The notes under the pieces: model-generated
Seen by the model: only the letters and a program-made list of their open reading frames with translations
Databases searched by the model: none
What the model was told of the DNA's origin: nothing
Position numbers and translations under genes: made by a program
Assembly (NCBI RefSeq): GCF_019634845.1
Contig: NZ_JAHCAQ010000009.1
Coordinates: forward strand, 62,001 to 126,000
Length of the DNA: 64,000 bases
Direction: 5' to 3'
From: Dokdonella sp.
Lineage (GTDB): Bacteria; Pseudomonadota; Gammaproteobacteria; Xanthomonadales; Rhodanobacteraceae
In this document: one piece after another, positions 1-64,000 of the stretch
How the letters are laid out: every line of letters begins with the position of its first letter
Position numbering within the stretch: the stretch's first letter is position 1

Positions 1-997
1 AGTCGTCGCTGCCCTTGGCATCGGTATGACCACGGACTTCCATTGCCGCTGTGGGCAGTTTTTCAAGCGCGCCGGCCAGCGCGTCCAGCACCGCTCCGGC
101 ATCGCTGCGGATCTCGGCCTTGTCGAAATCGAACAACACCTTGTCATTGAGGGTGACGACGAAACCGCACGGTGCGCCGGAGGGCCTGAACTTGTCCAAC
201 GGCGGGAAGCGCCCGGCGGGCGGCAACGGTGGCAGCGGCGCCATGCGCACCTCGCGCGCCGGTGCGCCGACGGTGCCGGTGCCGTTGCCACGGTTCTCGA
301 CGATGCCATCGGGCCCGCCCACCCAGCGCCCGGAGCCGTCGGCACGCACGTCGACTTCACCGTATTCACCCACCCAATGGCCGGAACCATCGCCGCGGTT
401 CTCGATCGAACCGAAATCCCCGACCCAGGTGCCGCCGCCCTTGCCGTCCAGCTCGATGTTGCCGAATTCGCCGACGTAGCTGCCCGACCCGTCGCTGCGC
501 ACCTCGAACGTGCCGGCGCCATTGACGATATGGCCGCTGCCATCGGCATTGACCTGCACCACATCGTCGCCGGTGACGGCCAGCCCGCTGCCATCGGCAG
601 CAATGTTGAACACGCCCTGCTCGCCGACCCGTTGCAGGTTGCCTGCGGCATCGACGTTGGTGAAGCCGCTCTCGTTGACCAGTGCGCCATCGGTGGCGCA
701 ATTGGCCGGACGAACGCTGATGCCGGCCACCGGCTTGATCAGGGCGTGCATGGACGCTTCCAGCTGGCGCTGCGCGGGGCCGCTGCCAGTGATGCTCGGC
801 ACCATGATGGGTGGGATCACCGGGAACTCGACGCCAGCGGTCGCCGTGTTGCCGGCTTCATCTTCCGCGGGACCAGCGGCCACAGGCGCTGCGCTGGCCG
901 CCGCCTGCGGCTGGCTGGGTTCCGGTGAGGGCGATTGCTGTCCGCAGGCCGATACCAGCACGACGAGACAAGCCAGCGACAGGGTACGCACACGCAT
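1..997 (-). CDS. OmpA-family outer-membrane lipoprotein (3' end beyond window)
   Basis: The frame is open from an ATG at 997 to the window edge (332 codons seen), so the C-terminus is missing. A good Shine-Dalgarno (AAGGAG) precedes the ATG. Residues 1-18 form a lipoprotein signal with a lipobox ending VSAC, so the protein is probably lipid-anchored. The middle holds tandem glycine-rich repeats of about 20 residues built on D-G-S-G and W-V-G. The visible end matches the start of an OmpA C-terminal domain (VLFDFDKAEIRSDAG, then VRGHTDAKG), which binds peptidoglycan. Inferred role: linking outer membrane to cell wall. The OmpA domain is clear from sequence; the role of the repeat section is unknown. 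Confidence 0.85.
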   Translation of the reverse strand, partial: MRVRTLSLACLVVLVSACGQQSPSPEPSQPQAAASAAPVAAGPAEDEAGNTATAGVEFPVIPPIMVPSITGSGPAQRQLEASMHALIKPVAGISVRPANCATDGALVNESGFTNVDAAGNLQRVGEQGVFNIAADGSGLAVTGDDVVQVNADGSGHIVNGAGTFEVRSDGSGSYVGEFGNIELDGKGGGTWVGDFGSIENRGDGSGHWVGEYGEVDVRADGSGRWVGGPDGIVENRGNGTGTVGAPAREVRMAPLPPLPPAGRFPPLDKFRPSGAPCGFVVTLNDKVLFDFDKAEIRSDAGAVLDALAGALEKLPTAAMEVRGHTDAKGSDD

Positions 998-1850
998 GCA
1001 ACGACTCCTTGGAAATGGGGTCATGTATTTAACCACGGGACCTATTGGGCTTTGGTAACCGAAGGTGGCCGAGAAGTCCGCTACCCGCCATGAACGCGGA
1101 GGCCCATCGGCCTCGCAGATGCAGTCCTGATGAGGCTCGCATCGAGGCTTCACTTGCGCGCATCACCATGCTTCACGAGTCGCAGGAAAGCTTGACGCCG
1201 GAAGATGGGGCGCTGGTTGCTTCAATCCTCTCGGGGAAGTTGCCTGTCGATGATCCTGTTGACGATGGCGATGCTGGGATCGTTGTTCGGTTTGATCTGC
1301 GTCTGGATCATGCGTCTTGTCCATGCGGCGGTGGCTGATGCGTCCGCAGACGTGTGCGATGCCTGCGGTGCTTTCGGGGCCGTTTCTGGATCTTGCCGAG
1401 ACAGACCGGCTTTGATCACCTGTTGCATGGTCTGTTTCCGTGCCGTCAATCCGCACGCTTCCCGCCATCGGCCTTGGTGACGATGGGTACCCGCGTTGAG
1501 CCTTTCCCCATCGGCTCGCCGCGGGCACGCTGCCGATGCGGCACGGCATCGCGGCGGCGCATCCGTTCAGTGGCCAGCTGGCGGCGATCGAAGGTCCCTC
1601 AGCTGGAGTGGATGCACTGGCCCTGTCGGTGGATGTGGATCCGGGCCGTGTACCCTAGCGGTCCGTGTTTGCGGCGACGACGGACGATGGCTCCACTGTG
1701 GCCGATGCGACATGGCCGCTTTCGTGGCATCAAGCGGAGCAGCGGACGCCCGAAGACTCGCAAAACTGACCGATCATGAGCGCAACCGATCCGCACGAAA
1801 ACAGGGGTAAGGCATTGGAGTTGCGCGAAACATCGCGTTACGAGGCATCC
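998..1850. other. gene-poor stretch between the OmpA lipoprotein and dusA
   Basis: I find no gene here that I can support. Open frames are short and on both strands, third-position GC is lower than in neighbouring genes, and none looks like a known family. The best small candidates are a hydrophobic frame near 1249-1480 that would begin with one membrane helix, and a 40-codon frame at 1536-1658 with ordinary amino-acid composition. Neither has a good ribosome-binding site. The stretch may be a decayed gene or a long regulatory spacer. Confidence 0.5.
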
Positions 1851-2834
1851 GTGCGCCTGTCCGTCGCGCCGATGATGGACTGGACCGACCGTCATTGCCG
1901 CTACTTCCATCGCTTGCTGGCGCCGCATGCGCTGCTCTATACCGAAATGGTCACTGCGCCGGCGGTATTGCATGGCGACCGCGAGCACCTGCTCGGATTC
2001 GATGCGGCCGAACAGCCGGTCGCGCTGCAGCTTGGCGGCAGCGCGCCGCAGCAACTGGCGCAGGCCGCGCGGATCGGCGCGGCGCAGGGGTATGCCGAGA
2101 TCAATCTCAACGTCGGTTGTCCCTCCGATCGCGTGCAGTCGGGTCGCTTTGGCGCCTGCCTGATGCGCGAGCCGGATCTGGTCGCCGACTGCGTGGTGGC
2201 GATGCGGGCCGCGGTTGCGGACCTTGCCGCCGAGGTCACGGTCAAGTGCCGCATCGGCGTCGATGAGCAGGACGAGGATGCGGCGCTGGCGGCGTTCGTC
2301 GAGCGCGTTGCCGGCGCCGGGTGCACGCGTTTCATCGTGCATGCGCGCAAGGCCTGGCTCGCGGGCCTGTCGCCGAAGGAGAACCGCGAGGTGCCGCCGC
2401 TCAACTACGAGCGCGTGTATCGACTCAAGCGCGAGCATCCGCAGCTCCACATCGTCATCAATGGCGGCATCACCACGCTCGACGAGGTGAACGGGCACTT
2501 GCGCCATGTCGATGGCGTGATGCTCGGCCGCACCGCCTACCACGAACCGTACCGGCTGGCCGAGCTCGAGCACGCGCTGTTCGGCGTGGCCTTGCCCGAC
2601 CGCGACGAACTGCTGCTGCGCCTGCGCCCCCATGTCGAGACGCATCTGGCGCAGGGCGGGCGCCTGCAGCACATCACGCGGCACATCCTGGGCCTGTACC
2701 AGGGGCTGCCCGGCGCGCGCGCATTCCGCCGCGTGCTCAGCGAACAGGCGCATCAAGCAGCGGCGGGCTGGCCGGTGGTCGAGGCGGCGATCGCGGCGCG
2801 ACGCGCGGCCGGCGCGCAGGCGCACGCGGCCTGA
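1851..2834 (+). CDS. dusA: tRNA-dihydrouridine(20/20a) synthase DusA
   Basis: FMN-dependent enzyme that reduces uridine to dihydrouridine at positions 20/20a in the D-loop of tRNA, using NADPH. The N-terminal LSVAPMMDWTDRHCRYFHR block is diagnostic of DusA. The catalytic cysteine lies in NLNVGCPSDRVQ, and the INGGI and GRTAYHEP flavin-phosphate segments follow. I chose the GTG at 1851 because GAGG lies 7-8 bases upstream and because the 25 codons between an in-frame ATG at 1776 and this GTG have weak third-position GC. The resulting 327 residues match the usual family length. With the ATG at 1776 the protein would be 352 residues. The product call is firm; the start is less so. Confidence 0.93.
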   Translation: MRLSVAPMMDWTDRHCRYFHRLLAPHALLYTEMVTAPAVLHGDREHLLGFDAAEQPVALQLGGSAPQQLAQAARIGAAQGYAEINLNVGCPSDRVQSGRFGACLMREPDLVADCVVAMRAAVADLAAEVTVKCRIGVDEQDEDAALAAFVERVAGAGCTRFIVHARKAWLAGLSPKENREVPPLNYERVYRLKREHPQLHIVINGGITTLDEVNGHLRHVDGVMLGRTAYHEPYRLAELEHALFGVALPDRDELLLRLRPHVETHLAQGGRLQHITRHILGLYQGLPGARAFRRVLSEQAHQAAAGWPVVEAAIAARRAAGAQAHAA

Positions 2835-2855
2835 GCCTGGCTGCGCCACGCAAGC

Positions 2856-2861
2856 TAGAAT
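2856..2861 (+). promoter_or_regulatory. candidate -10 element (TAGAAT) of uup
   Basis: TAGAAT matches the sigma-70 -10 consensus at 5 of 6 positions and lies in the short dusA-uup gap. It would place the transcript start near 2868, about 21 bases before the uup ATG. No convincing -35 is visible. The same TAGAAT hexamer occurs before gcvH and tsaB, which supports it being a real element in this genome. Confidence 0.45.
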
Positions 2862-2888
2862 CGCGCTCCTGCCACTCGTTGCGCCCGC

Positions 2889-4793
2889 ATGTCCCTGGTC
2901 AATCTCGTCGCGCTGGACTATTCGGTCGGCGGCCCGCTCCTGCTCGACAAGGTCGATCTGGCGATCGAGGCCAATGAGCGCGTCTGCATCGTGGGCCGCA
3001 ATGGCGCCGGCAAGTCGACGCTGCTGCGTCTCATCGCCGGCGAGCTGCGCCCCGACGACGGCGAGGTGCGCGTACAGGGTGGGGTGCGCGTGGCGCGGCT
3101 CGCCCAGGAAGTGCCGCACGATGTGACCGGTTCGGTATTCGACGTGGTGGCTGCGGCGCTCGGTGAGCTGGGCACGCTGCTGGCGCAGTACCACCAGCTC
3201 AGCCACGATCTCGCCGCGGGCGGCGATGCGCAGGCGCTGGCGCGCGTGCAGGAGCGCATCGAGGCCGCGCAGGGTTGGGATCTGGAGCGGCGCGTGGAGA
3301 GCGTGCTGGCGCGGCTCGAACTGCCGGCCGACGCCCAATTCGCCGCCTTGTCGGGTGGCATGAAGCGACGCGTGCTGCTGGCGCGCGCGCTGGTGCTGGC
3401 GCCCGACGTGTTGCTGCTGGATGAGCCGACCAACCATCTCGACATCGAGGCGATCGACTGGCTCGAGCGGCTGCTGCTGGGGTTCGGCGGCAGTGTGGTG
3501 TTCGTGACCCACGACCGGCGCTTCCTGCGCGCGCTGGCCACGCGCATCGTCGAGATCGATCGCGGCCGCGTCACCAGTTGGCCTGGCGACTATGCCAACT
3601 ACCTGCGCCGGCGCGAGGAACGCCTGCATGCCGAAGCGCAGGCCAATGCCTTGTTCGACAGGAAGCTCGCCCAGGAAGAGGTGTGGATCCGCCAAGGCAT
3701 CAAGGCGCGGCGCACCCGCAACGAAGGGCGCGTGCGGGCGCTCGAGGCGATGCGGCGCGAACGGGCGCAGCGACGTGAGCTCGGCGGGCGGGCGCGCCTG
3801 CAGCTCGGCGAGACCGCAGCCTCGGGCCGTCGCGTGGTCGAGGCCAAGGGCGTGAGCTTCGCCCATGGCGAGCGCGTCATTGCGCGCGATTTCTCCACCG
3901 TCATCCAGCGTGGTGATCGCATCGGCCTGATCGGCCCCAACGGTTCGGGCAAGACCACGCTGCTGCGCCTGCTGCTGGGCGAACTCGTGCCCCAGGCGGG
4001 CACGATCACGCTCGGCACCAACCTGCAGATCGCCTATTTCGACCAGCATCGCGCGAGCCTGCGCGAGGACCAGAGCGCGCTCGACAACGTGGCCGAGGGC
4101 CGCGAGTACATCGAGATCGGGGGCGTGCGCAAGCACGCGCTGGGCTACCTGCAGGATTTCCTGTTCGCACCCGATCGCGCCCGCGCGCCGATCACGGCGC
4201 TGTCGGGCGGCGAGCGCAACCGGTTGCTGCTGGCCAAGCTGTTCGCCAGGCCGTCGAACCTGCTGGTCATGGACGAGCCGACCAACGATCTCGACGTGGA
4301 GACGCTGGAACTGCTCGAGGAATTGCTGGCCGACTACCCCGGCACGCTGCTGCTGGTGTCGCACGACCGGCAATTTCTCGACAACGTGGTGACCGGCACC
4401 TTCGTGCTCGAAGGCGGCGGCCGCATCGGTGAGTACGTCGGTGGCTACAGCGACTGGTTGCGGCAACGACCTGCTGCGCCGCACACGCCGCCACCATCGC
4501 CCGCGGCGACGGCGGCCACCAGCGGCGGCGTTCCGCCCGCAGCGATCGCGACCGCGGTGGCGGCGGCACCGGTTCGGCGCAAGCTCGGTTACCGCGAGTC
4601 GCGTGAACTGGCCGAGCTGCCGCAACGGATCGAGGCGCTGGAAGCGCGCATCGCGCAACTGAGCGCGGCGATGCAGGAGCCGTCGTTCTATGCCCGCGAC
4701 AGCGCCGCGATCGTCGCTGCCAACGACGAACTGGCCGCCGCGCAGGCTGCGCTCGATGCAGCCTACGCGCGCTGGCAGGCATTGGAATCGTGA
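2889..4793 (+). CDS. uup: ABC-F family ATPase Uup
   Basis: Soluble ABC-F protein with two ATP-binding cassettes and no membrane domain. First cassette: Walker A GRNGAGKST (residues 36-44), signature LSGGMKRR, Walker B LLLDEPTNHLDIEAIDW. Second cassette: GPNGSGKTT, LSGGERNR, LLVMDEPTNDLD. The C-terminal 70 residues form a charged coiled coil after a proline/alanine-rich linker, which is what separates Uup from other ABC-F members. At 634 residues it matches E. coli Uup (635). Family role: acts on ribosomes and affects DNA stability and transposon excision. It is probably transcribed from its own promoter after dusA. Confidence 0.93.
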   Translation: MSLVNLVALDYSVGGPLLLDKVDLAIEANERVCIVGRNGAGKSTLLRLIAGELRPDDGEVRVQGGVRVARLAQEVPHDVTGSVFDVVAAALGELGTLLAQYHQLSHDLAAGGDAQALARVQERIEAAQGWDLERRVESVLARLELPADAQFAALSGGMKRRVLLARALVLAPDVLLLDEPTNHLDIEAIDWLERLLLGFGGSVVFVTHDRRFLRALATRIVEIDRGRVTSWPGDYANYLRRREERLHAEAQANALFDRKLAQEEVWIRQGIKARRTRNEGRVRALEAMRRERAQRRELGGRARLQLGETAASGRRVVEAKGVSFAHGERVIARDFSTVIQRGDRIGLIGPNGSGKTTLLRLLLGELVPQAGTITLGTNLQIAYFDQHRASLREDQSALDNVAEGREYIEIGGVRKHALGYLQDFLFAPDRARAPITALSGGERNRLLLAKLFARPSNLLVMDEPTNDLDVETLELLEELLADYPGTLLLVSHDRQFLDNVVTGTFVLEGGGRIGEYVGGYSDWLRQRPAAPHTPPPSPAATAATSGGVPPAAIATAVAAAPVRRKLGYRESRELAELPQRIEALEARIAQLSAAMQEPSFYARDSAAIVAANDELAAAQAALDAAYARWQALES

Positions 4794-4805
4794 TCGCGCC
4801 GGTGG

Positions 4806-4857
4806 CGTCCGCGGCGCGTCCGCGGGCGCCGGACGGACAGCGTCCGCACCTCGGACG
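4806..4857 (+). promoter_or_regulatory. array of five phased CGTCCG/CGGACG half-sites (putative enhancer for the sigma-54 promoter)
   Basis: CGTCCG occurs at 4806, 4817 and 4841, and its complement CGGACG at 4830 and 4852. Start-to-start spacings are 11, 13, 11 and 11 bp, so nearly all lie on one face of the helix. The array centre is about 90 bp before the expected transcript start, the usual place for enhancer sites of NtrC-type activators. The operon downstream encodes such an activator, so its binding here is a direct inference. The sites also overlap the region just after the uup stop, so an RNA-structure role cannot be excluded. Confidence 0.6.
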
Positions 4858-4893
4858 GCGCTGACAAATACAACGTAATCAGTCACATGCAGG

Positions 4894-4910
4894 TTGGCAC
4901 GGTGCTTGCT
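4894..4910 (+). promoter_or_regulatory. sigma-54 (RpoN) promoter of the ABC exporter operon
   Basis: TTGGCACGGTGCTTGCT matches the sigma-54 consensus TGGCACG-N4-TTGCW at every position, with GG (4896-4897) and GC (4908-4909) exactly ten bases apart. Transcription would start near 4921. This lies after an upstream in-frame ATG at 4887 and before the ATG at 4947, so it decides the start of the adaptor gene in favour of 4947. Confidence 0.85.
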
Positions 4911-4946
4911 GGAGATATCTCAGCAAGCCATCGGGAAGCCACCTCA

Positions 4947-6215
4947 ATGATCCGTGATACCTCTGCCCAGGACCGCCGCATCGCTCCGGTGAAGAACCGC
5001 AAGCGGCTCGCGGTCGGCATCGGCGCGTTGCTGGCGGTGGCGGTCGCGCTGGTCATGGTGGCGCCCACCGTGGGCCGCCTGCTCTCGGTCGACTCATCGG
5101 CGCGCAGCGCGCGCCTGCGCTTCGCCGAGGTGCGGCGTGGCGATCTCGTGCGCGACGTGTCGGTGCAGGGCAGGGTTGTCGCCGCGGTCAGCCCGACGCT
5201 GTACGCACGCAGTGCAGGCACCGTGACGCTCGACGTCAACGCGGGCGACCGCGTCACCAAGGGTCAGGTGCTGGCCGAGATCGATTCGCCCGAATTGACC
5301 AGCAAACTGCGTCAGGAGCAGGCCACGCTCGACAGCCTCGCGCTGGAGGTCGAGCGCGCCACCATCGACAACCGCAAGGCACAGGCGGCCTCGCAGATGG
5401 CCTATGAGCAGGCGACGATCGATCGCGAGACCGCCGAGCGCGAAGTCGAGCGCAATCGCAAGGCATTCGAGATGGGCGCGCAGGCCGAGATGACGGTGTT
5501 GCGGGCCAAGGATGCGCTGGCCAAGGCGCGACTGGCCGAGCTCAATGCGCGCCACAACGTGGGCCTGGATCGCGACAGTCTCGCCTTCGAGCTCAAGACG
5601 CGCCGCGTCGCCCACGAGCGCCAGCGCTTGCTGGTCGACGACCTGGTGCGCCAGGTCGACGAGCTCAAGTTGCGCTCGCCGGTGGATGGCCAGGTTGGCC
5701 AGTTGATCGCGCAGCAGCGCGCGAGCGTGGTCGAGAACGCGCCGATCCTGACCGTGGTCGATCTCAGCGCGCTCGAGATCGAGGTCAAGGTGCCCGAAGT
5801 CTTCGCCCACGACCTCAGCGCCGGCATGGCCGCGCAGATCGACGAGGGCGGCCGCAAGTACGCGGGCGAAGTCCGCTCGATTTCGCCCGAGGTGGTCGAC
5901 GGACAGGTTACCGGCCGCGTGCGCTTCGGCGCCGACAAGCCGGCGGGTCTGCGCCAGAACCAGCAGCTCACCACGCGCATCCTCATGGACGAGCATCATG
6001 GCGTGCTCATCGTCGAACGCGGCCCGTTCGTCGACAGTGGTGCGGGTCGCGTCGCCTACGTGGTGCGCAATGGCACCGCCGAACGCACCGCGATCCAGGT
6101 CGGTGCCACCAGCCTCAACGCGGTGGAAATCGTCAGCGGCCTCAAGGAGGGCGACCGCATCGTGATTTCCGGCACCGACGAGTTCAAGGGGGCGCAGCGT
6201 GTGGCGCTCGATTGA
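4947..6215 (+). CDS. periplasmic adaptor (HlyD/MacA-like membrane-fusion protein) of an ABC exporter
   Basis: 422 residues. A short basic cytoplasmic N-terminus is followed by one membrane helix (about residues 19-41). A split lipoyl domain follows (GTVTLDVNAGDRVTKGQVLAEIDSPE), then a long alpha-helical hairpin rich in A, E, R and K, the second lipoyl half (LRSPVDGQVGQLIAQQ) and beta-barrel segments. This is the membrane-fusion architecture that bridges an inner-membrane ABC pump to an outer-membrane channel. The next three genes supply ATPase and permeases. No outer-membrane factor is encoded nearby. The start at 4947 follows from the sigma-54 promoter position. The exported substrate is unknown. 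Confidence 0.88.
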   Translation: MIRDTSAQDRRIAPVKNRKRLAVGIGALLAVAVALVMVAPTVGRLLSVDSSARSARLRFAEVRRGDLVRDVSVQGRVVAAVSPTLYARSAGTVTLDVNAGDRVTKGQVLAEIDSPELTSKLRQEQATLDSLALEVERATIDNRKAQAASQMAYEQATIDRETAEREVERNRKAFEMGAQAEMTVLRAKDALAKARLAELNARHNVGLDRDSLAFELKTRRVAHERQRLLVDDLVRQVDELKLRSPVDGQVGQLIAQQRASVVENAPILTVVDLSALEIEVKVPEVFAHDLSAGMAAQIDEGGRKYAGEVRSISPEVVDGQVTGRVRFGADKPAGLRQNQQLTTRILMDEHHGVLIVERGPFVDSGAGRVAYVVRNGTAERTAIQVGATSLNAVEIVSGLKEGDRIVISGTDEFKGAQRVALD

Positions 6216-6356
6216 CGGCGCCGCGCGCCGCCGCCGTTCCGCGCGCCGGTCGCCGAAGCGTTGGCGGCGGCCCGCGTCCCGAGTCCGCACCATGATTTCC
6301 GTTGCCCAATCCCGCTCCCAGTCCAGTCCAGCCCAGTCCAACAAAAGGTTCCCGCC

Positions 6357-7082
6357 ATGCTCACCATGACCCATCTGCAGAAGGTGTACCGCACGCATCT
6401 CATCGAGACCTATGCGCTGCGCGACTTCTCGATCCGCGTCGAGGAGGGTGAATTCGTCGCCGTGACCGGACCGTCGGGCTCGGGCAAGACGACCTTCCTC
6501 AACATCTGCGGCCTGCTCGAGGAGTTCACTGCGGGCCAGTACCAGCTCGATGGCGTGGATGTGCGCGGCCTCGGCGACAGCGCGCGCTCGCGGTTGCGCA
6601 ACGAGAAGATCGGCTTCATCTTCCAGAGCTTCAACCTGATCCCCGACCTCAATCTGTTCGACAACGTCGACGTACCGTTGCGCTATCGGCGCATCGCTGC
6701 CGGCGAGCGCAAGCGTCGCATCGAGGAAGCCCTCGCGCGGGTGGGTCTGGCCTCGCGCATGAAGCACTACCCGTCGGAACTGTCCGGTGGCCAGCAGCAG
6801 CGCGTCGCGATCGCGCGGGCACTGGCCGGCTCGCCGCGCCTGCTGCTGGCCGATGAGCCGACCGGCAACCTCGACTCGCTGATGGCGCGCGGCGTGATGG
6901 AGCTGCTCGAGGAGATCAACCGCCAGGGCACCACCATCGTGATGGTCACCCACGATCCCGAACTGGCCGCGCGCGCGCACCGCAACGTGCATGTCATCGA
7001 TGGCCAGGTGACGGATTTCGACAGCGAACCGATGTTGGTCCGCAGTGTGCGCGACGGCGACGCCTCACGCGCAATGGCTTGA
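6357..7082 (+). CDS. ABC transporter ATP-binding protein (MacB/LolD class)
   Basis: 241 residues, one ATP-binding cassette. Walker A GPSGSGKTT, Q-loop IFQSFNLIPDLN, signature LSGGQQQRVAIARAL, Walker B LLLADEPTGNLDS and the switch histidine in MVTHDPE are all intact. The segment between Walker A and the Q-loop is typical of the LolD/MacB/FtsE class, which works with FtsX-like permeases rather than importers. Two such permeases follow directly. The ATG at 6357 is preferred; a second ATG lies three codons further in, and the roughly 100 bases upstream are low-complexity and non-coding in character. It should power the exporter built with the adaptor upstream. Confidence 0.92.
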   Translation: MLTMTHLQKVYRTHLIETYALRDFSIRVEEGEFVAVTGPSGSGKTTFLNICGLLEEFTAGQYQLDGVDVRGLGDSARSRLRNEKIGFIFQSFNLIPDLNLFDNVDVPLRYRRIAAGERKRRIEEALARVGLASRMKHYPSELSGGQQQRVAIARALAGSPRLLLADEPTGNLDSLMARGVMELLEEINRQGTTIVMVTHDPELAARAHRNVHVIDGQVTDFDSEPMLVRSVRDGDASRAMA

Positions 7083-7087
7083 GTGTT

Positions 7088-7215
7088 TCGTTCTCCCTGC
7101 GGGAGGAGATGGCCGAAGGACGGACGAGGGAAGCGCCTTCGAGCAGCGATCGGTTGACGTGTGCAAGGTCTTTCCCTCATTCGGCGCCGCCGCGCCACCT
7201 TCTCCCGCGCGGACA
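7088..7215. repeat. imperfect inverted repeat pair (REP-like) between ATPase and first permease
   Basis: The left unit (about 7088-7134) and the right unit (about 7170-7215) are inverted copies. Both reduce to GCGGGAG-R-AG-R-TGGC followed by CGRAYGAGGGAA. The left unit also forms a small hairpin (CTCCC-TGC-GGGAG). Short palindromic intergenic repeats of this look are common in Xanthomonadales genomes. Here the pair lies inside an operon, so it may stabilise the upstream mRNA or reduce expression of the permeases. Confidence 0.55.
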
Positions 7216-7233
7216 AGGCAAGCAGGAGTACCC

Positions 7234-8538
7234 ATGTTTTCCTACTACCTTCAACTCGGCCTGCGCAGCCTCAGGCGCAACCCGGTGCTCACCGTGCTGA
7301 TGGTCGTCGGCATCGCGCTCGGCATCGCCGCCAGCATGACCACGCTGACCGTCATGCACATGATGGGGAGCGACCCGATCCCGTCCAAGAGCAGCATCCT
7401 GCACTACGTGCAGCTCGACAACTGGAGCCCGGACGAGCCTTACCGTCCGGACGGTCGCCCGCCCGACCAGGTGACCTATCGCGATGCCACCGCGCTGATG
7501 GCGGCCGGCAAGGCCGATCGCCAGACCGCGATGTTCAAGCTCGCGCTGCCGGTGCAGCCCGACAACCCGGAGATCAAGCCGTTCCAGTCGTTGGTGCGGG
7601 TGACCTACGCCGACTTCTTCACGATGTTCGAGCCGCCCTTCAAATACGGCCGTGGCTGGGACCATGAGCAGGACCAGGCGCATGCGCGCGTGCTGGTGCT
7701 CAGCAAGGAGATCAACGAAAAGCTGTTCGGTGGCGAGGACAGCGTGGGCCGGCGCGTGCGCCTGGATGGCACCGACTACACAGTCACGGGCGTGCTCGAT
7801 GACTGGAAATTGCGCGCGCGCTACTACGACCTCACGGTGGGTGCATTCAACGAGCCCGAGGAACTGTTCATGCCGTTCACGACCGGCATCGACCTCAAGC
7901 AGCGTGCCAACGGCAACAACTCCTGCTGGCGCGCGCCCAATGCCGGCTGGGAAGCGTACCTGGACTCCGATTGCGTGTGGATCCAGATGTGGGTGGAACT
8001 GCGCTCGCCAGCGCGCCTGGCCGAATATCGGGCCTTCCTCGACGCCTACGTCAATGAGCAGAAGAAGCTCGGCCGCTTCCCGCGCCCGCTCAACAATCGC
8101 CTGCTCGACGTCAATGAGTGGATGGCCGACCAGAAGGTGGTGTCGAGCGACGTGCAGGTGCAGACCGGCCTCGGTTTCGCCTTCCTCCTGGTGTGTCTGG
8201 TCAACACCATCGGCCTGCTGCTGGCCAAGTTCACGCGCAAGGCCGGCGAGATCGGTTTGCGACGTGCGCTCGGTGCCAGCCGGCGCGAGGTGTTCAAGCA
8301 GTTTCTGATCGAGTCGGGCGTGATCGGCATCAGCGGTGGCGTGCTGGGCCTGGCCCTGACTGGTCTGGGCCTGCTGGCAGTGCGCGCCTTGTACACCGAC
8401 TACAAGAGCGTGGCCACGCTCGACTGGACGATGGTCGCGACAACGATCGCGCTGTCGGTGGCGGCGGCCGTGCTGGCGGGTCTGTATCCGACCTGGCGCG
8501 CCTGCCGCGTGCAACCTGCGGCGCAGTTGAAGATGTGA
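7234..8538 (+). CDS. ABC exporter permease 1 (MacB-like core plus FtsX domain)
   Basis: 434 residues, starting at ATG 7234 after CAGGAGTA. An N-terminal membrane helix (NPVLTVLMVVGIALGIAASM) is followed by about 270 residues of periplasmic domain. Three C-terminal helices follow, with the FtsX-family motif KAGEIGLRRALGASRREVFKQFLIESG after the first of them. This is the four-helix topology of MacB-type permeases. The ATPase is a separate upstream gene, so this and the next permease probably form a heterodimer. The periplasmic part differs strongly between the two permeases, as expected for substrate handling by a pair. Confidence 0.88.
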   Translation: MFSYYLQLGLRSLRRNPVLTVLMVVGIALGIAASMTTLTVMHMMGSDPIPSKSSILHYVQLDNWSPDEPYRPDGRPPDQVTYRDATALMAAGKADRQTAMFKLALPVQPDNPEIKPFQSLVRVTYADFFTMFEPPFKYGRGWDHEQDQAHARVLVLSKEINEKLFGGEDSVGRRVRLDGTDYTVTGVLDDWKLRARYYDLTVGAFNEPEELFMPFTTGIDLKQRANGNNSCWRAPNAGWEAYLDSDCVWIQMWVELRSPARLAEYRAFLDAYVNEQKKLGRFPRPLNNRLLDVNEWMADQKVVSSDVQVQTGLGFAFLLVCLVNTIGLLLAKFTRKAGEIGLRRALGASRREVFKQFLIESGVIGISGGVLGLALTGLGLLAVRALYTDYKSVATLDWTMVATTIALSVAAAVLAGLYPTWRACRVQPAAQLKM

Positions 8539-8559
8539 AATCCGCGCATCGTGATTCGT

Positions 8560-8580
8560 GATCCGGAACAGCGCCGGATC
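8560..8580. repeat. 7-bp perfect inverted repeat between the two permease genes
   Basis: GATCCGG (8560-8566) and CCGGATC (8574-8580) flank a 7-base loop. There is no T-run, so this is not a simple terminator. It may modulate the ratio of the two permeases. Confidence 0.35.
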
Positions 8581-8633
8581 GGATCGCGAACAACGGATCA
8601 CCCAACACCCATCACCCTTCCCGGACCAAAGCC

Positions 8634-9845
8634 ATGGAAATCCGCCCCATCCTTTCCGCACTGCTGCGCAGCAAGGTATCGATGATCCTGATCGGTTTGC
8701 AGGTCGCGCTGACTCTGGCGATCGTGTCCAACGCGCTGTTCATCGTCAGCGAACGACTCGAACGCATGCAGCGCCCGAGCGGCATGAACGAGGCCGACAC
8801 GTTCCTGTTCAACAGCACGGGGTTTGGCCAAGGCTACGACGTCAAGAGCGTGCAGCAGGGCGACCTGCAGCTGCTGCGCGGCCTGCCCGGCGTGGTCGAT
8901 GCAACCAGCATCATCTCGGTGCCGATGAGCGAGAGCGGTTGGTCGACCGGCGTCAGCCTGCAGCCCAGGCAGGCCACCTCGACCGCCAACACCGCCCTGT
9001 ACATGGTCGACGCGCATGGCCTGTCGAGCTATGGCCTCAAATTGGTCGAGGGGCGCGATTTCAGGCCCGAGGAAATCGGCTTCCGCAGCATGAACGACCG
9101 CAACGTGCCAACCACGGTCATCATCACCCGTGCGCTCGCCGCCAGGCTGTTTCCGCAAGGCGGCGCGCTCGGCAAGCAGGTCTACTACGACAACGAGGGA
9201 CCGCCGACCACGATCATCGGCATCGTCGATCACTTGCAGACACCATGGCTCGACGCGGATTTCATCGACAATTCGAGCCTCATGCCGGCCTACTTGCCCT
9301 ATGGCAACGTCACGCGCTATCTCGTGCGGGCCGAGCCGGGACGGCGTGACGAGGTCATGCAGGGCGTCGAGCAAGCCATGATCCAGGCCAATCCCAGCCG
9401 CATCATCGGCAGGGTGCGGACGATGGAACAGGTGCGCGCCGATGGATACGCGGGTGATCGCGCGATGGCGATCATCCTTGGTGCCGTGATCGTCGCCCTG
9501 CTGGCGATCACCGCCCTGGGCATCGTCGGCATGGCCAGCTTCTGGGTGGCACAGCGCACGCGCCAGATCGGCACGCGGCGTGCGCTGGGTGCGACGCGCT
9601 GGGACATCCTGCGCTACTTTCACACCGAGAACTTCATCATCACCACACTCGGCCTCGTCGTTGGCGGCGTGCTCGCCTATGCATTGAGCCTGTGGCTCAT
9701 GCGCGAGTACCAGGCGCCGCGACTGCCCTGGCACTATGTGCCGGTCGGCTTCGCCTGCCTGTGGCTGCTGGGCCAGTTGGCCGTGCTGGGCCCGGCGCTG
9801 CGCGCTTCGCGCGTGCCGCCGGCCCTGGCCACGAGGTCGGTGTGA
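8634..9845 (+). CDS. ABC exporter permease 2 (MacB-like core plus FtsX domain)
   Basis: 403 residues with the same plan as the preceding permease: one helix near residues 14-36, a periplasmic core, then three helices with the FtsX-type motif RTRQIGTRRALGATRWDILRYF. The periplasmic domain is shorter and unlike that of permease 1. The gene sits about 95 bp downstream in the same orientation, so one transcript and a heterodimeric pump are the simplest reading. MacB itself is a single fused polypeptide acting as a homodimer; the split ATPase with two unlike permeases is the variant arrangement seen in many other bacteria. Confidence 0.87.
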   Translation: MEIRPILSALLRSKVSMILIGLQVALTLAIVSNALFIVSERLERMQRPSGMNEADTFLFNSTGFGQGYDVKSVQQGDLQLLRGLPGVVDATSIISVPMSESGWSTGVSLQPRQATSTANTALYMVDAHGLSSYGLKLVEGRDFRPEEIGFRSMNDRNVPTTVIITRALAARLFPQGGALGKQVYYDNEGPPTTIIGIVDHLQTPWLDADFIDNSSLMPAYLPYGNVTRYLVRAEPGRRDEVMQGVEQAMIQANPSRIIGRVRTMEQVRADGYAGDRAMAIILGAVIVALLAITALGIVGMASFWVAQRTRQIGTRRALGATRWDILRYFHTENFIITTLGLVVGGVLAYALSLWLMREYQAPRLPWHYVPVGFACLWLLGQLAVLGPALRASRVPPALATRSV

Positions 9846-10034
9846 TGCGGCGTGCCGGCGCCACGGCACTCGCACGCACGAGGCGCGCGCGAACCGCGCC
9901 GCCACCACGCCCGGCTGCGGTCGCCGGCCAAGCCAACACCGGCGCGTGGCGACCGTCACCGACTCCCGGACAACCCTTCGCTGCCGGCCTGCATCCATGC
10001 CAGCATGCGCCCAACCCAAGGACACCGAACCCGA

Positions 10035-11384
10035 ATGCGCACGGTACTGGTGATTGACGACAACCCGGCAGTGGGCACCGCGCTCGAACTGCTGTTCGGC
10101 CTGCGCGAGATCCGCACGCTGCACGCAGCCGGCCCCGACGAAGGCCTGGCGCTGCTCGCGCGCGAGCACGTCGATCTCGTCGTGCAGGACATGAACTTCA
10201 CGGCCGACACCACGTCGGGCGAGGAGGGCGTGGCGCTGTTCCGCGCGATCCGCGCCAGCCAGGCCGATCTGCCGATCATCCTGCTCACGGCCTGGACCCA
10301 TCTGGAAACGGCCGTCGAGCTCGTCAAGGCCGGCGCTGCCGATTACCTGTCCAAGCCCTGGGACGACAACAAGCTGCTGGCCTCGGTCGAGAACCTGCTC
10401 GAGCTGTCCGAGGCCACGCGCGAGGTCGGCCGCCTGCGCGACGAGCGGCGCCGTCGCCAACGGGCACTGGCCGAGCGGTACGACCTGCGCGGCCTGGTGT
10501 TTGCATCGACCGCGACGCTGCGTGTGGTTGAGCTGGCCTGCCAGGTGGCGCGTGCCGACATCCCGGTATTGATCACCGGCCCCAACGGCGCCGGCAAGGA
10601 GCGCATTGCCGAGATCGTGCAGGCCAACTCCGCGGTCAAGTCCGGTCCGTTCGTGACCGTCAACTGCGGTGCCTTGCCATCGGAGCTGATCGAGGCCGAG
10701 TTGTTCGGTGCCGAGCCGGGTGCCTACACCGGCGCAGCCAGCAAGGCCCGCGAGGGCCGCTTCGAACTGGCCGACGGTGGCACGCTGTTCCTCGACGAGA
10801 TCGGCAACCTGCCGCTGGCCGGGCAGGCCAAGCTGTTGCGGGTACTGGAGAGTGGCCAGTTCGAGCGGCTCGGATCGAGCCGCACGCGCCAGGTCAAGGT
10901 GCGCGTGATCAGTGCGACCAATGCCGACCTGCCGGCACTGATCCGCGACGGCCGCTTCCGCGAAGACCTGTACTACCGCCTCAACGTCATCGAGTTGCGG
11001 CTGCCGCCACTGGCCGAGCGTGGCGACGACATCCTGCCGCTGGCCGAGCACTTGCTCGATGGCGCCGCGGTGCTCGATGAAGGTGCGCGAGCGGCGCTGC
11101 AGGCGCACAACTGGCCCGGCAACGTGCGTGAGCTCAAGAATGCCCTGCAGCGCGCTGCCCTGTTGTGCAGCGGCGGCGTGATCGGCGCGCGCGATCTCGG
11201 ACTGGCTGCGCAGCGCGCCACCGGCGTGCGCAGTGGCGCCGACGCCGAGCCCGACCGCGCGATGATCGAGACGGCGCTGCGCAATGCGCGCGGCGTCATC
11301 AGCCAGGCCGCCAGCGAGCTGGGCCTGTCGCGACAGGCGCTGTATCGGCGCATGGAAAAAATGGGAATCGGCAATGCCGAATAG
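10035..11384 (+). CDS. NtrC-family sigma-54-dependent response regulator
   Basis: 449 residues. The receiver domain (1-120) has acidic pocket D8/D9, phospho-acceptor D52 and K107. The AAA+ domain has Walker A GPNGAGKE (182-189), sigma-54 contact loop GAYTGA (229-234; the usual form is GAFTGA), Walker [11 protein letters not shown] (248-257) and the arginine-finger region [20 protein letters not shown] Fis-type HTH closes the protein ([21 protein letters not shown]). The kinase gene follows directly. A perfect sigma-54 promoter heads the operon, so positive autoregulation of the exporter together with its regulators is likely. The phenylalanine-to-tyrosine change in the contact loop is conservative. 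Confidence 0.93.
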
Positions 11385-11528
11385 CGCAGCGCGTGCGCCT
11401 GCGCCGCGCGGGTGGCCAGGCAGCGGAATTGGGCATGGCGGATAGGGAATGGTAAAAGCATGCGTCGCGCCATCTGGCGACGCCCGCCGTGCCACCGACC
11501 CGCTTGTTGCCCCCTCAACGCCGACGCC

Positions 11529-12845
11529 ATGCGCCTGTTCTCGCTCGAAGGAAAACTCGCCGCCGCCCTGATGGCGGCGATCGTCGGCGCGGCGGCACTG
11601 ACCGCCGCGTTGTGGCGCTGGCTCGACTCGCCGTTGTTGGCCGCCGGCGTGGCGGTGGTGTTGCTGGCCGTGCCGGCGCTGTTGGCGGCACGCACGCTGG
11701 CGCAGCCGGTGGCGATGCTGATCCGGGCGCTCAGCGGCAGCGTCAGCGCGTTCCGCGACGGCGACTTCAGCTTTTCGATCGCGGCGCGCCGTCGCGACGA
11801 AGTCGGCGAGCTCATCGCCGCGCACAACGAGCTCGGTCGCGTGCTGCGCGAGCAGCGCCAACACCTGTTCCAGCGCGAGCTGCTGCTCGATACGGTGGTG
11901 CAGAACACGCCGACCGCGCTCGTGCTGGTCGAGCCGGGCGGCCACGTCATCTATGCCAACCTCGCCGCGCGCCACCTCCTCAATGCCGGCAAGGCCATCC
12001 AGGGCATGGCCTTCGACGATCTCGTGGCGGCCACGCCGGCGCCATTGGCGCAGGCGTTGGCCAGCGGCAGCGATGGCCTGTTCAGCGTCGAACTCGACGG
12101 TGAAGAGGAGACCTTCCAGCTGGCGCTGCGCGCGTTCAGCCTGCAGGGCCGCCCGCATCGCCTGATCCAGATCCGGCGCCTGACCCGCGAGTTGGCGCGC
12201 CAGGAAGTGGCGACCTGGAAGAAGGCGATCCGAATCATCAGCCATGAGCTCAACAACTCGCTCGGACCGATCCGCTCGCTGGCCCATTCCGGGCGTGAGC
12301 TCGCGCAGCGCGGCGACGTCGCCCGGCTGTCGATGGTGTTCGACACGGTGGCCGAGCGCACGCATCACCTGGAGAGTTTCATCCAGGGTTATGCCCGCTT
12401 CGCGCGGCTGCCCTCGCCGCGGCACGAAGTGGTGGCGTGGGGCCCATTCCTCGATGCGCTGGCGCGCCAGTATCCGTTCGTGCGGCGCGGCGAGTTGCCG
12501 GCGGATCCTGGCTGGTTCGATCGCACCCAGGTCGAACAGGCCCTGATCAACCTGCTCAAGAACGCTCACGAAGCGGGCGGTGCATCCAGCGCCATCGAGC
12601 TCGAGGTGACGTCGACCGGGCAGGGCGTGCGACTGGCCGTGGCCGATCGCGGCGCGGGCATGGGCGCGGCTGTGCTCGCCAACGCCCTGCTGCCGTTCTA
12701 TTCGACCAAGCGTGCCGGTTCCGGATTGGGGCTGGCGCTCGTGCGCGAGATCGCCGAGGCACATGGTGGCCGCGTGCAGCTGGTCAATCGCATCGGCGGC
12801 GGCCTGTGCGCGACCCTGATCCTGCCCCGGTCGCCGTCGGCCTGA
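11529..12845 (+). CDS. NtrY-like membrane sensor histidine kinase
   Basis: 438 residues. Two N-terminal membrane helices (about 10-54) enclose almost no periplasmic loop. A HAMP-like segment follows (TLAQPVAMLIRALSG through RRRDEVGELIAAHNEL), then a PAS domain (about 115-215). The dimerisation box ISHELNNSLGPIRSLA carries phospho-acceptor His239. The ATPase domain has N box INLLKNAHEA, G1 VADRGAGMG and G2 GSGLGLALV. With so small a periplasmic part it probably senses a membrane or cytoplasmic cue rather than a soluble ligand. It should phosphorylate the regulator encoded just upstream. Confidence 0.9.
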   Translation: MRLFSLEGKLAAALMAAIVGAAALTAALWRWLDSPLLAAGVAVVLLAVPALLAARTLAQPVAMLIRALSGSVSAFRDGDFSFSIAARRRDEVGELIAAHNELGRVLREQRQHLFQRELLLDTVVQNTPTALVLVEPGGHVIYANLAARHLLNAGKAIQGMAFDDLVAATPAPLAQALASGSDGLFSVELDGEEETFQLALRAFSLQGRPHRLIQIRRLTRELARQEVATWKKAIRIISHELNNSLGPIRSLAHSGRELAQRGDVARLSMVFDTVAERTHHLESFIQGYARFARLPSPRHEVVAWGPFLDALARQYPFVRRGELPADPGWFDRTQVEQALINLLKNAHEAGGASSAIELEVTSTGQGVRLAVADRGAGMGAAVLANALLPFYSTKRAGSGLGLALVREIAEAHGGRVQLVNRIGGGLCATLILPRSPSA

Positions 12846-12871
12846 GCCGGCCCTGACGGTCGATGCCGCCG

Positions 12872-12877
12872 TATACT
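12872..12877 (+). promoter_or_regulatory. candidate -10 element (TATACT) of the stomatin/nfeD pair
   Basis: TATACT (5 of 6 to consensus) lies between the kinase stop and the GTG at 12906, giving a leader of about 22 bases. No good -35 is visible. Confidence 0.4.
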
Positions 12878-12905
12878 CGGCGGGCCACATCGATTGGAGA
12901 GAGCC

Positions 12906-13868
12906 GTGAGTGGATTCGTTGCACTGGTCGTGTTCGTCGTCGCGATCATCCTGCTGTCAAAGCTCGTGCGTATCGTCCCGCAAGGTTACGAATGGACGGT
13001 CGAGCGCTGGGGCAAGTACACCCATACGTTGACGCCCGGCTTCCACGTGCTGATTCCGATCGTGCAGACGGTTGGGCGCAAGATGAACATGATGGAGCAG
13101 GTGCTCGAGGTGCCGTCGCAGGACGTCATCACCAAGGACAACGCGGTGGTGCGTGTCGACGGCGTGGTGTTCTACCAGGTGCTCGACGCCGCCAAGGCGG
13201 CCTATGAGGTCGCCGCGCTCGAGATCGCCGTCATCAACCTCGTGATGACCAACATCCGTACCGTGCTCGGCGGACTCGATCTCGACGAGTCGCTGTCCAA
13301 GCGCGACCAGATCAACGCCGCGCTGCTCAAGGTGGTGGACGAGGCGACCCATCCCTGGGGCCTCAAGGTCACGCGCATCGAGCTCAAGGACATCCAGCCG
13401 CCGCGCGACCTGGTCGATTCGATGGCGCGGCAGATGAAGGCCGAGCGCGAGAAGCGCGCCAACATCCTCGAAGCCGAAGGCCTGCGCCAGGCGGCGATTC
13501 TCAAGGCCGACGGCGAGAAGCAGTCGGTGATCCTCGCCGCTGAAGGCCAGAAGGAAGCGGCCTACCGCGAGGCCGAGGCGCGCGAGCGCTTGGCCGAGGC
13601 CGAAGCCAAGGCCACCGAGGTCGTGTCGGCGGCGATCGCCAATGGCGATGTCAACGCCCTCAATTACTTCGTCGCCAACAAATATGTCGAGGCGCTCAAG
13701 GCGATGGCCGATTCGCCCAACCAGAAGATGCTGCTGTTGCCGGTCGAGACCACCGGCGTGATCGGCTCGCTGGCCGGCATCGCCGAGCTGGCCAAGGAAG
13801 CGCTCGGCGCGCAAGCCGACAAGCGTGCCAGTGCGCCGCGCAATCCGCCGCCGCTGCCGCCGCGCTGA
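12906..13868 (+). CDS. qmcA: SPFH/stomatin-like membrane protein (QmcA type)
   Basis: 320 residues. One N-terminal membrane helix is followed by the SPFH/band-7 domain ([18 protein letters not shown] through IELKDIQPP). A long charged helical section then carries the typical stomatin repeat [14 protein letters not shown] and [23 protein letters not shown]. The GTG start is preferred because GGAGAG lies just upstream; an in-frame TTG at 12894 would put that Shine-Dalgarno inside the gene. The NfeD-family gene directly downstream is the standard partner. Family role: oligomeric scaffold in membrane microdomains, often linked to quality control by FtsH. The tail ends in a proline-rich stretch. 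Confidence 0.9.
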
Positions 13869-13901
13869 TGGCCACTTCCCCTGCTCGCGTCGAGGCATGA
13901 C

Positions 13902-14357
13902 ATGAACGAGTTCCTTGGACATTACGGTTGGTGGCTGCTGGCCTTGGCGTTGGTCGGCGTCGAGATGATCGCGCCGGGCTACTTCATGCTGTGGATCGGC
14001 ATCGCCGCAGCGGCGATGGGTGTCGTGACCTGGCTGGCGCCGGCGCTGCCGGCGCTCGCACAGGCCGTGCTGTTCGCGCTGTTCGGTGTCGCTTCGTGCC
14101 TGGTGTACTGGTGGTTCATCCGCCCACTCGCCGAGCAGCGTGACGACCAGCCGCTGCTCAATCGCCGTGGCGAGCGCATGATCGGCCGGCATGTGATCGT
14201 GAGCGAGGCCTTCATCAACGGTCGCGGCAAGGTCAAGGTCGGCGATGGCGAATGGCTTGGTGAAGGCAGCGAGGATGTCGCGGCCGGTACCAAGGTCGAG
14301 GTGGTAGCCCTGCGCGGCACCACGCTCGTGGTGCGCGCGGTGGACGCTCCGCACTGA
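13902..14357 (+). CDS. NfeD-like membrane protein (partner of the stomatin)
   Basis: 151 residues. Two or three N-terminal membrane helices (WWLLALALVGVEMIAPG, then LWIGIAAAAMGVVTWL and AVLFALFGVASCLVYWWF) are followed by a small OB-fold domain (GRHVIVSEAFINGRGKVKVGDGEW, then AGTKVEVVALRGTTLVV). This is the short NfeD1b/YbbJ type that pairs with QmcA-like stomatins. It starts 33 bp after the stomatin stop, so the two are almost surely co-transcribed and act as one complex. Confidence 0.9.
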   Translation: MNEFLGHYGWWLLALALVGVEMIAPGYFMLWIGIAAAAMGVVTWLAPALPALAQAVLFALFGVASCLVYWWFIRPLAEQRDDQPLLNRRGERMIGRHVIVSEAFINGRGKVKVGDGEWLGEGSEDVAAGTKVEVVALRGTTLVVRAVDAPH

Positions 14358-14367
14358 GCTGCAGGCG

Positions 14368-14392
14368 CTGCCGCCGCGCGCCGCGGCGGCAG
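14368..14392. terminator. 11-bp perfect hairpin after nfeD (possible terminator)
   Basis: CTGCCGCCGCG (14368-14378) and CGCGGCGGCAG (14382-14392) flank a 3-base loop, 10 bp after the nfeD stop. No T-run follows, so Rho-independent termination is uncertain. It could also protect the 3' end of the transcript. Confidence 0.45.
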
Positions 14393-14477
14393 CGGCGCGC
14401 GGTGCACCGTCGGCGCAGACAACGCGGCCCGGATGTCGCGATAATGCGCGGCTGGATCCTAGGCAGGCGGCAGGCCC

Positions 14478-15578
14478 ATGACACGCAAGACCGTACTCAA
14501 CGACACCCATCGCGCCCTCGGCGCCCGCATGGTCGATTTCGGCGGCTGGGACATGCCACTCAACTATGGTTCGCAGATCGAGGAGCACCACGCCGTGCGC
14601 CGCGACGCCGGCATGTTCGACGTTTCGCATATGACCGTGGTCGATCTGCACGGGCCGCGCACGCGCGAGTTCCTGCGCCGCCTGCTGGCCAACAACGTCG
14701 ACAAGCTCAAGAAGGCGGGCAAGGCGCTGTACTCGTGCATGCTCAACGAGCGTGGCGGGGTGATCGACGATCTGATCGTCTATTTCCTTGCCGACGATTT
14801 CTTCCGTGTCATCGTCAATGCCGCCACGCGCGACAAGGACCTGGCCTGGATCAACACCCACGCAGCGCCGTTCGGGGTCGCGGTCACCGAGCGCAGTGAC
14901 CTGGCGATGATCGCGGTGCAGGGGCCGCAGGCGCGTGACAAGATGCTCGGCCTGCTGTCGCCGGCCACGCGCGAGGGCGTGGCCGCCATCGGCAAGTTCG
15001 TCGCCGCCGAAGCCGAAGGTCCGGACGCGATCAGGCTGTTCATCGCGCGCACCGGCTACACGGGTGAGGATGGCTTCGAGATCATCGTCGCGGCGCGCGA
15101 CGCGGTCGCGCTGTGGGATCGCCTCAAGGATGCCGGCGTGGTGCCGTGTGGACTGGGCGCGCGCGATACGCTGCGCCTGGAGGCCGGCATGAACCTGTAC
15201 GGGCAGGACATGGACGAGGAGGTCTCGCCATGGGAGGCCAACCTGGGCTGGACGATTGCGCTCGACGCGGGGCGGGACTTCATTGGCCGCAACGCGCTCG
15301 AACAGCAGCAGGCCGCCGGCGTCGGGCGCGTCATGATTGGCCTGGTCATGGACGACAAGGGTGTCCTGCGCCACGGTCAGCGAGTCGCGACGCCGCTCGG
15401 CGACGGCGAAATCCTCTCGGGCAGCTTCGCGCCGACGCTCGGCAAGTCGATCGCGTTCGCGCGGGTGCCGGTCGGCGCGCATGCTGGCCTGCAGGTCGAC
15501 ATCCGCGGCCGGCTGGTGCCGGTGCGGGTGGTCAAGTATCCGTTCGTGCGCGACGGCCGCAGCCAGCTCGAGGCCTGA
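14478..15578 (+). CDS. gcvT: glycine cleavage system aminomethyltransferase (T protein)
   Basis: 366 residues, normal for the family. It transfers the methylene unit of the aminomethyl group on lipoyl-GcvH to tetrahydrofolate, releasing ammonia. Diagnostic blocks are [35 protein letters not shown], the folate-binding [10 protein letters not shown] with [18 protein letters not shown], and the C-terminal VGxVTSG-like segment [22 protein letters not shown]. gcvH follows. No glycine riboswitch is visible in the roughly 120 bp upstream. GcvP is not in the window. Confidence 0.96.
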
Positions 15579-15613
15579 GCGCGGCGTCCGCTTTGCGTTG
15601 GCCGGCGGCGATG

Positions 15614-15619
15614 TAGAAT
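15614..15619 (+). promoter_or_regulatory. candidate -10 element (TAGAAT) of gcvH
   Basis: TAGAAT preceded by TG lies 54 bases before the gcvH ATG and predicts a start near 15626. The -35 region (CTTTGC at 17 bp) is weak. It suggests gcvH has a promoter of its own besides read-through from gcvT. Confidence 0.4.
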
Positions 15620-15673
15620 CCTCGCGCGGTCCGTCGCATCATCTTTCCACCTCATCCGATCAGGACGTGTGCC

Positions 15674-16072
15674 ATGCAAGAAATCCCGGGCGATCTGAAG
15701 TTCAACACGTCCCACGAGTGGGCGCGCGTCGAAGATGCCGGTACGGTGACCGTCGGGATCTCCGACCACGCGCAGGGTGCGCTCGGTGACCTCGTCTACG
15801 TTGAGCTGCCGAGCGTTGGCGACACGGTCAAGGCTGGCAATGCCTGCGCCGTGGTCGAATCGGTCAAGGCGGCATCCGACATTTATTCGCCGGTGTCGGG
15901 CGAGATTGTCGCGGTCAACGCCGCGCTCGCCGACAAGCCCGAGACGATCAACGAGGACGCCTACGGCGACGGCTGGCTGTTCGTGGTCAAGCCCGACAAC
16001 CTCGCCGATGAACTCGACGAGCTGCTCGATCCCGATGCCTATGCCGAACTGATCGAAGGCGACGACGGCTGA
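15674..16072 (+). CDS. gcvH: glycine cleavage system H protein
   Basis: 132 residues. Carries the lipoyl arm that shuttles the aminomethyl intermediate between the P, T and L proteins. The lipoylated residue is Lys65 in [18 protein letters not shown], the invariant context. HEWARVED and [19 protein letters not shown] are further family hallmarks. It lies 95 bp after gcvT with its own candidate promoter, and a clean terminator follows. Confidence 0.97.
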
Positions 16073-16099
16073 GCCGCGCCTGCGACAGAAGCGAAACAA

Positions 16100-16120
16100 G
16101 GGCGCTGCGGCGCCCTTTTT
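16100..16120 (+). terminator. Rho-independent terminator of gcvH
   Basis: GGGCGC (16100-16105), loop TGCG, GCGCCC (16110-16115), then five T residues. It lies 28 bp after the gcvH stop. Confidence 0.88.
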
Positions 16121-16613
16121 CATTGGACGTGTGATCGATGCGAGCCCGCGCGTGGACATGACGCACCCTGCCTTGCGTGCTGTTCGACACGCACGGCGTG
16201 CGCGTGTGCGAGGCGTGATCGCGATGAGTGTGCGGCACCCGATGAGGTGTTGCGGTGGGCGCACGAGTGCCGCCGATGGCGGCGGCGACGGCACTCGCGA
16301 CGGCTCGCGAGACAGGCGGCGTTTACTTGCACGCCGCCTCCGCCGCCCCCGTCAGGGCGCCCGGCGAGTGCCATGGGCGCGCAGGCGGAATACGCGGTTG
16401 ATCGTGATGTCGGCGGCTGCGTCACGCGCAGGCATGCGGCAAAAGTGCCTGAATCATGCACTATTTGTGACGCCGTGACTTTTGCACGTATGGCGGTATA
16501 GATGGCTGGATGGCTACGCGGCATTTTCGCCCAGCCATCATGCGGTGATTCCAGGGGGCTCCGGAGGTGATTTTGGTCGCTTCAGAAAGCTGTTGTTTCG
16601 GCTCAGATATTTG
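16121..16613. other. gene-free, structure-rich region between gcvH and metJ
   Basis: About 490 bp with no convincing gene on either strand. It contains a series of perfect inverted repeats: GAGTGCCG/CGGCACTC (16265-16272 and 16289-16296), AGGCGGCGT/ACGCCGCCT (16314-16322 and 16331-16339), GCAAAAGT/ACTTTTGC (16439-16446 and 16478-16485) and GATGGCTGG/CCAGCCATC (16501-16509 and 16531-16539). The GC content drops from about 16440 onward. It may hold an untranslated RNA or an extended metJ control region. Confidence 0.45.
16500..16515 (+). promoter_or_regulatory. weak tandem MetJ-box-like sequence upstream of metJ
   Basis: Two adjacent 8-mers, AGATGGCT and GGATGGCT, match the met box AGACGTCT at 6 and 5 of 8 positions. 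MetJ binds tandem 8-bp boxes and often controls its own gene. However, this site is about 115 bp upstream of the likely -35 and also forms the left arm of an inverted repeat, so it is only a candidate. Confidence 0.3.
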
Positions 16614-16642
16614 TTGACACGCGCACTTGACAGTAATAATTT
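16614..16642 (+). promoter_or_regulatory. candidate sigma-70 promoter of metJ
   Basis: A perfect TTGACA (16614-16619) is followed by an AT-rich -10 region, AATAAT/TAATTT, at 15-17 bp spacing (16635-16642). A second TTGACA begins at 16627. The transcript would start near 16647, with a leader of about 28 bases and a good AAGGA before the ATG. Confidence 0.55.
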
Positions 16643-16674
16643 CTGCCGCGGCGTGACGGACTGAAAAAGGAATC

Positions 16675-17103
16675 ATGACTGCGACTCGTTTCATCCCCCC
16701 TTATGTCGACCATGGCACCAAGGCTGGTTCGGTGAAAAAGATCACGGTGTCGATTCCCTTTCATGTCTTGAGGCTGTTATCCGACGAACGTACTCGCCGC
16801 CAGGTCGCGAACCTTCGTCACGCCACCAACAGCGACCTGCTCTGCGAAGCGTTCCTTCATGCTTTTACTGGGCAACCACTGCCAACTGACGAGGAGCTAA
16901 GACGCGATATGGCTACGAAGAAAGCAGCTGCAAAGAAACCCGCAAAGAAGGCCGCCAAGAAAGCCGTGAAGAAGGCTGTCAAGAAGACCACGGCGAAGGC
17001 GAAGACCGCCACCGCACGCAAGACCGGCGCTGCCAAGAAGGCCGTGAAGAAGGTTGCCAAGAAGGCCGTCAAGAAGGCCGTCAAGAAGGCTGCCAAGAAG
17101 TAA
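16675..17103 (+). CDS. metJ: methionine repressor MetJ fused to a histone-H1-like lysine/alanine tail
   Basis: 142 residues; E. coli MetJ has 105. Residues 1-78 are plainly Met[10 protein letters not shown] forms the ribbon-helix-helix beta strand that reads DNA, and [22 protein letters not shown] with [10 protein letters not shown] is near-identical to the enterobacterial protein and keeps the SAM-binding core. From residue 79 the normal C-terminal helix is replaced by 64 residues of Lys-Lys-Ala repeats as in bacterial H1-like proteins. The tail begins with Met79 (codon at 16909), with GAGGAG 12 bases upstream, so a separate tail protein might also be made. Role: SAM-dependent repressor of methionine genes. 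The tail should add non-specific DNA affinity (inference). Confidence 0.92.
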
Positions 17104-17116
17104 GAGAGTCCGAAGC

Positions 17117-17134
17117 GGGCATGGCAACATGCCC
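17117..17134 (+). terminator. hairpin after metJ (probable terminator)
   Basis: GGGCATG (17117-17123), loop GCAA, CATGCCC (17128-17134), 13 bp after the stop. The following T-rich stretch (TGTTGGTGTTT) is interrupted, so efficiency may be modest. Confidence 0.65.
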
Positions 17135-17502
17135 TGTTGGTGTTTCAATGTGTGTCGCGGCGGCCCTGCAGCCTGGATCAGGCAGCAGGGTTCGCCGGTT
17201 CCAAACCCGCCGATGCAAGCGTCGTAGAAGTTGCAATCGGTTCTGCGTTCGCCTCTCCCCGTGGATCAGCCCAGCGCGGGGAGAGGCATTCTCCCGCCGC
17301 GCGTCCTCCCCGTTTCGCCTCCCCCCGGTCCCGCGCGCATCTGCCGCGCGAGCGCTCGAAGCGCCTGTCCGTCGAGCGCCGATCCACGCCCTGGCATCGA
17401 TCATCCGCGCGGCTGCCGCGAAAAGGGATGCAATTCAACCCCTGATGGCGATACTTTATGCATCCGCGTGGTGACGGCCACGCTCGACCAGGGGGTTTGA
17501 CC
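17135..17502. other. gene-free stretch before the TonB-like gene
   Basis: No gene is supported here: short frames on both strands have poor composition and no ribosome-binding sites. The notable element is the hairpin at 17252-17286. The last 60 bases are less GC-rich and should hold the promoter of the TonB-like gene, but I cannot place the elements. Confidence 0.5.
17252..17286. repeat. REP-like hairpin CCTCTCCCCG / CGGGGAGAGG
   Basis: Ten-base perfect arms (17252-17261 and 17277-17286) enclose a 15-base loop. Two further CTCCCCG-like runs follow within 60 bp. The arms resemble the CTCTCCC/GGGAGAG repeats at 7088-7215 and probably belong to the same kind of dispersed intergenic element. 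Confidence 0.5.
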
Positions 17503-18570
17503 ATGCCGAACGTCAACGGCGCAGCAACAGTTGTCCAGGCCCGCGGTGCGGGCAGCGCAGCCGGGACGGTCCCGTTGCGATTTCACGCCATGCGCGGCGC
17601 GGTGTCGCCAAAGCTCGCGATTGCCATTGCCGTAGTCGTGATCGCGGCGGTGGTCGCGTGGTTCCTGCTCGGGCGCTCCGGCGGCGGGCCGGAGGCGACG
17701 GCACCGCAGCGCAATGCCGCTGCGCCAGCGGTTGGCGCCGCAGCCACTGCCACCGAAGGTGCTGCCCAGGCCGATCTCACCGTCGATCAGCTCTATGGTG
17801 AAGCGCGCAAGGCGATGGCCGACAACCGCATGGTGGCGCCGCCGGGCAACAACGCGTTGGAATACTACTTGCGCATTCTCGACAAGCAGCCCGACAACAC
17901 CAATGCCAAGGACGCGCTGCGCGAGCTGTTCCCGTTCGCCACTGCCGGCGTCGAGGACCAGATCAACCAGGGCAACACGGACGAAGCCACGCGCATCATG
18001 GATCTGCTCACCAAGGCCGATTCAAGCAACTACACGTTGACCATCCTGCGCAGCAAGATGGACGCCAAGAAGAAGCAGGCCGAGCGTGATCTCGCGGTGA
18101 AGGCGCAGCAGGAGGCTGCCGCCGCGGCCGCCGCCGCGCGGCCGCAAACGGCTGCCACCACCCCCGAGACGCCCGCCACCGGAGCGGCCGCTGCGGCACC
18201 GGCGACCAGTACCGCTGCGGCCACGCCGCGCCCGGCCGAGGTTGCAACCGCCACACCGGCGCCGACGCCAGCACCGGCGGTGACGCCGCAGGGCGAAACG
18301 CGTGACGTGCGCGTGGTCACTGCGCCGCGCCCGGTCTACCCGCCGGCCGCCGCCCGCAATGGGCAAAGCGGCTGGGTCGAGGTGGAGTTCACGGTGGCCG
18401 CCAACGGCGAGGTGCAGAACGTGCACGTGGTGTCCTCGCAGCCGGCGCGCGTGTTCGACCGCGAAGCGGTGCGCGCGATCGAACGCGCCAAGTTCGAGCC
18501 CAAGTTGGACAACGGCCAACCCGTCGCTTCGACCTTGCGCCGCCGCATCGAGTTCTCGCTCGATCGCTAG
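17503..18570 (+). CDS. TonB-like energy transducer with a long periplasmic linker
   Basis: 355 residues starting at ATG 17503. A basic N-terminus precedes one membrane helix (about 38-54). A helical section follows with TPR-like character (ALEYYLRILDKQPDNTNAKDAL), then a coiled K/E/A segment and an alanine/proline-rich linker. The C-terminal 90 residues form a TonB domain (RPVYPPAAARNGQSGWVEVEFTV, then AIERAKFEPKL). Such proteins normally pass proton-motive energy from ExbB/ExbD to outer-membrane receptors. Neither ExbB/ExbD nor a receptor is nearby. The long helical insert is unlike classical TonB, so a more specialised envelope role is possible. Confidence 0.82.
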   Translation: MPNVNGAATVVQARGAGSAAGTVPLRFHAMRGAVSPKLAIAIAVVVIAAVVAWFLLGRSGGGPEATAPQRNAAAPAVGAAATATEGAAQADLTVDQLYGEARKAMADNRMVAPPGNNALEYYLRILDKQPDNTNAKDALRELFPFATAGVEDQINQGNTDEATRIMDLLTKADSSNYTLTILRSKMDAKKKQAERDLAVKAQQEAAAAAAAARPQTAATTPETPATGAAAAAPATSTAAATPRPAEVATATPAPTPAPAVTPQGETRDVRVVTAPRPVYPPAAARNGQSGWVEVEFTVAANGEVQNVHVVSSQPARVFDREAVRAIERAKFEPKLDNGQPVASTLRRRIEFSLDR

Positions 18571-18583
18571 CGCGCGCAGGATG

Positions 18584-18616
18584 CATTCCGCTGGGCACGA
18601 CTTGCCCGGCGGAATG
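18584..18616. terminator. hairpin between convergent genes (possible bidirectional terminator)
   Basis: CATTCCGC (18584-18591) pairs with GCGGAATG (18609-18616), with inner arms GGGC and GCCC (18593-18596 and 18604-18607). It lies 14 bp after the TonB-like gene and before the convergent hydrolase. There is no T-run. Confidence 0.45.
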
Positions 18617-18792
18617 TGGTGCGGTTGCCGCAGGTGGCGCCGCGCCGCGCATCGACATCGACGCGCCCAGCCGAAGTTCCGCGCGCGACGCGGCCCGACC
18701 ATGCTGCGCATGCGGGCCACGAGGCGCCGATCACGGCGCGCCGTGGTTGCCGTGACCCATCGCGGCGGCCCGCTGGCGTGGAGTGGCCGGTC

Positions 18793-20160
18793 TCAGTCGT
18801 GGCCGCCGAGGCTGCTGCCGTCGTCGCTCGGCTCGGTGCCACGCTCGATGCCGGCCCAGTTCACTTCGGGCAGGCCCAGATAACGATCGAGCAGCATCGG
18901 CACGAGGCCGCCCGGGGTGGCACTCTCGCAATTCCACAGCATGACGACGCCGAAGCGCTGGTGCGGCAGGAATGCGATCATGGCGCGGTAACCTTGCACC
19001 GCGCCGGCATGGAAGATCAGCGTCTGGCCGGCGTAGTCGTAGACGCGCCAGCCCAGCGCGTACTGGGCGTCACGCAGGCGGCCACGACGCCATGGCGAGA
19101 CGTGCAGGTCGCGCCGAGTCTCCACCAGTGGCGTGTGCAGCGTATCGAGCAGCGCGGGCGACAGCACGTCGGGACGCGCGCCCATCTGGGCCATGAGCCA
19201 TTGCTCCATGTCGCGCAGGCTGGCATTGACGCCGGCAGCCGGCGCCACGCGGTAGTAGGCCTCGGTCGGCGCGAACGCCACCCAGCCGGCCGCGCTGCGC
19301 CGATGCGGTCGCGCCCAGCCGGGTGAGGCTTCCAGCGCATCGCGGCCATAGGTCGCGCTACGCATGCCAAGCGGATGGAAGATGCGCTTTTCGACCTGGT
19401 GGTAGTAGAAGTCGCCGGTGGTGGCGAAGACCACGTCACCGATGAGGCTGAAGGCGATGTTCTGGTAGCCATAGCACTCGCCGACCGGGCACGTCATCGG
19501 CACGTCCTTGAGCCGATCCACCAGCAGTTCATACGGTTCGTCCTGCTCCAGCAGGCGGTCATAGGTATTGTGGGGTAGCCCGACGCGATGGCTGAGGATG
19601 TCGCGCACCGTCAGTTGCGCCCCGGCGGCGGCATCACTCAAGGCGAAGGTGGGCAGCAGGTCGGCCACGCGCGTATCCCACTGCATGCGCCCGTCATCGA
19701 CCAGCAGTCCGGTCAGTGCGGTGGCGAAGGCCTTCGACAGCGAGGCCAGTCGAAATACCGTCTGTGGCGTGACCCGCTCGGCAGTGGCCACGTCGGCAAA
19801 GCCGATGGCGCGTTCGAGCACGACCTGATCGTCGTTGACCACGGCGACGGCCAGTCCCGCTACCGCGTTCGCCGCGGCCACTCCGTCCAGCCAGGTGTCG
19901 AACTCGCGCGCCACCGCGCCCACGTCCACGCTCGCCATTGCGCGCGCATCGGCCAGCGGCACGCTCACCGGCACCGGCACGGTCACCGGCGCGCGGTGGT
20001 TGGCGCGCTTGCCGCGGGCAGCTGCCGGCGGCAACTTCTGCCTGACGCTCGAGGATGACGGTCGCGCCGCCGCTGCGGCCACGGCAGGGGCTGACACGCC
20101 GGCAAAGCTGGCGACGACGGCGGCCAGTGCGATGCCCGCCACGCATGAACGACGGCTCAA
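18793..20160 (-). CDS. secreted serine hydrolase of the beta-lactamase/penicillin-binding class C family
   Basis: 455 residues with an N-terminal signal peptide (AGIALAAVVASFAGVSAPAVAAA). A low-complexity section rich in P and V precedes the catalytic domain. Class C motifs are present: SLSK with nucleophile Ser140 and Lys143, YGYQN as the Tyr-x-Asn element, and HAGAVQGYRAM as the K/H-x-G element. The family includes D-aminopeptidases, esterases and cell-wall-active enzymes; true AmpC activity is unlikely from the motif context alone. It stands alone, divergent from lemA, with a likely promoter in the 100-bp gap. Substrate unknown. Confidence 0.87.
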   Translation of the reverse strand: MSRRSCVAGIALAAVVASFAGVSAPAVAAAAARPSSSSVRQKLPPAAARGKRANHRAPVTVPVPVSVPLADARAMASVDVGAVAREFDTWLDGVAAANAVAGLAVAVVNDDQVVLERAIGFADVATAERVTPQTVFRLASLSKAFATALTGLLVDDGRMQWDTRVADLLPTFALSDAAAGAQLTVRDILSHRVGLPHNTYDRLLEQDEPYELLVDRLKDVPMTCPVGECYGYQNIAFSLIGDVVFATTGDFYYHQVEKRIFHPLGMRSATYGRDALEASPGWARPHRRSAAGWVAFAPTEAYYRVAPAAGVNASLRDMEQWLMAQMGARPDVLSPALLDTLHTPLVETRRDLHVSPWRRGRLRDAQYALGWRVYDYAGQTLIFHAGAVQGYRAMIAFLPHQRFGVVMLWNCESATPGGLVPMLLDRYLGLPEVNWAGIERGTEPSDDGSSLGGHD

Positions 20161-20233
20161 TTCAGTCTCCGGCAGCGTTGCCCGTGGCTTCGTGCGCGTG
20201 GGCAGCGCCTGCTATATGCTCCAATCGGAGCGG

Positions 20234-20239
20234 ATTCTA
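20234..20239 (-). promoter_or_regulatory. candidate -10 element (TAGAAT, minus strand) of the serine hydrolase
   Basis: ATTCTA on the plus strand reads TAGAAT on the minus strand, 74 bases before the hydrolase ATG. Next to it GCTCC-AATC-GGAGC forms a small palindrome that could be an operator shared with lemA. Confidence 0.35.
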
Positions 20240-20264
20240 GCTACATCCAGCTGAGGAAATGAAC

Positions 20265-20852
20265 ATGGGAATGTTGGTATTCCTGGCCGTTGTCGTCGGC
20301 GTGCTGCTGTATGGCGTGGCGCTTTACAACGGCCTCGTCGCAGGACGCAACGGCTACAAGAACGCGTTCGCCCAGATCGACGTGCAGCTCACGCGCCGCT
20401 ACGACCTGATTCCGAATCTCGTCGAGACCGTCAAGGCCTACATGAAGCACGAGCGCGACACGCTCGAGGCAGTGGTGCAGGCGCGCAGCTCGGCAATGGC
20501 GGGACTATCGGCCGCCAAGGCCAGTCCGGGGGATGCGGCGGCGATGCAGCAGCTTGCCGGCGCCGACAATGCGCTCACGCAGACGCTGGGCAGGCTGTTC
20601 GCGCTGTCGGAATCCTATCCCGATCTCAAGGCCAACCAGAACATGATGCAGCTCAGCGAAGAGCTGTCGACGACCGAGAACAAGGTTGCCTTCGCGCGCC
20701 AGGCCTTCAATGACGCGGTGATGAACTACAACATCAGCCGCGAACAGTTTCCGGGATCGATCGTCGCCAACATGTTCGCGTTCCAGCCGGCGCAGCAACT
20801 GGCGATCGAGTCGGAGACCAAGCGCGAAGTGCCCAAAGTGTCGTTCAGTTGA
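20265..20852 (+). CDS. lemA: LemA family membrane protein
   Basis: 195 residues. A short periplasmic N-terminus and one membrane helix (about 2-20) precede the hallmark block YNGLVAGRNGYKNAFAQIDVQLTRRYDLIPNLVETVKAYMKHE and a helical bundle ending FSESYPDLKAN-like and YNISREQFPGSIVANMF. The ATG at 20265 is preferred to that at 20259 because GAGGA then sits at normal spacing. An M48 metalloprotease follows 63 bp downstream, a pairing seen in many Gram-negative genomes. The exact function of LemA is not known. Confidence 0.92.
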   Translation: MGMLVFLAVVVGVLLYGVALYNGLVAGRNGYKNAFAQIDVQLTRRYDLIPNLVETVKAYMKHERDTLEAVVQARSSAMAGLSAAKASPGDAAAMQQLAGADNALTQTLGRLFALSESYPDLKANQNMMQLSEELSTTENKVAFARQAFNDAVMNYNISREQFPGSIVANMFAFQPAQQLAIESETKREVPKVSFS

Positions 20853-20915
20853 CGAGCCGCACGCGCCGCGCCCCGGCGCGCGCGATGCACGCCGCGTGAG
20901 TGAGGGCTTGCGCCG

Positions 20916-22844
20916 ATGAACTTCTTTGCCCACCAGCAACGTGCCCGCCGCGACACGCGGCGCATGCTCGTGCTGTTCGCGCTGGTCGTGCTCGGAGTGG
21001 TCGCCGCGACCGACGTGGTGCTGCTCCTTACGCTCGGGCATGCGGGCGGGGTGCGACCGCAGGGTGTGCTGATGCTCAGTGCGCTCGTTGCCGCGCTCAT
21101 CGCAGTGGGCTCCCTGTACCGCACCGCCACGCTGCGCGCCGGTGGGGCGGCGGTGGCGGCGGGGCTGGGCGGGGTCATGGTGCCGACCGACACCAGCCAC
21201 TTCGCCTGGCGGCGCCTGCGCAATGTCGTCGAGGAAATCGCAATCGCCTCGGGGGTGCCCGTGCCGCAGGTGTTCGTGCTCGAGGAAGAGACCGGCATCA
21301 ATGCGTTTGCTGCCGGCTTCACGCCGGCCGATGCGGCGATCACGGTCACGCGCGGCGCGCTCGACAAGCTCACGCGCGCCGAATTGCAGGGTGTGATCGG
21401 TCACGAATTCAGCCACATTCTCAATGGCGACATGCGCCTGAACATCCGCCTTGTCGGCATGGTGTTCGGCATCCTCGCGCTGGCCACGATCGGGCGCAGG
21501 ATCGCCCAGGATTCGGGCCGCGGGCGCAGAGCCGGCATGGCCGCTGTCGTCGGGCTGGCTCTGTTTGCGGTCGGCTACATCGGCGTGGTGCTGGCGCGCG
21601 TGATCCAGGCCTCGATCTCGCGTCAGCGCGAGTACCTGGCCGACGCCTCGGCCGTGCAGTTCACGCGCCAGACCGAGGGCATTGCCGGTGCGCTCAAGAA
21701 GATCGGTGCGCTCGCCGAAGGCTCCAAGCTGGCCAGCAGCAACAGCGATGAAGTGGCGCACATGTTGTTTAGCGATGGCGTGGGCCGTCGCCCCTGGTTG
21801 GCCACGCATCCGCCGCTGGTGGATCGTATCCGGCGTCTCGATCCCGCCTTCGCCGTCGGCGAATGGCAGGTAATCGCTGAGGCCTGGTCGCAGCCGGTGG
21901 CTGCGGCCGACGCCGCGGCGCGTGATGACGTATCGATCGCCGGTCTGGCGCCGCGCGCGAGCGTGGCCAGGCCCGCACGCGGACCGGTCGATGCTCTGCC
22001 TGACCACGCCGTGCGCGTGCGCGTGACGCCGCGCGGCGTGGCGGCCCAGGTCGGCAATCCCGGCAACGACGACAGCGTTGCGGCGCGTCGCCTGCGCGCC
22101 GCGTTGCCGCCGCGTTTGCGCCTCGCGGCCCGCGACGGCGAGCGCGCAGTGCCGCTGCTGTTCGCGCTGTCGGCAGGCGAGGGCGCGGCGGTTCGCGCGC
22201 GGCAGCTGCAGCTCGTGGCCGACGCATGGGGACCGGTCATTGCCGACCTGACGGCGGAACTGGCCAGCGCGGTGGCGACGCTCCATCCGATGCAGCGCCT
22301 GCCGCTGGCGGCGCTGGCATTCCCGGCGCTGCGGCGTCGCCCTCGGCCGCAACTGGACCGCTTCATGGCGACGCTGCGTGCGCTCATCGATGCCGACGGT
22401 CGGGTGACGCTGGGCGAGTATTGCCTGGCGACACTGGTGCGCGTGCAGGTCATCGATGCACTCGACCCGACGGCTGCCTTCGTCATTGGGCGCCGCCGCC
22501 TGCCGCAGCTTGCCGGTGCCCTGCATGACCTGCTCGCGATCCTCGCCCGGCATGGTCATGCCGACGAGGCCCGGGCGCGGCAGGCCTTTGGCCTGGGCCT
22601 GCACGAGGTATTGCCCGACGCGCGCATCGACTACCGGCCGCCGGACGACTGGAAGGCCGCGCTCGATCGCGCCTTGCCGCAGCTCGACCTGCTGCTGCCG
22701 GTAGGCAAGGAATGCCTGGTGCAGGCGCTCGTGCGCGTGATCAGCGCCGACGGCCTGGTGACGCTGGCCGAGGCCGAACTGCTGCGTACGGTCTGCGCTG
22801 CGCTGCATTGCCCGCTGCCGCCGCTGCTGCAGCAACCGGCCTGA
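20916..22844 (+). CDS. membrane M48-family zinc metalloprotease with a long C-terminal extension
   Basis: 642 residues. Two N-terminal helices precede an HtpX/Oma1-like peptidase domain with zinc motif HEFSH (163-167). Further helices follow and the third ligand is Glu239 in SRQREYLADASAVQF. Residues 300-642 are an extension not needed for protease activity. It contains two related segments near residues 489 and 608 (IDADGRVTLGEYCL and ISADGLVTLAEAELL) that look like TerB-type helical repeats. LemA is encoded directly upstream, suggesting joint work in membrane-protein quality control. The extension may serve in sensing or in binding partners. Confidence 0.88.
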   Translation: MNFFAHQQRARRDTRRMLVLFALVVLGVVAATDVVLLLTLGHAGGVRPQGVLMLSALVAALIAVGSLYRTATLRAGGAAVAAGLGGVMVPTDTSHFAWRRLRNVVEEIAIASGVPVPQVFVLEEETGINAFAAGFTPADAAITVTRGALDKLTRAELQGVIGHEFSHILNGDMRLNIRLVGMVFGILALATIGRRIAQDSGRGRRAGMAAVVGLALFAVGYIGVVLARVIQASISRQREYLADASAVQFTRQTEGIAGALKKIGALAEGSKLASSNSDEVAHMLFSDGVGRRPWLATHPPLVDRIRRLDPAFAVGEWQVIAEAWSQPVAAADAAARDDVSIAGLAPRASVARPARGPVDALPDHAVRVRVTPRGVAAQVGNPGNDDSVAARRLRAALPPRLRLAARDGERAVPLLFALSAGEGAAVRARQLQLVADAWGPVIADLTAELASAVATLHPMQRLPLAALAFPALRRRPRPQLDRFMATLRALIDADGRVTLGEYCLATLVRVQVIDALDPTAAFVIGRRRLPQLAGALHDLLAILARHGHADEARARQAFGLGLHEVLPDARIDYRPPDDWKAALDRALPQLDLLLPVGKECLVQALVRVISADGLVTLAEAELLRTVCAALHCPLPPLLQQPA

Positions 22845-22942
22845 ACGACCACGGCGGGCCGGGTGGCCCGTTACACTTGGCGTGCGGCGCCGCCGCATCC
22901 CTTTCCCGCAGAGCCCGCGCAGCATAGGCCGCGCCTTCCCGC

Positions 22943-23497
22943 ATGAGCGCCCCCAACGATCCCGTCCACACCCGTCTGGAAGAGCTGCTGGCCGCCTACG
23001 GCAGCCGCGTCCGTGCGCTGCTGGTCGGCTATGGCCTGGACAAGCACGGCATCGACCCGGCCGACGTCGAGCAGGAAGTGCGCATCCGGCTGTGGCATGC
23101 GCTCGAGCGTGACCGGTCCGGGGCCTTCCATGCGTCTTATGTGCAGCGGGTCGTTGCGAGCACGGTCATCGATGCCTTGCGACGGGCCCAGGTCCGGGCG
23201 GCGGAGCCGTTGCCGGAGGAGGACGATGGAACGTTCGACGTCGAGCTGGCGCCGGTGGCGCCGGAACGGCGGGCAGGCGACCTGCAGCACATGCAAGGGC
23301 TGCAGCGCTGTCTGGCCGAGATTCCGGAGCGCCGTCGCCTGCCGATTGCATTGCACCTGCAGGGCTTTTCGCTGCAGGAGATCGCCGACATCGCCGGGAT
23401 TCCCTCGGCCGAGGCGGCACGGAAACTGGTTTCGCGCGGGCTGGAGGGCCTCAAGCAACGACTGCGCGAACTCGGATTGGGCGATTTTGAAGACTGA
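22943..23497 (+). CDS. RNA polymerase sigma-70-like factor (ECF type)
   Basis: 184 residues. Region 2 is visible as DPADVEQEVRIRLWHALERD with SYVQRVVASTVIDALRRAQ, and region 4 as ERRRLPIALHLQGFSLQEIADIAGIPSAEAARKLVSRGLEGLKQRL, an HTH that would read the -35 element. Region 3 is absent, as in ECF factors. The next gene starts 5 bp later and encodes a one-helix membrane protein, the usual anti-sigma arrangement. The stimulus and target promoters are unknown. Confidence 0.85.
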   Translation: MSAPNDPVHTRLEELLAAYGSRVRALLVGYGLDKHGIDPADVEQEVRIRLWHALERDRSGAFHASYVQRVVASTVIDALRRAQVRAAEPLPEEDDGTFDVELAPVAPERRAGDLQHMQGLQRCLAEIPERRRLPIALHLQGFSLQEIADIAGIPSAEAARKLVSRGLEGLKQRLRELGLGDFED

Positions 23498-23501
23498 TGC
23501 C

Positions 23502-24023
23502 ATGAACACGATGTCGCTTTCGAACCTGTATCGCCGCGCCACCGCTGGTGGCGCCGCGCCGGCTGTGGATGCCGACGCCCTGCTCGCCGTGCTGGCCGGC
23601 AAGCCGGCCGACGCGCTGCGGCGTGCCGAGGCGACGCGCGCGCTGGCCGAGTCGGCTGCCCACGCCGATCTGGCGCGCATGCTCGGCGAGCTGCAGATCG
23701 AGTCGGAGCAACTGGCGACGCAGGTGCAGCGCCTGCGCGCACCGGCGCGCCGGCAGGGCGATGTGGCGCGCCGTCACGCGCACGTCGTGCACCTGCGCTG
23801 GTTCGGCGCGATGGCGGCCAGCCTCGTGCTGGCCGTGGGGGCCTTCATGCTGCACGAGCGCAGCGAACGCCAGCAGATGGCAAGCGTGACCGGTGCGGCC
23901 GGTGCTGCGCATGTCGCCGCCACGAGCGACCGCATCTTCGCCTCGGGCGAGGAATTGCGCCAACCGGCCGCTCCGGCCGCTGCCGATCGCTTGTTCCGCA
24001 GCGACTTTTCCGAAGGCAGCTGA
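23502..24023 (+). CDS. one-helix membrane protein, probable anti-sigma partner
   Basis: 173 residues, starting 5 bp after the sigma gene. The cytoplasmic N-terminal 100 residues are alanine/arginine-rich and helical, without a ZAS zinc motif. One membrane helix follows (about 106-121, AMAASLVLAVGAFML), then a short periplasmic tail. I do not recognise the family. Position and topology suggest an anti-sigma factor or a membrane tether for the sigma factor; that is inference from context only. Confidence 0.6.
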   Translation: MNTMSLSNLYRRATAGGAAPAVDADALLAVLAGKPADALRRAEATRALAESAAHADLARMLGELQIESEQLATQVQRLRAPARRQGDVARRHAHVVHLRWFGAMAASLVLAVGAFMLHERSERQQMASVTGAAGAAHVAATSDRIFASGEELRQPAAPAAADRLFRSDFSEGS

Positions 24024-24086
24024 GTATTCGGCCACCGCTCGCGCGCGGCGCCCGGCCACGCCGGACGTCGGCCCGCATCGGCGGGT

Positions 24087-25691
24087 TCAGTCGGCGGCGA
24101 CGGCGTGGGCGTGCTCGCGCGTGGCCGCGAACTCGATGCCTGGCGCGCGTTCCTGCGCCAACTGCAGGTTGACGCGCGACGGCGCCAGATACACGAGCTG
24201 GCCCGCGGCGTCGACCGCGAGGTGACTGGCGTTCTTCTCGCGGAACTCGGCCAGCTTGCGCTCGTCGTCGCAGTACACCCAGCGCGCAGTCACCACGCCG
24301 ACGGTCTCGAATGCCGCATCGACGCCGTATTCGTCCTTGAGGCGGTAGGCGACCACGTCGAACTGCAGCGTGCCGACCGCACCGAGCACGAGGTCATTGG
24401 ACATCAGCGGGCGGAAGAACTGCGTGGCGCCTTCCTCGGACAGCTGCGCCAGGCCCTTGACCAAGGCCTTCATCTTGAGCGGATCCCTGAGTCGCGCGCG
24501 GCGGAACAGTTCGGGCGCGAAGTTGGGGATGCCGGTGAACGACAGCGCTTCGCCGGCGGTGAACGTGTCACCGATCGAGATCGTGCCGTGGTTGTGCAGG
24601 CCGATCACGTCGCCCGGCCAGGCCGTCGCCACGATCTCGCGGTCCGAGGCCATGAAGGTCAGCGCATTGGCCACGCGCAGTTCCTTGCCGGTGCGCACGT
24701 GCAGCATCTTCATGCCGGCATCGTAGCGGCCGCTGCACACGCGCAGGAACGCGACGCGGTCGCGGTGGGCCGGGTCCATGTTGGCCTGGATCTTGAACAC
24801 GAAGCCGCTGAAGCCCTCTTCGGTCGGCTCGACCAACCGCGTGGTGGTGGCGCGTGCGCGCGGCGCCGGCGCATGCTCGACGAAGAAGTCGAGCAGGAGC
24901 TGCACGCCGAAATTGTTGACCGCCGAGCCGAAGAACACCGGGGTGAGGCGGCCGGCGCGATAGGCGTCGACGTCGAACGCGTGCGAGGCGCCGCGCACGA
25001 GCTCGAGTTCCTCACGCAGCTCGGTCAGTGCAGCGCCGCCGATGCGGGCAGCGAGCTGAGGGTCATCGAGCCCCTGGAAGATCGTCGAATCCTGGCGCGT
25101 GAAATTGCGTCCGGGTTCGAACAGGTGCACCTCGTCGAGCAGCAGGTGGTAGACGCCCTTGAGGCGCGCCCCCATGCCGATCGGCCAGGTCACCGGCGTG
25201 CACGGGATCTTGAGTACCGATTCCACCTCGTCGAGCAGTTCGATCGGCGCGCGGCCTTCGCGGTCGAGCTTGTTGATGAAGGTCATGATCGGCGTGTCGC
25301 GCAGGCGGCACACGTCCATCAGCTTGATCGTGCGCTCCTCCACGCCCTTGGCGCAGTCGATCACCATCAGTGCCGAGTCGACCGCGGTGAGCACGCGGTA
25401 GGTGTCCTCGCCGAAGTCGGCGTGGCCCGGCGTGTCGAGCAGGTTGACGATCTTGCCCTCGTAGGGGAACTGCATCACCGAACTGGTCACCGAGATGCCG
25501 CGCTCCTTTTCCAGCGCCATCCAGTCGGAGGTCGCGTGGCGCGCGGCCTTGCGGCCCTTGACGCTGCCGGCGAGCTGGATCGCGCCGCCGAACAGCAGCA
25601 GCTTTTCGGTGAGCGTGGTCTTGCCCGCATCGGGGTGGGAGATGATGGCGAAGGTGCGCCGACGGCGCATTTGCTCGGAGTGCTCGGACAT
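24087..25691 (-). CDS. prfC: peptide chain release factor 3
   Basis: 534 residues. GTPase that removes RF1 and RF2 from the ribosome after termination. G1 [15 protein letters not shown], the RF3-specific [31 protein letters not shown]3 [14 protein letters not shown] and G4 NKLDREGR are all visible, and the C-terminal domain contains [18 protein letters not shown], typical of RF3. The ATG at 25691 is preferred to the GTG at 25700 on similarity to the usual N-terminus. It is transcribed away from the methionine operon. Confidence 0.96.
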
Positions 25692-25723
25692 GGTCGCCAC
25701 GACGGACGCGGGGAAAGCCGCCT

Positions 25724-25729
25724 AGGATA
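25724..25729 (-). promoter_or_regulatory. candidate -10 element (TATCCT, minus strand) of prfC
   Basis: AGGATA on the plus strand reads TATCCT on the minus strand, 33 bases before the prfC ATG. The rest of the upstream region to 25850 is very GC-rich with several small inverted repeats. Confidence 0.35.
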
Positions 25730-25873
25730 GCAGCGATCGGCGCCGGCCCGGCGCCAGCCGCTTGCGCCGGCCGCAGCATGGCGCCGCGGCGTCCCCGCGC
25801 GGGCGCCGCAGCGCGGTTGCGCCTCGGTCGCCGTGGCGCAGCCGCCAAATGATCTTTTGTCATGTGGATGGAT

Positions 25874-25889
25874 AGACGTCTAAACGCCT
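25874..25889 (+). promoter_or_regulatory. tandem MetJ operator (met boxes) of the metX-metB-hom operon
   Basis: A perfect met box AGACGTCT (25874-25881) is followed directly by AAACGCCT (6 of 8). GGATGGAT, just before, matches at 4 of 8. MetJ binds two or more adjacent 8-bp boxes cooperatively. The pair ends two bases before the -35 element, so bound repressor would block RNA polymerase. The window encodes MetJ at 16675-17103. Confidence 0.82.
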
Positions 25890-25890
25890 A

Positions 25891-25919
25891 TTGACATGAC
25901 AAATGACGATCCCTACAGT
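25891..25919 (+). promoter_or_regulatory. sigma-70 promoter of the methionine operon
   Basis: TTGACA (25891-25896), 17-bp spacer, TACAGT (25914-25919; 4 of 6). The transcript would start near 25926, immediately before the riboswitch. The spacing and the adjacent MetJ boxes support the assignment. Confidence 0.75.
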
Positions 25920-25930
25920 GGCGGCCACTG

Positions 25931-26070
25931 CTCATCGAGACCGGCTGAGGGACAGGCCCAGCGAAGCCGGGGCAACCAGCGGGGCAGCAATGGTCGCAAC
26001 GGCCGTTGCCGCCCGCCACGGTGCCAACTCCCGCGGCGGCTGCGCGCAGGCGCAGCCACCGAGAGATGAG
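25931..26070 (+). ncRNA. SAM-I (S-box) riboswitch
   Basis: The conserved S-box core is present in order: P1 left strand CTCATC (25931-25936), GAGGGA (25947-25952), GGCCC (25955-25959), GGCAACC (25971-25977), GGTGCCAA (26020-26027) and P1 right strand GATGAG (26065-26070). The stretch between GGCAACC and GGTGCCAA folds as an enlarged P3 helix. Known function: S-adenosylmethionine binding stabilises P1 and turns the downstream gene off. It lies between the promoter and metX, the first enzyme committed to methionine. Confidence 0.93.
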
Positions 26071-26154
26071 CGACGACGGTACCGATGAGGGTCGGTGCGG
26101 GCGTCGCATTCGCTCCGGAACCGCGGCCACGATGGGCGCCACAGGAGCGCTGTC
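26071..26154 (+). promoter_or_regulatory. expression platform of the SAM-I riboswitch (Shine-Dalgarno sequestration)
   Basis: CGCTCC (26111-26116) can pair perfectly with GGAGCG (26144-26149), which holds the metX Shine-Dalgarno 6-11 bases before the ATG. The overlapping TCGCTC (26110-26115) can instead pair with GAGCGA (26068-26073) at the right strand of P1. With SAM bound, P1 holds that strand, the anti-SD is free and translation is off. Without SAM, the two switch partners. No T-run is present, so control at translation is inferred. Confidence 0.7.
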
Positions 26155-27183
26155 ATGACCTTCCACGCCGAATCCCGCCCCGCCGCGTCCGATCTGCCGG
26201 CTTGCGCGGCGTTCATGCCGGCATGCAGCGAGCCCGGCCCGCGTTGCGGCGAGACACTCGTCACGTTCGAACCACGCCATGCACGCGGCGCACGCGCGGT
26301 ACGCGTGCGCTGGTCGCTGCATGGGCCGGCCGGCGGTGCCCTGGTCATCGTGCAGGGCGGCATTTCGGCCGATCGCCATGTGACCGACGGTGACGCGGTG
26401 GGTGGCTGGTGGAGCGCGGTGGCAGGCGATGGCGGCGCCATCGACACGCGCCGCCAGCGCGTGCTGTCGATCGACTGGCTCGTCGCCGCCGATCTCGGCC
26501 CCGACGCGCTGGCGGTCGGCAGCGAGGACCAGGCCGACGCCATTGCCGGTTTGCTCGATGCGCTCGGCGAGCGGCGTGCCAGTGCCTACGTGGGCGCGTC
26601 CTACGGCGCGATGGTCGGGCTGGCGTTTGCGGCGCGGCATCCGCAGCGGCTCGGCCGGCTGGTCGCGATCGCGGGGGCGCATCGCGCGCATCCGCTCAGC
26701 GTGGCGATCCGCAACATCCAGCGCGAAGTGGTGCGCTTCGCCCGCGCCCACGGCGACACCGCGCGTGGGCTCGACCTCGCCCGGCGGCTGGCGATGACGA
26801 CCTACCGTGGCGAGCGTGAGTTCGCCGAGCGCTGTGACGCGGCGCCTGCCTTCGTCGACGGCCGCTACCGCTTCGCCGAGGAAGGCTGGCTGCGTGCGGC
26901 GGGCGCGCGTTTTGCGCAGCGCTTCTCGGCCGAACGCTTCCTGGCGCTGTCGGAGTCGATCGACCTGCATGCGGTGGCGCCGCGGGATGTGCGCGTGCCG
27001 ACCACGCTGATCGGCTTTTCATCCGATCGCGTGGTGCCGCTGGCCGACCTTTGCGAGCTGCAGCTCGGCCTCGGCGCCGCGGCGGCCCTGCACGTGATCG
27101 ACACGCGCTACGGCCACGACGGATTCCTCAAGGAGCCGGCCCAGGTCGGCGCCTTGCTGCGTGAGGCTCTGCTCGAACACTGA
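26155..27183 (+). CDS. metX: MetX-type homoserine O-acyltransferase
   Basis: 342 residues, alpha/beta-hydrolase fold. Activates homoserine by O-acylation, the first committed step to methionine. The nucleophile is Ser149 in YVGASYGAMVG; the catalytic Asp is in GFSSDRVVP and the His in YGHDGFLKEP. The GASYGAM elbow differs from the GGSMGGMQ of classical homoserine acetyltransferases and resembles the Xanthomonas-type MetX, for which succinyl transfer has been reported. I therefore leave acetyl versus succinyl open. Translation starts at ATG 26155 behind AGGAG, which the riboswitch platform can mask. First gene of metX-metB-hom. Confidence 0.9.
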   Translation: MTFHAESRPAASDLPACAAFMPACSEPGPRCGETLVTFEPRHARGARAVRVRWSLHGPAGGALVIVQGGISADRHVTDGDAVGGWWSAVAGDGGAIDTRRQRVLSIDWLVAADLGPDALAVGSEDQADAIAGLLDALGERRASAYVGASYGAMVGLAFAARHPQRLGRLVAIAGAHRAHPLSVAIRNIQREVVRFARAHGDTARGLDLARRLAMTTYRGEREFAERCDAAPAFVDGRYRFAEEGWLRAAGARFAQRFSAERFLALSESIDLHAVAPRDVRVPTTLIGFSSDRVVPLADLCELQLGLGAAAALHVIDTRYGHDGFLKEPAQVGALLREALLEH

Positions 27184-27386
27184 AGTTTGCGTGGTTGCCG
27201 CGATCGACGGAGCGATCGTGGAACAAGGGCGGGGTCATCCGACCGCGTCCTGCTCGAAACGGGTCTGGTCGGCGAGTGGCGATGTCTCCCCCCAGCGTCG
27301 TGGCGCTCAACCCGTCCTGCAACCCGCCGTCCCGGCGAGGCATGGAAGCCTCTCCTGGACCCCTGTCTCACCTTGCGGAGCCTGTC

Positions 27387-28568
27387 ATGAGCTTGACCCC
27401 TGCCACCCGGGCCGTACGCGCGGGCATCGAGAGTGATACCCAGCACGGCGCGGTGGTGCCACCGCTGCACCTGAGCACCAATTACACCTTCGCTGGCTTC
27501 GGCCGCAAGCGCGAATACGACTATTCGCGCAGCGGCAATCCCACCCGCGACCAGCTCGCCCACGCCCTCACCGATCTGGAGGGCGGCGCCGGTGGTGTGG
27601 TGACCGCCAGCGGCATGGCCGCAGTGGCACTGACGCTCGAACTGGTGCCGCCCGGTGGACGCATCGTCGCCGCGCACGATTGCTATGGCGGCACCTGGCG
27701 TCTGCTCGATGCGTGGGCCAGGAAGGGCCGGTTCAGCGTCGAATTCGTCGACCTGACCGACCCGGTGCGGCTCGCGCTCGCGTTGGCCGATGCGCCGGCG
27801 CTGGTGTGGGTCGAAACCCCGTCCAATCCGCTGCTGCGCATCACCGACATCCGGCATGTGGCGCAAGCTGCGCACGCGGCCGGCGCGCTGTGCGTGGTCG
27901 ACAACACGTTCCTGTCGCCGGCGTTGCAGCAGCCGCTGGCGCTCGGTGCCGACGTCGTCGTGCATTCGACCACCAAGTACATCAATGGCCACAGCGATGT
28001 GGTCGGCGGCGCGGTGGTCGCGCGCGACGCGGAGGTGGCGGCGCAGCTCAAGGCCTGGGCCAATTGCCTTGGCCTCACCGGCGCGCCCTTCGACAGCTAC
28101 CTCACGCTACGCGGACTGCGCACGCTGGGGCCGCGCCTGCGCGCGCACTGCGACAATGCCGCGCGCGTCGCCCACCTGCTCGCCGCCCATCCGGCGGTAT
28201 CGCGCGTGTACTGGCCGGGACTGGACAGCCACCCCGGCCACGCCCTGGCCGCGCGCCAGCAACGCGGCTTCGGTGCGATGCTGAGCTTCGAGCTCGCCGG
28301 TGGCATCGACGCGATCGCCGCCTGCCTCGACGGGTTGGAGTTCTTTTCGCTGGCCGAATCGCTCGGTGGCGTCGAGAGCCTGATCGCGCATCCGGCCACG
28401 ATGACGCATGCCTCGATGGCGGCCGATGCGCGGCGCAACGCCGGCATCAGCGATGACCTGCTGCGCCTGTCGGTCGGTATCGAGGACGGCGATGATCTGT
28501 GCCGTGATCTCGCGGCGGCGCTGCAGCGCGCCGCGGCTGCCGGCAAACGCAAACCGGTGTGTGCATGA
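27387..28568 (+). CDS. metB: cystathionine gamma-synthase (PLP enzyme of the Cys/Met family)
   Basis: 393 residues. PLP-dependent gamma-replacement enzyme joining O-acylhomoserine and cysteine to form cystathionine. Features: YDYSRSGNPTRDQLAHAL, the glycine-rich ASGMAAV, VETPSNPLLRITDI, VVDNTFLSPALQQPL and the PLP lysine Lys197 in HSTTKYINGHSD; the C-terminal SLAESLGGVESLIAHPATMTHASM is typical. MetB, MetC and O-acylhomoserine sulfhydrylase are hard to tell apart, but position after metX favours MetB. It starts 203 bp after metX and overlaps the next gene at ATGA, so the two are translationally coupled. Confidence 0.9.
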   Translation: MSLTPATRAVRAGIESDTQHGAVVPPLHLSTNYTFAGFGRKREYDYSRSGNPTRDQLAHALTDLEGGAGGVVTASGMAAVALTLELVPPGGRIVAAHDCYGGTWRLLDAWARKGRFSVEFVDLTDPVRLALALADAPALVWVETPSNPLLRITDIRHVAQAAHAAGALCVVDNTFLSPALQQPLALGADVVVHSTTKYINGHSDVVGGAVVARDAEVAAQLKAWANCLGLTGAPFDSYLTLRGLRTLGPRLRAHCDNAARVAHLLAAHPAVSRVYWPGLDSHPGHALAARQQRGFGAMLSFELAGGIDAIAACLDGLEFFSLAESLGGVESLIAHPATMTHASMAADARRNAGISDDLLRLSVGIEDGDDLCRDLAAALQRAAAAGKRKPVCA

Positions 28569-29641
28569 ACGCGCTGCCGGCCGTCAATCCGGCGCGCGCT
28601 GGCGTCGCGCTGGTAGTGCTTGGGGTCGGTGGCGTCGGCCGCGCGCTGCTCGAACTGCTTGCCACGCCGGCGGCCGGCGCGCTGCAGTTGGTGGCGATCG
28701 CCGACTCCACGCGGCAGTGGGTCAATCCGCGCGGCATCGTGCCGGCACGCGCGCGGCGCCTGCTGGCGGCGTCGGTGCAGCCGCGCGACGACGAGGCCTT
28801 GCTCGGCGCGCTGCGCGACAGCGGCCTGGTCGAACAGGTCATCGTCGACGCCACCGCATCGAGCGCCGTTGCCGCTCACCATGCCGATTGGCTCGCACGT
28901 GGTTGTCACGTGGTCAGCGCCAACAAGGCGGCGCTCGGCGAGCGACTCGAAGGCTGGCAGCGGCTGCGCCATGCCAGCCGCCTGGGGCGCCGCCGCTATG
29001 GCGATGCGGCCACGGTGGGAGCGGGCCTGCCGGTGCTGTCGACCCTGCTGCGGCTGTGCCAGTGCGGCGATCGACTGCGCGCGCTCGATGGCGTGTTCTC
29101 GGGCTCGCTGTCGTGGCTGTTCAACAATTTCGACGGCAGCCGGCCATTCTCGGCGCTGCTGCACGAGGCGCGCCAGCGCGGCTACACCGAGCCCGACCCG
29201 CGGCTCGATCTCGGTGGTGCCGATGTCGCGCGCAAGCTGCTGATCCTGGCGCGCGCGGCCGGGCATGCGATCGACGCGCACGAGGTGCACGTCGAGAGCC
29301 TCGTGCCGGGCGGACTACGCGAGGTCACTGTCGAGGCGTTTCTCGCGCGCGCCAGCGAGCTCGACGCGCCGCTGGAACAGCGCCGCGCCCAGGCCGCGCG
29401 CGAAGGCAGGCTGCTGCGCTTGCTGGCACGGCTCGACAGTCAGGGGCGCGCGAGTGTCGGGCTGGTGGCCGTCGAGCCGACGCATCCCGCGGCGCGACTG
29501 GCCGGCAACGACAACCTGTTCGCGCTGACGACGGTGCGCTATCACGACCAGCCGCTCGTGATCCAGGGTCCCGGCGCCGGTGCGGAGGTCACCGCACAAG
29601 CGCTGCTCGGGGATGTGCTCGCGTTGACCGCCGATCGGTGA
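28565..29641 (+). CDS. hom: monofunctional homoserine dehydrogenase (ThrA/MetL C-terminal type)
   Basis: 358 residues. Reduces aspartate semialdehyde to homoserine with NAD(P)H. The N-terminal Rossmann segment VVLGVGGVGRALLELL is followed by HVVSANKAALG and the catalytic region GVFSGSLSWLFNNFDGSRPFS, RGYTEPDPRLDLGGADVARKLLILAR. The block resembles the dehydrogenase half of the bifunctional ThrA/MetL enzymes but lacks the aspartokinase half and any ACT domain. It starts inside the metB stop (ATGA), so it is the third gene of the SAM-controlled operon and probably supplies homoserine specifically for methionine. Confidence 0.9.
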   Translation: MNALPAVNPARAGVALVVLGVGGVGRALLELLATPAAGALQLVAIADSTRQWVNPRGIVPARARRLLAASVQPRDDEALLGALRDSGLVEQVIVDATASSAVAAHHADWLARGCHVVSANKAALGERLEGWQRLRHASRLGRRRYGDAATVGAGLPVLSTLLRLCQCGDRLRALDGVFSGSLSWLFNNFDGSRPFSALLHEARQRGYTEPDPRLDLGGADVARKLLILARAAGHAIDAHEVHVESLVPGGLREVTVEAFLARASELDAPLEQRRAQAAREGRLLRLLARLDSQGRASVGLVAVEPTHPAARLAGNDNLFALTTVRYHDQPLVIQGPGAGAEVTAQALLGDVLALTADR

Positions 29642-29653
29642 TCGGCCGACCGT

Positions 29654-30538
29654 TCACGGTTTGCGGATTTCGATGTCGCCGCTGAAGGTTTCGAGCCGGA
29701 TCTGCCCGCTGCCGCTGCCGAGCGTGACCTCGAGGCGCTTGTCGCGCGATGCGGCGCCATCGCCGAAGTCGCTGCGGATGCGGCCGCTGAACGTCGATGC
29801 GCGCAGACGCGCGGAGACGATCGCCGGCAGGCCCAGGTGCACGTCGCCGCTCATCGATTCCACGGCGACGACTGCGTCGTCAGCGGGCGTGCCGCGCAGA
29901 CGGATGTCGCCCGACACGGTCTGCGCATCGAGCTTGCGGTAAGCGGCAGTGTCGGCGTCGATGTTGCCCGACACGGTTTGCAGTTCGATCTCACCGCCCA
30001 GGCCGCGTGCACGGATGTTGCCCGACACGGTTTCGAGGTCGGCCCGCGCGGCCTTCGCGGTCAGGTCGACGTCGCCGCTCACGCTGTCGATGTCGACGCG
30101 GGCAGCCCCGCTGTCGAGCCGCGATTTGCCGCTGACGGTGTGGACCTTGAGCGCGTTGCCGGCGACACCATCCAGCTCCACGTCGGCACTGACCGTATCG
30201 ATGGCCAGCGCGGCGCCGCGCGGAACCTTGAGCTCGAGCACGGTATCGCCCATGCGCGTATCGGCGCCCCAGTCGAGCCAGCCGCGCTCGGGAGCCTCGA
30301 CCTTGATCTGCAGGTGACTGGCGTCGCCCTCGATCGACAGCGCCTTGCTGCCGCTGCCGAGCGTGCCGCCGATCGCGACCTCGGCACGGTCCCAGCCAGT
30401 GACGGTGACCGAGCCCTTGATGTTGGCGACCTCGATGCGGGCGTCGGCATTCACCGCGCGCGTCTGGTTGATCGGGGTCTGGGCACTGACCGTCGCAGCG
30501 ACCAGAGTGAGCAGCAGCGGCAGCATCGTTGCGTTCAT
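29654..30538 (-). CDS. secreted DUF4097-family beta-strand repeat protein
   Basis: 294 residues. Signal peptide (MLPLLLTLVAATVSAQ) followed by a DUF4097-like right-handed beta structure. A short unit, T-V-S-G-D/N-I/V, recurs at least six times (TVSADVEL, TVSGKSRL, SVSGDVDL, TVSGNIRA, TVSGNID, TVSGDIRL, SMSGDVHL, TFSGRIRS). The start at 30538 is chosen because the signal peptide follows closely. It is the last gene of an operon with an ECF sigma factor and its anti-sigma candidate, so it is probably exported and made under the same control. Molecular function unknown. Confidence 0.85.
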   Translation of the reverse strand: MNATMLPLLLTLVAATVSAQTPINQTRAVNADARIEVANIKGSVTVTGWDRAEVAIGGTLGSGSKALSIEGDASHLQIKVEAPERGWLDWGADTRMGDTVLELKVPRGAALAIDTVSADVELDGVAGNALKVHTVSGKSRLDSGAARVDIDSVSGDVDLTAKAARADLETVSGNIRARGLGGEIELQTVSGNIDADTAAYRKLDAQTVSGDIRLRGTPADDAVVAVESMSGDVHLGLPAIVSARLRASTFSGRIRSDFGDGAASRDKRLEVTLGSGSGQIRLETFSGDIEIRKP

Positions 30539-30559
30539 CGGGGCAGTCTCCATCGTCGG

Positions 30560-31003
30560 TCAGCCGGTTCGGCCGGCGTCGTGCAGCAGGCGCGCGCGGC
30601 GCGCCTGGGTGCGCTTGAGCAGGTCGCCCAGCAGCGCGTTGTCGGGCTGGCTGGCCAGCGCCTGTTCGATCTGGGCATGGGCGGCGTCGAGCACGATGGC
30701 GCCGGCCAGCAGGCGTGGGTCGTCATTGGGAGGCCGGGTTCTCGCTGCGCGCAGCGGTGCGATCGAGGTGCTGGCCAGCGGTTGCGGCGTGGCAGCCTGC
30801 CATGGCCGCAGCAACGTGCCGGCGCCGATGGCCAGCATCACCAGACATGCCGCCGCGAGCCACGGCAGCAAGCGCCGGTGCCGGCGCATGGGCGCGGCGC
30901 GTCCGGCAGCGACCGCGGCCGCGATCGCTGGCCACAGGTCGCGCGCGGGCGGATGGTCGGTGCGCAGTGCGCGCAGCCCGCGCTGCAACTCGAAGTCGGT
31001 CAT
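30560..31003 (-). CDS. one-helix membrane protein, probable anti-sigma factor of the ECF module
   Basis: 147 residues. A cytoplasmic N-terminus of about 42 residues is followed by one membrane helix (LLPWLAAACLVMLAIGAGTLL) and a periplasmic part with a helical end. Its ATG overlaps the stop of the sigma gene (31000-31003), the classic arrangement for sigma/anti-sigma pairs. I see no His-x3-Cys-x2-Cys zinc motif, so it would be a non-ZAS anti-sigma. The role is inferred from position and topology. Confidence 0.7.
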   Translation of the reverse strand: MTDFELQRGLRALRTDHPPARDLWPAIAAAVAAGRAAPMRRHRRLLPWLAAACLVMLAIGAGTLLRPWQAATPQPLASTSIAPLRAARTRPPNDDPRLLAGAIVLDAAHAQIEQALASQPDNALLGDLLKRTQARRARLLHDAGRTG

Positions 31004-31617
31004 GGGTGTGGGCTCCCGGATGGCGGTGGCGCGTGTTCGCCAAGCAGCTCGCGCAGCAGGCCGCGGGCACGATGCAGGTGCGCCTTGCACGAGCCGACTG
31101 CGATGCCGAGCGCAGCGCCGATCTGTGCATGCTGCCAGCCTTCGATGTCGTGCAGCACGAGCACTGCGCGGGCGCGCGGTGGCAGGCTCGCCACCGCGCG
31201 TTGCAGTTCTGCGCGCTCGCCGGGGCAGAACGCATTGGCGGCACCGGCCAGCGACTCGAGCGTGGTCGGATCGCAGGCCTGCTCGGGTGTCTGGCCACGC
31301 AGGTGCATCAGCGCGCGGTTGACTGCGAGCCGATGCAGCCAGGTCGAGAAGGCGCTGTCGCCGCGAAAGTCCGGCAGCCCCTGCCAGGCACGCACGAAGG
31401 TGTCCTGGGTGAGTTCCTCGGCTACGGCCGCGTTCATGCCACTCAGACGCCACAGCACGCCATGCACGCGGCCGGCGTGGCGCTGGTACAGCATCTCGAA
31501 CGCGGCCACCTCACCGGCTGCGGCGCGGCGTACCAGCGCGGCATCATCGGCGGCGGTGGCCGCGCGCGGCGGCGCGGACTCGCTCATCGGCATCGGCAGG
31601 GACAGGCAGGCATCCAT
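31000..31617 (-). CDS. ECF sigma factor
   Basis: 205 residues. Region 2: AAFEMLYQRHAGRVHGVLWRL, ELTQDTFVRAWQGLPDFRG and FSTWLHRLAVNRALMHLR. Region 4: LQRAVASLPPRARAVLVLHDIEGWQHAQIGAALGIAVGSCKAHLHRARGLLRELL. The spacing and lack of region 3 make it an RpoE-like ECF factor. The start could be 31617 or the ATG at 31593; neither has a strong Shine-Dalgarno. The gene overlaps the anti-sigma gene, and the DUF4097 protein follows, forming a three-gene envelope-response module. ECF genes usually drive their own operon, but I could not identify the cognate promoter. Confidence 0.9.
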   Translation of the reverse strand: MDACLSLPMPMSESAPPRAATAADDAALVRRAAAGEVAAFEMLYQRHAGRVHGVLWRLSGMNAAVAEELTQDTFVRAWQGLPDFRGDSAFSTWLHRLAVNRALMHLRGQTPEQACDPTTLESLAGAANAFCPGERAELQRAVASLPPRARAVLVLHDIEGWQHAQIGAALGIAVGSCKAHLHRARGLLRELLGEHAPPPSGSPHP

Positions 31618-31674
31618 CTTGCCAGCTTGGATGCGCGGCCGTCAGGCAGGGTTTAGCTGCCGGCGGCGGCCGGA

Positions 31675-33285
31675 TCAGTCGGCCGTGAACGCCGTCGCCG
31701 GCAACTGTTCGCGCAGGACGCGCTCGGCGGCGGCCAGCGGCTGTGCATGGCGGCGCCAGGCGCCGATCGAGCGCGTGTGCAGGGTCTGGCGTACCTGCGA
31801 GCTGCTGGCGGTGGCCGATGGCGCCGTATTGTGACCGAGGTCGGCGCAGGCCGCCTCGAACGGCAGGTCGCAATGGGCCAGCACGCCGCGCATGACGCCG
31901 CTCGGATCGCGCACGAGGTCCTCGTAGCGCACGGTCAGCACCGCGCCGGGCATGACGCTGTGCCAGTGCGCGAGCAGGCGGTGGAAGCGCACGATGTGCG
32001 CGGCCGCTTCGAGTGGGTCGTAGCTGTAAGGGTAGAACTCGCCGGCGAACAGCTCCTTGAGGTTGGATAGGCAACTGTCGAGCGGGTCGCGCACGAGACA
32101 GATCAGCTTGGCCTGCGGTAGTGCGCGGTGGATGAGTCCGGCATGGAGGAAGTTGCGCGGGAACTTGTCGATGAGGTGGCTGGCGCCGCCCCTGCGCCAT
32201 TCGGTGCGCTGCAGGTAGCCATGGCCGAGGGCGGCAAAGTCCATCGCCGGCGCTGCCGCGAGCAGGCGCGGGTCGGCGGGTTCGCTGGTGGCGATGTTGG
32301 CCTCCCAGCACAGTTGGTGCTGGAAGTCGTTGAGCTCGCCGGCCGAGGCCACGCGGCTGTGGTTGGCGAGCAGGCGCTCAAGCACGGTGGTGCCGCTGCG
32401 TGGCAGCCCGAGCACGAACACCGGTGTATGGCTGCCGGTACCGTTGCCCGCAGCATGACCAACGAAGTCGGCATCGCACAGTTCGGTCACGGCCGCGAAC
32501 ATCGCCTGCTCGTCGGCTGGGTTCCAGTGCAGGGTGGCGCGCTTGAGCTGCATGCCTTCGGCGAGTGCGGCCCATGCGGCGGTAGGGTCGCCGGCCGCGT
32601 CGAGATGGATGAACAACGCGTAATCGACCATCGCCCGCTGCAGTGGCTCGAGGTCGTTGCGTGCCAGCGCCGCACGGATGCGCGCGAGCTGCCCGGCTGC
32701 ATCGGCGTGCACATCGTGCCCGGCCAGCATCAGCATCGCGGCGGCGTGCTCGGGCGCCAGCGCGAGACAACGCTCGAATTCCGCCGTCGCCTCGGCGCCG
32801 CGACCCAGGTGGCGCAGCGTGACTGCACGCATGTAGTGGAGCTGCGCCGTTGGCCGATGCCGGGTCAGCGCGAGGTCGAGGATCTGCAGCGCGTCGGCAT
32901 GGCGGTCGGCCTGGCCCAGCGTCTGTGCCAGACGCGCGGCGAGATCCGGGTGCGCCGAGCTCACCGACCATCCCGCGCGTTCGATGATGTGGGTGGCAAA
33001 CCGTGTCTCGCCAAGTCCCTGCAGGTGCTGGGCGAGCGCTTCGACGCCGCCGAAGCGCTGGTGTTCGCGCATGACCAGCGCCGCCGTGCGTGCATGCTCG
33101 ACGGCCAGTCGGAAATCGCCGCCAGCGCGGGCCGCGGACGACAGTGCGAACCAGCCCATCGGGTCGTCGGGGTAGCGTTCGGCGATCGTGCGATAGGTCA
33201 CGACGGCCTGGGTGTAGTCGCCGGCTGCCACGCAATCGGCGGCGCGCCGCCACAGGTTGTCGAGTTCGGTTGGGGGGGTGTTCAC
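31675..33285 (-). CDS. TPR-repeat protein with C-terminal sulfotransferase domain
   Basis: 536 residues from a GTG at 33285. The N-terminal 270 residues are helical repeats of TPR type (YTQAVVTYRTIAERYPDDPMGWFALSSAA and ATAEFERCLALAPEHAAAMLMLA). The C-terminal 250 residues are a PAPS-dependent sulfotransferase: 5'-phosphosulfate loop VLGLPRSGTTVLERLL, DKFPRNFLHAGLIHRALPQAKLICLVRDPLDSCLSN for the 3'-phosphate site, and a conserved W-R-x-H end (IGAWRRHAQPL). An upstream start at 33441 would overlap pckG, so it is rejected. Family members sulfate peptides or small molecules; the target here is unknown. Confidence 0.88.
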   Translation of the reverse strand: MNTPPTELDNLWRRAADCVAAGDYTQAVVTYRTIAERYPDDPMGWFALSSAARAGGDFRLAVEHARTAALVMREHQRFGGVEALAQHLQGLGETRFATHIIERAGWSVSSAHPDLAARLAQTLGQADRHADALQILDLALTRHRPTAQLHYMRAVTLRHLGRGAEATAEFERCLALAPEHAAAMLMLAGHDVHADAAGQLARIRAALARNDLEPLQRAMVDYALFIHLDAAGDPTAAWAALAEGMQLKRATLHWNPADEQAMFAAVTELCDADFVGHAAGNGTGSHTPVFVLGLPRSGTTVLERLLANHSRVASAGELNDFQHQLCWEANIATSEPADPRLLAAAPAMDFAALGHGYLQRTEWRRGGASHLIDKFPRNFLHAGLIHRALPQAKLICLVRDPLDSCLSNLKELFAGEFYPYSYDPLEAAAHIVRFHRLLAHWHSVMPGAVLTVRYEDLVRDPSGVMRGVLAHCDLPFEAACADLGHNTAPSATASSSQVRQTLHTRSIGAWRRHAQPLAAAERVLREQLPATAFTAD

Positions 33286-33364
33286 TGCAGGGGATCCGTT
33301 CGGCAGGACCAGTCCGTGTGCGGCAAGCGCTGCACACGGCGGGGTGATTGTTCCGTTGTCGGCG

Positions 33365-35176
33365 TCAGGAGGCGACTTTGGCGTGTGGCAGCGCGCCGCG
33401 CGCACGCTCGATCGCCGCGGCGATGCGCTCGCGTTCGGCATGCAGGCGCGCCGGCGTGTGGGTGCCGAACGAATCCAGATACTGGCCGATGTCGCTCACC
33501 TCGCTGGCCCAGCCGTCGAGATCGACGGCGAGCAGCTCGTCGAGCGCGCCCTCGCGCAGCGCCAGCCCTTCGCTGTGCAGGTCGCTCGCACGCGGCAGCA
33601 GGCCGATCGGCGTGTCCTGCGCGCCGGCTGCGCCGGTGCAGCGGCCGATGATCCACTCGAGCACGCGCAGGTTCTCGCCAAAACCGGGCCACAGGAACTT
33701 GCCGTCGGCACCCTTGCGGAACCAGTTGACGTGGAACATCTGTGGCAGCTTCATGCCGGGCCTGTCGAACGACAGCCAGTGCGCGAAGTAGTCACCGTAG
33801 TTGTAGCCGCAGAACGGCTTCATCGCCATCGAATCGCGGCGCAGCACACCGACGGCGCCGGTGGCGGCGGCCGTCGTCTCCGAACCCATCGCCGCGCCGA
33901 CCAGCACGCCGTGCGCCCAGTCGCGGGCCTGGAATACCAGCGGCACCAGCGAGGGGCGGCGTCCGCCGAACACGATCGCGCTGATCGGCACGCCTTGCGG
34001 ATGTTCGGCCATTGGCGACCAGCTCGGTGCCTGACGGGCCGCAACCGTGAACCGCGAGTTGGGGTGCGCGGCCGGACCATGCGCGCTGTCGTAGGGACGT
34101 CCGCGCCAGTCGGTGACCGGGGTCCCCTCATGCAGGCCTTCCCACCAGGGCTGGTTGTCGGCGGTGACGGCGACATTGGTGTAGATCGTGTCGTGCTGGA
34201 TCGAGGCCAGCGCATTGGGGTTGGTGCCGTGATCGGTACCGGGAGCGACGCCGAAGAAGCCCGCTTCGGGGTTGATGGCGTAGAGGCGCCCGTCCGGACC
34301 GGGATGCATCCAGCAGATGTCGTCGCCGATCGTCCACACCTTCCAGCCCGCGTGGCGATAGCCTTCGGGTGGAATCAGCATCGACAGGTTGGTCTTGCCG
34401 CAAGCCGAGGGGAACGCGGCGGCGATGTAGTGGATATTGCCGCGCGGATCCTCGACGCCGACGATGAGCATGTGCTCGGCCAGCCAGCCTTCCTGGCGCG
34501 CCTGCCACGAGGCGATGCGCAGCGCATGGCACTTCTTGCCGAGCAGCGCATTGCCGCCGTAGCCGGAGCCGTAGGACTTGATCGTCAGTTCTTCGGGGAA
34601 GTGCATGATGAAACGGCGTTCGGGATCGAGTTCGCCGATCGAATGCAGACCCTTGACGAAGGTGCCTTCGCGCTCGATGCGGGCCAGGGCCGGCGCGCCC
34701 ATGCGCGTCATGATGCGCATGTTGGCGACCACGTAGGGCGAGTCGGTGATTTCCACGCCGCAGCGCGAAAGCGGCGAATCGATCGGGCCCATGCAATACG
34801 GGATCACGTACAGCGTGCGGCCGCGCATGCAGCCATCGAACAGCGCGTCGATCTTGGCGTGGGCCTCGTCCGGAGCGAGCCAGTGGTTGTTGGGACCGGC
34901 ATCGTCACGCTCGCGCGTGCACACGAGCGTCAGGTGTTCCACGCGCGCCACGTCGGACGGGTTGGAGCGGTGCAGGTAGCAGCCCGGATGGGTCTGCTGG
35001 TTGAGCTCGAGCAGCGTGCCGTCGGCGAGCATCTGCGCGCGCAGAGCCGCGGCCTCGGCCTCCGAGCCGTCGCACCAATGGATGTGATCGGGCCGGGTCA
35101 GGTGGGCAACTGCCGCCACCCAATGGTTGAGCGCTTCGAGTCGACTCGAAGTGATGCTTGACGTGTGTTGGCTCAT
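33365..35176 (-). CDS. pckG: phosphoenolpyruvate carboxykinase (GTP)
   Basis: 603 residues, normal for the GTP-dependent class. Converts oxaloacetate and GTP to PEP, GDP and carbon dioxide, the first step of gluconeogenesis. Visible motifs: the PEPCK-specific P-loop FPSACGKTN (255-263), YGSGYGGNALLGKKC with metal ligands, the WTIGDDICWMHPGPDGRLYAINPEAGFFGVAPGT block and FGGRRPSLVPLV. The ATG at 35176 (MSQHTSS) is chosen because the preceding codons are low quality and the family starts nearby. ATP-type enzymes differ in these motifs. Confidence 0.96.
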   Translation of the reverse strand: MSQHTSSITSSRLEALNHWVAAVAHLTRPDHIHWCDGSEAEAAALRAQMLADGTLLELNQQTHPGCYLHRSNPSDVARVEHLTLVCTRERDDAGPNNHWLAPDEAHAKIDALFDGCMRGRTLYVIPYCMGPIDSPLSRCGVEITDSPYVVANMRIMTRMGAPALARIEREGTFVKGLHSIGELDPERRFIMHFPEELTIKSYGSGYGGNALLGKKCHALRIASWQARQEGWLAEHMLIVGVEDPRGNIHYIAAAFPSACGKTNLSMLIPPEGYRHAGWKVWTIGDDICWMHPGPDGRLYAINPEAGFFGVAPGTDHGTNPNALASIQHDTIYTNVAVTADNQPWWEGLHEGTPVTDWRGRPYDSAHGPAAHPNSRFTVAARQAPSWSPMAEHPQGVPISAIVFGGRRPSLVPLVFQARDWAHGVLVGAAMGSETTAAATGAVGVLRRDSMAMKPFCGYNYGDYFAHWLSFDRPGMKLPQMFHVNWFRKGADGKFLWPGFGENLRVLEWIIGRCTGAAGAQDTPIGLLPRASDLHSEGLALREGALDELLAVDLDGWASEVSDIGQYLDSFGTHTPARLHAERERIAAAIERARGALPHAKVAS

Positions 35177-35447
35177 CAGACAGCGGCGGGACAAGAACGG
35201 ACAGGTGACGGTAGCGACCGCCTCCGGCCATTGCAAGGCGAACTGCGGCAAGCCGCATTGGACAGCCGATCCGGTGCCGGTGTCGCGTCGCGCCCGACAT
35301 GGCGGAAGGCCGCGCAACCGCTTGAGCCGGTGGCCGTTCCATCGCCTGCGCGGGTGAGGTGGTCAAGTCTGCAACGGTTGCCGCGGCAGCGGCGCCAGGC
35401 CCGGCTTCAGCGGCTGTGCGCGCCGCAGCCGCCGCTTGCGGACCCGA

Positions 35448-36032
35448 TCAGCGGCTCGGGATCAGCGTATCGATGAAGTCGTCGATGTAACGCTCGAACT
35501 CGTCGTGCGTCATGCGCGGCTGGCCGATGTGCGCGAGCTGGACGAAACCGACATAGGCCGAATAGGCCAGGCGTGCGCGGTTGGCGGCGGTCTTGGCGTC
35601 GAAGCCGGCCTCACGGAACGCGTGGGTGACGAAATCGATGCGTCGCTGCGAGGCGCGTTCGAGCAACGGACCGATCAGCGGCTGGTCGATCGCGCGGAAC
35701 AGCGCCGCGAAGATCGTGTGGGTCGGGCGGCGATGGCTGGTCAGGCGGATGAGTTCGCGCACGCGCTCGCGCGGGTCGGCGACCTTGGCCAGCGGTGCGA
35801 CGACCTGCTCCTCGTCGTTGTGCTCCCAGCGCTCGATGGCGGCCTGGATCAGGGCCTCGCGGGTCGGGAAATGCCAGTAGAAGCTGCCCTTGGTGACGCC
35901 GAGTCGACGTGCCAACGGCTCGATCGCAACCGCGCCCAGGCCGCTCTCGGCCAGCGCCTCGAGTGCGGCGAGCTCCCAGTCGACGGCTGACAGGCGGACC
36001 TTGGGTTCAGGCTTGGTGACCTTTCTTGGCAT
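35448..36032 (-). CDS. TetR-family transcriptional regulator
   Basis: 194 residues. The N-terminal HTH is AALEALAESGLGAVAIEPLARRLGVTKGSFYWHFPTREALIQAAIERWE, typical TetR. The C-terminal ligand domain is variable, with no obvious identity. It is divergent from the acyl-CoA dehydrogenase gene across a 155-bp gap holding a strong promoter and a perfect palindrome. The likely role is an acyl-CoA-responsive repressor of fadE and perhaps of itself, replacing FadR, which enterobacteria use. The ligand is inferred from context only. Confidence 0.85.
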   Translation of the reverse strand: MPRKVTKPEPKVRLSAVDWELAALEALAESGLGAVAIEPLARRLGVTKGSFYWHFPTREALIQAAIERWEHNDEEQVVAPLAKVADPRERVRELIRLTSHRRPTHTIFAALFRAIDQPLIGPLLERASQRRIDFVTHAFREAGFDAKTAANRARLAYSAYVGFVQLAHIGQPRMTHDEFERYIDDFIDTLIPSR

Positions 36033-36104
36033 CGCCGGAGTGTGCCGCAGCGCACGCCGCGGCGAAAGCCGCACGAGGCAAGCGTGGCGCTTGGCCGCAC
36101 GGTG

Positions 36105-36133
36105 TTGACAGTGTAAACACGTTCTTCAATACT
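36105..36133 (+). promoter_or_regulatory. sigma-70 promoter of fadE
   Basis: TTGACA (36105-36110), 17-bp spacer, AATACT (36128-36133; 4 of 6). Start expected near 36140. Within the spacer GTGT-AA-ACAC adds a second small dyad. Confidence 0.7.
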
Positions 36134-36142
36134 GGACAGTAT
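36129..36142. promoter_or_regulatory. perfect palindrome ATACTG-GA-CAGTAT, likely operator for the divergent TetR protein
   Basis: Six-base perfect arms with a 2-base centre overlap the -10 and start site of fadE and lie 97 bp before the TetR gene. Size and position fit a TetR-family operator that blocks fadE transcription. A second imperfect dyad (GTGTT...AACAC, 36102-36119) may extend it. Confidence 0.6.
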
Positions 36143-36187
36143 GGAACATCCGTGCCGCTGGGCTCGCCCATCCTCGAGGACCACGCC

Positions 36188-38656
36188 ATGACCGTGTTTG
36201 CGCCATTCCTTGCTGGTTTCCTGCTGCTCCTGGTCGCTGCCTACCTGCGCCTGCGATTGCCGTTGTGGTCGAGCCTGGCCGCCGCCGCCATCGTCGCTGC
36301 CGGCTTGCTGTGCCGGTCGGGCGCGGTGGCCACGCTCGTGCCACTGCTGCTGCTCGCCGTCGTCGCGCTGCCGCTCAATCTGGTCGCGTTCCGGCGCCGC
36401 CGGTTGTCGGCACCGCTGCTCGCGCTGTTTGCGCAGGTCACGCCGAAGCTGTCGGACACCGAACAGACCGCACTCGACGCCGGTACGGTCGGCTTCGAGG
36501 GTGAGTTGTTCAGCGGCAAGCCGGACTGGCGCAAGCTGCTGGCGCAGCCCAAGCCGCAGCTTTCCGTCGAGGAGCAAGCCTTCCTCGATGGCCCGGTCGA
36601 GACGCTGTGCGCGATGACCAACGATTGGGAAATCACCCACGAGCTGGCCGACCTGCCCGCGGCGGTGTGGGACTTCATCAAGAAGGAACGCTTCTTCGGC
36701 ATGATCATCCCGAAGAAGTACGGCGGTCTCGAGTTCTCGGCGCTGGCGCAATCGGCGGTGCTGCAAAAGCTCATGGGCGTGTCGGGCTCGTTGTCCTCGA
36801 CCGTGGGCGTGCCCAACTCGCTCGGTCCCGGCGAACTGCTGCTGCATTACGGCACCCCCGAGCAGCGCGACTACTACCTGCCGCGTCTTGCCGACGGCCG
36901 CGAGATCCCGTGCTTTGCGCTCACCGGGCCGTACGCGGGCTCGGATGCGACCTCGATTCCCGACTACGGCATCGTCTGCAAGGGCGAGTGGAACGGCGCC
37001 AACGTGGTCGGCGTGCGCCTGACCTTCGACAAGCGCTACATCACGCTGGCACCGATCGCGACGCTGTTCGGCCTGGCGTTCCGCATGCACGACCCCGAGC
37101 ACCTGCTTGGCGATGTCGAAGACATCGGCATCACGCTCGCGCTCATTCCGCACGACACCAAGGGACTTGAATACGGTCGGCGCCACTTCCCGCTCAACGC
37201 AGCCTTCCTCAACGGCCCGGTGCGCGGCAAGGACGTGTTCATCCCGCTCTCGCAGCTCATCGGTGGCGAGAAGATGGCCGGGCAGGGCTGGCGCATGCTG
37301 GTCGAATGCCTGTCGGTCGGGCGCGGCATCACGCTGCCCTCGAATGCGAGCGGCGGCGTCAAGGCGGGCGCGCTCGCGACCGGCGCGTATGCGCGCATCC
37401 GCAAGCAGTTCGGCATCGCGATCGGCCGTTTCGAGGGCGTCGAGGAAGCACTCGCGCGCATCGGCGGGCACAGCTATGCAATCAGCGCGCTGGCACGCGC
37501 CAGCGCGGCGGCGGTCGACCGCGGCGAAAAGCCGGCGGTGGTGACCGCCATCGCCAAGTACCACGCCACCGAGCGCGGCCGCGAGGTGGCCCGCGATGTG
37601 ATGGATGTGCACGGCGGCAAGGGCGTCCAGCTCGGCCCCGGCAACTACGCCGGCCGCGCCTGGCAGACCTCGCCGATCGCGATCACGGTCGAAGGCGCCA
37701 ACATCCTCACGCGCAGCCTCATGATCTTCGGCCAGGGCGCGATCCGCTGTCATCCGTTCGTGCTGCGCGAGATGGCTGCACTCAAGCTCAGCGATCGCGA
37801 TGAGCGCCTCAAGGCCTTCGACGCCGCGCTGTGGGGCCACGTCGGTTTCGCGATCTCCAACGCGGTGCGCAGCCTCGTGCTCGGCCTCACCTTCGGCAAG
37901 ATCGGGCGCGTGCCGGGCGACACCTGGACGCGGCGTTACTACCGCAAGCTCAACCGCTACGCGGCGGCGCTCGCGCTGGTCTCCGACACCTCGATGCTCG
38001 TGCTTGGCGGCAAGCTCAAGTTCAAGGAAAAGCTGTCCGCGCGGCTTGGCGACGTGCTCTCCAACCTTTACATCGCCAGCGCGATGCTCAAGCGCTACGA
38101 GGACCAGGGGCGTCCGTTCAACGACCGTCCGCTGCTCGCCTGGGCGTTCCATGACGGCGTGTACCGCATGCAGGAAGCGCTCGATGGCGTGCTGCGCAAC
38201 TTCCCGCTGCGCCCGGTGGCGTGGTTCTTGCGCGCGCTGGTGTTCCCGCTCGGCCGCCGTGAGGTGCCACCGTCGGATCGGCTCGGGCGCCGCGTCGCCG
38301 CGATCCTGTGCACGCCGGGCGAGTCGCGTGACCGGCTCGGCGAGTGGGTGTACTTGACGCCCAACGCCAACAATCCGGTCGGTCGCATGCACGCCTTGCT
38401 GCCCGACGTGATTGCCGCCGAGCCGATCGAGCGCAAGTTCCTCAAGGCCGCCAAGGCCGGCGAGCTCGATGGCTATGACTACGACAGCCAGCTTGCCGAT
38501 GCGCAGGCCAAGGGCGTGCTCAGCGCCGCCGAATGCGACCTGCTCGCGCGCGTGCGCACGGCGACGTTCGAGTTCATCTCGGTCGATGACTTCGACCCGG
38601 ACGAGCTCGCGGCCGGCAAGCACCACGAGCGCAAGGCGTTGCGCCACGCGGCATGA
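36188..38656 (+). CDS. fadE: acyl-CoA dehydrogenase FadE
   Basis: 822 residues, the long FadE type (E. coli 814). Two or three N-terminal membrane helices (about 3-57) are followed by the FAD-dependent dehydrogenase domain: FFGMIIPKKYGGLEFSALAQ, GVPNSLGPGELLLHYGTPEQRDYYLPRLADGREIPCFALTGP, then DVMDVHGGKGVQLGPGNYAGRAWQTSPIAITVEGANILTRSLMIFGQGAIRCHP. It has the extra C-terminal domain of about 300 residues of this class. Catalyses the first oxidation of fatty-acid beta-oxidation, passing electrons to ETF, whose genes are at 47.8-49.9 kb. Control by the divergent TetR is likely. Confidence 0.95.
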   Translation: MTVFAPFLAGFLLLLVAAYLRLRLPLWSSLAAAAIVAAGLLCRSGAVATLVPLLLLAVVALPLNLVAFRRRRLSAPLLALFAQVTPKLSDTEQTALDAGTVGFEGELFSGKPDWRKLLAQPKPQLSVEEQAFLDGPVETLCAMTNDWEITHELADLPAAVWDFIKKERFFGMIIPKKYGGLEFSALAQSAVLQKLMGVSGSLSSTVGVPNSLGPGELLLHYGTPEQRDYYLPRLADGREIPCFALTGPYAGSDATSIPDYGIVCKGEWNGANVVGVRLTFDKRYITLAPIATLFGLAFRMHDPEHLLGDVEDIGITLALIPHDTKGLEYGRRHFPLNAAFLNGPVRGKDVFIPLSQLIGGEKMAGQGWRMLVECLSVGRGITLPSNASGGVKAGALATGAYARIRKQFGIAIGRFEGVEEALARIGGHSYAISALARASAAAVDRGEKPAVVTAIAKYHATERGREVARDVMDVHGGKGVQLGPGNYAGRAWQTSPIAITVEGANILTRSLMIFGQGAIRCHPFVLREMAALKLSDRDERLKAFDAALWGHVGFAISNAVRSLVLGLTFGKIGRVPGDTWTRRYYRKLNRYAAALALVSDTSMLVLGGKLKFKEKLSARLGDVLSNLYIASAMLKRYEDQGRPFNDRPLLAWAFHDGVYRMQEALDGVLRNFPLRPVAWFLRALVFPLGRREVPPSDRLGRRVAAILCTPGESRDRLGEWVYLTPNANNPVGRMHALLPDVIAAEPIERKFLKAAKAGELDGYDYDSQLADAQAKGVLSAAECDLLARVRTATFEFISVDDFDPDELAAGKHHERKALRHAA

Positions 38657-38663
38657 TCGCCGA

Positions 38664-38697
38664 CCATCGTGGGCACCGCGCGAGGTGCCCACGATGG
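38664..38697 (+). promoter_or_regulatory. 14-bp perfect hairpin covering the ribosome-binding site and ATG of the cytosine deaminase
   Basis: CCATCGTGGGCACC (38664-38677) pairs perfectly with GGTGCCCACGATGG (38684-38697) across the loop GCGCGA. The right arm contains the start codon at 38694-38696, and the SD-like GAGG (38682-38685) sits at its edge. The hairpin starts 8 bases after the fadE stop, so a ribosome finishing fadE would open it. This suggests strict translational coupling. There is no T-run to make it a terminator. Confidence 0.72.
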
Positions 38698-39152
38698 ACA
38701 TGCACGACTGCGACCATGAATTTCTTGCCGCCGCGCGTGCCGAGGCCGCCGCCGGCCTCGCCGAGGGTGGCATCCCGATCGGCTGCGTGATCGTGCATGC
38801 GGGCCGCATCATCGGCCGCGGTCACAACCGCCGCGTGCAGCAGGGCAGCGTGATCCGCCACGGCGAGATGGATGCGTTCGAGAATGCGGGGCGGCAGGAC
38901 GCGCGCGTCTACCGCGAGTGCACGCTCTACACCACGCTGTCGCCCTGCGCGATGTGCAGCGGCGCGATCGTGCTGTACGGAATCCCGCGCGTGGTGATCG
39001 GCGAGAACCGCTCGTTTCGCGGCGAGGAGGACTGGTTGCGCAGCCGCGGCGTCGAACTCGTGCTCGCCGACGATGCAGGTTGCAGCGAACTCATGGCACG
39101 CTTCATGCGCGAGCAGCCCGCGCTGTGGCACGAGGACATCGGTGAACCCTGA
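38694..39152 (+). CDS. cytosine deaminase of the fungal (Fcy1) type
   Basis: 152 residues; yeast Fcy1 has 158. The zinc-deaminase motif is HGEMDAFEN (His56, Glu58) with SPCAMCSGA (Cys85, Cys88). Throughout, the sequence follows Fcy1 rather than TadA or guanine deaminase: EGGIPIGCVIV, GRGHNRRVQQGS, TLYTTLSPC, VLYGIPRVVIGEN, and the ending LWHEDIGE. The predicted reaction is cytosine to uracil plus ammonia, pyrimidine salvage. E. coli uses an unrelated amidohydrolase (CodA) for this. It may be co-transcribed with fadE, and its start codon lies inside a strong hairpin. A second in-frame ATG lies at 38700. Confidence 0.85.
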   Translation: MDMHDCDHEFLAAARAEAAAGLAEGGIPIGCVIVHAGRIIGRGHNRRVQQGSVIRHGEMDAFENAGRQDARVYRECTLYTTLSPCAMCSGAIVLYGIPRVVIGENRSFRGEEDWLRSRGVELVLADDAGCSELMARFMREQPALWHEDIGEP

Positions 39153-39364
39153 CCGCAGCGGCCGCTCGCGACTGGCTGTGCGCCAGCGCGCCGCTCCCTG
39201 CGGCGGGCCGTCGGCGCAGCCGGGCGCACGCATCACGCAGTGATGCCGCGGTGCCGCGACGTCGCCGCCAGCGCGGCGGTTGCGGGCTCGGGTGCCAAAT
39301 CGCGTTGTTGGTGGCATGGTGCCAGTGCGGCGCCAACCGTTCCCCTGACCAACGAGGCCAAGCC

Positions 39365-40666
39365 ATGATTCACATCCATCGTCCCGTCCATGCCACGCTG
39401 CGCGCCGGCGTCCTCGGCGCGGCGCTCGCGGCCGCCTGTGGTCTCGCCCATGCCGCGCCGGGCGCCAGCCCGGCCACCCCGGTGGCGCAATACTGGATGG
39501 ACATCGCCACCTTCAACATGATGGGCATGGACGAGATGCCCGAGATGGCCGGCATGGGCGGCGGCATGCTGAGCGGCATGATGAACCGCAACAGCCGTAC
39601 CGGCCGCGACGGCCGCCATGCCAAGGGCGTGGGCAACTTCGGCGAAACGCGCGGCGGTGGGATCGGCCGCCGTGTCGACATCGCGCTGTACACGCGCGAC
39701 AACAGCGCCGGCACCAGCGCATTGCAGCAGGTTCCGGCAGGCGCCGACCTCGGTGCGGCGCCGCTGCACCTGATCACGCCGCCGCGCGAAAGCGTGCAGG
39801 CGGGCGGGGACACGGTGGAGCTGCCCGAGCGGCCGCGCGGCCGCATCCTGTTCTACTGGGGCTGCAGCGCCGACATCAAGGCCGGCCAGCCGCGCATCCT
39901 CGACATGAGCAAGCTCAGCGCACAGGACTACGCGGGCTTCATGCAGGGCCGCCACGTGGCCGATCGTGGTGCGCGCGCCGAGGCGGGTCATGCGATCTGG
40001 CCGAACGAGCGCGAGAACTCGCACATCACGCGGCGTGCCTCGCTGGTCGGTGAGCATACGGTCAGCGGCGACGGCGTGCCGGCCGGACTCAGCTTCCGCA
40101 TCGACGAGCGGCACGATTTCATGCCGAGTCTCAAGGTCGATTCGGCGGGCGATCTGGCCGCGAGCATCCGCGTGCACTGGCAGCCGGTCGACACCGCGCG
40201 GGCCTACCTGCTCACCGCGATGAGCGGCGGCATGGATGGCAACAACGCCCCCGAGATGGTGATCTGGAGTTCGTCCGAGCCACCCGAATCGGGCTTCGGC
40301 CTGCTCGACTACATCAGCAACGCCAACATCGACAAATGGCTCAAGGAGCGCGTGCTGCTGGCGCCGAGCCAGACCGAATGCGCGATCCCCAAGGGCATCT
40401 TCGCCAACAGCCAGGGCGCGATGCTGCAGGCGATCGCCTACGGTGACGAACTCAACCTCGTGCATCCGCCGCGGCCGGCCGACCCGAAGGCCGCGTGGAA
40501 GCCCGAGTGGTCGGTGCGCGTGCGCAACAAGTCGGTGGCGATGAACATGCTCGGGCAGGAGAACGTCGAGATGCCGGCGCAGCACGGGCGGCGCCAGCGC
40601 GACGACGACTCGCAAGGCGAGCGGCCGAGCGCGAAGAAGTTGCTCAAGGGTCTCTTTGGCCACTGA
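39365..40666 (+). CDS. secreted protein of unknown function with a Met-rich segment
   Basis: 433 residues with a signal peptide (LGAALAAACGLAHAAPG). Residues 45-75 are very rich in Met and Gly (FNMMGMDEMPEMAGMGGG). A mostly beta-looking body contains RGRILFYWGCSADIKAG, and an acidic/basic C-terminus closes the protein. I do not recognise the family. Met-rich patches in exported proteins sometimes bind copper, but here they could equally be flexible linker. The gene stands alone, between the deaminase and convergent fghA. Composition and codon use match neighbouring genes. Confidence 0.75.
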   Translation: MIHIHRPVHATLRAGVLGAALAAACGLAHAAPGASPATPVAQYWMDIATFNMMGMDEMPEMAGMGGGMLSGMMNRNSRTGRDGRHAKGVGNFGETRGGGIGRRVDIALYTRDNSAGTSALQQVPAGADLGAAPLHLITPPRESVQAGGDTVELPERPRGRILFYWGCSADIKAGQPRILDMSKLSAQDYAGFMQGRHVADRGARAEAGHAIWPNERENSHITRRASLVGEHTVSGDGVPAGLSFRIDERHDFMPSLKVDSAGDLAASIRVHWQPVDTARAYLLTAMSGGMDGNNAPEMVIWSSSEPPESGFGLLDYISNANIDKWLKERVLLAPSQTECAIPKGIFANSQGAMLQAIAYGDELNLVHPPRPADPKAAWKPEWSVRVRNKSVAMNMLGQENVEMPAQHGRRQRDDDSQGERPSAKKLLKGLFGH

Positions 40667-40738
40667 CGTGGCCGTGGCCACCGCATGCCGGCCGCTGGCA
40701 CGCGGCCGGCCGGCGCCAGCGGCGACCGCCCGCTGGCG

Positions 40739-41587
40739 CTAGTCGCACAGCGCCTGCGCGTGATGGCGCAGGTGCTCGTCGATGAAGCTCTGGATGAACC
40801 AGTAGCTGTGGTCATAGCCCGCGTGCACGCGCAGCGACAGCGGCTGGCGCGCGGCACGCGCGGCCGCATCGAGCCGCCAGTATTGCAGCTGCACCTCGAG
40901 GAACTGGTCGGCCTGGCCCTGCTCGACCAGCAGCGTGCCTGGGAAGCGGCGGCGCATTTCCAGCAGCGACACCGCATCCCACTCGCGCCAGGCCTTGCTG
41001 TCGTTGCCGAGGTAATGCCGCAACGCCTTGCGGCCCCACGGGACCAGGCTGGGCGCCACGATCGGCGCGAACGCCGATACCGAGCGGTAGCGACGCGGAT
41101 TCTTCAGCGCGATCACGAGCGCGCCATGACCGCCCATCGAGTGTCCGCACAGGCCCTCGCGATCGATATCGAGCAACGGGAAGTGGCTGCCAAGCACATA
41201 CGGCAGTTCCTTGGTCACGTAGCTGTACATGCGGAAGCGCTTGGCGTAGGCCGCTTCGGTGGCGTCGAGGTAGAAGCCCGCGCCCTCGCCGAACTCCCAG
41301 TCGCCGGTGGCGCCATCGATGCCGGTGTCGCGCGGGCTGGTGTCGGGCGTGACCAGCGCGATGCCCAGTTCGGCGGCCATGCGCTGCGCGCCGGCCTTGA
41401 TCGCGAAGGTTTCTTCGTTGCAGGTGAGTCCGGCCAGGCAGTACAGCACCGGCGCGCGCCGGCCGGCGCGCAGTGGCGGCACGAATACGCCAAAGCGCAT
41501 CGGGCCATCGGTTTCCAGCGAGTCGTGTCGATAGTAGCCCTGCATGCCGCCATGGCATTGCTGCTGGCTGATGGTGTGGATGCTCAT
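40739..41587 (-). CDS. fghA: S-formylglutathione hydrolase
   Basis: 282 residues, normal size. Serine esterase of alpha/beta-hydrolase fold that hydrolyses S-formylglutathione to formate and glutathione, the last step of glutathione-dependent formaldehyde detoxification. The nucleophile Ser150 lies in GHSMGGHGAL; other hallmarks are LAGLTCNEETF, PDTSPRDTGIDGATGDWEFGEGAGFYLDAT and the histidine segment AGYDHSYWFI. The start at 41587 (MSIHT) matches the family. The partner dehydrogenase AdhC is not adjacent. Confidence 0.95.
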   Translation of the reverse strand: MSIHTISQQQCHGGMQGYYRHDSLETDGPMRFGVFVPPLRAGRRAPVLYCLAGLTCNEETFAIKAGAQRMAAELGIALVTPDTSPRDTGIDGATGDWEFGEGAGFYLDATEAAYAKRFRMYSYVTKELPYVLGSHFPLLDIDREGLCGHSMGGHGALVIALKNPRRYRSVSAFAPIVAPSLVPWGRKALRHYLGNDSKAWREWDAVSLLEMRRRFPGTLLVEQGQADQFLEVQLQYWRLDAAARAARQPLSLRVHAGYDHSYWFIQSFIDEHLRHHAQALCD

Positions 41588-41710
41588 GGCGGATCGGTTC
41601 CGTTGATGCCGTGCGCGCCGGCTGGCGCTGGGCACGGGCCGTGTGTCGGGGTGGCTGTGGCTTGGGCTACTCTACCCGCGCCCGCGCGCCGTCGCACGCC
41701 ACGTTCCGCC

Positions 41711-42199
41711 ATGCCCTACACGCCGATCCTCGCCACGCTTGGCTATGTGCTGTCGCCCGACGGCAGCCGCGTGCTCATGATCCACCGCAATGCGCGCGCC
41801 GACGACCAGCACCTGGGCAAGTACAACGGCCTCGGCGGCAAGCTCGAACCGGGCGAGGACGCGCATGCGGGCATGTGTCGTGAGATACGCGAGGAAGCAG
41901 GCATCGAATGCGAACAGCTGCATCTGCGCGGAACGCTCAACTGGCCGGGCTTCGGCAAGCGCGGCGAGGATTGGTTCGGCTTCATCTTCACGATCACGCG
42001 CTACCGCGGTACGCCGCTCAGGCACAATCCCGAAGGTGCGCTCGAATGGGTCGACCGTGCACGCCTGCACGAACTGCCGATGTGGGAAGGCGACCGCCAT
42101 TTCCTGCCACTCGTGTTCAATGCCGACCCGCGTCCGTTCCACGGCGTGATGCCGTACCGTGACGGGCGCATGCAGTCGTGGACCTATTCGCGGGGTTGA
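41711..42199 (+). CDS. Nudix hydrolase, MutT/MTH1-like (8-oxo-dGTP diphosphatase type)
   Basis: 162 residues from ATG 41711. The Nudix box reads GGKLEPGEDAHAGMCREIREEAGIE, with every catalytic residue of the GX5EX7REUXEEXGU pattern. Upstream, LMIHRNARADDQHLGKYNGLGGKLE and downstream LNWPGFGKRGEDWFGFIFT resemble MutT-like enzymes of the YtkD/MTH1 kind that cleanse oxidised purine nucleotides. The substrate is not proven by the sequence. Its 3' end overlaps the convergent carrier gene by 16 bp. Confidence 0.85.
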   Translation: MPYTPILATLGYVLSPDGSRVLMIHRNARADDQHLGKYNGLGGKLEPGEDAHAGMCREIREEAGIECEQLHLRGTLNWPGFGKRGEDWFGFIFTITRYRGTPLRHNPEGALEWVDRARLHELPMWEGDRHFLPLVFNADPRPFHGVMPYRDGRMQSWTYSRG

Positions 42200-43446
42200 G
42201 CGCGCGCGCGTTCGAGCAGGTGCGCCGCCGTCCAGCCTACGCGCGCCGAGGCGAGCGCGGCCAGCACGGTGACCAGCGCGGTGAGGCCGATGCCCGCGCC
42301 GAGCGCGCGCAGCCCGTTGAAGCCGCTGGTGACGACGACATCGCCGAAACGCCACACCGAGGTGTCGATGAAATTCTTGGTCTTGTAGCGCGTTTCCGCG
42401 TCGACGCGCGTGTACAACGAATCGGCTGCCGGTTTGAAGATGCCGTAAGCGCTCGCACGCGTGAGCACGGCGACGGCGGCAATCCACGGGCCGCCGAAGA
42501 TCGCGAACAGCGCAAGCATGACTGCCTTGACGACGCCGTCAAGCGCGAGCGGGAACTGCGGGCCCAGCCGCACCATGAGCGTGCGCGTGACGCCGACCTG
42601 CAGCAGCATCTGCAGCACGTTGGTGGCGAGGTCGATGTTGGCCTGGAACTCGATGCGCGCCTCGCGCGTCGCGTTGACCGCACCGTTGTAGTCGGCGAGG
42701 AAAGCGTAGATGACGGTGCCGACCGCATCGCCCAGCAGCATGAGCAGCGCCATGCGCCGCATCACGGGTGACTTGATCGTCTCCAGCGCGCCGGCGAGGA
42801 AGCCGCCGCCGATGATGCGCTGCTCGCGGCGTTCGTCGCCGGCCACCGGGTGGCGCTGACTCCATCGCGACAGCGCGAACATGCAGGCCACGCCCAGGCC
42901 GAGCAGTACTGCCGATACCACCAGCAGGCCGCTGACGCCGACGAGTTCGTTGAGCGTCTTGGTGAGCAGCGGCCCGGCAATGGCGCCGATCGCGCCGCCG
43001 AGCGCGACGATCGGGAACAGCCGATGGGCTTGCTCGGCGTCGAACAGGTCGGCCATGAAGCTCCAGAACACGGCGACGACGAACAGGTTGAACACGCTGA
43101 TCCAGACGAAGAACACCGAGCCGAGCAGGCGCGCGCCGATCGCATCCTGCAACTGGAACAAGGGGATGAAGGCGATCGTGCCGAGCATGAAGAACAGGTA
43201 GGTGGCGGGCACGAACACGCGGCGCGGAAAGCGGGCGACCAGCGCGCCGAACGGTGGCGCCAGCAGCAGCGTGGCGATGAAGGTGGCGAGGTAGAAGATC
43301 GGCAGTCCGGTCGAACCCACCGCGGCCGACAGCTGGTCACGCACCGGACGCAGCACGTAGTAGGCAGCCAGCACACAGAAGAAATACACGAACGCGACCG
43401 CTACGGCGAACCATTCATGGCGCTGGATGGCGGGAGTTCGGGGCAA
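42184..43446 (-). CDS. MFS-like carrier related to ATP/ADP (NTP/NDP) exchange proteins
   Basis: About 420 residues with twelve predicted helices. The N-terminus (AYYVLRPVRDQLSA) and the central AHRLFPIVALGGAIGAIAGP are typical of the bacterial branch of MFS related to nucleotide translocators. The start is uncertain: the frame has no ATG or GTG before the first helix; TTG codons at 43446 and 43557 are the only usual candidates. I prefer 43446, which avoids overlap with the gene upstream. No substrate can be read from sequence. In free-living bacteria such proteins are not proven nucleotide carriers. Confidence 0.75.
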   Translation of the reverse strand: MPRTPAIQRHEWFAVAVAFVYFFCVLAAYYVLRPVRDQLSAAVGSTGLPIFYLATFIATLLLAPPFGALVARFPRRVFVPATYLFFMLGTIAFIPLFQLQDAIGARLLGSVFFVWISVFNLFVVAVFWSFMADLFDAEQAHRLFPIVALGGAIGAIAGPLLTKTLNELVGVSGLLVVSAVLLGLGVACMFALSRWSQRHPVAGDERREQRIIGGGFLAGALETIKSPVMRRMALLMLLGDAVGTVIYAFLADYNGAVNATREARIEFQANIDLATNVLQMLLQVGVTRTLMVRLGPQFPLALDGVVKAVMLALFAIFGGPWIAAVAVLTRASAYGIFKPAADSLYTRVDAETRYKTKNFIDTSVWRFGDVVVTSGFNGLRALGAGIGLTALVTVLAALASARVGWTAAHLLERARAQPRE

Positions 43447-43519
43447 GGTGTGGCGGTCCGGAAGCGACGGCGCGGCAAGCCTAGCACGCGGTGCCGGGCG
43501 CCTTGCGGCGATGGCATGC

Positions 43520-44689
43520 TCAGGCCGAACCGCGACGGCTGGCCATGAACAGCGCAAACAGCGCGCAGCCCGCCGCGATCACGCCGGGCAGTCCCCACAC
43601 CGGACTGAGCTGCATGCCGATGCCGACACTGGCCGGACCGATCAGCGCGCCGACGCCCCAGGCCAGACCCATCATCGCGTAGATGCCGACCAGCTCGGCG
43701 CCGCCGAAGCGCTCGCCGACGAGCGCGAGCATGACCGTGTAGATACCGACGAAGACACCGCCCCACACGAACACGGTCGCGTAGGCGAGCCACGGGAACG
43801 CCAGCACATAGGGCCAGCACAGCGCGCCGATCGCCGACGCGATCGCCAGCAGCATGACCAGCCGCGGCCGGCTCATGCGGTCGGCGAGCCAGCCGATCGG
43901 CAGTTGCAGTGCGATCGCGCCGATCATGAGCGTGGTGACCAGGCGCATCGCCGCCGCCTCGTTCCAGCCCTGGTTGCCCGCGTACAGGGCGACGAAGGAC
44001 AGGCCCGCGGTCTCGACGGCGGCATTGAGGACGGTCACCATCAATGCCACCGGCGCCAGGCGCAGGTAGCGCCAGGGTCGGCCGTGATCGGCGCTCATCG
44101 GTGCCGGCGCGGCCGTCCATGGGCTCGCCACCGGCACGATCGCGAGCAGCGCGATGGCGGCGCCGATCACGTAGGCCAGACGATCAGTGCCGACCACCGA
44201 CAGAATCGCCGGGCCGCCCGCGTAGCCGAGCGAGAGGGCGGCCATGTAGATCGCCATCGTGCGCCCACGCGAGCGGGTGTCGGCCAGATCGTTGGTCCAG
44301 GTCTCCGACAATACGCCGAGCACTTCGCCGCCGACGCCGAGCAGCAGGCGCAGCGGAAACCACAGCCAGATCAGCGTCAGCCACGGAAACAGCGCCAGCG
44401 CACCGGCGCTCAGCAGCAGCGCGGCGATGATCAGCGCGCGTTGGCCGAAGCGCACGGCCAGCCGCGGCAGGAACGGCGCGATCAGCAGCACGCCCAGCGC
44501 ATGCATCGCCGCGTTGGCGCCGATCAACGCTTCGCCGGCACCGCGTTCGGCAAGGTTGTCGGCGATGAGCGGCGCGCTCAGTCCATAGGTCAGGCCGAAG
44601 ATCGCTGCGGTGGCAATCACCGCAATCATCGACCCCCGGCGTTGCGCGGCGGTCAACGGACGCGCCGCCGTGGTGGAGGAGACGTTCAT
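43520..44689 (-). CDS. MFS transporter
   Basis: 389 residues, twelve helices. The signature between helices 2 and 3 is LPRLAVRFGQRALIIAALL and the A-like motif in the second half is GWLADRMSRPRLVMLL, both standard for MFS drug/solute exporters of the YcaD/MFS_1 kind. It starts 15 bp after the preceding gene on the same strand and is followed by another carrier, so the three minus-strand genes may form an operon. Substrate unknown. Confidence 0.88.
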   Translation of the reverse strand: MNVSSTTAARPLTAAQRRGSMIAVIATAAIFGLTYGLSAPLIADNLAERGAGEALIGANAAMHALGVLLIAPFLPRLAVRFGQRALIIAALLLSAGALALFPWLTLIWLWFPLRLLLGVGGEVLGVLSETWTNDLADTRSRGRTMAIYMAALSLGYAGGPAILSVVGTDRLAYVIGAAIALLAIVPVASPWTAAPAPMSADHGRPWRYLRLAPVALMVTVLNAAVETAGLSFVALYAGNQGWNEAAAMRLVTTLMIGAIALQLPIGWLADRMSRPRLVMLLAIASAIGALCWPYVLAFPWLAYATVFVWGGVFVGIYTVMLALVGERFGGAELVGIYAMMGLAWGVGALIGPASVGIGMQLSPVWGLPGVIAAGCALFALFMASRRGSA

Positions 44690-44703
44690 GCAAATCCTGT
44701 CGC

Positions 44704-46116
44704 TCAGGTGCGTTGCAGCGGCGCGCGCTGCGCAGCGGCGTGGTCGGAGGTCGGCGCGCGCAGGCGCCGATAGCGGCGCAAGGCCGCCGCGGCCAGTGCG
44801 TACCACGCCACCGGCGGCGGCCGCACGATGCCGTGCAGGCTGCGTGCGTAGTCGAGCACGAGGCCCGGTGTCCACGCCATCGAGGCGGCCCGGCGGTGGA
44901 GCTCGGCGGCAACCCAGGTTTCCGGGCTGAGCAGCACGCGGGCGAAGGCCAGCCAGCCGCGGTCACGCTGGCCGAGCGCGCCTTCGAGCGCGGTTTCCAG
45001 CGCATGCACGACCGTGCTGGAGCAGTTGCGGTTGGTCAGGTTGTAGGTGGTGTCGGCGCTGTAGGTGGCCCAAAAGGCGCGCAGCCGTTCGAGGTTGTAT
45101 TCGGAAAAGCGCACCTGCTCGGTGGATTCGCACCAGCCATCGGCTTCCTCGCGGTAGCTGGGCTGGAACCTGCCCGGCACGTCGTTGTCGGCGGTGGCCC
45201 GCAAGGAGCGATTGAACTGGTCGGGCGAACGGTCGAGCTCGACGGCCGGATAGTGGCTGATGTAGAGATCGGGCGGTACTTCCAGTGCGGCGTGGCCGGT
45301 CGAGATGACGCCCTTGCCGTCGACCGCGGCGATGTAGCGGTCGATGATCGGTCGACGCTCGGCGCCCTGGGTCGAGCCGACCGGCGTCCACACATGGACG
45401 ATCAGATCATGTTCCTGGGCATCGATCGCGCCGGGATTCCAGATCACCAGCTGCGTCTCGCGGGCGCCGCCACGGGCGGTGAACAGCGACACCGAGGCAT
45501 GGGCGGGCAGGCGGCGCAGGCGCAGCGCGAGGCGCAGCAGACCCCACCCGGTGAACCCCAGGCCGATGCCGATGCAATACGGCAGCGTGCCCTTGTAGAA
45601 GGTCGGCCAGGGCTCGAACAGGAAGATGGCGATCAGCAGTTCGACCACGCCCAGCGCCATCGAGGTGCGCCACCCGGCAAAGCGCACCACCCAGGCCGAC
45701 GACAGGCGCAGCGCGCCACTGACCGTGAACACGAGGCCGAACAACACCGCCAGCACGAAGTTGGCATGCTGGAACGGACCGATCACGAGCACGCCGATCG
45801 CGGCGAACAGAATGCCCTTGGCCAGGCGCAGACGGTTGCGTCGGCCGGGGTCGATGCCCGAGATCGCCCCGATCAGCGCGACGATGCCTTCGAACAACAG
45901 CAACAGGCCGAAGAACTGCAGCGGAAAGTAGAGCACGCCATCGAGTGCGTCGATGAAGATGGCGACGCCGGCAAGCAACCAGATACCGCCCAATGCGGCC
46001 AGCCAGAGCGAGCGTTCGCGGATGAAATCGATGCCGAACAGCAGCAGCGCCAATCGAATCAAATCACGTCCCCTGCCGCGTTCAGATGGCCGCAGTGTAG
46101 TGCAGGGAGCGGCCAT
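44704..46116 (-). CDS. HdeD-like membrane protein fused to a papain-like (DUF4105/NlpC-type) domain
   Basis: 470 residues. The first 200 have six helices in the HdeD/DUF308 pattern of paired hydrophobic hairpins (LWLAALGGIWLLAGVAIFIDALDG and the like). The rest is soluble: VHVWTPVGSTQ, STGHAALE with His275 and TNRNCSSTVVHALE with Cys365. That order, His before Cys with NC-S/x-T-V, fits circularly permuted papain-like families such as NlpC/LRAT-type hydrolases or acyltransferases. The enzyme activity is inferred from these two motifs only. An alternative TTG start at 46062 with GGGGA upstream would fit a -10-like TACACT further upstream. Confidence 0.78.
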   Translation of the reverse strand: MAAPCTTLRPSERGRGRDLIRLALLLFGIDFIRERSLWLAALGGIWLLAGVAIFIDALDGVLYFPLQFFGLLLLFEGIVALIGAISGIDPGRRNRLRLAKGILFAAIGVLVIGPFQHANFVLAVLFGLVFTVSGALRLSSAWVVRFAGWRTSMALGVVELLIAIFLFEPWPTFYKGTLPYCIGIGLGFTGWGLLRLALRLRRLPAHASVSLFTARGGARETQLVIWNPGAIDAQEHDLIVHVWTPVGSTQGAERRPIIDRYIAAVDGKGVISTGHAALEVPPDLYISHYPAVELDRSPDQFNRSLRATADNDVPGRFQPSYREEADGWCESTEQVRFSEYNLERLRAFWATYSADTTYNLTNRNCSSTVVHALETALEGALGQRDRGWLAFARVLLSPETWVAAELHRRAASMAWTPGLVLDYARSLHGIVRPPPVAWYALAAAALRRYRRLRAPTSDHAAAQRAPLQRT

Positions 46117-46223
46117 CGCCGCAGGCCGGCAACAACGACCGCAGCGTGCTGGCTGCGGCCGCTGGGGTAATTGCTCTAGGCTTGCGGCCTATCCTCGCTC
46201 GTGCCTCCACCTGCGGATTGCCC

Positions 46224-47804
46224 ATGAACTACGACTACATCATCGTCGGTGCCGGCTCCGCCGGCTGTGTGCTGGCCAATCGCCTGTCCGCCAACCCGGC
46301 CCACCGCGTGCTGCTGCTCGAAGCCGGCGGGCGCGATTGGCACCCGTTCATCCACATGCCTGCAGGTCTGGCCAAGCTGGTCGGCAAGAAGGGCGTCAAC
46401 TGGGACTATGACACCGAGGCCGAGCCCAATCTCGAAGGTCGCCAGCTGTGGTGGCCGCGCGGCAAGGTGCTCGGCGGCTCGAGTTCGATCAACGCGATGT
46501 GCTACACGCGCGGAGTGGCGGCGGACTACGACGAATGGGCCGCTGCCGGCGGCGACGAGCGCTGGGCCTGGCGCAACGTGCTGCCGGTGTTCCGTCGCAG
46601 CGAGGGCAATGTGCTCGGCGGCAACGAATTCCACGGCGCCGACGGTGAGCTCACGGTATCGCCGCTGCGCCATCACAACGTGCTCTCGCAGGTGTTCATC
46701 GACGCCGCCGTCGCGGCCGGCCATGCCCGCAACGACGACTTCAACGGCGCCAGCCAGGCTGGTTTTGGCTACTACGCGGTCACCCAGCGCAACGGAGCGC
46801 GCTGCTCGACTGCGGTGGCCTTCCTGCGCCCGGCGCTTGCCCGCGCCAACCTGCACCTGCACACGCGGGCGCTCGCGCAGCGCGTGCTGCTCGACGGCGA
46901 ACGCGCGGTCGGCGTCGAGTACCTGCACGCGGGACGCAGAGTGCGCGCCGAAGCCGGCTGCGTGATCCTCGCCGGCGGGTCGATCAATTCGCCGCAACTG
47001 CTCATGCTGTCGGGTATCGGCCCGGCCGCGCATCTGCGCGAGCACGGCATCGCGGTCGCGCTCGATCGCGCCGAGGTGGGCGCCAACCTGCAGGACCATC
47101 TCGACATCTGCACACTGGTCGGCTCGACGCAGGCCGTCACCTATGACCGCACCAATGACCTGGCGGTCGCGCTGCGCTTCCTGTTGCGGCGCGACGGCAT
47201 CGGTACGTCCAACATCGCCGAAGCCGGTGGCTTCATGCGCTCGCGATTCGCGCCCGACGCGCGCTGCGACCTGCAATTCCACTTCGTGCCGGCGCTGCTC
47301 GACAACCACGGCCGCCATCGCCTGCCGGGTCGTGGCTACACCGTGCACGCGTGCAACCTGCGCCCGCGCAGCCGCGGCACGATCCGCCTGCGCTCGGCCG
47401 ACCCGGCGGCACCGGCGGCGATCCGCGCCAATTATCTCGGCGATGCCGAAGACTTCGATCTGAAGATGATGATCGAGGGCGCCCGCCTGTCACGCGAGAT
47501 CCTCGCCCAGGCGCCGTTCGCGGCATACCGTGGCGCACCGATCTTCCCTGCCGCAGGCGTGGACAGTGACGCCGAGTTCGCCCAGTTCATCCGCCACAAG
47601 GCCGAGACGATCTACCACCCGGTCGGTTCCTGCCGCATGGGCGCCGATGCGGCGGCCGTGGTCGACAGCGAGCTGCGCGTGCGCGGCATCGACGGCCTGC
47701 GCGTGGTCGATGCGTCGATCATGCCGACGCTGATCGGTGGCAACACCAACGCGCCGACGATCATGATCGCCGAGCGCGCGGCGCAGCTGTTGCTCGCCGG
47801 CTGA
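46224..47804 (+). CDS. GMC-family FAD-dependent alcohol/choline dehydrogenase
   Basis: 526 residues. The N-terminal FAD-binding motif is YIIVGAGSAGCVLANRLS, followed by PRGKVLGGSSSINAMCYTRG (GMC signature 1) and GSINSPQLLMLSGIGP (signature 2). The C-terminal catalytic region includes YHPVGSCRMG and VVDASIMPTLIGGNTNAPTIMIAE. These match BetA/AlkJ-like dehydrogenases that oxidise choline or medium-chain alcohols. Without betB or other glycine-betaine genes nearby, a general alcohol dehydrogenase is as likely as choline dehydrogenase. It is monocistronic and convergent with etfA. Confidence 0.9.
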   Translation: MNYDYIIVGAGSAGCVLANRLSANPAHRVLLLEAGGRDWHPFIHMPAGLAKLVGKKGVNWDYDTEAEPNLEGRQLWWPRGKVLGGSSSINAMCYTRGVAADYDEWAAAGGDERWAWRNVLPVFRRSEGNVLGGNEFHGADGELTVSPLRHHNVLSQVFIDAAVAAGHARNDDFNGASQAGFGYYAVTQRNGARCSTAVAFLRPALARANLHLHTRALAQRVLLDGERAVGVEYLHAGRRVRAEAGCVILAGGSINSPQLLMLSGIGPAAHLREHGIAVALDRAEVGANLQDHLDICTLVGSTQAVTYDRTNDLAVALRFLLRRDGIGTSNIAEAGGFMRSRFAPDARCDLQFHFVPALLDNHGRHRLPGRGYTVHACNLRPRSRGTIRLRSADPAAPAAIRANYLGDAEDFDLKMMIEGARLSREILAQAPFAAYRGAPIFPAAGVDSDAEFAQFIRHKAETIYHPVGSCRMGADAAAVVDSELRVRGIDGLRVVDASIMPTLIGGNTNAPTIMIAERAAQLLLAG

Positions 47805-47834
47805 GCCGCGCCGCGAGCGGCGCGCTCCGGTCGC

Positions 47835-48779
47835 TCAGACGGCCGCGGTCAGTTCCGGCACGAGCTGGAACAGGTCGCCGACCAGACCATAGTCGGCGAC
47901 TTCGAAGATCGGTGCCTCGGCGTCCTTGTTGATCGCGACGATGGTGCCGGCGTCCTTGATGCCGGTGAGATGCTGGATCGCGCCGGAAATGCCGATCGCG
48001 ATGTACAGCTCGGGGGCGATGATCTTGCCGGTCTGGCCGACCTGCAGGTCGCTCGGCACGTAGCCGGCGTCGACGGCCGCGCGCGAGGCGCCGACCGCGG
48101 CGCCGAGCCGATCGGCGAGCGCGTAGATGATCTTGAAGGCGTCGGACGAACCGAGCGCGCGGCCACCCGAAACCACCTTCGAAGCGCTCTGCAGATCGGG
48201 GCGATCGCTCTTGCCGCTGCTCAGTTCGACGAAGCGCGTGTGGGTGGGCAGTGCGACATCCAGCGCCAGTGCCTCGACCGGCGCATGGCCGGCGCTGCCG
48301 GCCGCGGCGTAGGACGCGGTGCGCACCGTACCGACGACGATCTGGTTCGCGGGCGCCTCGACCGTGATGATCGCGTTGCCGGCGTAGATCGGGCGCTTGA
48401 ACGTGTGCGCGCCTTCGACCGCGGAAATGTCCGACACCTGCGCGACGCCGAGCAGGGCGGCCACGCGCGGCAGCACGTCCTTGCCGAACGTCGTCGATGG
48501 CGCGAGCAGATGCGTGTAGCCGCCGTTGTTCGCGGCGGCGGCCAGCTGCGGCGCGTAGACCGCGGCCAGTGCATGCGCGTTTTCGGCGCGGGCGATGGTC
48601 AGCACCTTCGACACGCCGTCGAGCCGGGCCGCTTGCGCGGCGACGCCGGCCGGATCGGCGGCCAGCACGAGCACGTCGATCGCGTCGGCGCCGACCTGCT
48701 GCGCGCAGGTCACGCAGCGCGCGGTGCTTGCATTGAGGGTGCCGTCGAGATGTTCGGCGACGATGAGTACCTTGGCCAT
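47835..48779 (-). CDS. etfA: electron transfer flavoprotein alpha subunit
   Basis: 314 residues. Binds FAD and, with EtfB, carries electrons from acyl-CoA dehydrogenases to ETF-quinone oxidoreductase. The C-terminal FAD site is [56 protein letters not shown], the ETF-alpha signature. The order on the strand is etfB, a lipoprotein gene, then etfA. FadE at 36 kb is an obvious electron donor. Confidence 0.96.
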
Positions 48780-48793
48780 GCTCGTGGTTCCTT

Positions 48794-49162
48794 TCAAAGA
48801 CCGTTTTGCAGCACTTCGTTGCGATCGAGCCAGTCGAGGACGCAGGCGTCCTGCGCCCAGCGGACGCCGCCGAACCCCACGCAATCGGCCGCGGATTCGA
48901 CCGCCAGCGTGCAACCGATGCCTTCGCGCCACGTCCCGGCGCTGGCGCCTTCGCACATCTCGCGCGTGAGCTCGCAGCGGTCGTGGCCGAGACTCCACTT
49001 GCCATGCGCGCGCGCGCATGCGACCTGCGCGGGATCGCTGGCGGTACGCCCGGCGGCAGGCGGTTCGCCGTGCGCGATCGCTTCCTCTTGACGCTGCTTG
49101 TCGGCCGCCGCGTCGCATGCGCTCAGCGCCGCGAGCAGCGTCAGCACGGAAGCCGGTCGCAT
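48794..49162 (-). CDS. small lipoprotein inserted between etfB and etfA
   Basis: 122 residues from ATG 49162; a GTG at 49180 overlapping the etfB stop is also possible. The signal sequence RPASVLTLLAALSACDAA has a lipobox with Cys16. The mature part holds six further cysteines in a spaced pattern (VACARAHGKW, DRCELTREMCEG, IGCTLAVESAADCVGF, DACVLDWL), suggesting disulfide bonds. No family recognised. It is the middle gene of an otherwise universal etfB-etfA pair and so is co-transcribed with it. A link to ETF function is doubtful because ETF is cytoplasmic. Confidence 0.75.
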   Translation of the reverse strand: MRPASVLTLLAALSACDAAADKQRQEEAIAHGEPPAAGRTASDPAQVACARAHGKWSLGHDRCELTREMCEGASAGTWREGIGCTLAVESAADCVGFGGVRWAQDACVLDWLDRNEVLQNGL

Positions 49163-49176
49163 GTGCCGCAGCACGG

Positions 49177-49923
49177 TCACAGCAGACCCTTCGATTTCAG
49201 CGCGGCCACGAGTTCGGCCACGTCCTTCACCATCACGCCCTTGCTGCGCTTGGACGGCGGCGCGTAGTGCGTCGTCTTGAGATGGTCGCCCGACTCGACC
49301 GCGAGGTCGGCGAAGGCGATCGTCTCCAGCGGCTTGGACTTGGCCTTCATGATGTCGGGCAGCTTGATGAAGCGCGGCTCGTTGAGGCGCAGGTCGGCCG
49401 TGACGACGGCCGGCAGGTCGACCTCGATCGTCTCCAGCCCCGCATCGACCTCGCGCGTGACGCGCGCCGTGCTGCCGTTCACCTCGACCTTCGAGGCGAA
49501 CGTCGCCTGTGGGCGATCCCACAGCGCGGCGAGCATCTGGCCGGTCTGGTTGCAGTCATCGTCGATGGCCTGCTTGCCCAGCAGCACGAGGCCCGGCTGT
49601 TCGCGGTCGATGAGCTGGCGCAGCACGCGCGCGGCGGTCAGCGGCTGGACCGGCTCGCCGGTCACCACGTGGATCGCGCGGTTGGCGCCCATCGCCAGGC
49701 CGTTGCGCAGGTGGGCCTGCGCATCGGCGGGACCGATGGTGGCGATCACGACCTCGCTCGCCACACCCTTGTCGCGCAGGCGCAGTGCCTCTTCCAGCGC
49801 AATGTCGTCGAACGGGTTGGCCGACAGCTTGACGCCATCGGTGACCACGCCGGAGCCGTCCGGCTTGACCTGGATGCGTACGTTGAAATCGACGACGCGC
49901 TTGTAGCCGACCAGAATCTTCAT
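49177..49923 (-). CDS. etfB: electron transfer flavoprotein beta subunit
   Basis: 248 residues. AMP-binding partner of EtfA. Characteristic blocks are KILVGYKRVVDFNVRIQVKPDGSGV, NPFDDIALEEALRLRDKG, GKQAIDDDCNQTGQMLAALWDRPQATFASKVEV and LPAVVTADLRLNEPRFIKLPDIMKAKSKPLE, the last including the ETF-beta signature. First gene of the etfB-lipoprotein-etfA unit. A TAAAAT -10 candidate lies 58 bases upstream and a pair of DnaA-box-like sequences lies beyond it. Confidence 0.96.
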   Translation of the reverse strand: MKILVGYKRVVDFNVRIQVKPDGSGVVTDGVKLSANPFDDIALEEALRLRDKGVASEVVIATIGPADAQAHLRNGLAMGANRAIHVVTGEPVQPLTAARVLRQLIDREQPGLVLLGKQAIDDDCNQTGQMLAALWDRPQATFASKVEVNGSTARVTREVDAGLETIEVDLPAVVTADLRLNEPRFIKLPDIMKAKSKPLETIAFADLAVESGDHLKTTHYAPPSKRSKGVMVKDVAELVAALKSKGLL

Positions 49924-49980
49924 CGGGGCAGAAACCTCGTTCACGGTGTCGCGCGTGAGCCACGCGCGCAAAGAACGGTG

Positions 49981-49986
49981 ATTTTA
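49981..49986 (-). promoter_or_regulatory. candidate -10 element (TAAAAT, minus strand) of etfB
   Basis: TAAAAT matches 5 of 6 positions and predicts a start near 49974, 51 bases before the ATG. The -35 is weak. Confidence 0.45.
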
Positions 49987-50031
49987 GCGGAAACCGTCGC
50001 CTGCTGTCGCAGCGCAGCAGCGGTTGCGCGG

Positions 50032-50066
50032 TTTTCCACAGATGGCGTGGACAGACCTGTGGACAA
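50032..50066. promoter_or_regulatory. two inverted DnaA-box-like sequences upstream of etfB
   Basis: TTTTCCACA (50032-50040) fits the DnaA consensus TTWTNCACA exactly. On the other strand TTGTCCACA (50058-50066) differs at one position. The two also form the inverted repeat CCACAG...CTGTGG. They lie about 45-80 bp upstream of the predicted etfB -10. Binding of DnaA is possible but unproven. Confidence 0.4.
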
Positions 50067-50302
50067 GTCGTGGGTAGCGCCTCGTGGGCCGCAGTGTGGC
50101 GCGGCTGCGCCCACGCTGGTCAGGCGCCGACCAGCGCGGCCGCAGCGGCCGGTGGCGCGGGTAACGCCCGGCCGCGTCGGCGCTGCCACGCGCAGCATGG
50201 CTGGCGGGGCGTGGGCTGACGTGGACGAGCGGCCAACCTCCCGCGTCAGGCATCGGCGACGCTGTGGCACGATGCGCGCTCGCGTCGGTGGTCGGTGACG
50301 GC

Positions 50303-51328
50303 ATGCTCGAATCGGTGGCGCTGGTGATGGTCGGCTTTTCGCTCGGTGCGGCAGCCCTGCTCGCACTGGTTGGCGCGACCGTGCATGCCCAGATGGAATT
50401 GGCGCCACTCGCCCGGGTGGCGGGTTTCGTGCTGCTGGGCGCGCTGGCCGCGCTGCAGGTCGAGCATGGACGTGCCTTGCTGCAGCCGGTGGCGGCGGGG
50501 CCGTCGTCCCTGTACGTGGCCGGCCTGTTCGTCGCCGCAGGATCGTTCCTGCTGTTCTTCCGCGGCGTTCTGCAGCCGCGCGACCATGCGCGAGCATGGC
50601 ACGCGCTGGCGTTGCTGCCGGTCCTGTGCGCATGGCTGCTGCCGGGTGCAGTGGCGCTGCCGCTCGCGTTTGCCTGTGGCGCGGGGTATGCGGCCTGGCT
50701 TGCGCTGCTCGCGCATCGACTGCGCGAGCAGCGCCGGCGCTTCCGCCTCGAACGCGGCGTTTTCATCGCCCAAGCATTGATCGCGTTGCTGGTACTGGTC
50801 TGCGGCCTGGCTGCGCCCTGGATTGGCCTGCACTGGTTTCGCGTCGCCTACGCGATCCTCATCGGCGCCGGCCTGTTTGCGGCCTTGTACCTGCTGCTGC
50901 GCTTCCCCGATCTGCCTGCGCGCGCCGCCGAGGCGGTGGCAGGCGCGTACGCGGTTTCCACGCTCACGCGGGTCGACCGCGAGGCGGCGCTCGCACGCCT
51001 GCGCCGCGTGATGGAGCAGGACCGGGCCTGGCTCGATGAGAACCTCAGCCTGTCCAGCCTGGCGGCCCTGGTCGAGCTGACGCCGCATCAACTGTCGGAG
51101 CTCATCAACACCCAGTTCCAGTTCGGTTTCGCCCGTTACGTGCGAGGTCATCGCGTGGAGGCCGCGCGGCGCATGCTGCTGGCCGAACCGACGGCGTCGG
51201 TGCTGGCGGTCGGGCTGGCGGTCGGCTTCACCTCGCAATCGACCTTCTATGCGGCGTTCCGCGAGATCACCGGCGAGGTGCCGGGCCGTTATCGTCGCCA
51301 GGCGGCGCAGCGCGGCGAGCGTTGCTGA
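50303..51328 (+). CDS. membrane-bound AraC-family transcriptional regulator
   Basis: 341 residues. The first 210 contain seven predicted helices (VALVMVGFSLGAAALLALVGA and so on), like the 7TM-type sensor part of membrane AraC proteins. The C-terminal 110 residues are an AraC DNA-binding domain with two HTHs (LSSLAALVELTPHQLSELINTQFQFGFARYVRGHRVEAARRML, then SVLAVGLAVGFTSQSTFYAAFREITGEVPGRYRR). A membrane-fixed activator would need its target DNA to come to the membrane. Ligand and targets are unknown. The ATG at 50303 is used; an upstream GTG at 50264 is possible. Confidence 0.85.
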   Translation: MLESVALVMVGFSLGAAALLALVGATVHAQMELAPLARVAGFVLLGALAALQVEHGRALLQPVAAGPSSLYVAGLFVAAGSFLLFFRGVLQPRDHARAWHALALLPVLCAWLLPGAVALPLAFACGAGYAAWLALLAHRLREQRRRFRLERGVFIAQALIALLVLVCGLAAPWIGLHWFRVAYAILIGAGLFAALYLLLRFPDLPARAAEAVAGAYAVSTLTRVDREAALARLRRVMEQDRAWLDENLSLSSLAALVELTPHQLSELINTQFQFGFARYVRGHRVEAARRMLLAEPTASVLAVGLAVGFTSQSTFYAAFREITGEVPGRYRRQAAQRGERC

Positions 51329-51471
51329 AGGTTCCGCAATGATCCAGTTGCAACTGGGCAAGTGATTGATCGGCCGGCGTGCACGCCGGAATCTGTTCCG
51401 CCTTGACCAAACCGGAAGCGCGCGCCGCGCGCCACCTCCATGCTGCGGCAGCGGCAACCACGGAGGCGACG

Positions 51472-51849
51472 ATGGCGGCGATCACGGTGTACTACGACGG
51501 GCAGTGTCCGCTGTGCGGGCGCGAGGTGGCGCTGTACCGGCGCCTGGTCGCGCCCGATGCGGTGTGCTGGCGCAACCTGGCGGTCGGACCCGAGGTGCTG
51601 CGCGAGGAGGACTTCGATCTGACCGCCGCGCTGGCCTTGCTCCACGTGCGCGACGAAAACGGTGCGTTGCAGATCGGCCTGGACGCCCACCTGCTGCTGT
51701 GGCAGCGCTTGCCCGCGTGGCGCCACCTGGCTTGGGCGCTGCGTCGCAGCGATCGCGCGCGGCGGCTGTTCGAGCGCATCTATCGCCTGTTCACGGCGCA
51801 TCGTCCGGGCCTGCGCCGGCGCCAGCGCCAGGACCACGCCGATGACTGA
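51472..51849 (+). CDS. DCC-family (DUF393) thiol-disulfide oxidoreductase-like protein
   Basis: 125 residues. The N-terminal VYYDGQCPLCGREVALYRRL holds the D-x-x-CPLC motif (Cys12 and Cys15) of DCC proteins, a thioredoxin-fold family. The ATG at 51472 is chosen because the family starts just before this motif. It overlaps the following desaturase gene by 8 bp, so the two are translationally coupled and may act together, perhaps through electron transfer; that is inference. Confidence 0.85.
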   Translation: MAAITVYYDGQCPLCGREVALYRRLVAPDAVCWRNLAVGPEVLREEDFDLTAALALLHVRDENGALQIGLDAHLLLWQRLPAWRHLAWALRRSDRARRLFERIYRLFTAHRPGLRRRQRQDHADD

Positions 51850-52900
51850 GCTGCACCGAGCCCAAGTGCCGTGGCGTGATCTGGTGGCGATGAGCCGCTG
51901 GGAGACGCTGCGCGAGCTGATGCTGCCCGGTGCGGCTCTCGCGCTGGCCCTGTTCACGGCGATGCATGCGCACTGGGCCGTCACCGCGCTCGCCTGCGCG
52001 GCGACCTTTCTGGCCAGCCTGCGCCTCACCCACGGTGCGATCCACCATGCGATCGGTCTGCGCGGAGCCGCCAATGACGTGGTGCTGGGCCTGCTCAGCC
52101 TGCTGCTCGGGGGTTCGCTGCACGCGATGGCGGTGACCCACCGACATCATCACCGAGCCTGCCTCGCCGCCGATGATGTCGAAGGTGCCATCGCGCGACG
52201 CGACCTGTGGAGCGCGTTGCTGCATGCCCCGCTGTACCCGTTTGCAGTGCACCGTGCCGGCTGGCGGCGCGGTTCGGCGCGGCAACGGCGGTGGATCGGC
52301 GCTGAACTCGTGCTTTGCGCCCTGCTGCATGGCTGGGTGTGGAGCAGCGATGCCGGGCCGTGGCAGCGTGTATGGGTGTGGTTTTACCTGGCCAACCTGA
52401 TCGCGGCACTGCCGGGAGCCTGGATGGTGCATCGCGGTGATCGACACGCGGCCCACGGCGCGGCGGCGAGCACGCGCTCGCCGGTGCTGGCACGACTCAG
52501 CCTGGGCATGTTCCACCACGCCGAGCACCATGCGTTTGCGGCGGTGCCGACCTGCCACCTGCACGAACTGGCGCGGCGCCTCGCGCGGGCGGGCGCGGCA
52601 CCGCCGCCACTGCGCTTCGGGCCGCTGCCACTGCAACCACGCCGTCAAGGCGTCGCGTCGAAACCATTGGCAAAGATCGAGTCGGTGACCACTTCGACCG
52701 CACCGATGTCGCAGCCGGCACCCTGTGGACGCGCGACGCCACGCTGGTCGACCGCCAGCGTGCAATCCTGCGGCGCGATCGCATCGAGCGCGGCGCTGTC
52801 GGGGCCGGGCAGCATCGTCGGAGTGGCGCCGCCGTTGTCCTGCAGGGGGCCAAGCCGGGCATCGGAGCTGGCAATCAGATTGGACGTACCGCTCCATTGA
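51842..52900 (+). CDS. membrane fatty-acid desaturase/hydroxylase family protein
   Basis: 352 residues as read. Several membrane helices and three histidine clusters that bind two irons: THGAIHH, HRHHHRA and MFHHAEHHAF, the membrane desaturase/hydroxylase pattern. This domain ends near 52640. The frame then runs on for 255 bases, antisense to the well-supported end of the convergent beta-helix gene, before a stop at 52900. The last 85 residues look non-native, so either a long convergent overlap exists or a stop has been lost. Substrate (lipid or carotenoid) unknown. Confidence 0.75.
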   Translation: MTELHRAQVPWRDLVAMSRWETLRELMLPGAALALALFTAMHAHWAVTALACAATFLASLRLTHGAIHHAIGLRGAANDVVLGLLSLLLGGSLHAMAVTHRHHHRACLAADDVEGAIARRDLWSALLHAPLYPFAVHRAGWRRGSARQRRWIGAELVLCALLHGWVWSSDAGPWQRVWVWFYLANLIAALPGAWMVHRGDRHAAHGAAASTRSPVLARLSLGMFHHAEHHAFAAVPTCHLHELARRLARAGAAPPPLRFGPLPLQPRRQGVASKPLAKIESVTTSTAPMSQPAPCGRATPRWSTASVQSCGAIASSAALSGPGSIVGVAPPLSCRGPSRASELAIRLDVPLH

Positions 52901-54204
52901 CTGCCGAGGTTCAGATCCGATCCCGCGCCTTGGATATTGCCCGAGATGATCGAGCCGTCGATCGTGGCGCTGCCGGTCCATGCTGGCGCGGCACGGTGGC
53001 TGATACCGCCGCCGCTGCCGTTCGCCTGATTCTGGGCTACCGTCAGATGATCCAGGTACAGCATGCCGCTGCCCCAGAGGGTGATGCCGCCACCACCGCC
53101 GTAGACCGAGTTGCCCGTGATGGTGACATTGCTCGCGTTGAGGGTGCCGGCCACGCAGATCGCGCCGCCGTCGTAGCGCGCGAAGTTGTGGTGGAAGGTG
53201 CTGGCGGTCACCGTGGCGATGCCGCCATCTGCCACGTACAGGCCGCCGCAGAAGTAGTAGGACGCGTTGTTGTCCACCACGGTACCGGCAATCTGCGCCG
53301 TGCCGCCGACATGCAACGCGGCGCCTCGCTTGCCGCTATTGCCGCTGATGGTGCTGGCCACCAGGGTCAATTCCGCCTCGGCGCTGATCGCGCCGCCGCG
53401 CGATACCGTCCAGGCCCCGTTGCCGGTGAACCTGCTGCCGGTGATCGTCAGGCGACCCGATCGGGACAGCACTGCGCCGCCACGGTAGGCCACGTTGTTG
53501 TTGAACTCGCAGTTCGTCAGCGTCGTCGTGCCGGCATTGGATGCGATGCCGCCGCCGTTGTCGGCGGTGTTGTCGCTGATGTAGCTGTCGATCAGTGTCA
53601 GGTCGGCGGCGAGCGAGCAGATGCCGCCACCGTCGCCGAGGCCGCCGCATAGGGCCGGCAGAGCCTTGCCATTGCGGAGCGACATGCCATTGAGCCTGAG
53701 CCGGCTGCCAGCGGGGGCGATGTTGCGCAGGATGCCGAACGGGTTGCTGGCGCTGCTGCGTCGCGCGATGGTCACGCCATTGGCGAACTGGTTGGCATGT
53801 CCGCCGCGCCATTGGCTGCCGTCGATCGTCAGGTCCCCGGCCGTGACCAGCAGCGTGCCGCCGACGTTGCCGGTGGTGTCGGCACTGTCGGCCAGCACGA
53901 TCGTGCCGGGCCACAGCGGGTCGGTGAGCGCCGACCGGGCGAACGTGATGCGATCGCGATTGCCGAATCTTTCGCCGGTGTTGCTGCAGCCGCCGATCGC
54001 CATGCCTGCGTTCATCGACAGGATCGCCTGGCGCAAGGTGCAGGTGTTCGGCGCCGTCGGCGCGCGGTCGCCGGGACTCGTGACGACGATGGCGGCGGCC
54101 GTCGCCAGCGTCGGGCCCAATGCGCCCAGACAGACGCCGACGATGGCCCGCGGCAGTGGCCGGTGCGGCAGGTGTCGCGTGGTGGTGCGCAACGATGCTG
54201 GCAT
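52645..54204 (-). CDS. secreted parallel beta-helix protein with C-terminal IFANGFD motif
   Basis: 519 residues. Signal peptide (AIVGVCLGALGPTLATAAA) followed by the short domain IVVTSPGDRAPTAPNTCTLRQAILSMNAG, seen at the start of CSLREAI-type secreted repeat proteins. A right-handed beta-helix follows, built from repeats with GGGI/GGAI and N-x-A/N-x-S turns (DNTADNGGGIASN, NNVAYRGGAV, GNSVYGGGGGITL). The protein ends GAVEVVTDSIFANGFDATP; IFxxGFD/E endings recur in secreted proteins of this bacterial group and may be a sorting signal. Role: probably exported, perhaps surface-bound. No catalytic residues identified. Confidence 0.85.
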   Translation of the reverse strand: MPASLRTTTRHLPHRPLPRAIVGVCLGALGPTLATAAAIVVTSPGDRAPTAPNTCTLRQAILSMNAGMAIGGCSNTGERFGNRDRITFARSALTDPLWPGTIVLADSADTTGNVGGTLLVTAGDLTIDGSQWRGGHANQFANGVTIARRSSASNPFGILRNIAPAGSRLRLNGMSLRNGKALPALCGGLGDGGGICSLAADLTLIDSYISDNTADNGGGIASNAGTTTLTNCEFNNNVAYRGGAVLSRSGRLTITGSRFTGNGAWTVSRGGAISAEAELTLVASTISGNSGKRGAALHVGGTAQIAGTVVDNNASYYFCGGLYVADGGIATVTASTFHHNFARYDGGAICVAGTLNASNVTITGNSVYGGGGGITLWGSGMLYLDHLTVAQNQANGSGGGISHRAAPAWTGSATIDGSIISGNIQGAGSDLNLGSQWSGTSNLIASSDARLGPLQDNGGATPTMLPGPDSAALDAIAPQDCTLAVDQRGVARPQGAGCDIGAVEVVTDSIFANGFDATP

Positions 54205-54296
54205 GACTCGCTCGACGGGTTGGGAGGCGGCACGCACCACAACGCAACTCCGCGACGCAAATCCCAATCGAGCGTGCAGCGACGCCGCCTGGAACG

Positions 54297-54992
54297 CTAC
54301 ACGCGCCCGGTCACCGGCAGCAGCGCTCCCGTGATGGCGCTGGACTGGTCGGAGACGAGGAACAGGATCACGGCAGCGAGCTGGGCCGGTTGCACCCACC
54401 GCGCGAAATCGGCGTCGGGCATGTCGCGGCGGTTCGGCGGCGTGTCGAGGATGCTCGGCAGCACGGCATTGACGGTGATGCGGCTGTCCTTGAGCTCTTC
54501 GGCCAGCGCCTCGGTGAGGCGTGCAACGCCGGCCTTCGAGGCGGCATAGGCGCCCATGCCGGCGGCGGCCTTGTGCGCCGCATTGGCGCCGATGTTGATG
54601 ATGCGGCCGGCGGCGCTGCGGCGCAGATGCGGCAGGGCGGCCTTGCTGGCCGCGACCGCGGTGCGCAGGTTGACCCGGTAGAGCAAGTCCCAGGTATCGA
54701 GGTCGCCGCCGTCGAGCGTTTGCCAGCGGAACGTGCCGGCGATGTTGACGAGCGCATCGAGGCCGCCGAGCGAGCTGGCGGCAGCATCGATCGCGCGCTG
54801 CGCCGTCGCCGCATCGCCGAGGTCGACGCCGCCGATGGCGTGGATGCCGGCATCGCGCAAGGCCTGCGGCATGTCGGCGGCGTGGTCGATGGCGGCGACG
54901 CTGGCGCCGGCCGCGCGCGCGGCCATCGCCACGGCGCTGCCGAGCGCGCCGAAGGCGCCGGTGATGGCGATGCGCTTGTCCTGGACGTTCAT
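54297..54992 (-). CDS. short-chain dehydrogenase/reductase lacking the usual catalytic serine
   Basis: 231 residues. Nucleotide-binding motif ITGAFGALGSAVA, then LVNIAG and the YAASK catalytic Tyr-Lys pair. In the segment INIGANAAHKAAAGMGAYAASK the position 13 before the tyrosine, normally Ser, is Ala. That also holds for dihydropteridine-reductase-like SDRs, which this segment resembles (GAxAA...GMxxY). A reductase of pterin-like or quinonoid substrates is therefore one option. It lies between the beta-helix gene and creD with no clear partner. Confidence 0.82.
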   Translation of the reverse strand: MNVQDKRIAITGAFGALGSAVAMAARAAGASVAAIDHAADMPQALRDAGIHAIGGVDLGDAATAQRAIDAAASSLGGLDALVNIAGTFRWQTLDGGDLDTWDLLYRVNLRTAVAASKAALPHLRRSAAGRIINIGANAAHKAAAGMGAYAASKAGVARLTEALAEELKDSRITVNAVLPSILDTPPNRRDMPDADFARWVQPAQLAAVILFLVSDQSSAITGALLPVTGRV

Positions 54993-55153
54993 CAATCTGG
55001 CTCCCGTGGTCGGAACGTCGATCATAGGACAGCGCGGCGGCGGCAGGCGCTGCCCGCGGCAGCGCCCGACTTGGCCGCAAACGGCCCGATCGCGCGCCGC
55101 ACCATGCCCGCCGGCGCCGTTGCAATGCGCCGACCCCGTCATGAGAACCCGGC

Positions 55154-56503
55154 ATGAACCTGACTCTTTCCGGCAACGTGGGCTTCAAGGTGCTCGGCAT
55201 CGGCGTGCTCGTACTGCTCATGCTGATTCCGCTCGCCCAGGTCGAGGGCCTCGTGCAGGAGCGCGCCGCGCGCGCCGCCGACGCCGCTCGCCAGATCGCG
55301 CTGCGCTGGGGTGATGCGCAAGCGGTGGCCGGTGCGGTCGTCGTGGTGCCGGTGCAGCGCACGATCGAGACGCTGGCGCCGGCGTCGACTGCCGCGGCCG
55401 GCGAGACCGCCGCGCGGACCATGCGCCGTGTCGAGGACATGCACTACGTTCTGCCCGAGGAGCTGGTGCTGCACGCGCGGCTGCAGCCCGAACTGCGCAG
55501 CTACGGCCTGTACACCAGCGTGGTCTATCTGGCTGAGCTGAAAGTCGAGGGCCACTTCAGCGGCGCCGATCTTGCCGTGTTCGCGCGCGATGGCGGCGAG
55601 CCGCAGTGGCAGCGCGCGCAGTTGCGGGTGCCGATCGCCGACGTGCACGGCATCCGCCGGGCCTCGCCTGCGCGCATCGGCGCCCTCGAGCGCGAGTTCG
55701 GGCCGAGCGCGGGCGGCGTGGCCGGGTCGGCCGCGATCATGCTGCCGTTCCCCGAGTTGGCGCGCGTGGCATCACAGCCCAAACTGCCGTTCTCGTTCGA
55801 GCTGACGCTGGCCGGCAGCGAGCGCTTGAGCGTGGTGCCACTCGCGCGCAAGACGACGGCCCACATCGAGGGCGCATGGTCCGATCCCGGATTCGATGGC
55901 GACTTCCTGCCGGCCCGGCGTGAGGTCGATGCGGCCGGGTTCAATGCCGACTGGCAGGTGCTGGACCTCAATCGCCGATTGCCGCAGCACTGGGTCGACG
56001 ATGGCACCGCGACGCTCGCGGCGCCCGGCGGCGACTTCGGCGTCAGCCTGCTGCGCACGGCCAATCCGTACCAGCGCAACACGCGGGCCGGCAAGTACGG
56101 CGTGCTGTTCGTGGTCTTCACCTTCACCGCGTTCTTCCTGTTCGAGGTTCTGCGCGGCTTGCGCCTGCATCCCCTGCAGTACCTGCTGGTCGGGGCGGCG
56201 CTGTGCATGTTCTACGTGCTGCTGCTGGCGCTGTCCGAGCATGTCGGCTTCGCCGCCGCCTATGCCGTGGCCGCGACCACGATCGCGGTGGTGCTTGGCG
56301 GCTACGCGGCCTCGGTGCTGCGGCAGCGGCGCATCGGCCTTGGCCTGGGCGGGCTCATCGGCCTCGTCTACCTTCTGCTGTATGGCCTCATCTCCAGCGA
56401 GGACTATGCGCTGCTGATGGGCGCACTCGCGCTGCTGGCGGCGTTGGCAGCGGTGATGCTGCTGACGCGCAAGGTCGACTGGTATCGCCAGTCCGAGCGG
56501 TGA
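55154..56503 (+). CDS. creD: inner-membrane protein CreD
   Basis: 449 residues, as in the family. An N-terminal membrane helix (FKVLGIGVLVLLMLIPLAQVEGLVQER) is followed by a large periplasmic domain and then about six C-terminal helices with the hallmark NPYQRNTRAGKYGVLFVVFTFTAFFLFE and SEDYALLMGALALLAALAAVMLLTRKVDWY. CreD is linked to envelope integrity and beta-lactam or colicin response in E. coli and Pseudomonas, where CreBC controls it. No creBC genes are adjacent. Confidence 0.94.
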   Translation: MNLTLSGNVGFKVLGIGVLVLLMLIPLAQVEGLVQERAARAADAARQIALRWGDAQAVAGAVVVVPVQRTIETLAPASTAAAGETAARTMRRVEDMHYVLPEELVLHARLQPELRSYGLYTSVVYLAELKVEGHFSGADLAVFARDGGEPQWQRAQLRVPIADVHGIRRASPARIGALEREFGPSAGGVAGSAAIMLPFPELARVASQPKLPFSFELTLAGSERLSVVPLARKTTAHIEGAWSDPGFDGDFLPARREVDAAGFNADWQVLDLNRRLPQHWVDDGTATLAAPGGDFGVSLLRTANPYQRNTRAGKYGVLFVVFTFTAFFLFEVLRGLRLHPLQYLLVGAALCMFYVLLLALSEHVGFAAAYAVAATTIAVVLGGYAASVLRQRRIGLGLGGLIGLVYLLLYGLISSEDYALLMGALALLAALAAVMLLTRKVDWYRQSER

Positions 56504-56519
56504 GCCGGCCACCGCTTGC

Positions 56520-56525
56520 TAGAAT
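56520..56525 (+). promoter_or_regulatory. TAGAAT -10 element placed for a leaderless tsaB transcript
   Basis: TAGAAT ends six bases before the tsaB ATG (56532). The expected start, seven bases after the last T, falls on the A of the ATG. No Shine-Dalgarno precedes the ATG, which agrees with a leaderless message. Confidence 0.5.
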
Positions 56526-56531
56526 CGGCGC

Positions 56532-57245
56532 ATGAACCTGCTCGCGATCGAAACCGCCACCGAGAGCTGCTCGGTGGCCCTGCTCTGCGGCGAACGCATC
56601 ATCGCGCGCAGCGAGTTGGCGCCGCGCCGCCATGCCGAGCTGCTGCTGCCGATGTGCGACGCGGTGCTGGCCGAGGCGGGCCTGGCGCGCAGCGCGCTCG
56701 ATGGCGTCGCGGTCGGACGCGGCCCCGGCGCGTTCACGGGCGTGCGCCTGGCGATCGCCGCGGCGCAAGGAATCGCGCTCGCACTCGACATCGCCGTGGT
56801 GCCGGTGTCCTCGCTTGCCGCGCTCGCGCTGCAGGCGCCGCCCGACGATGCGGCCATCCTTGCCGTCATCGACGCGCGCATGGGCGAGATCTACGCCGGC
56901 ACATTCCGCCGCGGCAGCGACGGGCTCGTGACTGCACTTGGCGCCGAGAGCGTCGGTCGTGCCGCCGAGCTCGAGCTGCCGCGCGCGCCGGCCTGGAACG
57001 TGATCGGCAGCGGCTGGGCGACCTATGCGCCGGCGTTGCGCGAACGCCTGCCGGCGGCGCCACGCTGGGCCGATGCCGCGTGCCATCCGCAAGCAGCCGA
57101 TGTCGCCGTGCTTGCCGCGCCGCTGCTGCGCGCCGGGCAGGGCGTGCCGCCCGAGCAGGCACTGCCCGTGTACCTGCGCGACAAGGTGGCGCTGACGCTG
57201 GCCGAGCAGCAGGCGGGTCGTGCAGCAGCCAAGTCGCCCGCTTGA
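56532..57245 (+). CDS. tsaB: tRNA threonylcarbamoyladenosine biosynthesis protein TsaB
   Basis: 237 residues. Non-catalytic partner of TsaD in forming t6A at position 37 of ANN-decoding tRNAs. The start LLAIETATESCSVALLCGERI, then RRHAELLLPMCDAVLAEAG and the VGRGPGAFTGVRLAIAAAQGIALALDIAVVPVSSLAAL block are diagnostic. It stands 28 bp after creD but with a promoter of its own that suggests a leaderless mRNA. Confidence 0.96.
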   Translation: MNLLAIETATESCSVALLCGERIIARSELAPRRHAELLLPMCDAVLAEAGLARSALDGVAVGRGPGAFTGVRLAIAAAQGIALALDIAVVPVSSLAALALQAPPDDAAILAVIDARMGEIYAGTFRRGSDGLVTALGAESVGRAAELELPRAPAWNVIGSGWATYAPALRERLPAAPRWADAACHPQAADVAVLAAPLLRAGQGVPPEQALPVYLRDKVALTLAEQQAGRAAAKSPA

Positions 57246-57306
57246 GCGCGACCGGTGCCGCGCTCCTGACGTCACCGCGGCCAGTTGATCGCGTCGGCGA
57301 TGCGAC

Positions 57307-58455
57307 TCAGCGGCCCGTCGATGGCGCGCCGTACAGCAGTGGTGCGAGGCGCGGTTCGAGCCACGCATCGAGCTTCGCACGCCCCTGACTGCTCTGGTGG
57401 TAGAAGTCGAAGTAGTTCGCGCACTCGTCCGCACCATCGGCGAGCAGGTCGGTGGCGTCGAGCACGTGGATGCGACCTTCATCGACCAGCGGCTGCAATA
57501 CGTCCAGTGCCCATGCGTGCAGGCCGTTGCCGAGCACCTCGCGTTGCCACACCGACGGCGCAGGCATGAGCAGCACGACCGTGGGCTGCGGCCAAGTGCT
57601 CGCCCCGAGCTGTGCGCGAACCATCGCGCGCGCCCGCGACACGGGCTCGGGCACCGCCGCGCCGCGCAGCATTGCGACGTAGTTGGGGCGATAGGTGGCC
57701 ATCGCCTGCAGTTCGCGGCACTGGCGGGCGAGCGCGCGGCCGGTTTCGTCGGTCGCCTGCTCCAGTGCGGCGCAGGCGTCGAGGCTCGCGATCCCGTGCC
57801 GGCAAGCGTCGGCATGCGGCGCGGCGTTCTCGAACAGGATCCGCTCAGGCGTCATGTTGGTGATGAACCAGGCGATCGAATCAAGGCGCTGCTTTGGGTT
57901 GGCAAGGAACGCGCGCAGGTCGCTGCGCCACTGCGCCATCGCCGAGTAGACGCCCCAGGTTGCGGCGTCGTGTGCGTCGAATGCGACGTGGTTGGCGATC
58001 CACGCCGTATCGGCCAGTTCGCGGAACGGCTGCACGATGCCGAGCTCGTAGCTGCCATTGCCGGGATTGTTGAAGTCCTGGATCGACATGGCGATGACGG
58101 CGCCTCGGACTTCCGGGTGCGTGCGGACGAGCCAGCGCCGCAGCACTTCGATCGTCATCCAGTGCGTGCCGGGCATCGTCAGGTTGGCGTGCACGTAGCC
58201 ATGCTGTGCCGCGCGCTGTCGCCAAGCGGCATGGTCGAGGCCGAACTGCGGTCGGGAGCTGCCCAGCGTGACGAAGTCGATGTGTCTTGCCAGCGGCATC
58301 AGCAGTGCCTGTTTGAGCCGCACGCTGGTGCCGGCATGGCTGGACGGTTGGGCCCAGCGTTCGTACAGCCCGCTGTGGAATGCAGCTTCGACCGCCAGCA
58401 GCACTGCGAACGGGGCGAACAGGAGGAACGCAAGTTGGCGCAGGCGGGTCCGCAT
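57307..58455 (-). CDS. SGNH-like accessory protein of the MBOAT O-acyltransferase
   Basis: 382 residues, starting at ATG 58455 directly after the MBOAT gene stop (1 bp gap). One N-terminal membrane helix (LAFLLFAPFAVLLAVEAAFHSGLY) is followed by a periplasmic domain of SGNH-hydrolase type: FVTLGSSRPQFGLD is the first-block serine, and the C-terminal FDFYHQSSQGRAKLDAWL fits the Asp/His block. In AlgI/AlgJ- and DltB/DltD-like systems such a protein finishes transfer of acyl groups passed through the membrane. The acyl acceptor is unknown; no polysaccharide genes adjoin. Confidence 0.8.
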   Translation of the reverse strand: MRTRLRQLAFLLFAPFAVLLAVEAAFHSGLYERWAQPSSHAGTSVRLKQALLMPLARHIDFVTLGSSRPQFGLDHAAWRQRAAQHGYVHANLTMPGTHWMTIEVLRRWLVRTHPEVRGAVIAMSIQDFNNPGNGSYELGIVQPFRELADTAWIANHVAFDAHDAATWGVYSAMAQWRSDLRAFLANPKQRLDSIAWFITNMTPERILFENAAPHADACRHGIASLDACAALEQATDETGRALARQCRELQAMATYRPNYVAMLRGAAVPEPVSRARAMVRAQLGASTWPQPTVVLLMPAPSVWQREVLGNGLHAWALDVLQPLVDEGRIHVLDATDLLADGADECANYFDFYHQSSQGRAKLDAWLEPRLAPLLYGAPSTGR

Positions 58456-58456
58456 G

Positions 58457-59854
58457 TCAGAACTGGAAGTAGATGAACGGCGCACTGTGGCTCGGTGCGA
58501 ACAGGATCAGCGCCGCCATCACCAGGCCCAGCATGATGACGAGCAGGCCATCGTGGGCGGCGATGCGCTCCTTGTAGCGCAGGTGCGCGCCGAGCTGCTG
58601 GGCCGCGAACAGGCCGACGAGCAGCGCGGCCGTGGTGCCCTGCGCGTCGAGCGCGAACGCGCGCCATTGCGGTTGTGCCAGCCGTCCGAGCATGTCGATG
58701 GCGAGGTCAAGATCACGTGCGCGGAAGAACACCCAGGCCAGGCAGGTGAGGTGGAACGTGATGAGTACGCGCAGCGCGACGGCCATCGCGCGTGGCAGCG
58801 GGATGGCCAAGTTGGCCGGCCACGCACGCTCTCCTGCCAGGTACGCCCCGTGGAGCCCGCCCCAGATAACGAAGTTCCAACTGGCGCCATGCCACAGGCC
58901 GCCCAGCAGCATCGTCAGCATGAGGTTCGCGTAGGTTCGGCCATGTCCCTTGCGATTGCCGCCCAGCGGAATGTAGAGGTAGTCACGCAGCCAGCGCGAC
59001 AGCGTCATGTGCCAACGGTGCCAGAACTCCTGCAGGCTGCGCGCGGCGTAGGGATAGTCGAAGTTGGGTGGAAAGCGGATGCCGAGCAACAGCGCGCATC
59101 CGATCGCGATGTCGGTGTAGCCCGAAAAGTCGCAATAGATCTGGAATGCGAACGCGTACACCGCGAGCAGGCAATCCCAGAAGCCGTGCGCGAGCGGTGT
59201 GTCGAACACCGGGTCGACCAGCAGGGCAAGGTTGTCTGCGAGGACGATCTTCTTGACGTAGCCGAGCGCGATCAGCACCAGCGCACGGCGGATGTCGGCC
59301 AACCCGACCCGCTGTTCGCCGTCGAGTTCGGCGAGGAACTCGCGTGCACGCACGATCGGCCCGGCTTCGATCTGCGGGAAAAAAGCCACTGCGAGCGCGT
59401 AATCGAGCAGGTTGCGGCGCGGCGGCAGTTCGCGCCGGTACACGTCGATGGTGTAGGACAGGCTCTGGAAGGTGTAGAAGGAGATACCGACCGGCAACAA
59501 CAGGTCGATCGGTGTGAGGTGCCAGACGCTGCCCAAGGCCTGCGCGCCGTCGTTGACCGTGGCGATGAGCCAGTTCGCGTACTTGAAGACAGCGAGAAAG
59601 CCGAGGTTGACGATCACGCTCAGGACGACCAGGCGCCGTGGCCGCGGCGTGTGTGGCAGGCGCAGGCCGATCGCGTAGTCGACGAGTGTGGAAAACCACA
59701 CCAGCAGAAGGTAGTGCCACTGCCATTGGCCATAAAAGTAATAGCTCGCCGCCAGCAACATGAGCTTCTGCGCGAACGGCCACGCCCGCAGGGTCTGGTT
59801 GAGCGCCAGCACCACGAGAAAGAACGCCACGAAGTGGAATGAGTTGAACAGCAT
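58457..59854 (-). CDS. MBOAT-family membrane O-acyltransferase (AlgI/DltB-like)
   Basis: 465 residues with ten or more helices. AlgI/DltB-like landmarks are the start MLFNSFHFVAFFLVV, GISFYTFQSLSYTIDVYR, FFPQIEAGPIVRAREF, DFSGYTDIAIGCALLLGIRFPPNFDYPYAARSLQEFWHRWHMTLSRWLRDYLYIPLGGNRKG and the active-site region LLGGLWHGASWNFVIWGGLHG with the invariant histidine. The enzyme moves acyl groups across the inner membrane to an exported acceptor. It is paired with the SGNH-like gene downstream; together they form a two-gene O-acylation unit without neighbouring glycan genes. Confidence 0.93.
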   Translation of the reverse strand: MLFNSFHFVAFFLVVLALNQTLRAWPFAQKLMLLAASYYFYGQWQWHYLLLVWFSTLVDYAIGLRLPHTPRPRRLVVLSVIVNLGFLAVFKYANWLIATVNDGAQALGSVWHLTPIDLLLPVGISFYTFQSLSYTIDVYRRELPPRRNLLDYALAVAFFPQIEAGPIVRAREFLAELDGEQRVGLADIRRALVLIALGYVKKIVLADNLALLVDPVFDTPLAHGFWDCLLAVYAFAFQIYCDFSGYTDIAIGCALLLGIRFPPNFDYPYAARSLQEFWHRWHMTLSRWLRDYLYIPLGGNRKGHGRTYANLMLTMLLGGLWHGASWNFVIWGGLHGAYLAGERAWPANLAIPLPRAMAVALRVLITFHLTCLAWVFFRARDLDLAIDMLGRLAQPQWRAFALDAQGTTAALLVGLFAAQQLGAHLRYKERIAAHDGLLVIMLGLVMAALILFAPSHSAPFIYFQF

Positions 59855-59991
59855 CGAGGCTCAGCGCCAGTGGCATCTGCAGATCGGGCGCCGATGATTC
59901 GGGGCCGCGGGCGCGCAGGCTGCGCTCGGGTTGGCGAGCCGGCGTCGATCGACGGGCCTGCGTGAGGTGGCAGCGATCATGCGCCGGCCGG

Positions 59992-61725
59992 TCAGGGCGC
60001 GTGCATGCGTGTGATCACGCGCTCGATGCGCTCGCGGGTCGGCGCCCGCAGCAATGCGGCGGTGTGCTTGCGCAGCTCGCCACGGTCGAGCGTGGCGATG
60101 AGTTCACGCACTTCGAGCAGCACGCCAGGGTGCATGCTGAAGTCGGTGAGGCCGAGCGCGAGCAGCAGCGCGGTGTAGCGACGATCACCGGCCATCTCGC
60201 CGCACAGGCTCACGCGCTTGCCGGCGCGCTGGGCAGTGGTGATCGTCTGCGCGAGCAGGCGCAACACGGCCGGGTGGAGTGGGTCATACAGGTCGGCCAG
60301 GTGGTCGTTGTTGCGGTCGATCGCCAGCGTGTACTGCACGAGATCGTTGGTGCCGATGGCAACGAAATCGAGCTTGCGGATCATGCTCGGCAGCGCGATC
60401 GCGGCCGCCGGCACTTCGATCATGGCGCCGAGCTCGACGTTGTCGGCGATCTCGTGCCCGGCGCTGCGCAGGTCGCGTGCGCAGTCGCGCAGCAGCACGC
60501 GCATCTGCGACATTTCCTCGGCTGCGCATACCATCGGCACCAGCACGCGGACCGGGCCGAACGCCGACGCGCGCAGGATCGCGCGCAGTTGCGTGCGCAT
60601 GAGCTGGGGATGGCGCAGCGACAGGCGCACGCCACGCACGCCCAGTGCGGGGTTGTCCTCATCGTCGAGCGTGAGGCCGCTGGCATCGGCCTTGTCGGCG
60701 CCCAGATCGAGCGTGCGGATCGTCACCGGCAGGCCGCCCATGCCGAGCACGACATCGCAATAGGCCTGGAACTGCTCGTCCTCGCTCGGTGGTTCGCGCC
60801 GCTGCATGAACAGGAATTCGGTGCGGTACAGGCCGATGCCGGCAGCGCCGCTGGCGCGCGCGAGCGCAATGTCGGTGGCCGATTCGGCATTGGCGTACAG
60901 CGCGATCGCGACGCCGTCGCGCGTGCGCGTGTCGCGGTCGGCGAGCAGGGCGAGCTGCTTGCTGCGCTGCAGGCTGTCACGCTGCCAGGCGCGGTAGCGC
61001 GCCAGGTCAGGCGCCGCCGGGTGGACGATGACTTCACCGGCTTCGCCGTCGATGAGGACGAGATCATCGTCCTGGATCGCGCCCAGCGCATCGTGCGCGG
61101 CGACCACCATCGGCAGGTGCAGTGAGCGTGCAAGGATCGCGCCGTGCGAGACGCGGCTGCCGGCGGTCTGCACGACGCCGAGCACGCCATGCTCGGCCAG
61201 CGGCACCAGTTCGGCCGGCGCCACGCTGTCGCTGACAAGGATTTCGCCCACGCGCGCGGCGAGCTTGCGCTCCTCGCTGCTTGCCTCGCGCAGCAGGCCG
61301 GCCTGCACGCGGGCGATCACGTGCTCGATGTCTTCCTTGCGGCTGCGCAGGTAGGGATCGTCCATCGCCTCGAACACGGCGACGAGGCGGTCACGCTGCA
61401 GCTTGAGCGCGGCACTGGCGCGGTAGCGGCCCTGGCGGACCAGTTCGTAGATGCCGCTGGTGAGTTCGCGATCGGCCAGCATGAGGCTGTGCGCGTCGAT
61501 GAATTCGGCCACCTCGCGCGCCATCGAGCCATGCAGCTTGTCGCGCAGCGCGGCGAGTTCGTCGCGGGCAATCTCGATCGCGCGCTTGAGCCGCTCGACC
61601 TCCGCTTCGACCTCGTCCGCGGGCAGCGGCCGCTCGTCGACGAGATAGCGGCTGGGCTGCTGCAGGCGCGCGCGACCCAGGGCCATGCCGCGAGAAGCAC
61701 CGCTGCCGGTCAGTACGAGTCGCAC
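59992..61725 (-). CDS. ptsI: phosphoenolpyruvate-protein phosphotransferase (PTS enzyme I)
   Basis: 577 residues, the standard EI length. Starts at GTG 61725 behind AAGGAA. Phospho-acceptor His194 is in AGSRVSHGAILARS; the PEP-binding part has ADKADASGLTLDDEDNPALGVRGVRLSL, LRAILRASAFGPVRVLVPMV and the signature DFVAIGTNDLVQYTLAIDRNN, with Cys in SLCGEMAGD. There is no N-terminal GAF domain, so this is EI rather than the nitrogen-type PtsP. It passes phosphate from PEP to HPr encoded upstream. Confidence 0.95.
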   Translation of the reverse strand: MRLVLTGSGASRGMALGRARLQQPSRYLVDERPLPADEVEAEVERLKRAIEIARDELAALRDKLHGSMAREVAEFIDAHSLMLADRELTSGIYELVRQGRYRASAALKLQRDRLVAVFEAMDDPYLRSRKEDIEHVIARVQAGLLREASSEERKLAARVGEILVSDSVAPAELVPLAEHGVLGVVQTAGSRVSHGAILARSLHLPMVVAAHDALGAIQDDDLVLIDGEAGEVIVHPAAPDLARYRAWQRDSLQRSKQLALLADRDTRTRDGVAIALYANAESATDIALARASGAAGIGLYRTEFLFMQRREPPSEDEQFQAYCDVVLGMGGLPVTIRTLDLGADKADASGLTLDDEDNPALGVRGVRLSLRHPQLMRTQLRAILRASAFGPVRVLVPMVCAAEEMSQMRVLLRDCARDLRSAGHEIADNVELGAMIEVPAAAIALPSMIRKLDFVAIGTNDLVQYTLAIDRNNDHLADLYDPLHPAVLRLLAQTITTAQRAGKRVSLCGEMAGDRRYTALLLALGLTDFSMHPGVLLEVRELIATLDRGELRKHTAALLRAPTRERIERVITRMHAP

Positions 61726-61823
61726 GCGAGCGTTTTCCTTGTGGTCGGCACCGCGGCGCTCCGCGCGCGGCGTGGTTCATTCAGGGGTGGCGGCAACGGC
61801 CTGCCGCCAATGGCCGTGGCTTG

Positions 61824-62093
61824 CTACTGGCCCTCGTCGAACTTGCGTTCGAACAGGTCGATCATCGCCGCCATCGCATCGGCTTCGTCGGGGCCGTCGG
61901 CGCGCAGCCGCAGCGGCGCGCCCAGCCCCGCCGCCAGCATCATCACCCCCATGATGCTCTTGGCGTTGACCTCCTTGCCGCGGCAGGTGATGAAGGCGCT
62001 GGCCTGGAAACCATGCAGCGCCTGCACGAGTTTGGCCGAGGCGCGCGCATGCAGCCCGAGCTTGTTGGTGATGACAATGTCCTGTTCGACCAT
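61824..62093 (-). CDS. ptsH: phosphocarrier protein HPr
   Basis: 89 residues. EI phosphorylates His15 (KLGLHARASAKLV). Ser46 in the AKSIMGVMML segment is the target of HPr kinase, which is encoded at the head of the same cluster. Both sites being present fits a regulatory PTS in which HPr reports metabolic state. Confidence 0.96.
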   Translation of the reverse strand: MVEQDIVITNKLGLHARASAKLVQALHGFQASAFITCRGKEVNAKSIMGVMMLAAGLGAPLRLRADGPDEADAMAAMIDLFERKFDEGQ

Positions 62094-62122
62094 GGCTCCG
62101 TGGAATCGTGTTGGCAAGGGAT

Positions 62123-62515
62123 TCAAGGGTGATCGACGACGATGCCGCCGCGGCCGCCGTGGGCTGCCGTCTGGGCCAGTTCGTCGAGGGATTGTTCGGG
62201 GTAGTTCAGGACACGCAGCAGCATCGGCAAGTTCAGTCCCGACACGCAGCGCATGTGCACGCCCAGTTGCGGCAGGCGCTGGGCGATGTTGCACGGGGTG
62301 GCGCCGTAGATGTCCGACAGCACGAGCACGCCATCGCCGTGGTCGAGCTCGCGCGCGCTGGCGGCTGCCGCGCGCAGTCGCTGCTCGGGATCGTCGCCGG
62401 CGCCGACTTCCTGCACCTGCAGCGGCAGCGGCAGGCGGCCGAGCACATGGCGCGCGGCGTTGACCAGCGCCGCCCCCATCGATTCGTGGGTCATCAACAA
62501 CACGCCAACGCTCAT
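62123..62515 (-). CDS. PTS EIIA component of the mannose/fructose (AgaF/ManX) class
   Basis: 130 residues. The EIIA-Man fold begins SVGVLLMTHESMGAALVNAA with phospho-acceptor His10; LVLSDIYGATPCNIAQRL and GLNLPMLLRVLNYP are further family landmarks. No EIIB, EIIC or EIID is encoded nearby. The phosphate chain EI-HPr-EIIA therefore seems to end in regulation rather than sugar import, as proposed for similar clusters in Xanthomonadales and other proteobacteria. Confidence 0.93.
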   Translation of the reverse strand: MSVGVLLMTHESMGAALVNAARHVLGRLPLPLQVQEVGAGDDPEQRLRAAAASARELDHGDGVLVLSDIYGATPCNIAQRLPQLGVHMRCVSGLNLPMLLRVLNYPEQSLDELAQTAAHGGRGGIVVDHP

Positions 62516-62528
62516 GCCAGCCTACCTG

Positions 62529-63404
62529 TCACGACAGCTCACGATGATACGTCAGGACCTGGCGACGCTCGCCGCGGCAACGCTCGGCGAGGTGCTCGGC
62601 CAGGTACACCGAGCGATGCCGGCCGCCGGTGCAGCCAATGCAGATCGTCACGTAGCTGCGGCCGTCGCTGTCGAAGCCCGGCAGCCAGCGCTGCAGCAGC
62701 GATTCGAGGTCGTTGGCGTAGGCCACCACGTCGGGCCGTGCCTGCAGCCAGTCGCGGACCGGCGCATCACGCCCCGACAGCGGGCGCAGCTGTGCGTCCC
62801 AATGCGGGTTGGGCAGGTTGCGCGCGTCGAACACGAAGTCGGCCTCGGGGGGCACGCCGCGGCGATAGGCGAAGGACTCGAACAGCAAGGTCATGATGCC
62901 GGGCGTGAGATCCATCTCGGCGATCACCATGCGGCGCAGCTGGTGCACGTTGAGCTGGCTGGTGTCGACCACGTGATCGGCCAGCGCCACCAGCGGTCGC
63001 AGCTGGCGGCGCTCCTCGAGCAGGGCCTCGGCCAGGCTCAGTCCCTGTTCCGACAGCGGATGGCGGCGCCGCGTCTCGGCATAGCGCTTGATCAGCACCT
63101 CGTCGGCGGCGTCGAGGAAGATGAGCCGATAGGCCACACCCAGGCGCGCCAGCTCGCCGAGCACGTGCGGCAGCCGATCGCGCTGGTCGGCGCGGTTGCG
63201 TACGTCGACGCCCACCGCCAGGCGTCCCGGCGCGCCGGCCTCGGCCAGCGCCGGGATCAGGGCCGCGGGCAGGTTGTCGACGCAGTAGTAGCCCAGATCC
63301 TCGAGCGTGCGCAGCGCCACGCTCTTGCCCGAGCCCGACAGGCCGCTGACGATGATGAGTTGGCGCGCGTCGTCGCGCGCGGCCGTGGTGGTGGCGTCTA
63401 CCAT
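62529..63404 (-). CDS. rapZ: RapZ (RNase adapter / nucleotide-binding protein YvcJ family)
   Basis: 291 residues. The N-terminal P-loop is [30 protein letters not shown], then DVRNR and the C-terminal domain [23 protein letters not shown]. In E. coli RapZ binds glucosamine-6-phosphate and guides small RNA GlmZ to RNase E; here the target is not known. Its ATG overlaps the stop of hprK, so the two are translationally coupled. Position in the PTS cluster suggests it takes part in the same metabolic signalling. Confidence 0.95.
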
Positions 63405-64000
63405 GGCGGCAGGCGGCGCATCTGGTGCGCCTGGCGGTCGATGAAGGTCTGCGCCGGATCGAAGCCCTTGCTCTTGAGCAGATGGCTGCGCACGGCGGCC
63501 TCGCACAGCACGGCGATGTTGCGGCCGGGGGCCACCGGAATCACGATCTGCGGCACCGCCACGTCGAGCACCTCGCGATAGCCGACATCCCCGGTCAGGC
63601 GCATCATCGGATCGCTCGGCGGGGCATCGAGCCGCTGCGGCTCCAGGTGCACGATCAGGCGCAGGTACTTGGATGGCTTGACGGCGGTATGGCCGAACAT
63701 CTCGCGCACGTTGAGCACCCCCAGGCCACGCACTTCGAGCAGGTCGCGCAGCATCTCCGGGCAGGTGCCGTCGATCACGTCGGGGGCGATCAGCGTGAAC
63801 TCGGGTGCGTCGTCGGCCACCAGGCGATGGCCGCGCGTGAGCAGTTCGAGTGCGAGCTCGCTCTTGCCGGTGCCACTCTCGCCGGTGATGAGCACGCCGA
63901 TCGAGTACACCTCCATCAGTACGCCGTGCAGGGTGGTGTGCCGCGCCAGCATGCGCGCGAGCTGGTATTGCAGGTAGGTGAGCAGTTCGTGGCCGCGCTT
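63398..64000 (-). CDS. hprK: HPr kinase/phosphorylase (5' end beyond window)
   Basis: The frame is open at the window edge, so the N-terminus is missing; 200 codons are visible. The P-loop is [20 protein letters not shown], followed by [13 protein letters not shown] and [15 protein letters not shown], the HprK signature, and a C-terminal domain [31 protein letters not shown]. It phosphorylates and dephosphorylates Ser46 of HPr according to metabolic state. The last codons overlap rapZ. Confidence 0.95.

Follow-up and report, generated by a model that had tools for sequence, protein, structure and literature searches.

Does a single methionine operon stand under two unrelated sensors of SAM, one a protein that acts on DNA and the other an RNA in the leader of the same transcript? 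The question is raised by the metX-metB-hom locus of Dokdonella sp. and was addressed in a 64,000-nucleotide stretch of contig NZ_JAHCAQ010000009.1 (positions 62,001 to 126,000), referred to below as the window, and in related genomes. The MetJ repressor and the SAM-I riboswitch both repress at high SAM, and the stacking of a MetJ operator and a SAM-I riboswitch on one promoter, proposed in the first-pass annotation of this DNA, proves to be common to all 76 sampled genomes of the Rhodanobacteraceae, with the cognate metJ about 9 kb upstream of the operon in the window itself.

Layout of the metX promoter region

The first-pass annotation had described a perfect met box with a second box beside it, a TTGACA-17-TACAGT promoter, a complete SAM-I riboswitch and metX, metB and hom downstream. 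Each of these elements was recovered at the coordinates originally assigned or by an independent model, the riboswitch by the Rfam covariance model and the three genes by profile matches over a curated cut-off which, for hom, is that of a Pfam family as its NCBIfam matches fall below theirs (Table 1). A MetJ operator is predicted where a met promoter has two or more 8-bp boxes in tandem that resemble AGACGTCT. The window has this arrangement, and its two stronger boxes are identical to a doubled AGACGTCT at 14 of 16 positions. A gap of one base separates them from the TTGACA of the only sigma-70-like site between 25700 and 26300 (mean in shuffles, 0.0). The gene on the far side, encoding release factor 3, is divergently transcribed so that the metX promoter lies within a short divergent intergenic region. 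The SAM-I aptamer begins 9 nt past the -10 element and is therefore probably located near the 5′-end of the RNA. A ten-base inverted repeat, TTTGTCATGT / ACATGACAAA (25856-25865 / 25894-25903), that flanks the met boxes and overlaps the -35 element was also spotted by eye; it is not evident in any of the three further genomes from this genus.

Table 1. Features of the metJ and metX regions, with positions in the window
Feature	Position	Strand	Evidence
Candidate autoregulatory met boxes, AGATGGCT-GGATGGCT	16500..16515	none	11/16, p 0.025; 175 nt before metJ start
metJ, MetJ domain (residues 1-77) plus 65-residue Lys/Ala-rich tail	16675..17103	+	NF003622, 135.2 bits (cut-off 110)
Tandem met boxes, predicted MetJ operator	25866..25889	none	consensus match, family conservation, 8-bp phase
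Weak third met box, GGATGGAT	25866-25873		4/8 of met-box consensus
Met box, AGACGTCT	25874-25881		8/8 of met-box consensus
Met box, AAACGCCT	25882-25889		6/8 of met-box consensus
Sigma-70-like promoter, TTGACA-17-TACAGT	25891..25919	+	TTGACA 25891-25896, TACAGT 25914-25919; 10/12
SAM-I (S-box) riboswitch aptamer	25929..26072	+	RF00162, 64.3 bits
Predicted expression platform	26111..26149	+	anti-SD CGCTCC 26111-26116 against GGAGCG 26144-26149, spanning SD AGGAG
metX, homoserine O-succinyltransferase type	26155..27183	+	NF006449, 353.1 bits (cut-off 296)
metB, cystathionine gamma-synthase	27387..28568	+	TIGR02080, 577 bits (cut-off 504.55)
hom, homoserine dehydrogenase	28559..29641	+	PF00742, 152.7 bits (cut-off 22.9)

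Conservation of the met boxes in Rhodanobacteraceae

Taken alone, the window provides only a modest excess of met-box matches over chance. Scanned for the 16-mer with up to three mismatches, it has one matching place, found on both strands, and shuffled windows have a mean of 0.21 matches, with two or more in 8 of 100. The same three-mismatch scan of the complete genome shows no excess over the control (4 forward matches versus 5) and was, for this reason, not taken as evidence for a regulon. With two mismatches, 25 genomes together gave 96 forward matches versus 15 for the control, these being summed counts in which overlapping boxes are recounted; at least one control match occurs in 10 of the 25, and in one genome (G291) control matches outnumber the real ones. 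The case for the met boxes depends on their conservation in all 76 genomes and on their 8-bp periodicity and not on single-window statistics.

The sample for this comparison comprised 299 genomes of the order, including 76 genomes from 22 genera of the Rhodanobacteraceae (family f1 in our numbering). MetJ is encoded in 96 of the 299, 76 of which are Rhodanobacteraceae, and none of the 203 MetJ-less genomes belongs to that family; SAM-I is likewise present in 76 of 76. Within the 100 bases that precede SAM-I, the best 16-mer matches the doubled AGACGTCT at 13 to 16 of 16 positions in every Rhodanobacteraceae genome, and in 300 dinucleotide shuffles per locus a locus's own score was never reached (76/76), the largest shuffle score of any locus being 13, the score of 11 of the 76 loci. 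Boxes that match at six or more of eight positions are spaced by 8 bp in 112 pairs and by 16 bp in 38, with any other spacing occurring at most five times. Three or more in-phase boxes, at five or more of eight positions, are present in 68 loci and two in the remaining eight, including the window, whose operator is thus among the weaker ones of the family. A TTGAC follows the boxes in 76 of 76, with the best 16-mer ending one base before TTGA in 55 and within nine bases of it in 75. Maintenance of in-phase boxes near the -35 element over 22 genera suggests selection.

Some met-box-like sites elsewhere could be considered leads rather than regulon members. In the genome of the window, a site with three mismatches is located directly before cysJ, encoding the sulfite reductase flavoprotein (L358, C15:27344), and a Dyella genome has a met-box-like site in the same position (L317, G236), both cysJ identifications resting on reads that end at the locus edge and on scores below the cut-off. 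A two-mismatch site also lies between cysG, encoding siroheme synthase, and a LysR gene of the CysB type (L163, C15:32895). Other such sites precede unrelated genes, for example purH and a glutamine amidotransferase gene.

A MetJ with a lysine- and alanine-rich tail

The protein that would bind these boxes is encoded in the window and is readily recognized as MetJ, with a score of 129.2 bits against PF01340 (cut-off 25) and, within its first 77 residues, 53 identities over the 73 positions aligned with the E. coli Met repressor (1cma). The mean column identity of the domain in 15 proteins is 86%. The C-terminal part of the 104-residue E. coli MetJ is absent, the match stopping at residue 87 with clear identity ending near residue 77. 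This part may be dispensable, as the MetJ proteins of family f9 likewise end early. The metJ gene often has boxes of its own, at p ≤ 0.05 in 49 of 69 Rhodanobacteraceae loci (4 of 73 loci were unparsed and 3 of the 76 genomes not included).

In place of the missing part, the window MetJ is extended by a lysine- and alanine-rich, histone-H1-like tail (16906-17103). The open frames are long, at 137 to 389 aa, in all 76 Rhodanobacteraceae, compared with 80 to 88 aa in family f12 and, for the most part, close to 100 aa in family f9. In 18 fully read proteins, the tail has 41 to 310 residues, with 31 to 46% lysine and 29 to 44% alanine. A methionine is positioned within three residues of the junction of domain and tail in 68 of 69 loci, with 9 of 80 loci left out of the tail parsing. 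The tail perhaps originated in an old gene fusion, or the junction methionine may be an internal start. In the open-licence texts available, no description was found of a MetJ with a histone H1-like tail, and the matches there to 'lysine-rich' appear unrelated.

The SAM-I leader

The match to RF00162 is the only one in the window at gathering scores, and extends untruncated over model positions 1 to 108 of 108 (gathering score 44.4, E 1.2e-12). The leader has no terminator, as judged by a scan in which the sole terminator-like site lies 5′ of the promoter. The first-pass suggestion that SAM-bound RNA silences any remaining transcript would then more probably refer to a block of translation. 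Given the lack of a terminator and the presence in many relatives of a hairpin that sequesters the Shine-Dalgarno (SD) sequence, the RNA layer probably exerts translational control, as in the Xanthomonas met operon. In the window this helix has 6 bp and is weak (p 0.145). Compared with shuffled arms, and with metX start codons picked by script, it is significant at p ≤ 0.05 in 41 of 76 leaders, at p ≤ 0.005 in 21, and does not reach p ≤ 0.05 in 35. By inspection, the letters of the two arms change jointly between genera, as in CTCTCCGG/CCGGAGAG, GGTTCTCC/GGAGAACC and GTCTCG/CGAGAC.

Constrained folding of ten leaders is partly consistent with such a switch. When P1 was forced, the predicted opening of the SD decreased by more than 0.1 in five, from 0.45 to 0.16 in the window and from 0.60 to 0.03 in L104, and barely changed in the five others, in which the SD was mostly closed beforehand. 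Blocking P1 clearly opened the SD in L104 alone. As in Xanthomonas, release of the SD by tRNA may also complicate the RNA layer here. A GATG sequence is located between the arms of the SD hairpin, 17 to 24 nt 5′ of the metX start, in 49 of the 76 leaders (mean in shuffles, 7.5) and at 26131-26134 in the window. The idea that it contacts a tRNA anticodon was set aside, as the text available from the Xanthomonas study reports the anticodon to be unimportant (PMC7270179).

Different predicted operators before the same riboswitch in sister families

Outside the Rhodanobacteraceae, MetJ and SAM-I are seldom found together. Only 1 of the 20 other MetJ-encoding genomes of the order has SAM-I (G113, family f9), and there met boxes are missing from both SAM-I promoters (scores 7 and 8). 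SAM-I is present in 140 of the 203 MetJ-less genomes (38/60, 50/80 and 52/63). Among 369 genomes sampled across the class, 10 have SAM-I, 5 have MetJ and 2 have both, these two being Rhodanobacteraceae and including the genome of the window; the SAM-I counts come from batches of more than 40 genomes, in which weak matches can be lost.

The order-wide look at metX upstream regions proposed in the first-pass annotation thus has a divided outcome: the met boxes extend throughout the sampled Rhodanobacteraceae but not beyond. There are 146 SAM-I matches outside the family (43, 51 and 52), and in the 59 with upstream sequence read (39 + 20; the remaining 87 were left out), met boxes are absent, with scores of 7 to 10 and none of the 39 that were shuffle-tested reaching p ≤ 0.01. 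Instead, a 24-bp ATC...GAT palindrome with 8 to 12 of 12 pairs is present in 28 of the 29 SAM-I promoters examined in families f2 to f6 (f2, which we infer to be the Xanthomonadaceae, 16/16; f3, 3/3; f4, 6/6; f5, 2/3; f6, 1/1). In 26 of the 28, the palindrome ends on the first T of the -35 TTGA; in the two f5 sites it is offset by two bases. Three genomes of family f5 (G004, G016 and G034) have two SAM-I riboswitches each. The palindrome is not an order-wide feature, given its occurrence at 1 of 17 sites in f8, 0 of 8 in f10, 0 of 1 in f11 and 0 of 4 in f9, and most of the f8 and f10 SAM-I sites examined have neither met boxes nor palindrome.

In a pattern search, the same palindrome was found directly 5′ of a gene for an ArsR-type HTH plus methyltransferase-domain protein, samR, in 6 of 7 genomes of families f2 to f5, with metH next in three f2 loci; one site each also lies before metK (f5) and before metF (f3), with all three enzymes identified by eye. 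Because the palindrome also precedes samR, it is probably the SamR operator. As a family, the Rhodanobacteraceae do not have this 24-bp palindrome, the mark of a SamR operator, before metX; at seven or more of 12 pairs it occurs there in 1 of 76 genomes and in 28 of 7800 shuffles. A relative of samR, 61 to 65% identical, is nevertheless present in all 38 Rhodanobacteraceae tested, which rules out samR loss as the cause of MetJ use. An ATC...GAT palindrome (7 to 10 of 12 pairs, without a shuffle control) also lies just 5′ of this relative at 15 of 15 loci, so that samR, and probably also its own site, is retained.

Different operators before an unchanged riboswitch can be read as an exchange, in either direction. 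More broadly, the locus appears to represent one form of a wider design, an operator at the -35 element followed by a SAM-I leader, with MetJ as the protein in the Rhodanobacteraceae and probably SamR as its counterpart in some sister families. We would put at even chances the fuller proposal that SAM control in two layers has a protein half that can be swapped as a module, with a SamR operator in f2 to f6 and a MetJ operator in the Rhodanobacteraceae, where samR and its palindrome were kept, and that the exchange coincided with the acquisition by MetJ of its histone-H1-like tail, the junction methionine possibly giving rise to a tail-only product.

A model with two SAM-dependent layers, and its alternatives

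With both elements and their cognate genes present, appropriately positioned and conserved, we consider it highly probable that two SAM-dependent off-switches are arranged in series on metX-metB-hom. SAM-loaded MetJ dimers would occupy the tandem boxes beside the -35 element and so exclude RNA polymerase. In transcripts that escape, binding of SAM to the SAM-I aptamer would stabilize P1, freeing the anti-SD to pair with the metX Shine-Dalgarno sequence and turn translation off. Both layers would be turned off as SAM increases and, if they act independently of one another, output would equal promoter activity times translation, with fold changes multiplied and logarithmic sensitivities summed. 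The two affinities in the cell would then set whether the result is a steeper curve or two thresholds, the outcomes named in the first-pass annotation.

The two layers need not contribute as proposed. It is unlikely, in our estimation, that the leader instead works through Rho-dependent termination or mRNA decay, with transcript then being reduced by both layers. Rho-dependent termination is left open for Xanthomonas in the available text of PMC7270179, and an SD helix of significance is missing from the 35 leaders noted above; the same text describes the Xanthomonas effect as primarily translational, and the sequestering hairpin is significant in the other 41. We regard as quite unlikely an arrangement in which the riboswitch alone regulates in practice and the MetJ operator, weak or constitutively occupied, mainly sets a basal level. 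The operator in the window is short and the promoter part of the Xanthomonas system is blind to methionine in the portion of PMC6230763 available, but the in-phase boxes appear to have been kept near the -35 element by selection over many genera and metJ often has boxes of its own, as expected of an autoregulated repressor.

Highly improbable is a third reading, that the tailed MetJ is mainly a nucleoid-associated, histone-H1-like DNA binder that has lost SAM-dependent met repression. It would account for the length and lysine content of the tails, but the MetJ domain is conserved and exceeds the NCBIfam equivalog cut-off, and the operators predicted for the tailed protein are in phase and placed before met genes. 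With two SAM-dependent layers as the preferred reading, the Rhodanobacteraceae provide a natural case, common to the sampled family, in which one metabolite is probably read twice on a single operon, by a DNA-bound protein and an RNA. Such stacking allows range widening, response sharpening and noise buffering to be compared. The sister families, with the same riboswitch and either another repressor site (f2 to f6) or neither operator (most f8 and f10 sites), offer a ready comparison of regulator replacement with reinforcement, and of transcriptional with RNA-based control.

Comparison with known systems

No description of MetJ and SAM-I on one operon was found in the open-licence texts available. 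The closest RNA counterpart is in Xanthomonas campestris, where a met operon is also headed by SAM-I, with no intrinsic terminator and with SD sequestration in the parts of PMC7270179 and PMC6230763 available. That riboswitch binds SAM with a KD of about 2 uM and acts primarily on translation; its SD is sequestered even when SAM is absent, and is released by uncharged initiator tRNA (PMC7270179, in part). The available text of Tang 2018 (PMC6230763) reports that metJ is missing from Xcc 8004 and that 1 mM methionine had no effect on the X. campestris met promoter, whereas here metJ is present and met boxes abut the -35 element. In the corresponding part of Tang 2020 (PMC7270179), the MetJ/MetR system is said to appear conserved, Xanthomonas included.

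For the protein layer, the counterparts are the MetJ regulons of Enterobacteriales and other gammaproteobacteria, which likewise have MetJ and met boxes at met promoters in the sections of PMC4239095 available, but the present case differs in that MetJ has a tail and its target operon also carries SAM-I. A table in that paper includes four Xanthomonadales genomes without a listed MetJ regulon. The f2 to f6 palindrome matches the description there of the SamR regulator and motif (Leyn 2014, PMC4239095, as available), and the same source lists operators of the Xanthomonadales SamR regulon for metB, metX2, hom and metH genes; the Rhodanobacteraceae differ in that samR is kept, yet the metX promoter has met boxes. 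The accessible text of PMC4239095 also names one organism, Oceanicaulis alexandrii, which, with a different riboswitch class and a different protein, SAM-II and SahR at hom-metXC, likewise has a protein and a riboswitch stacked on a methionine operon.
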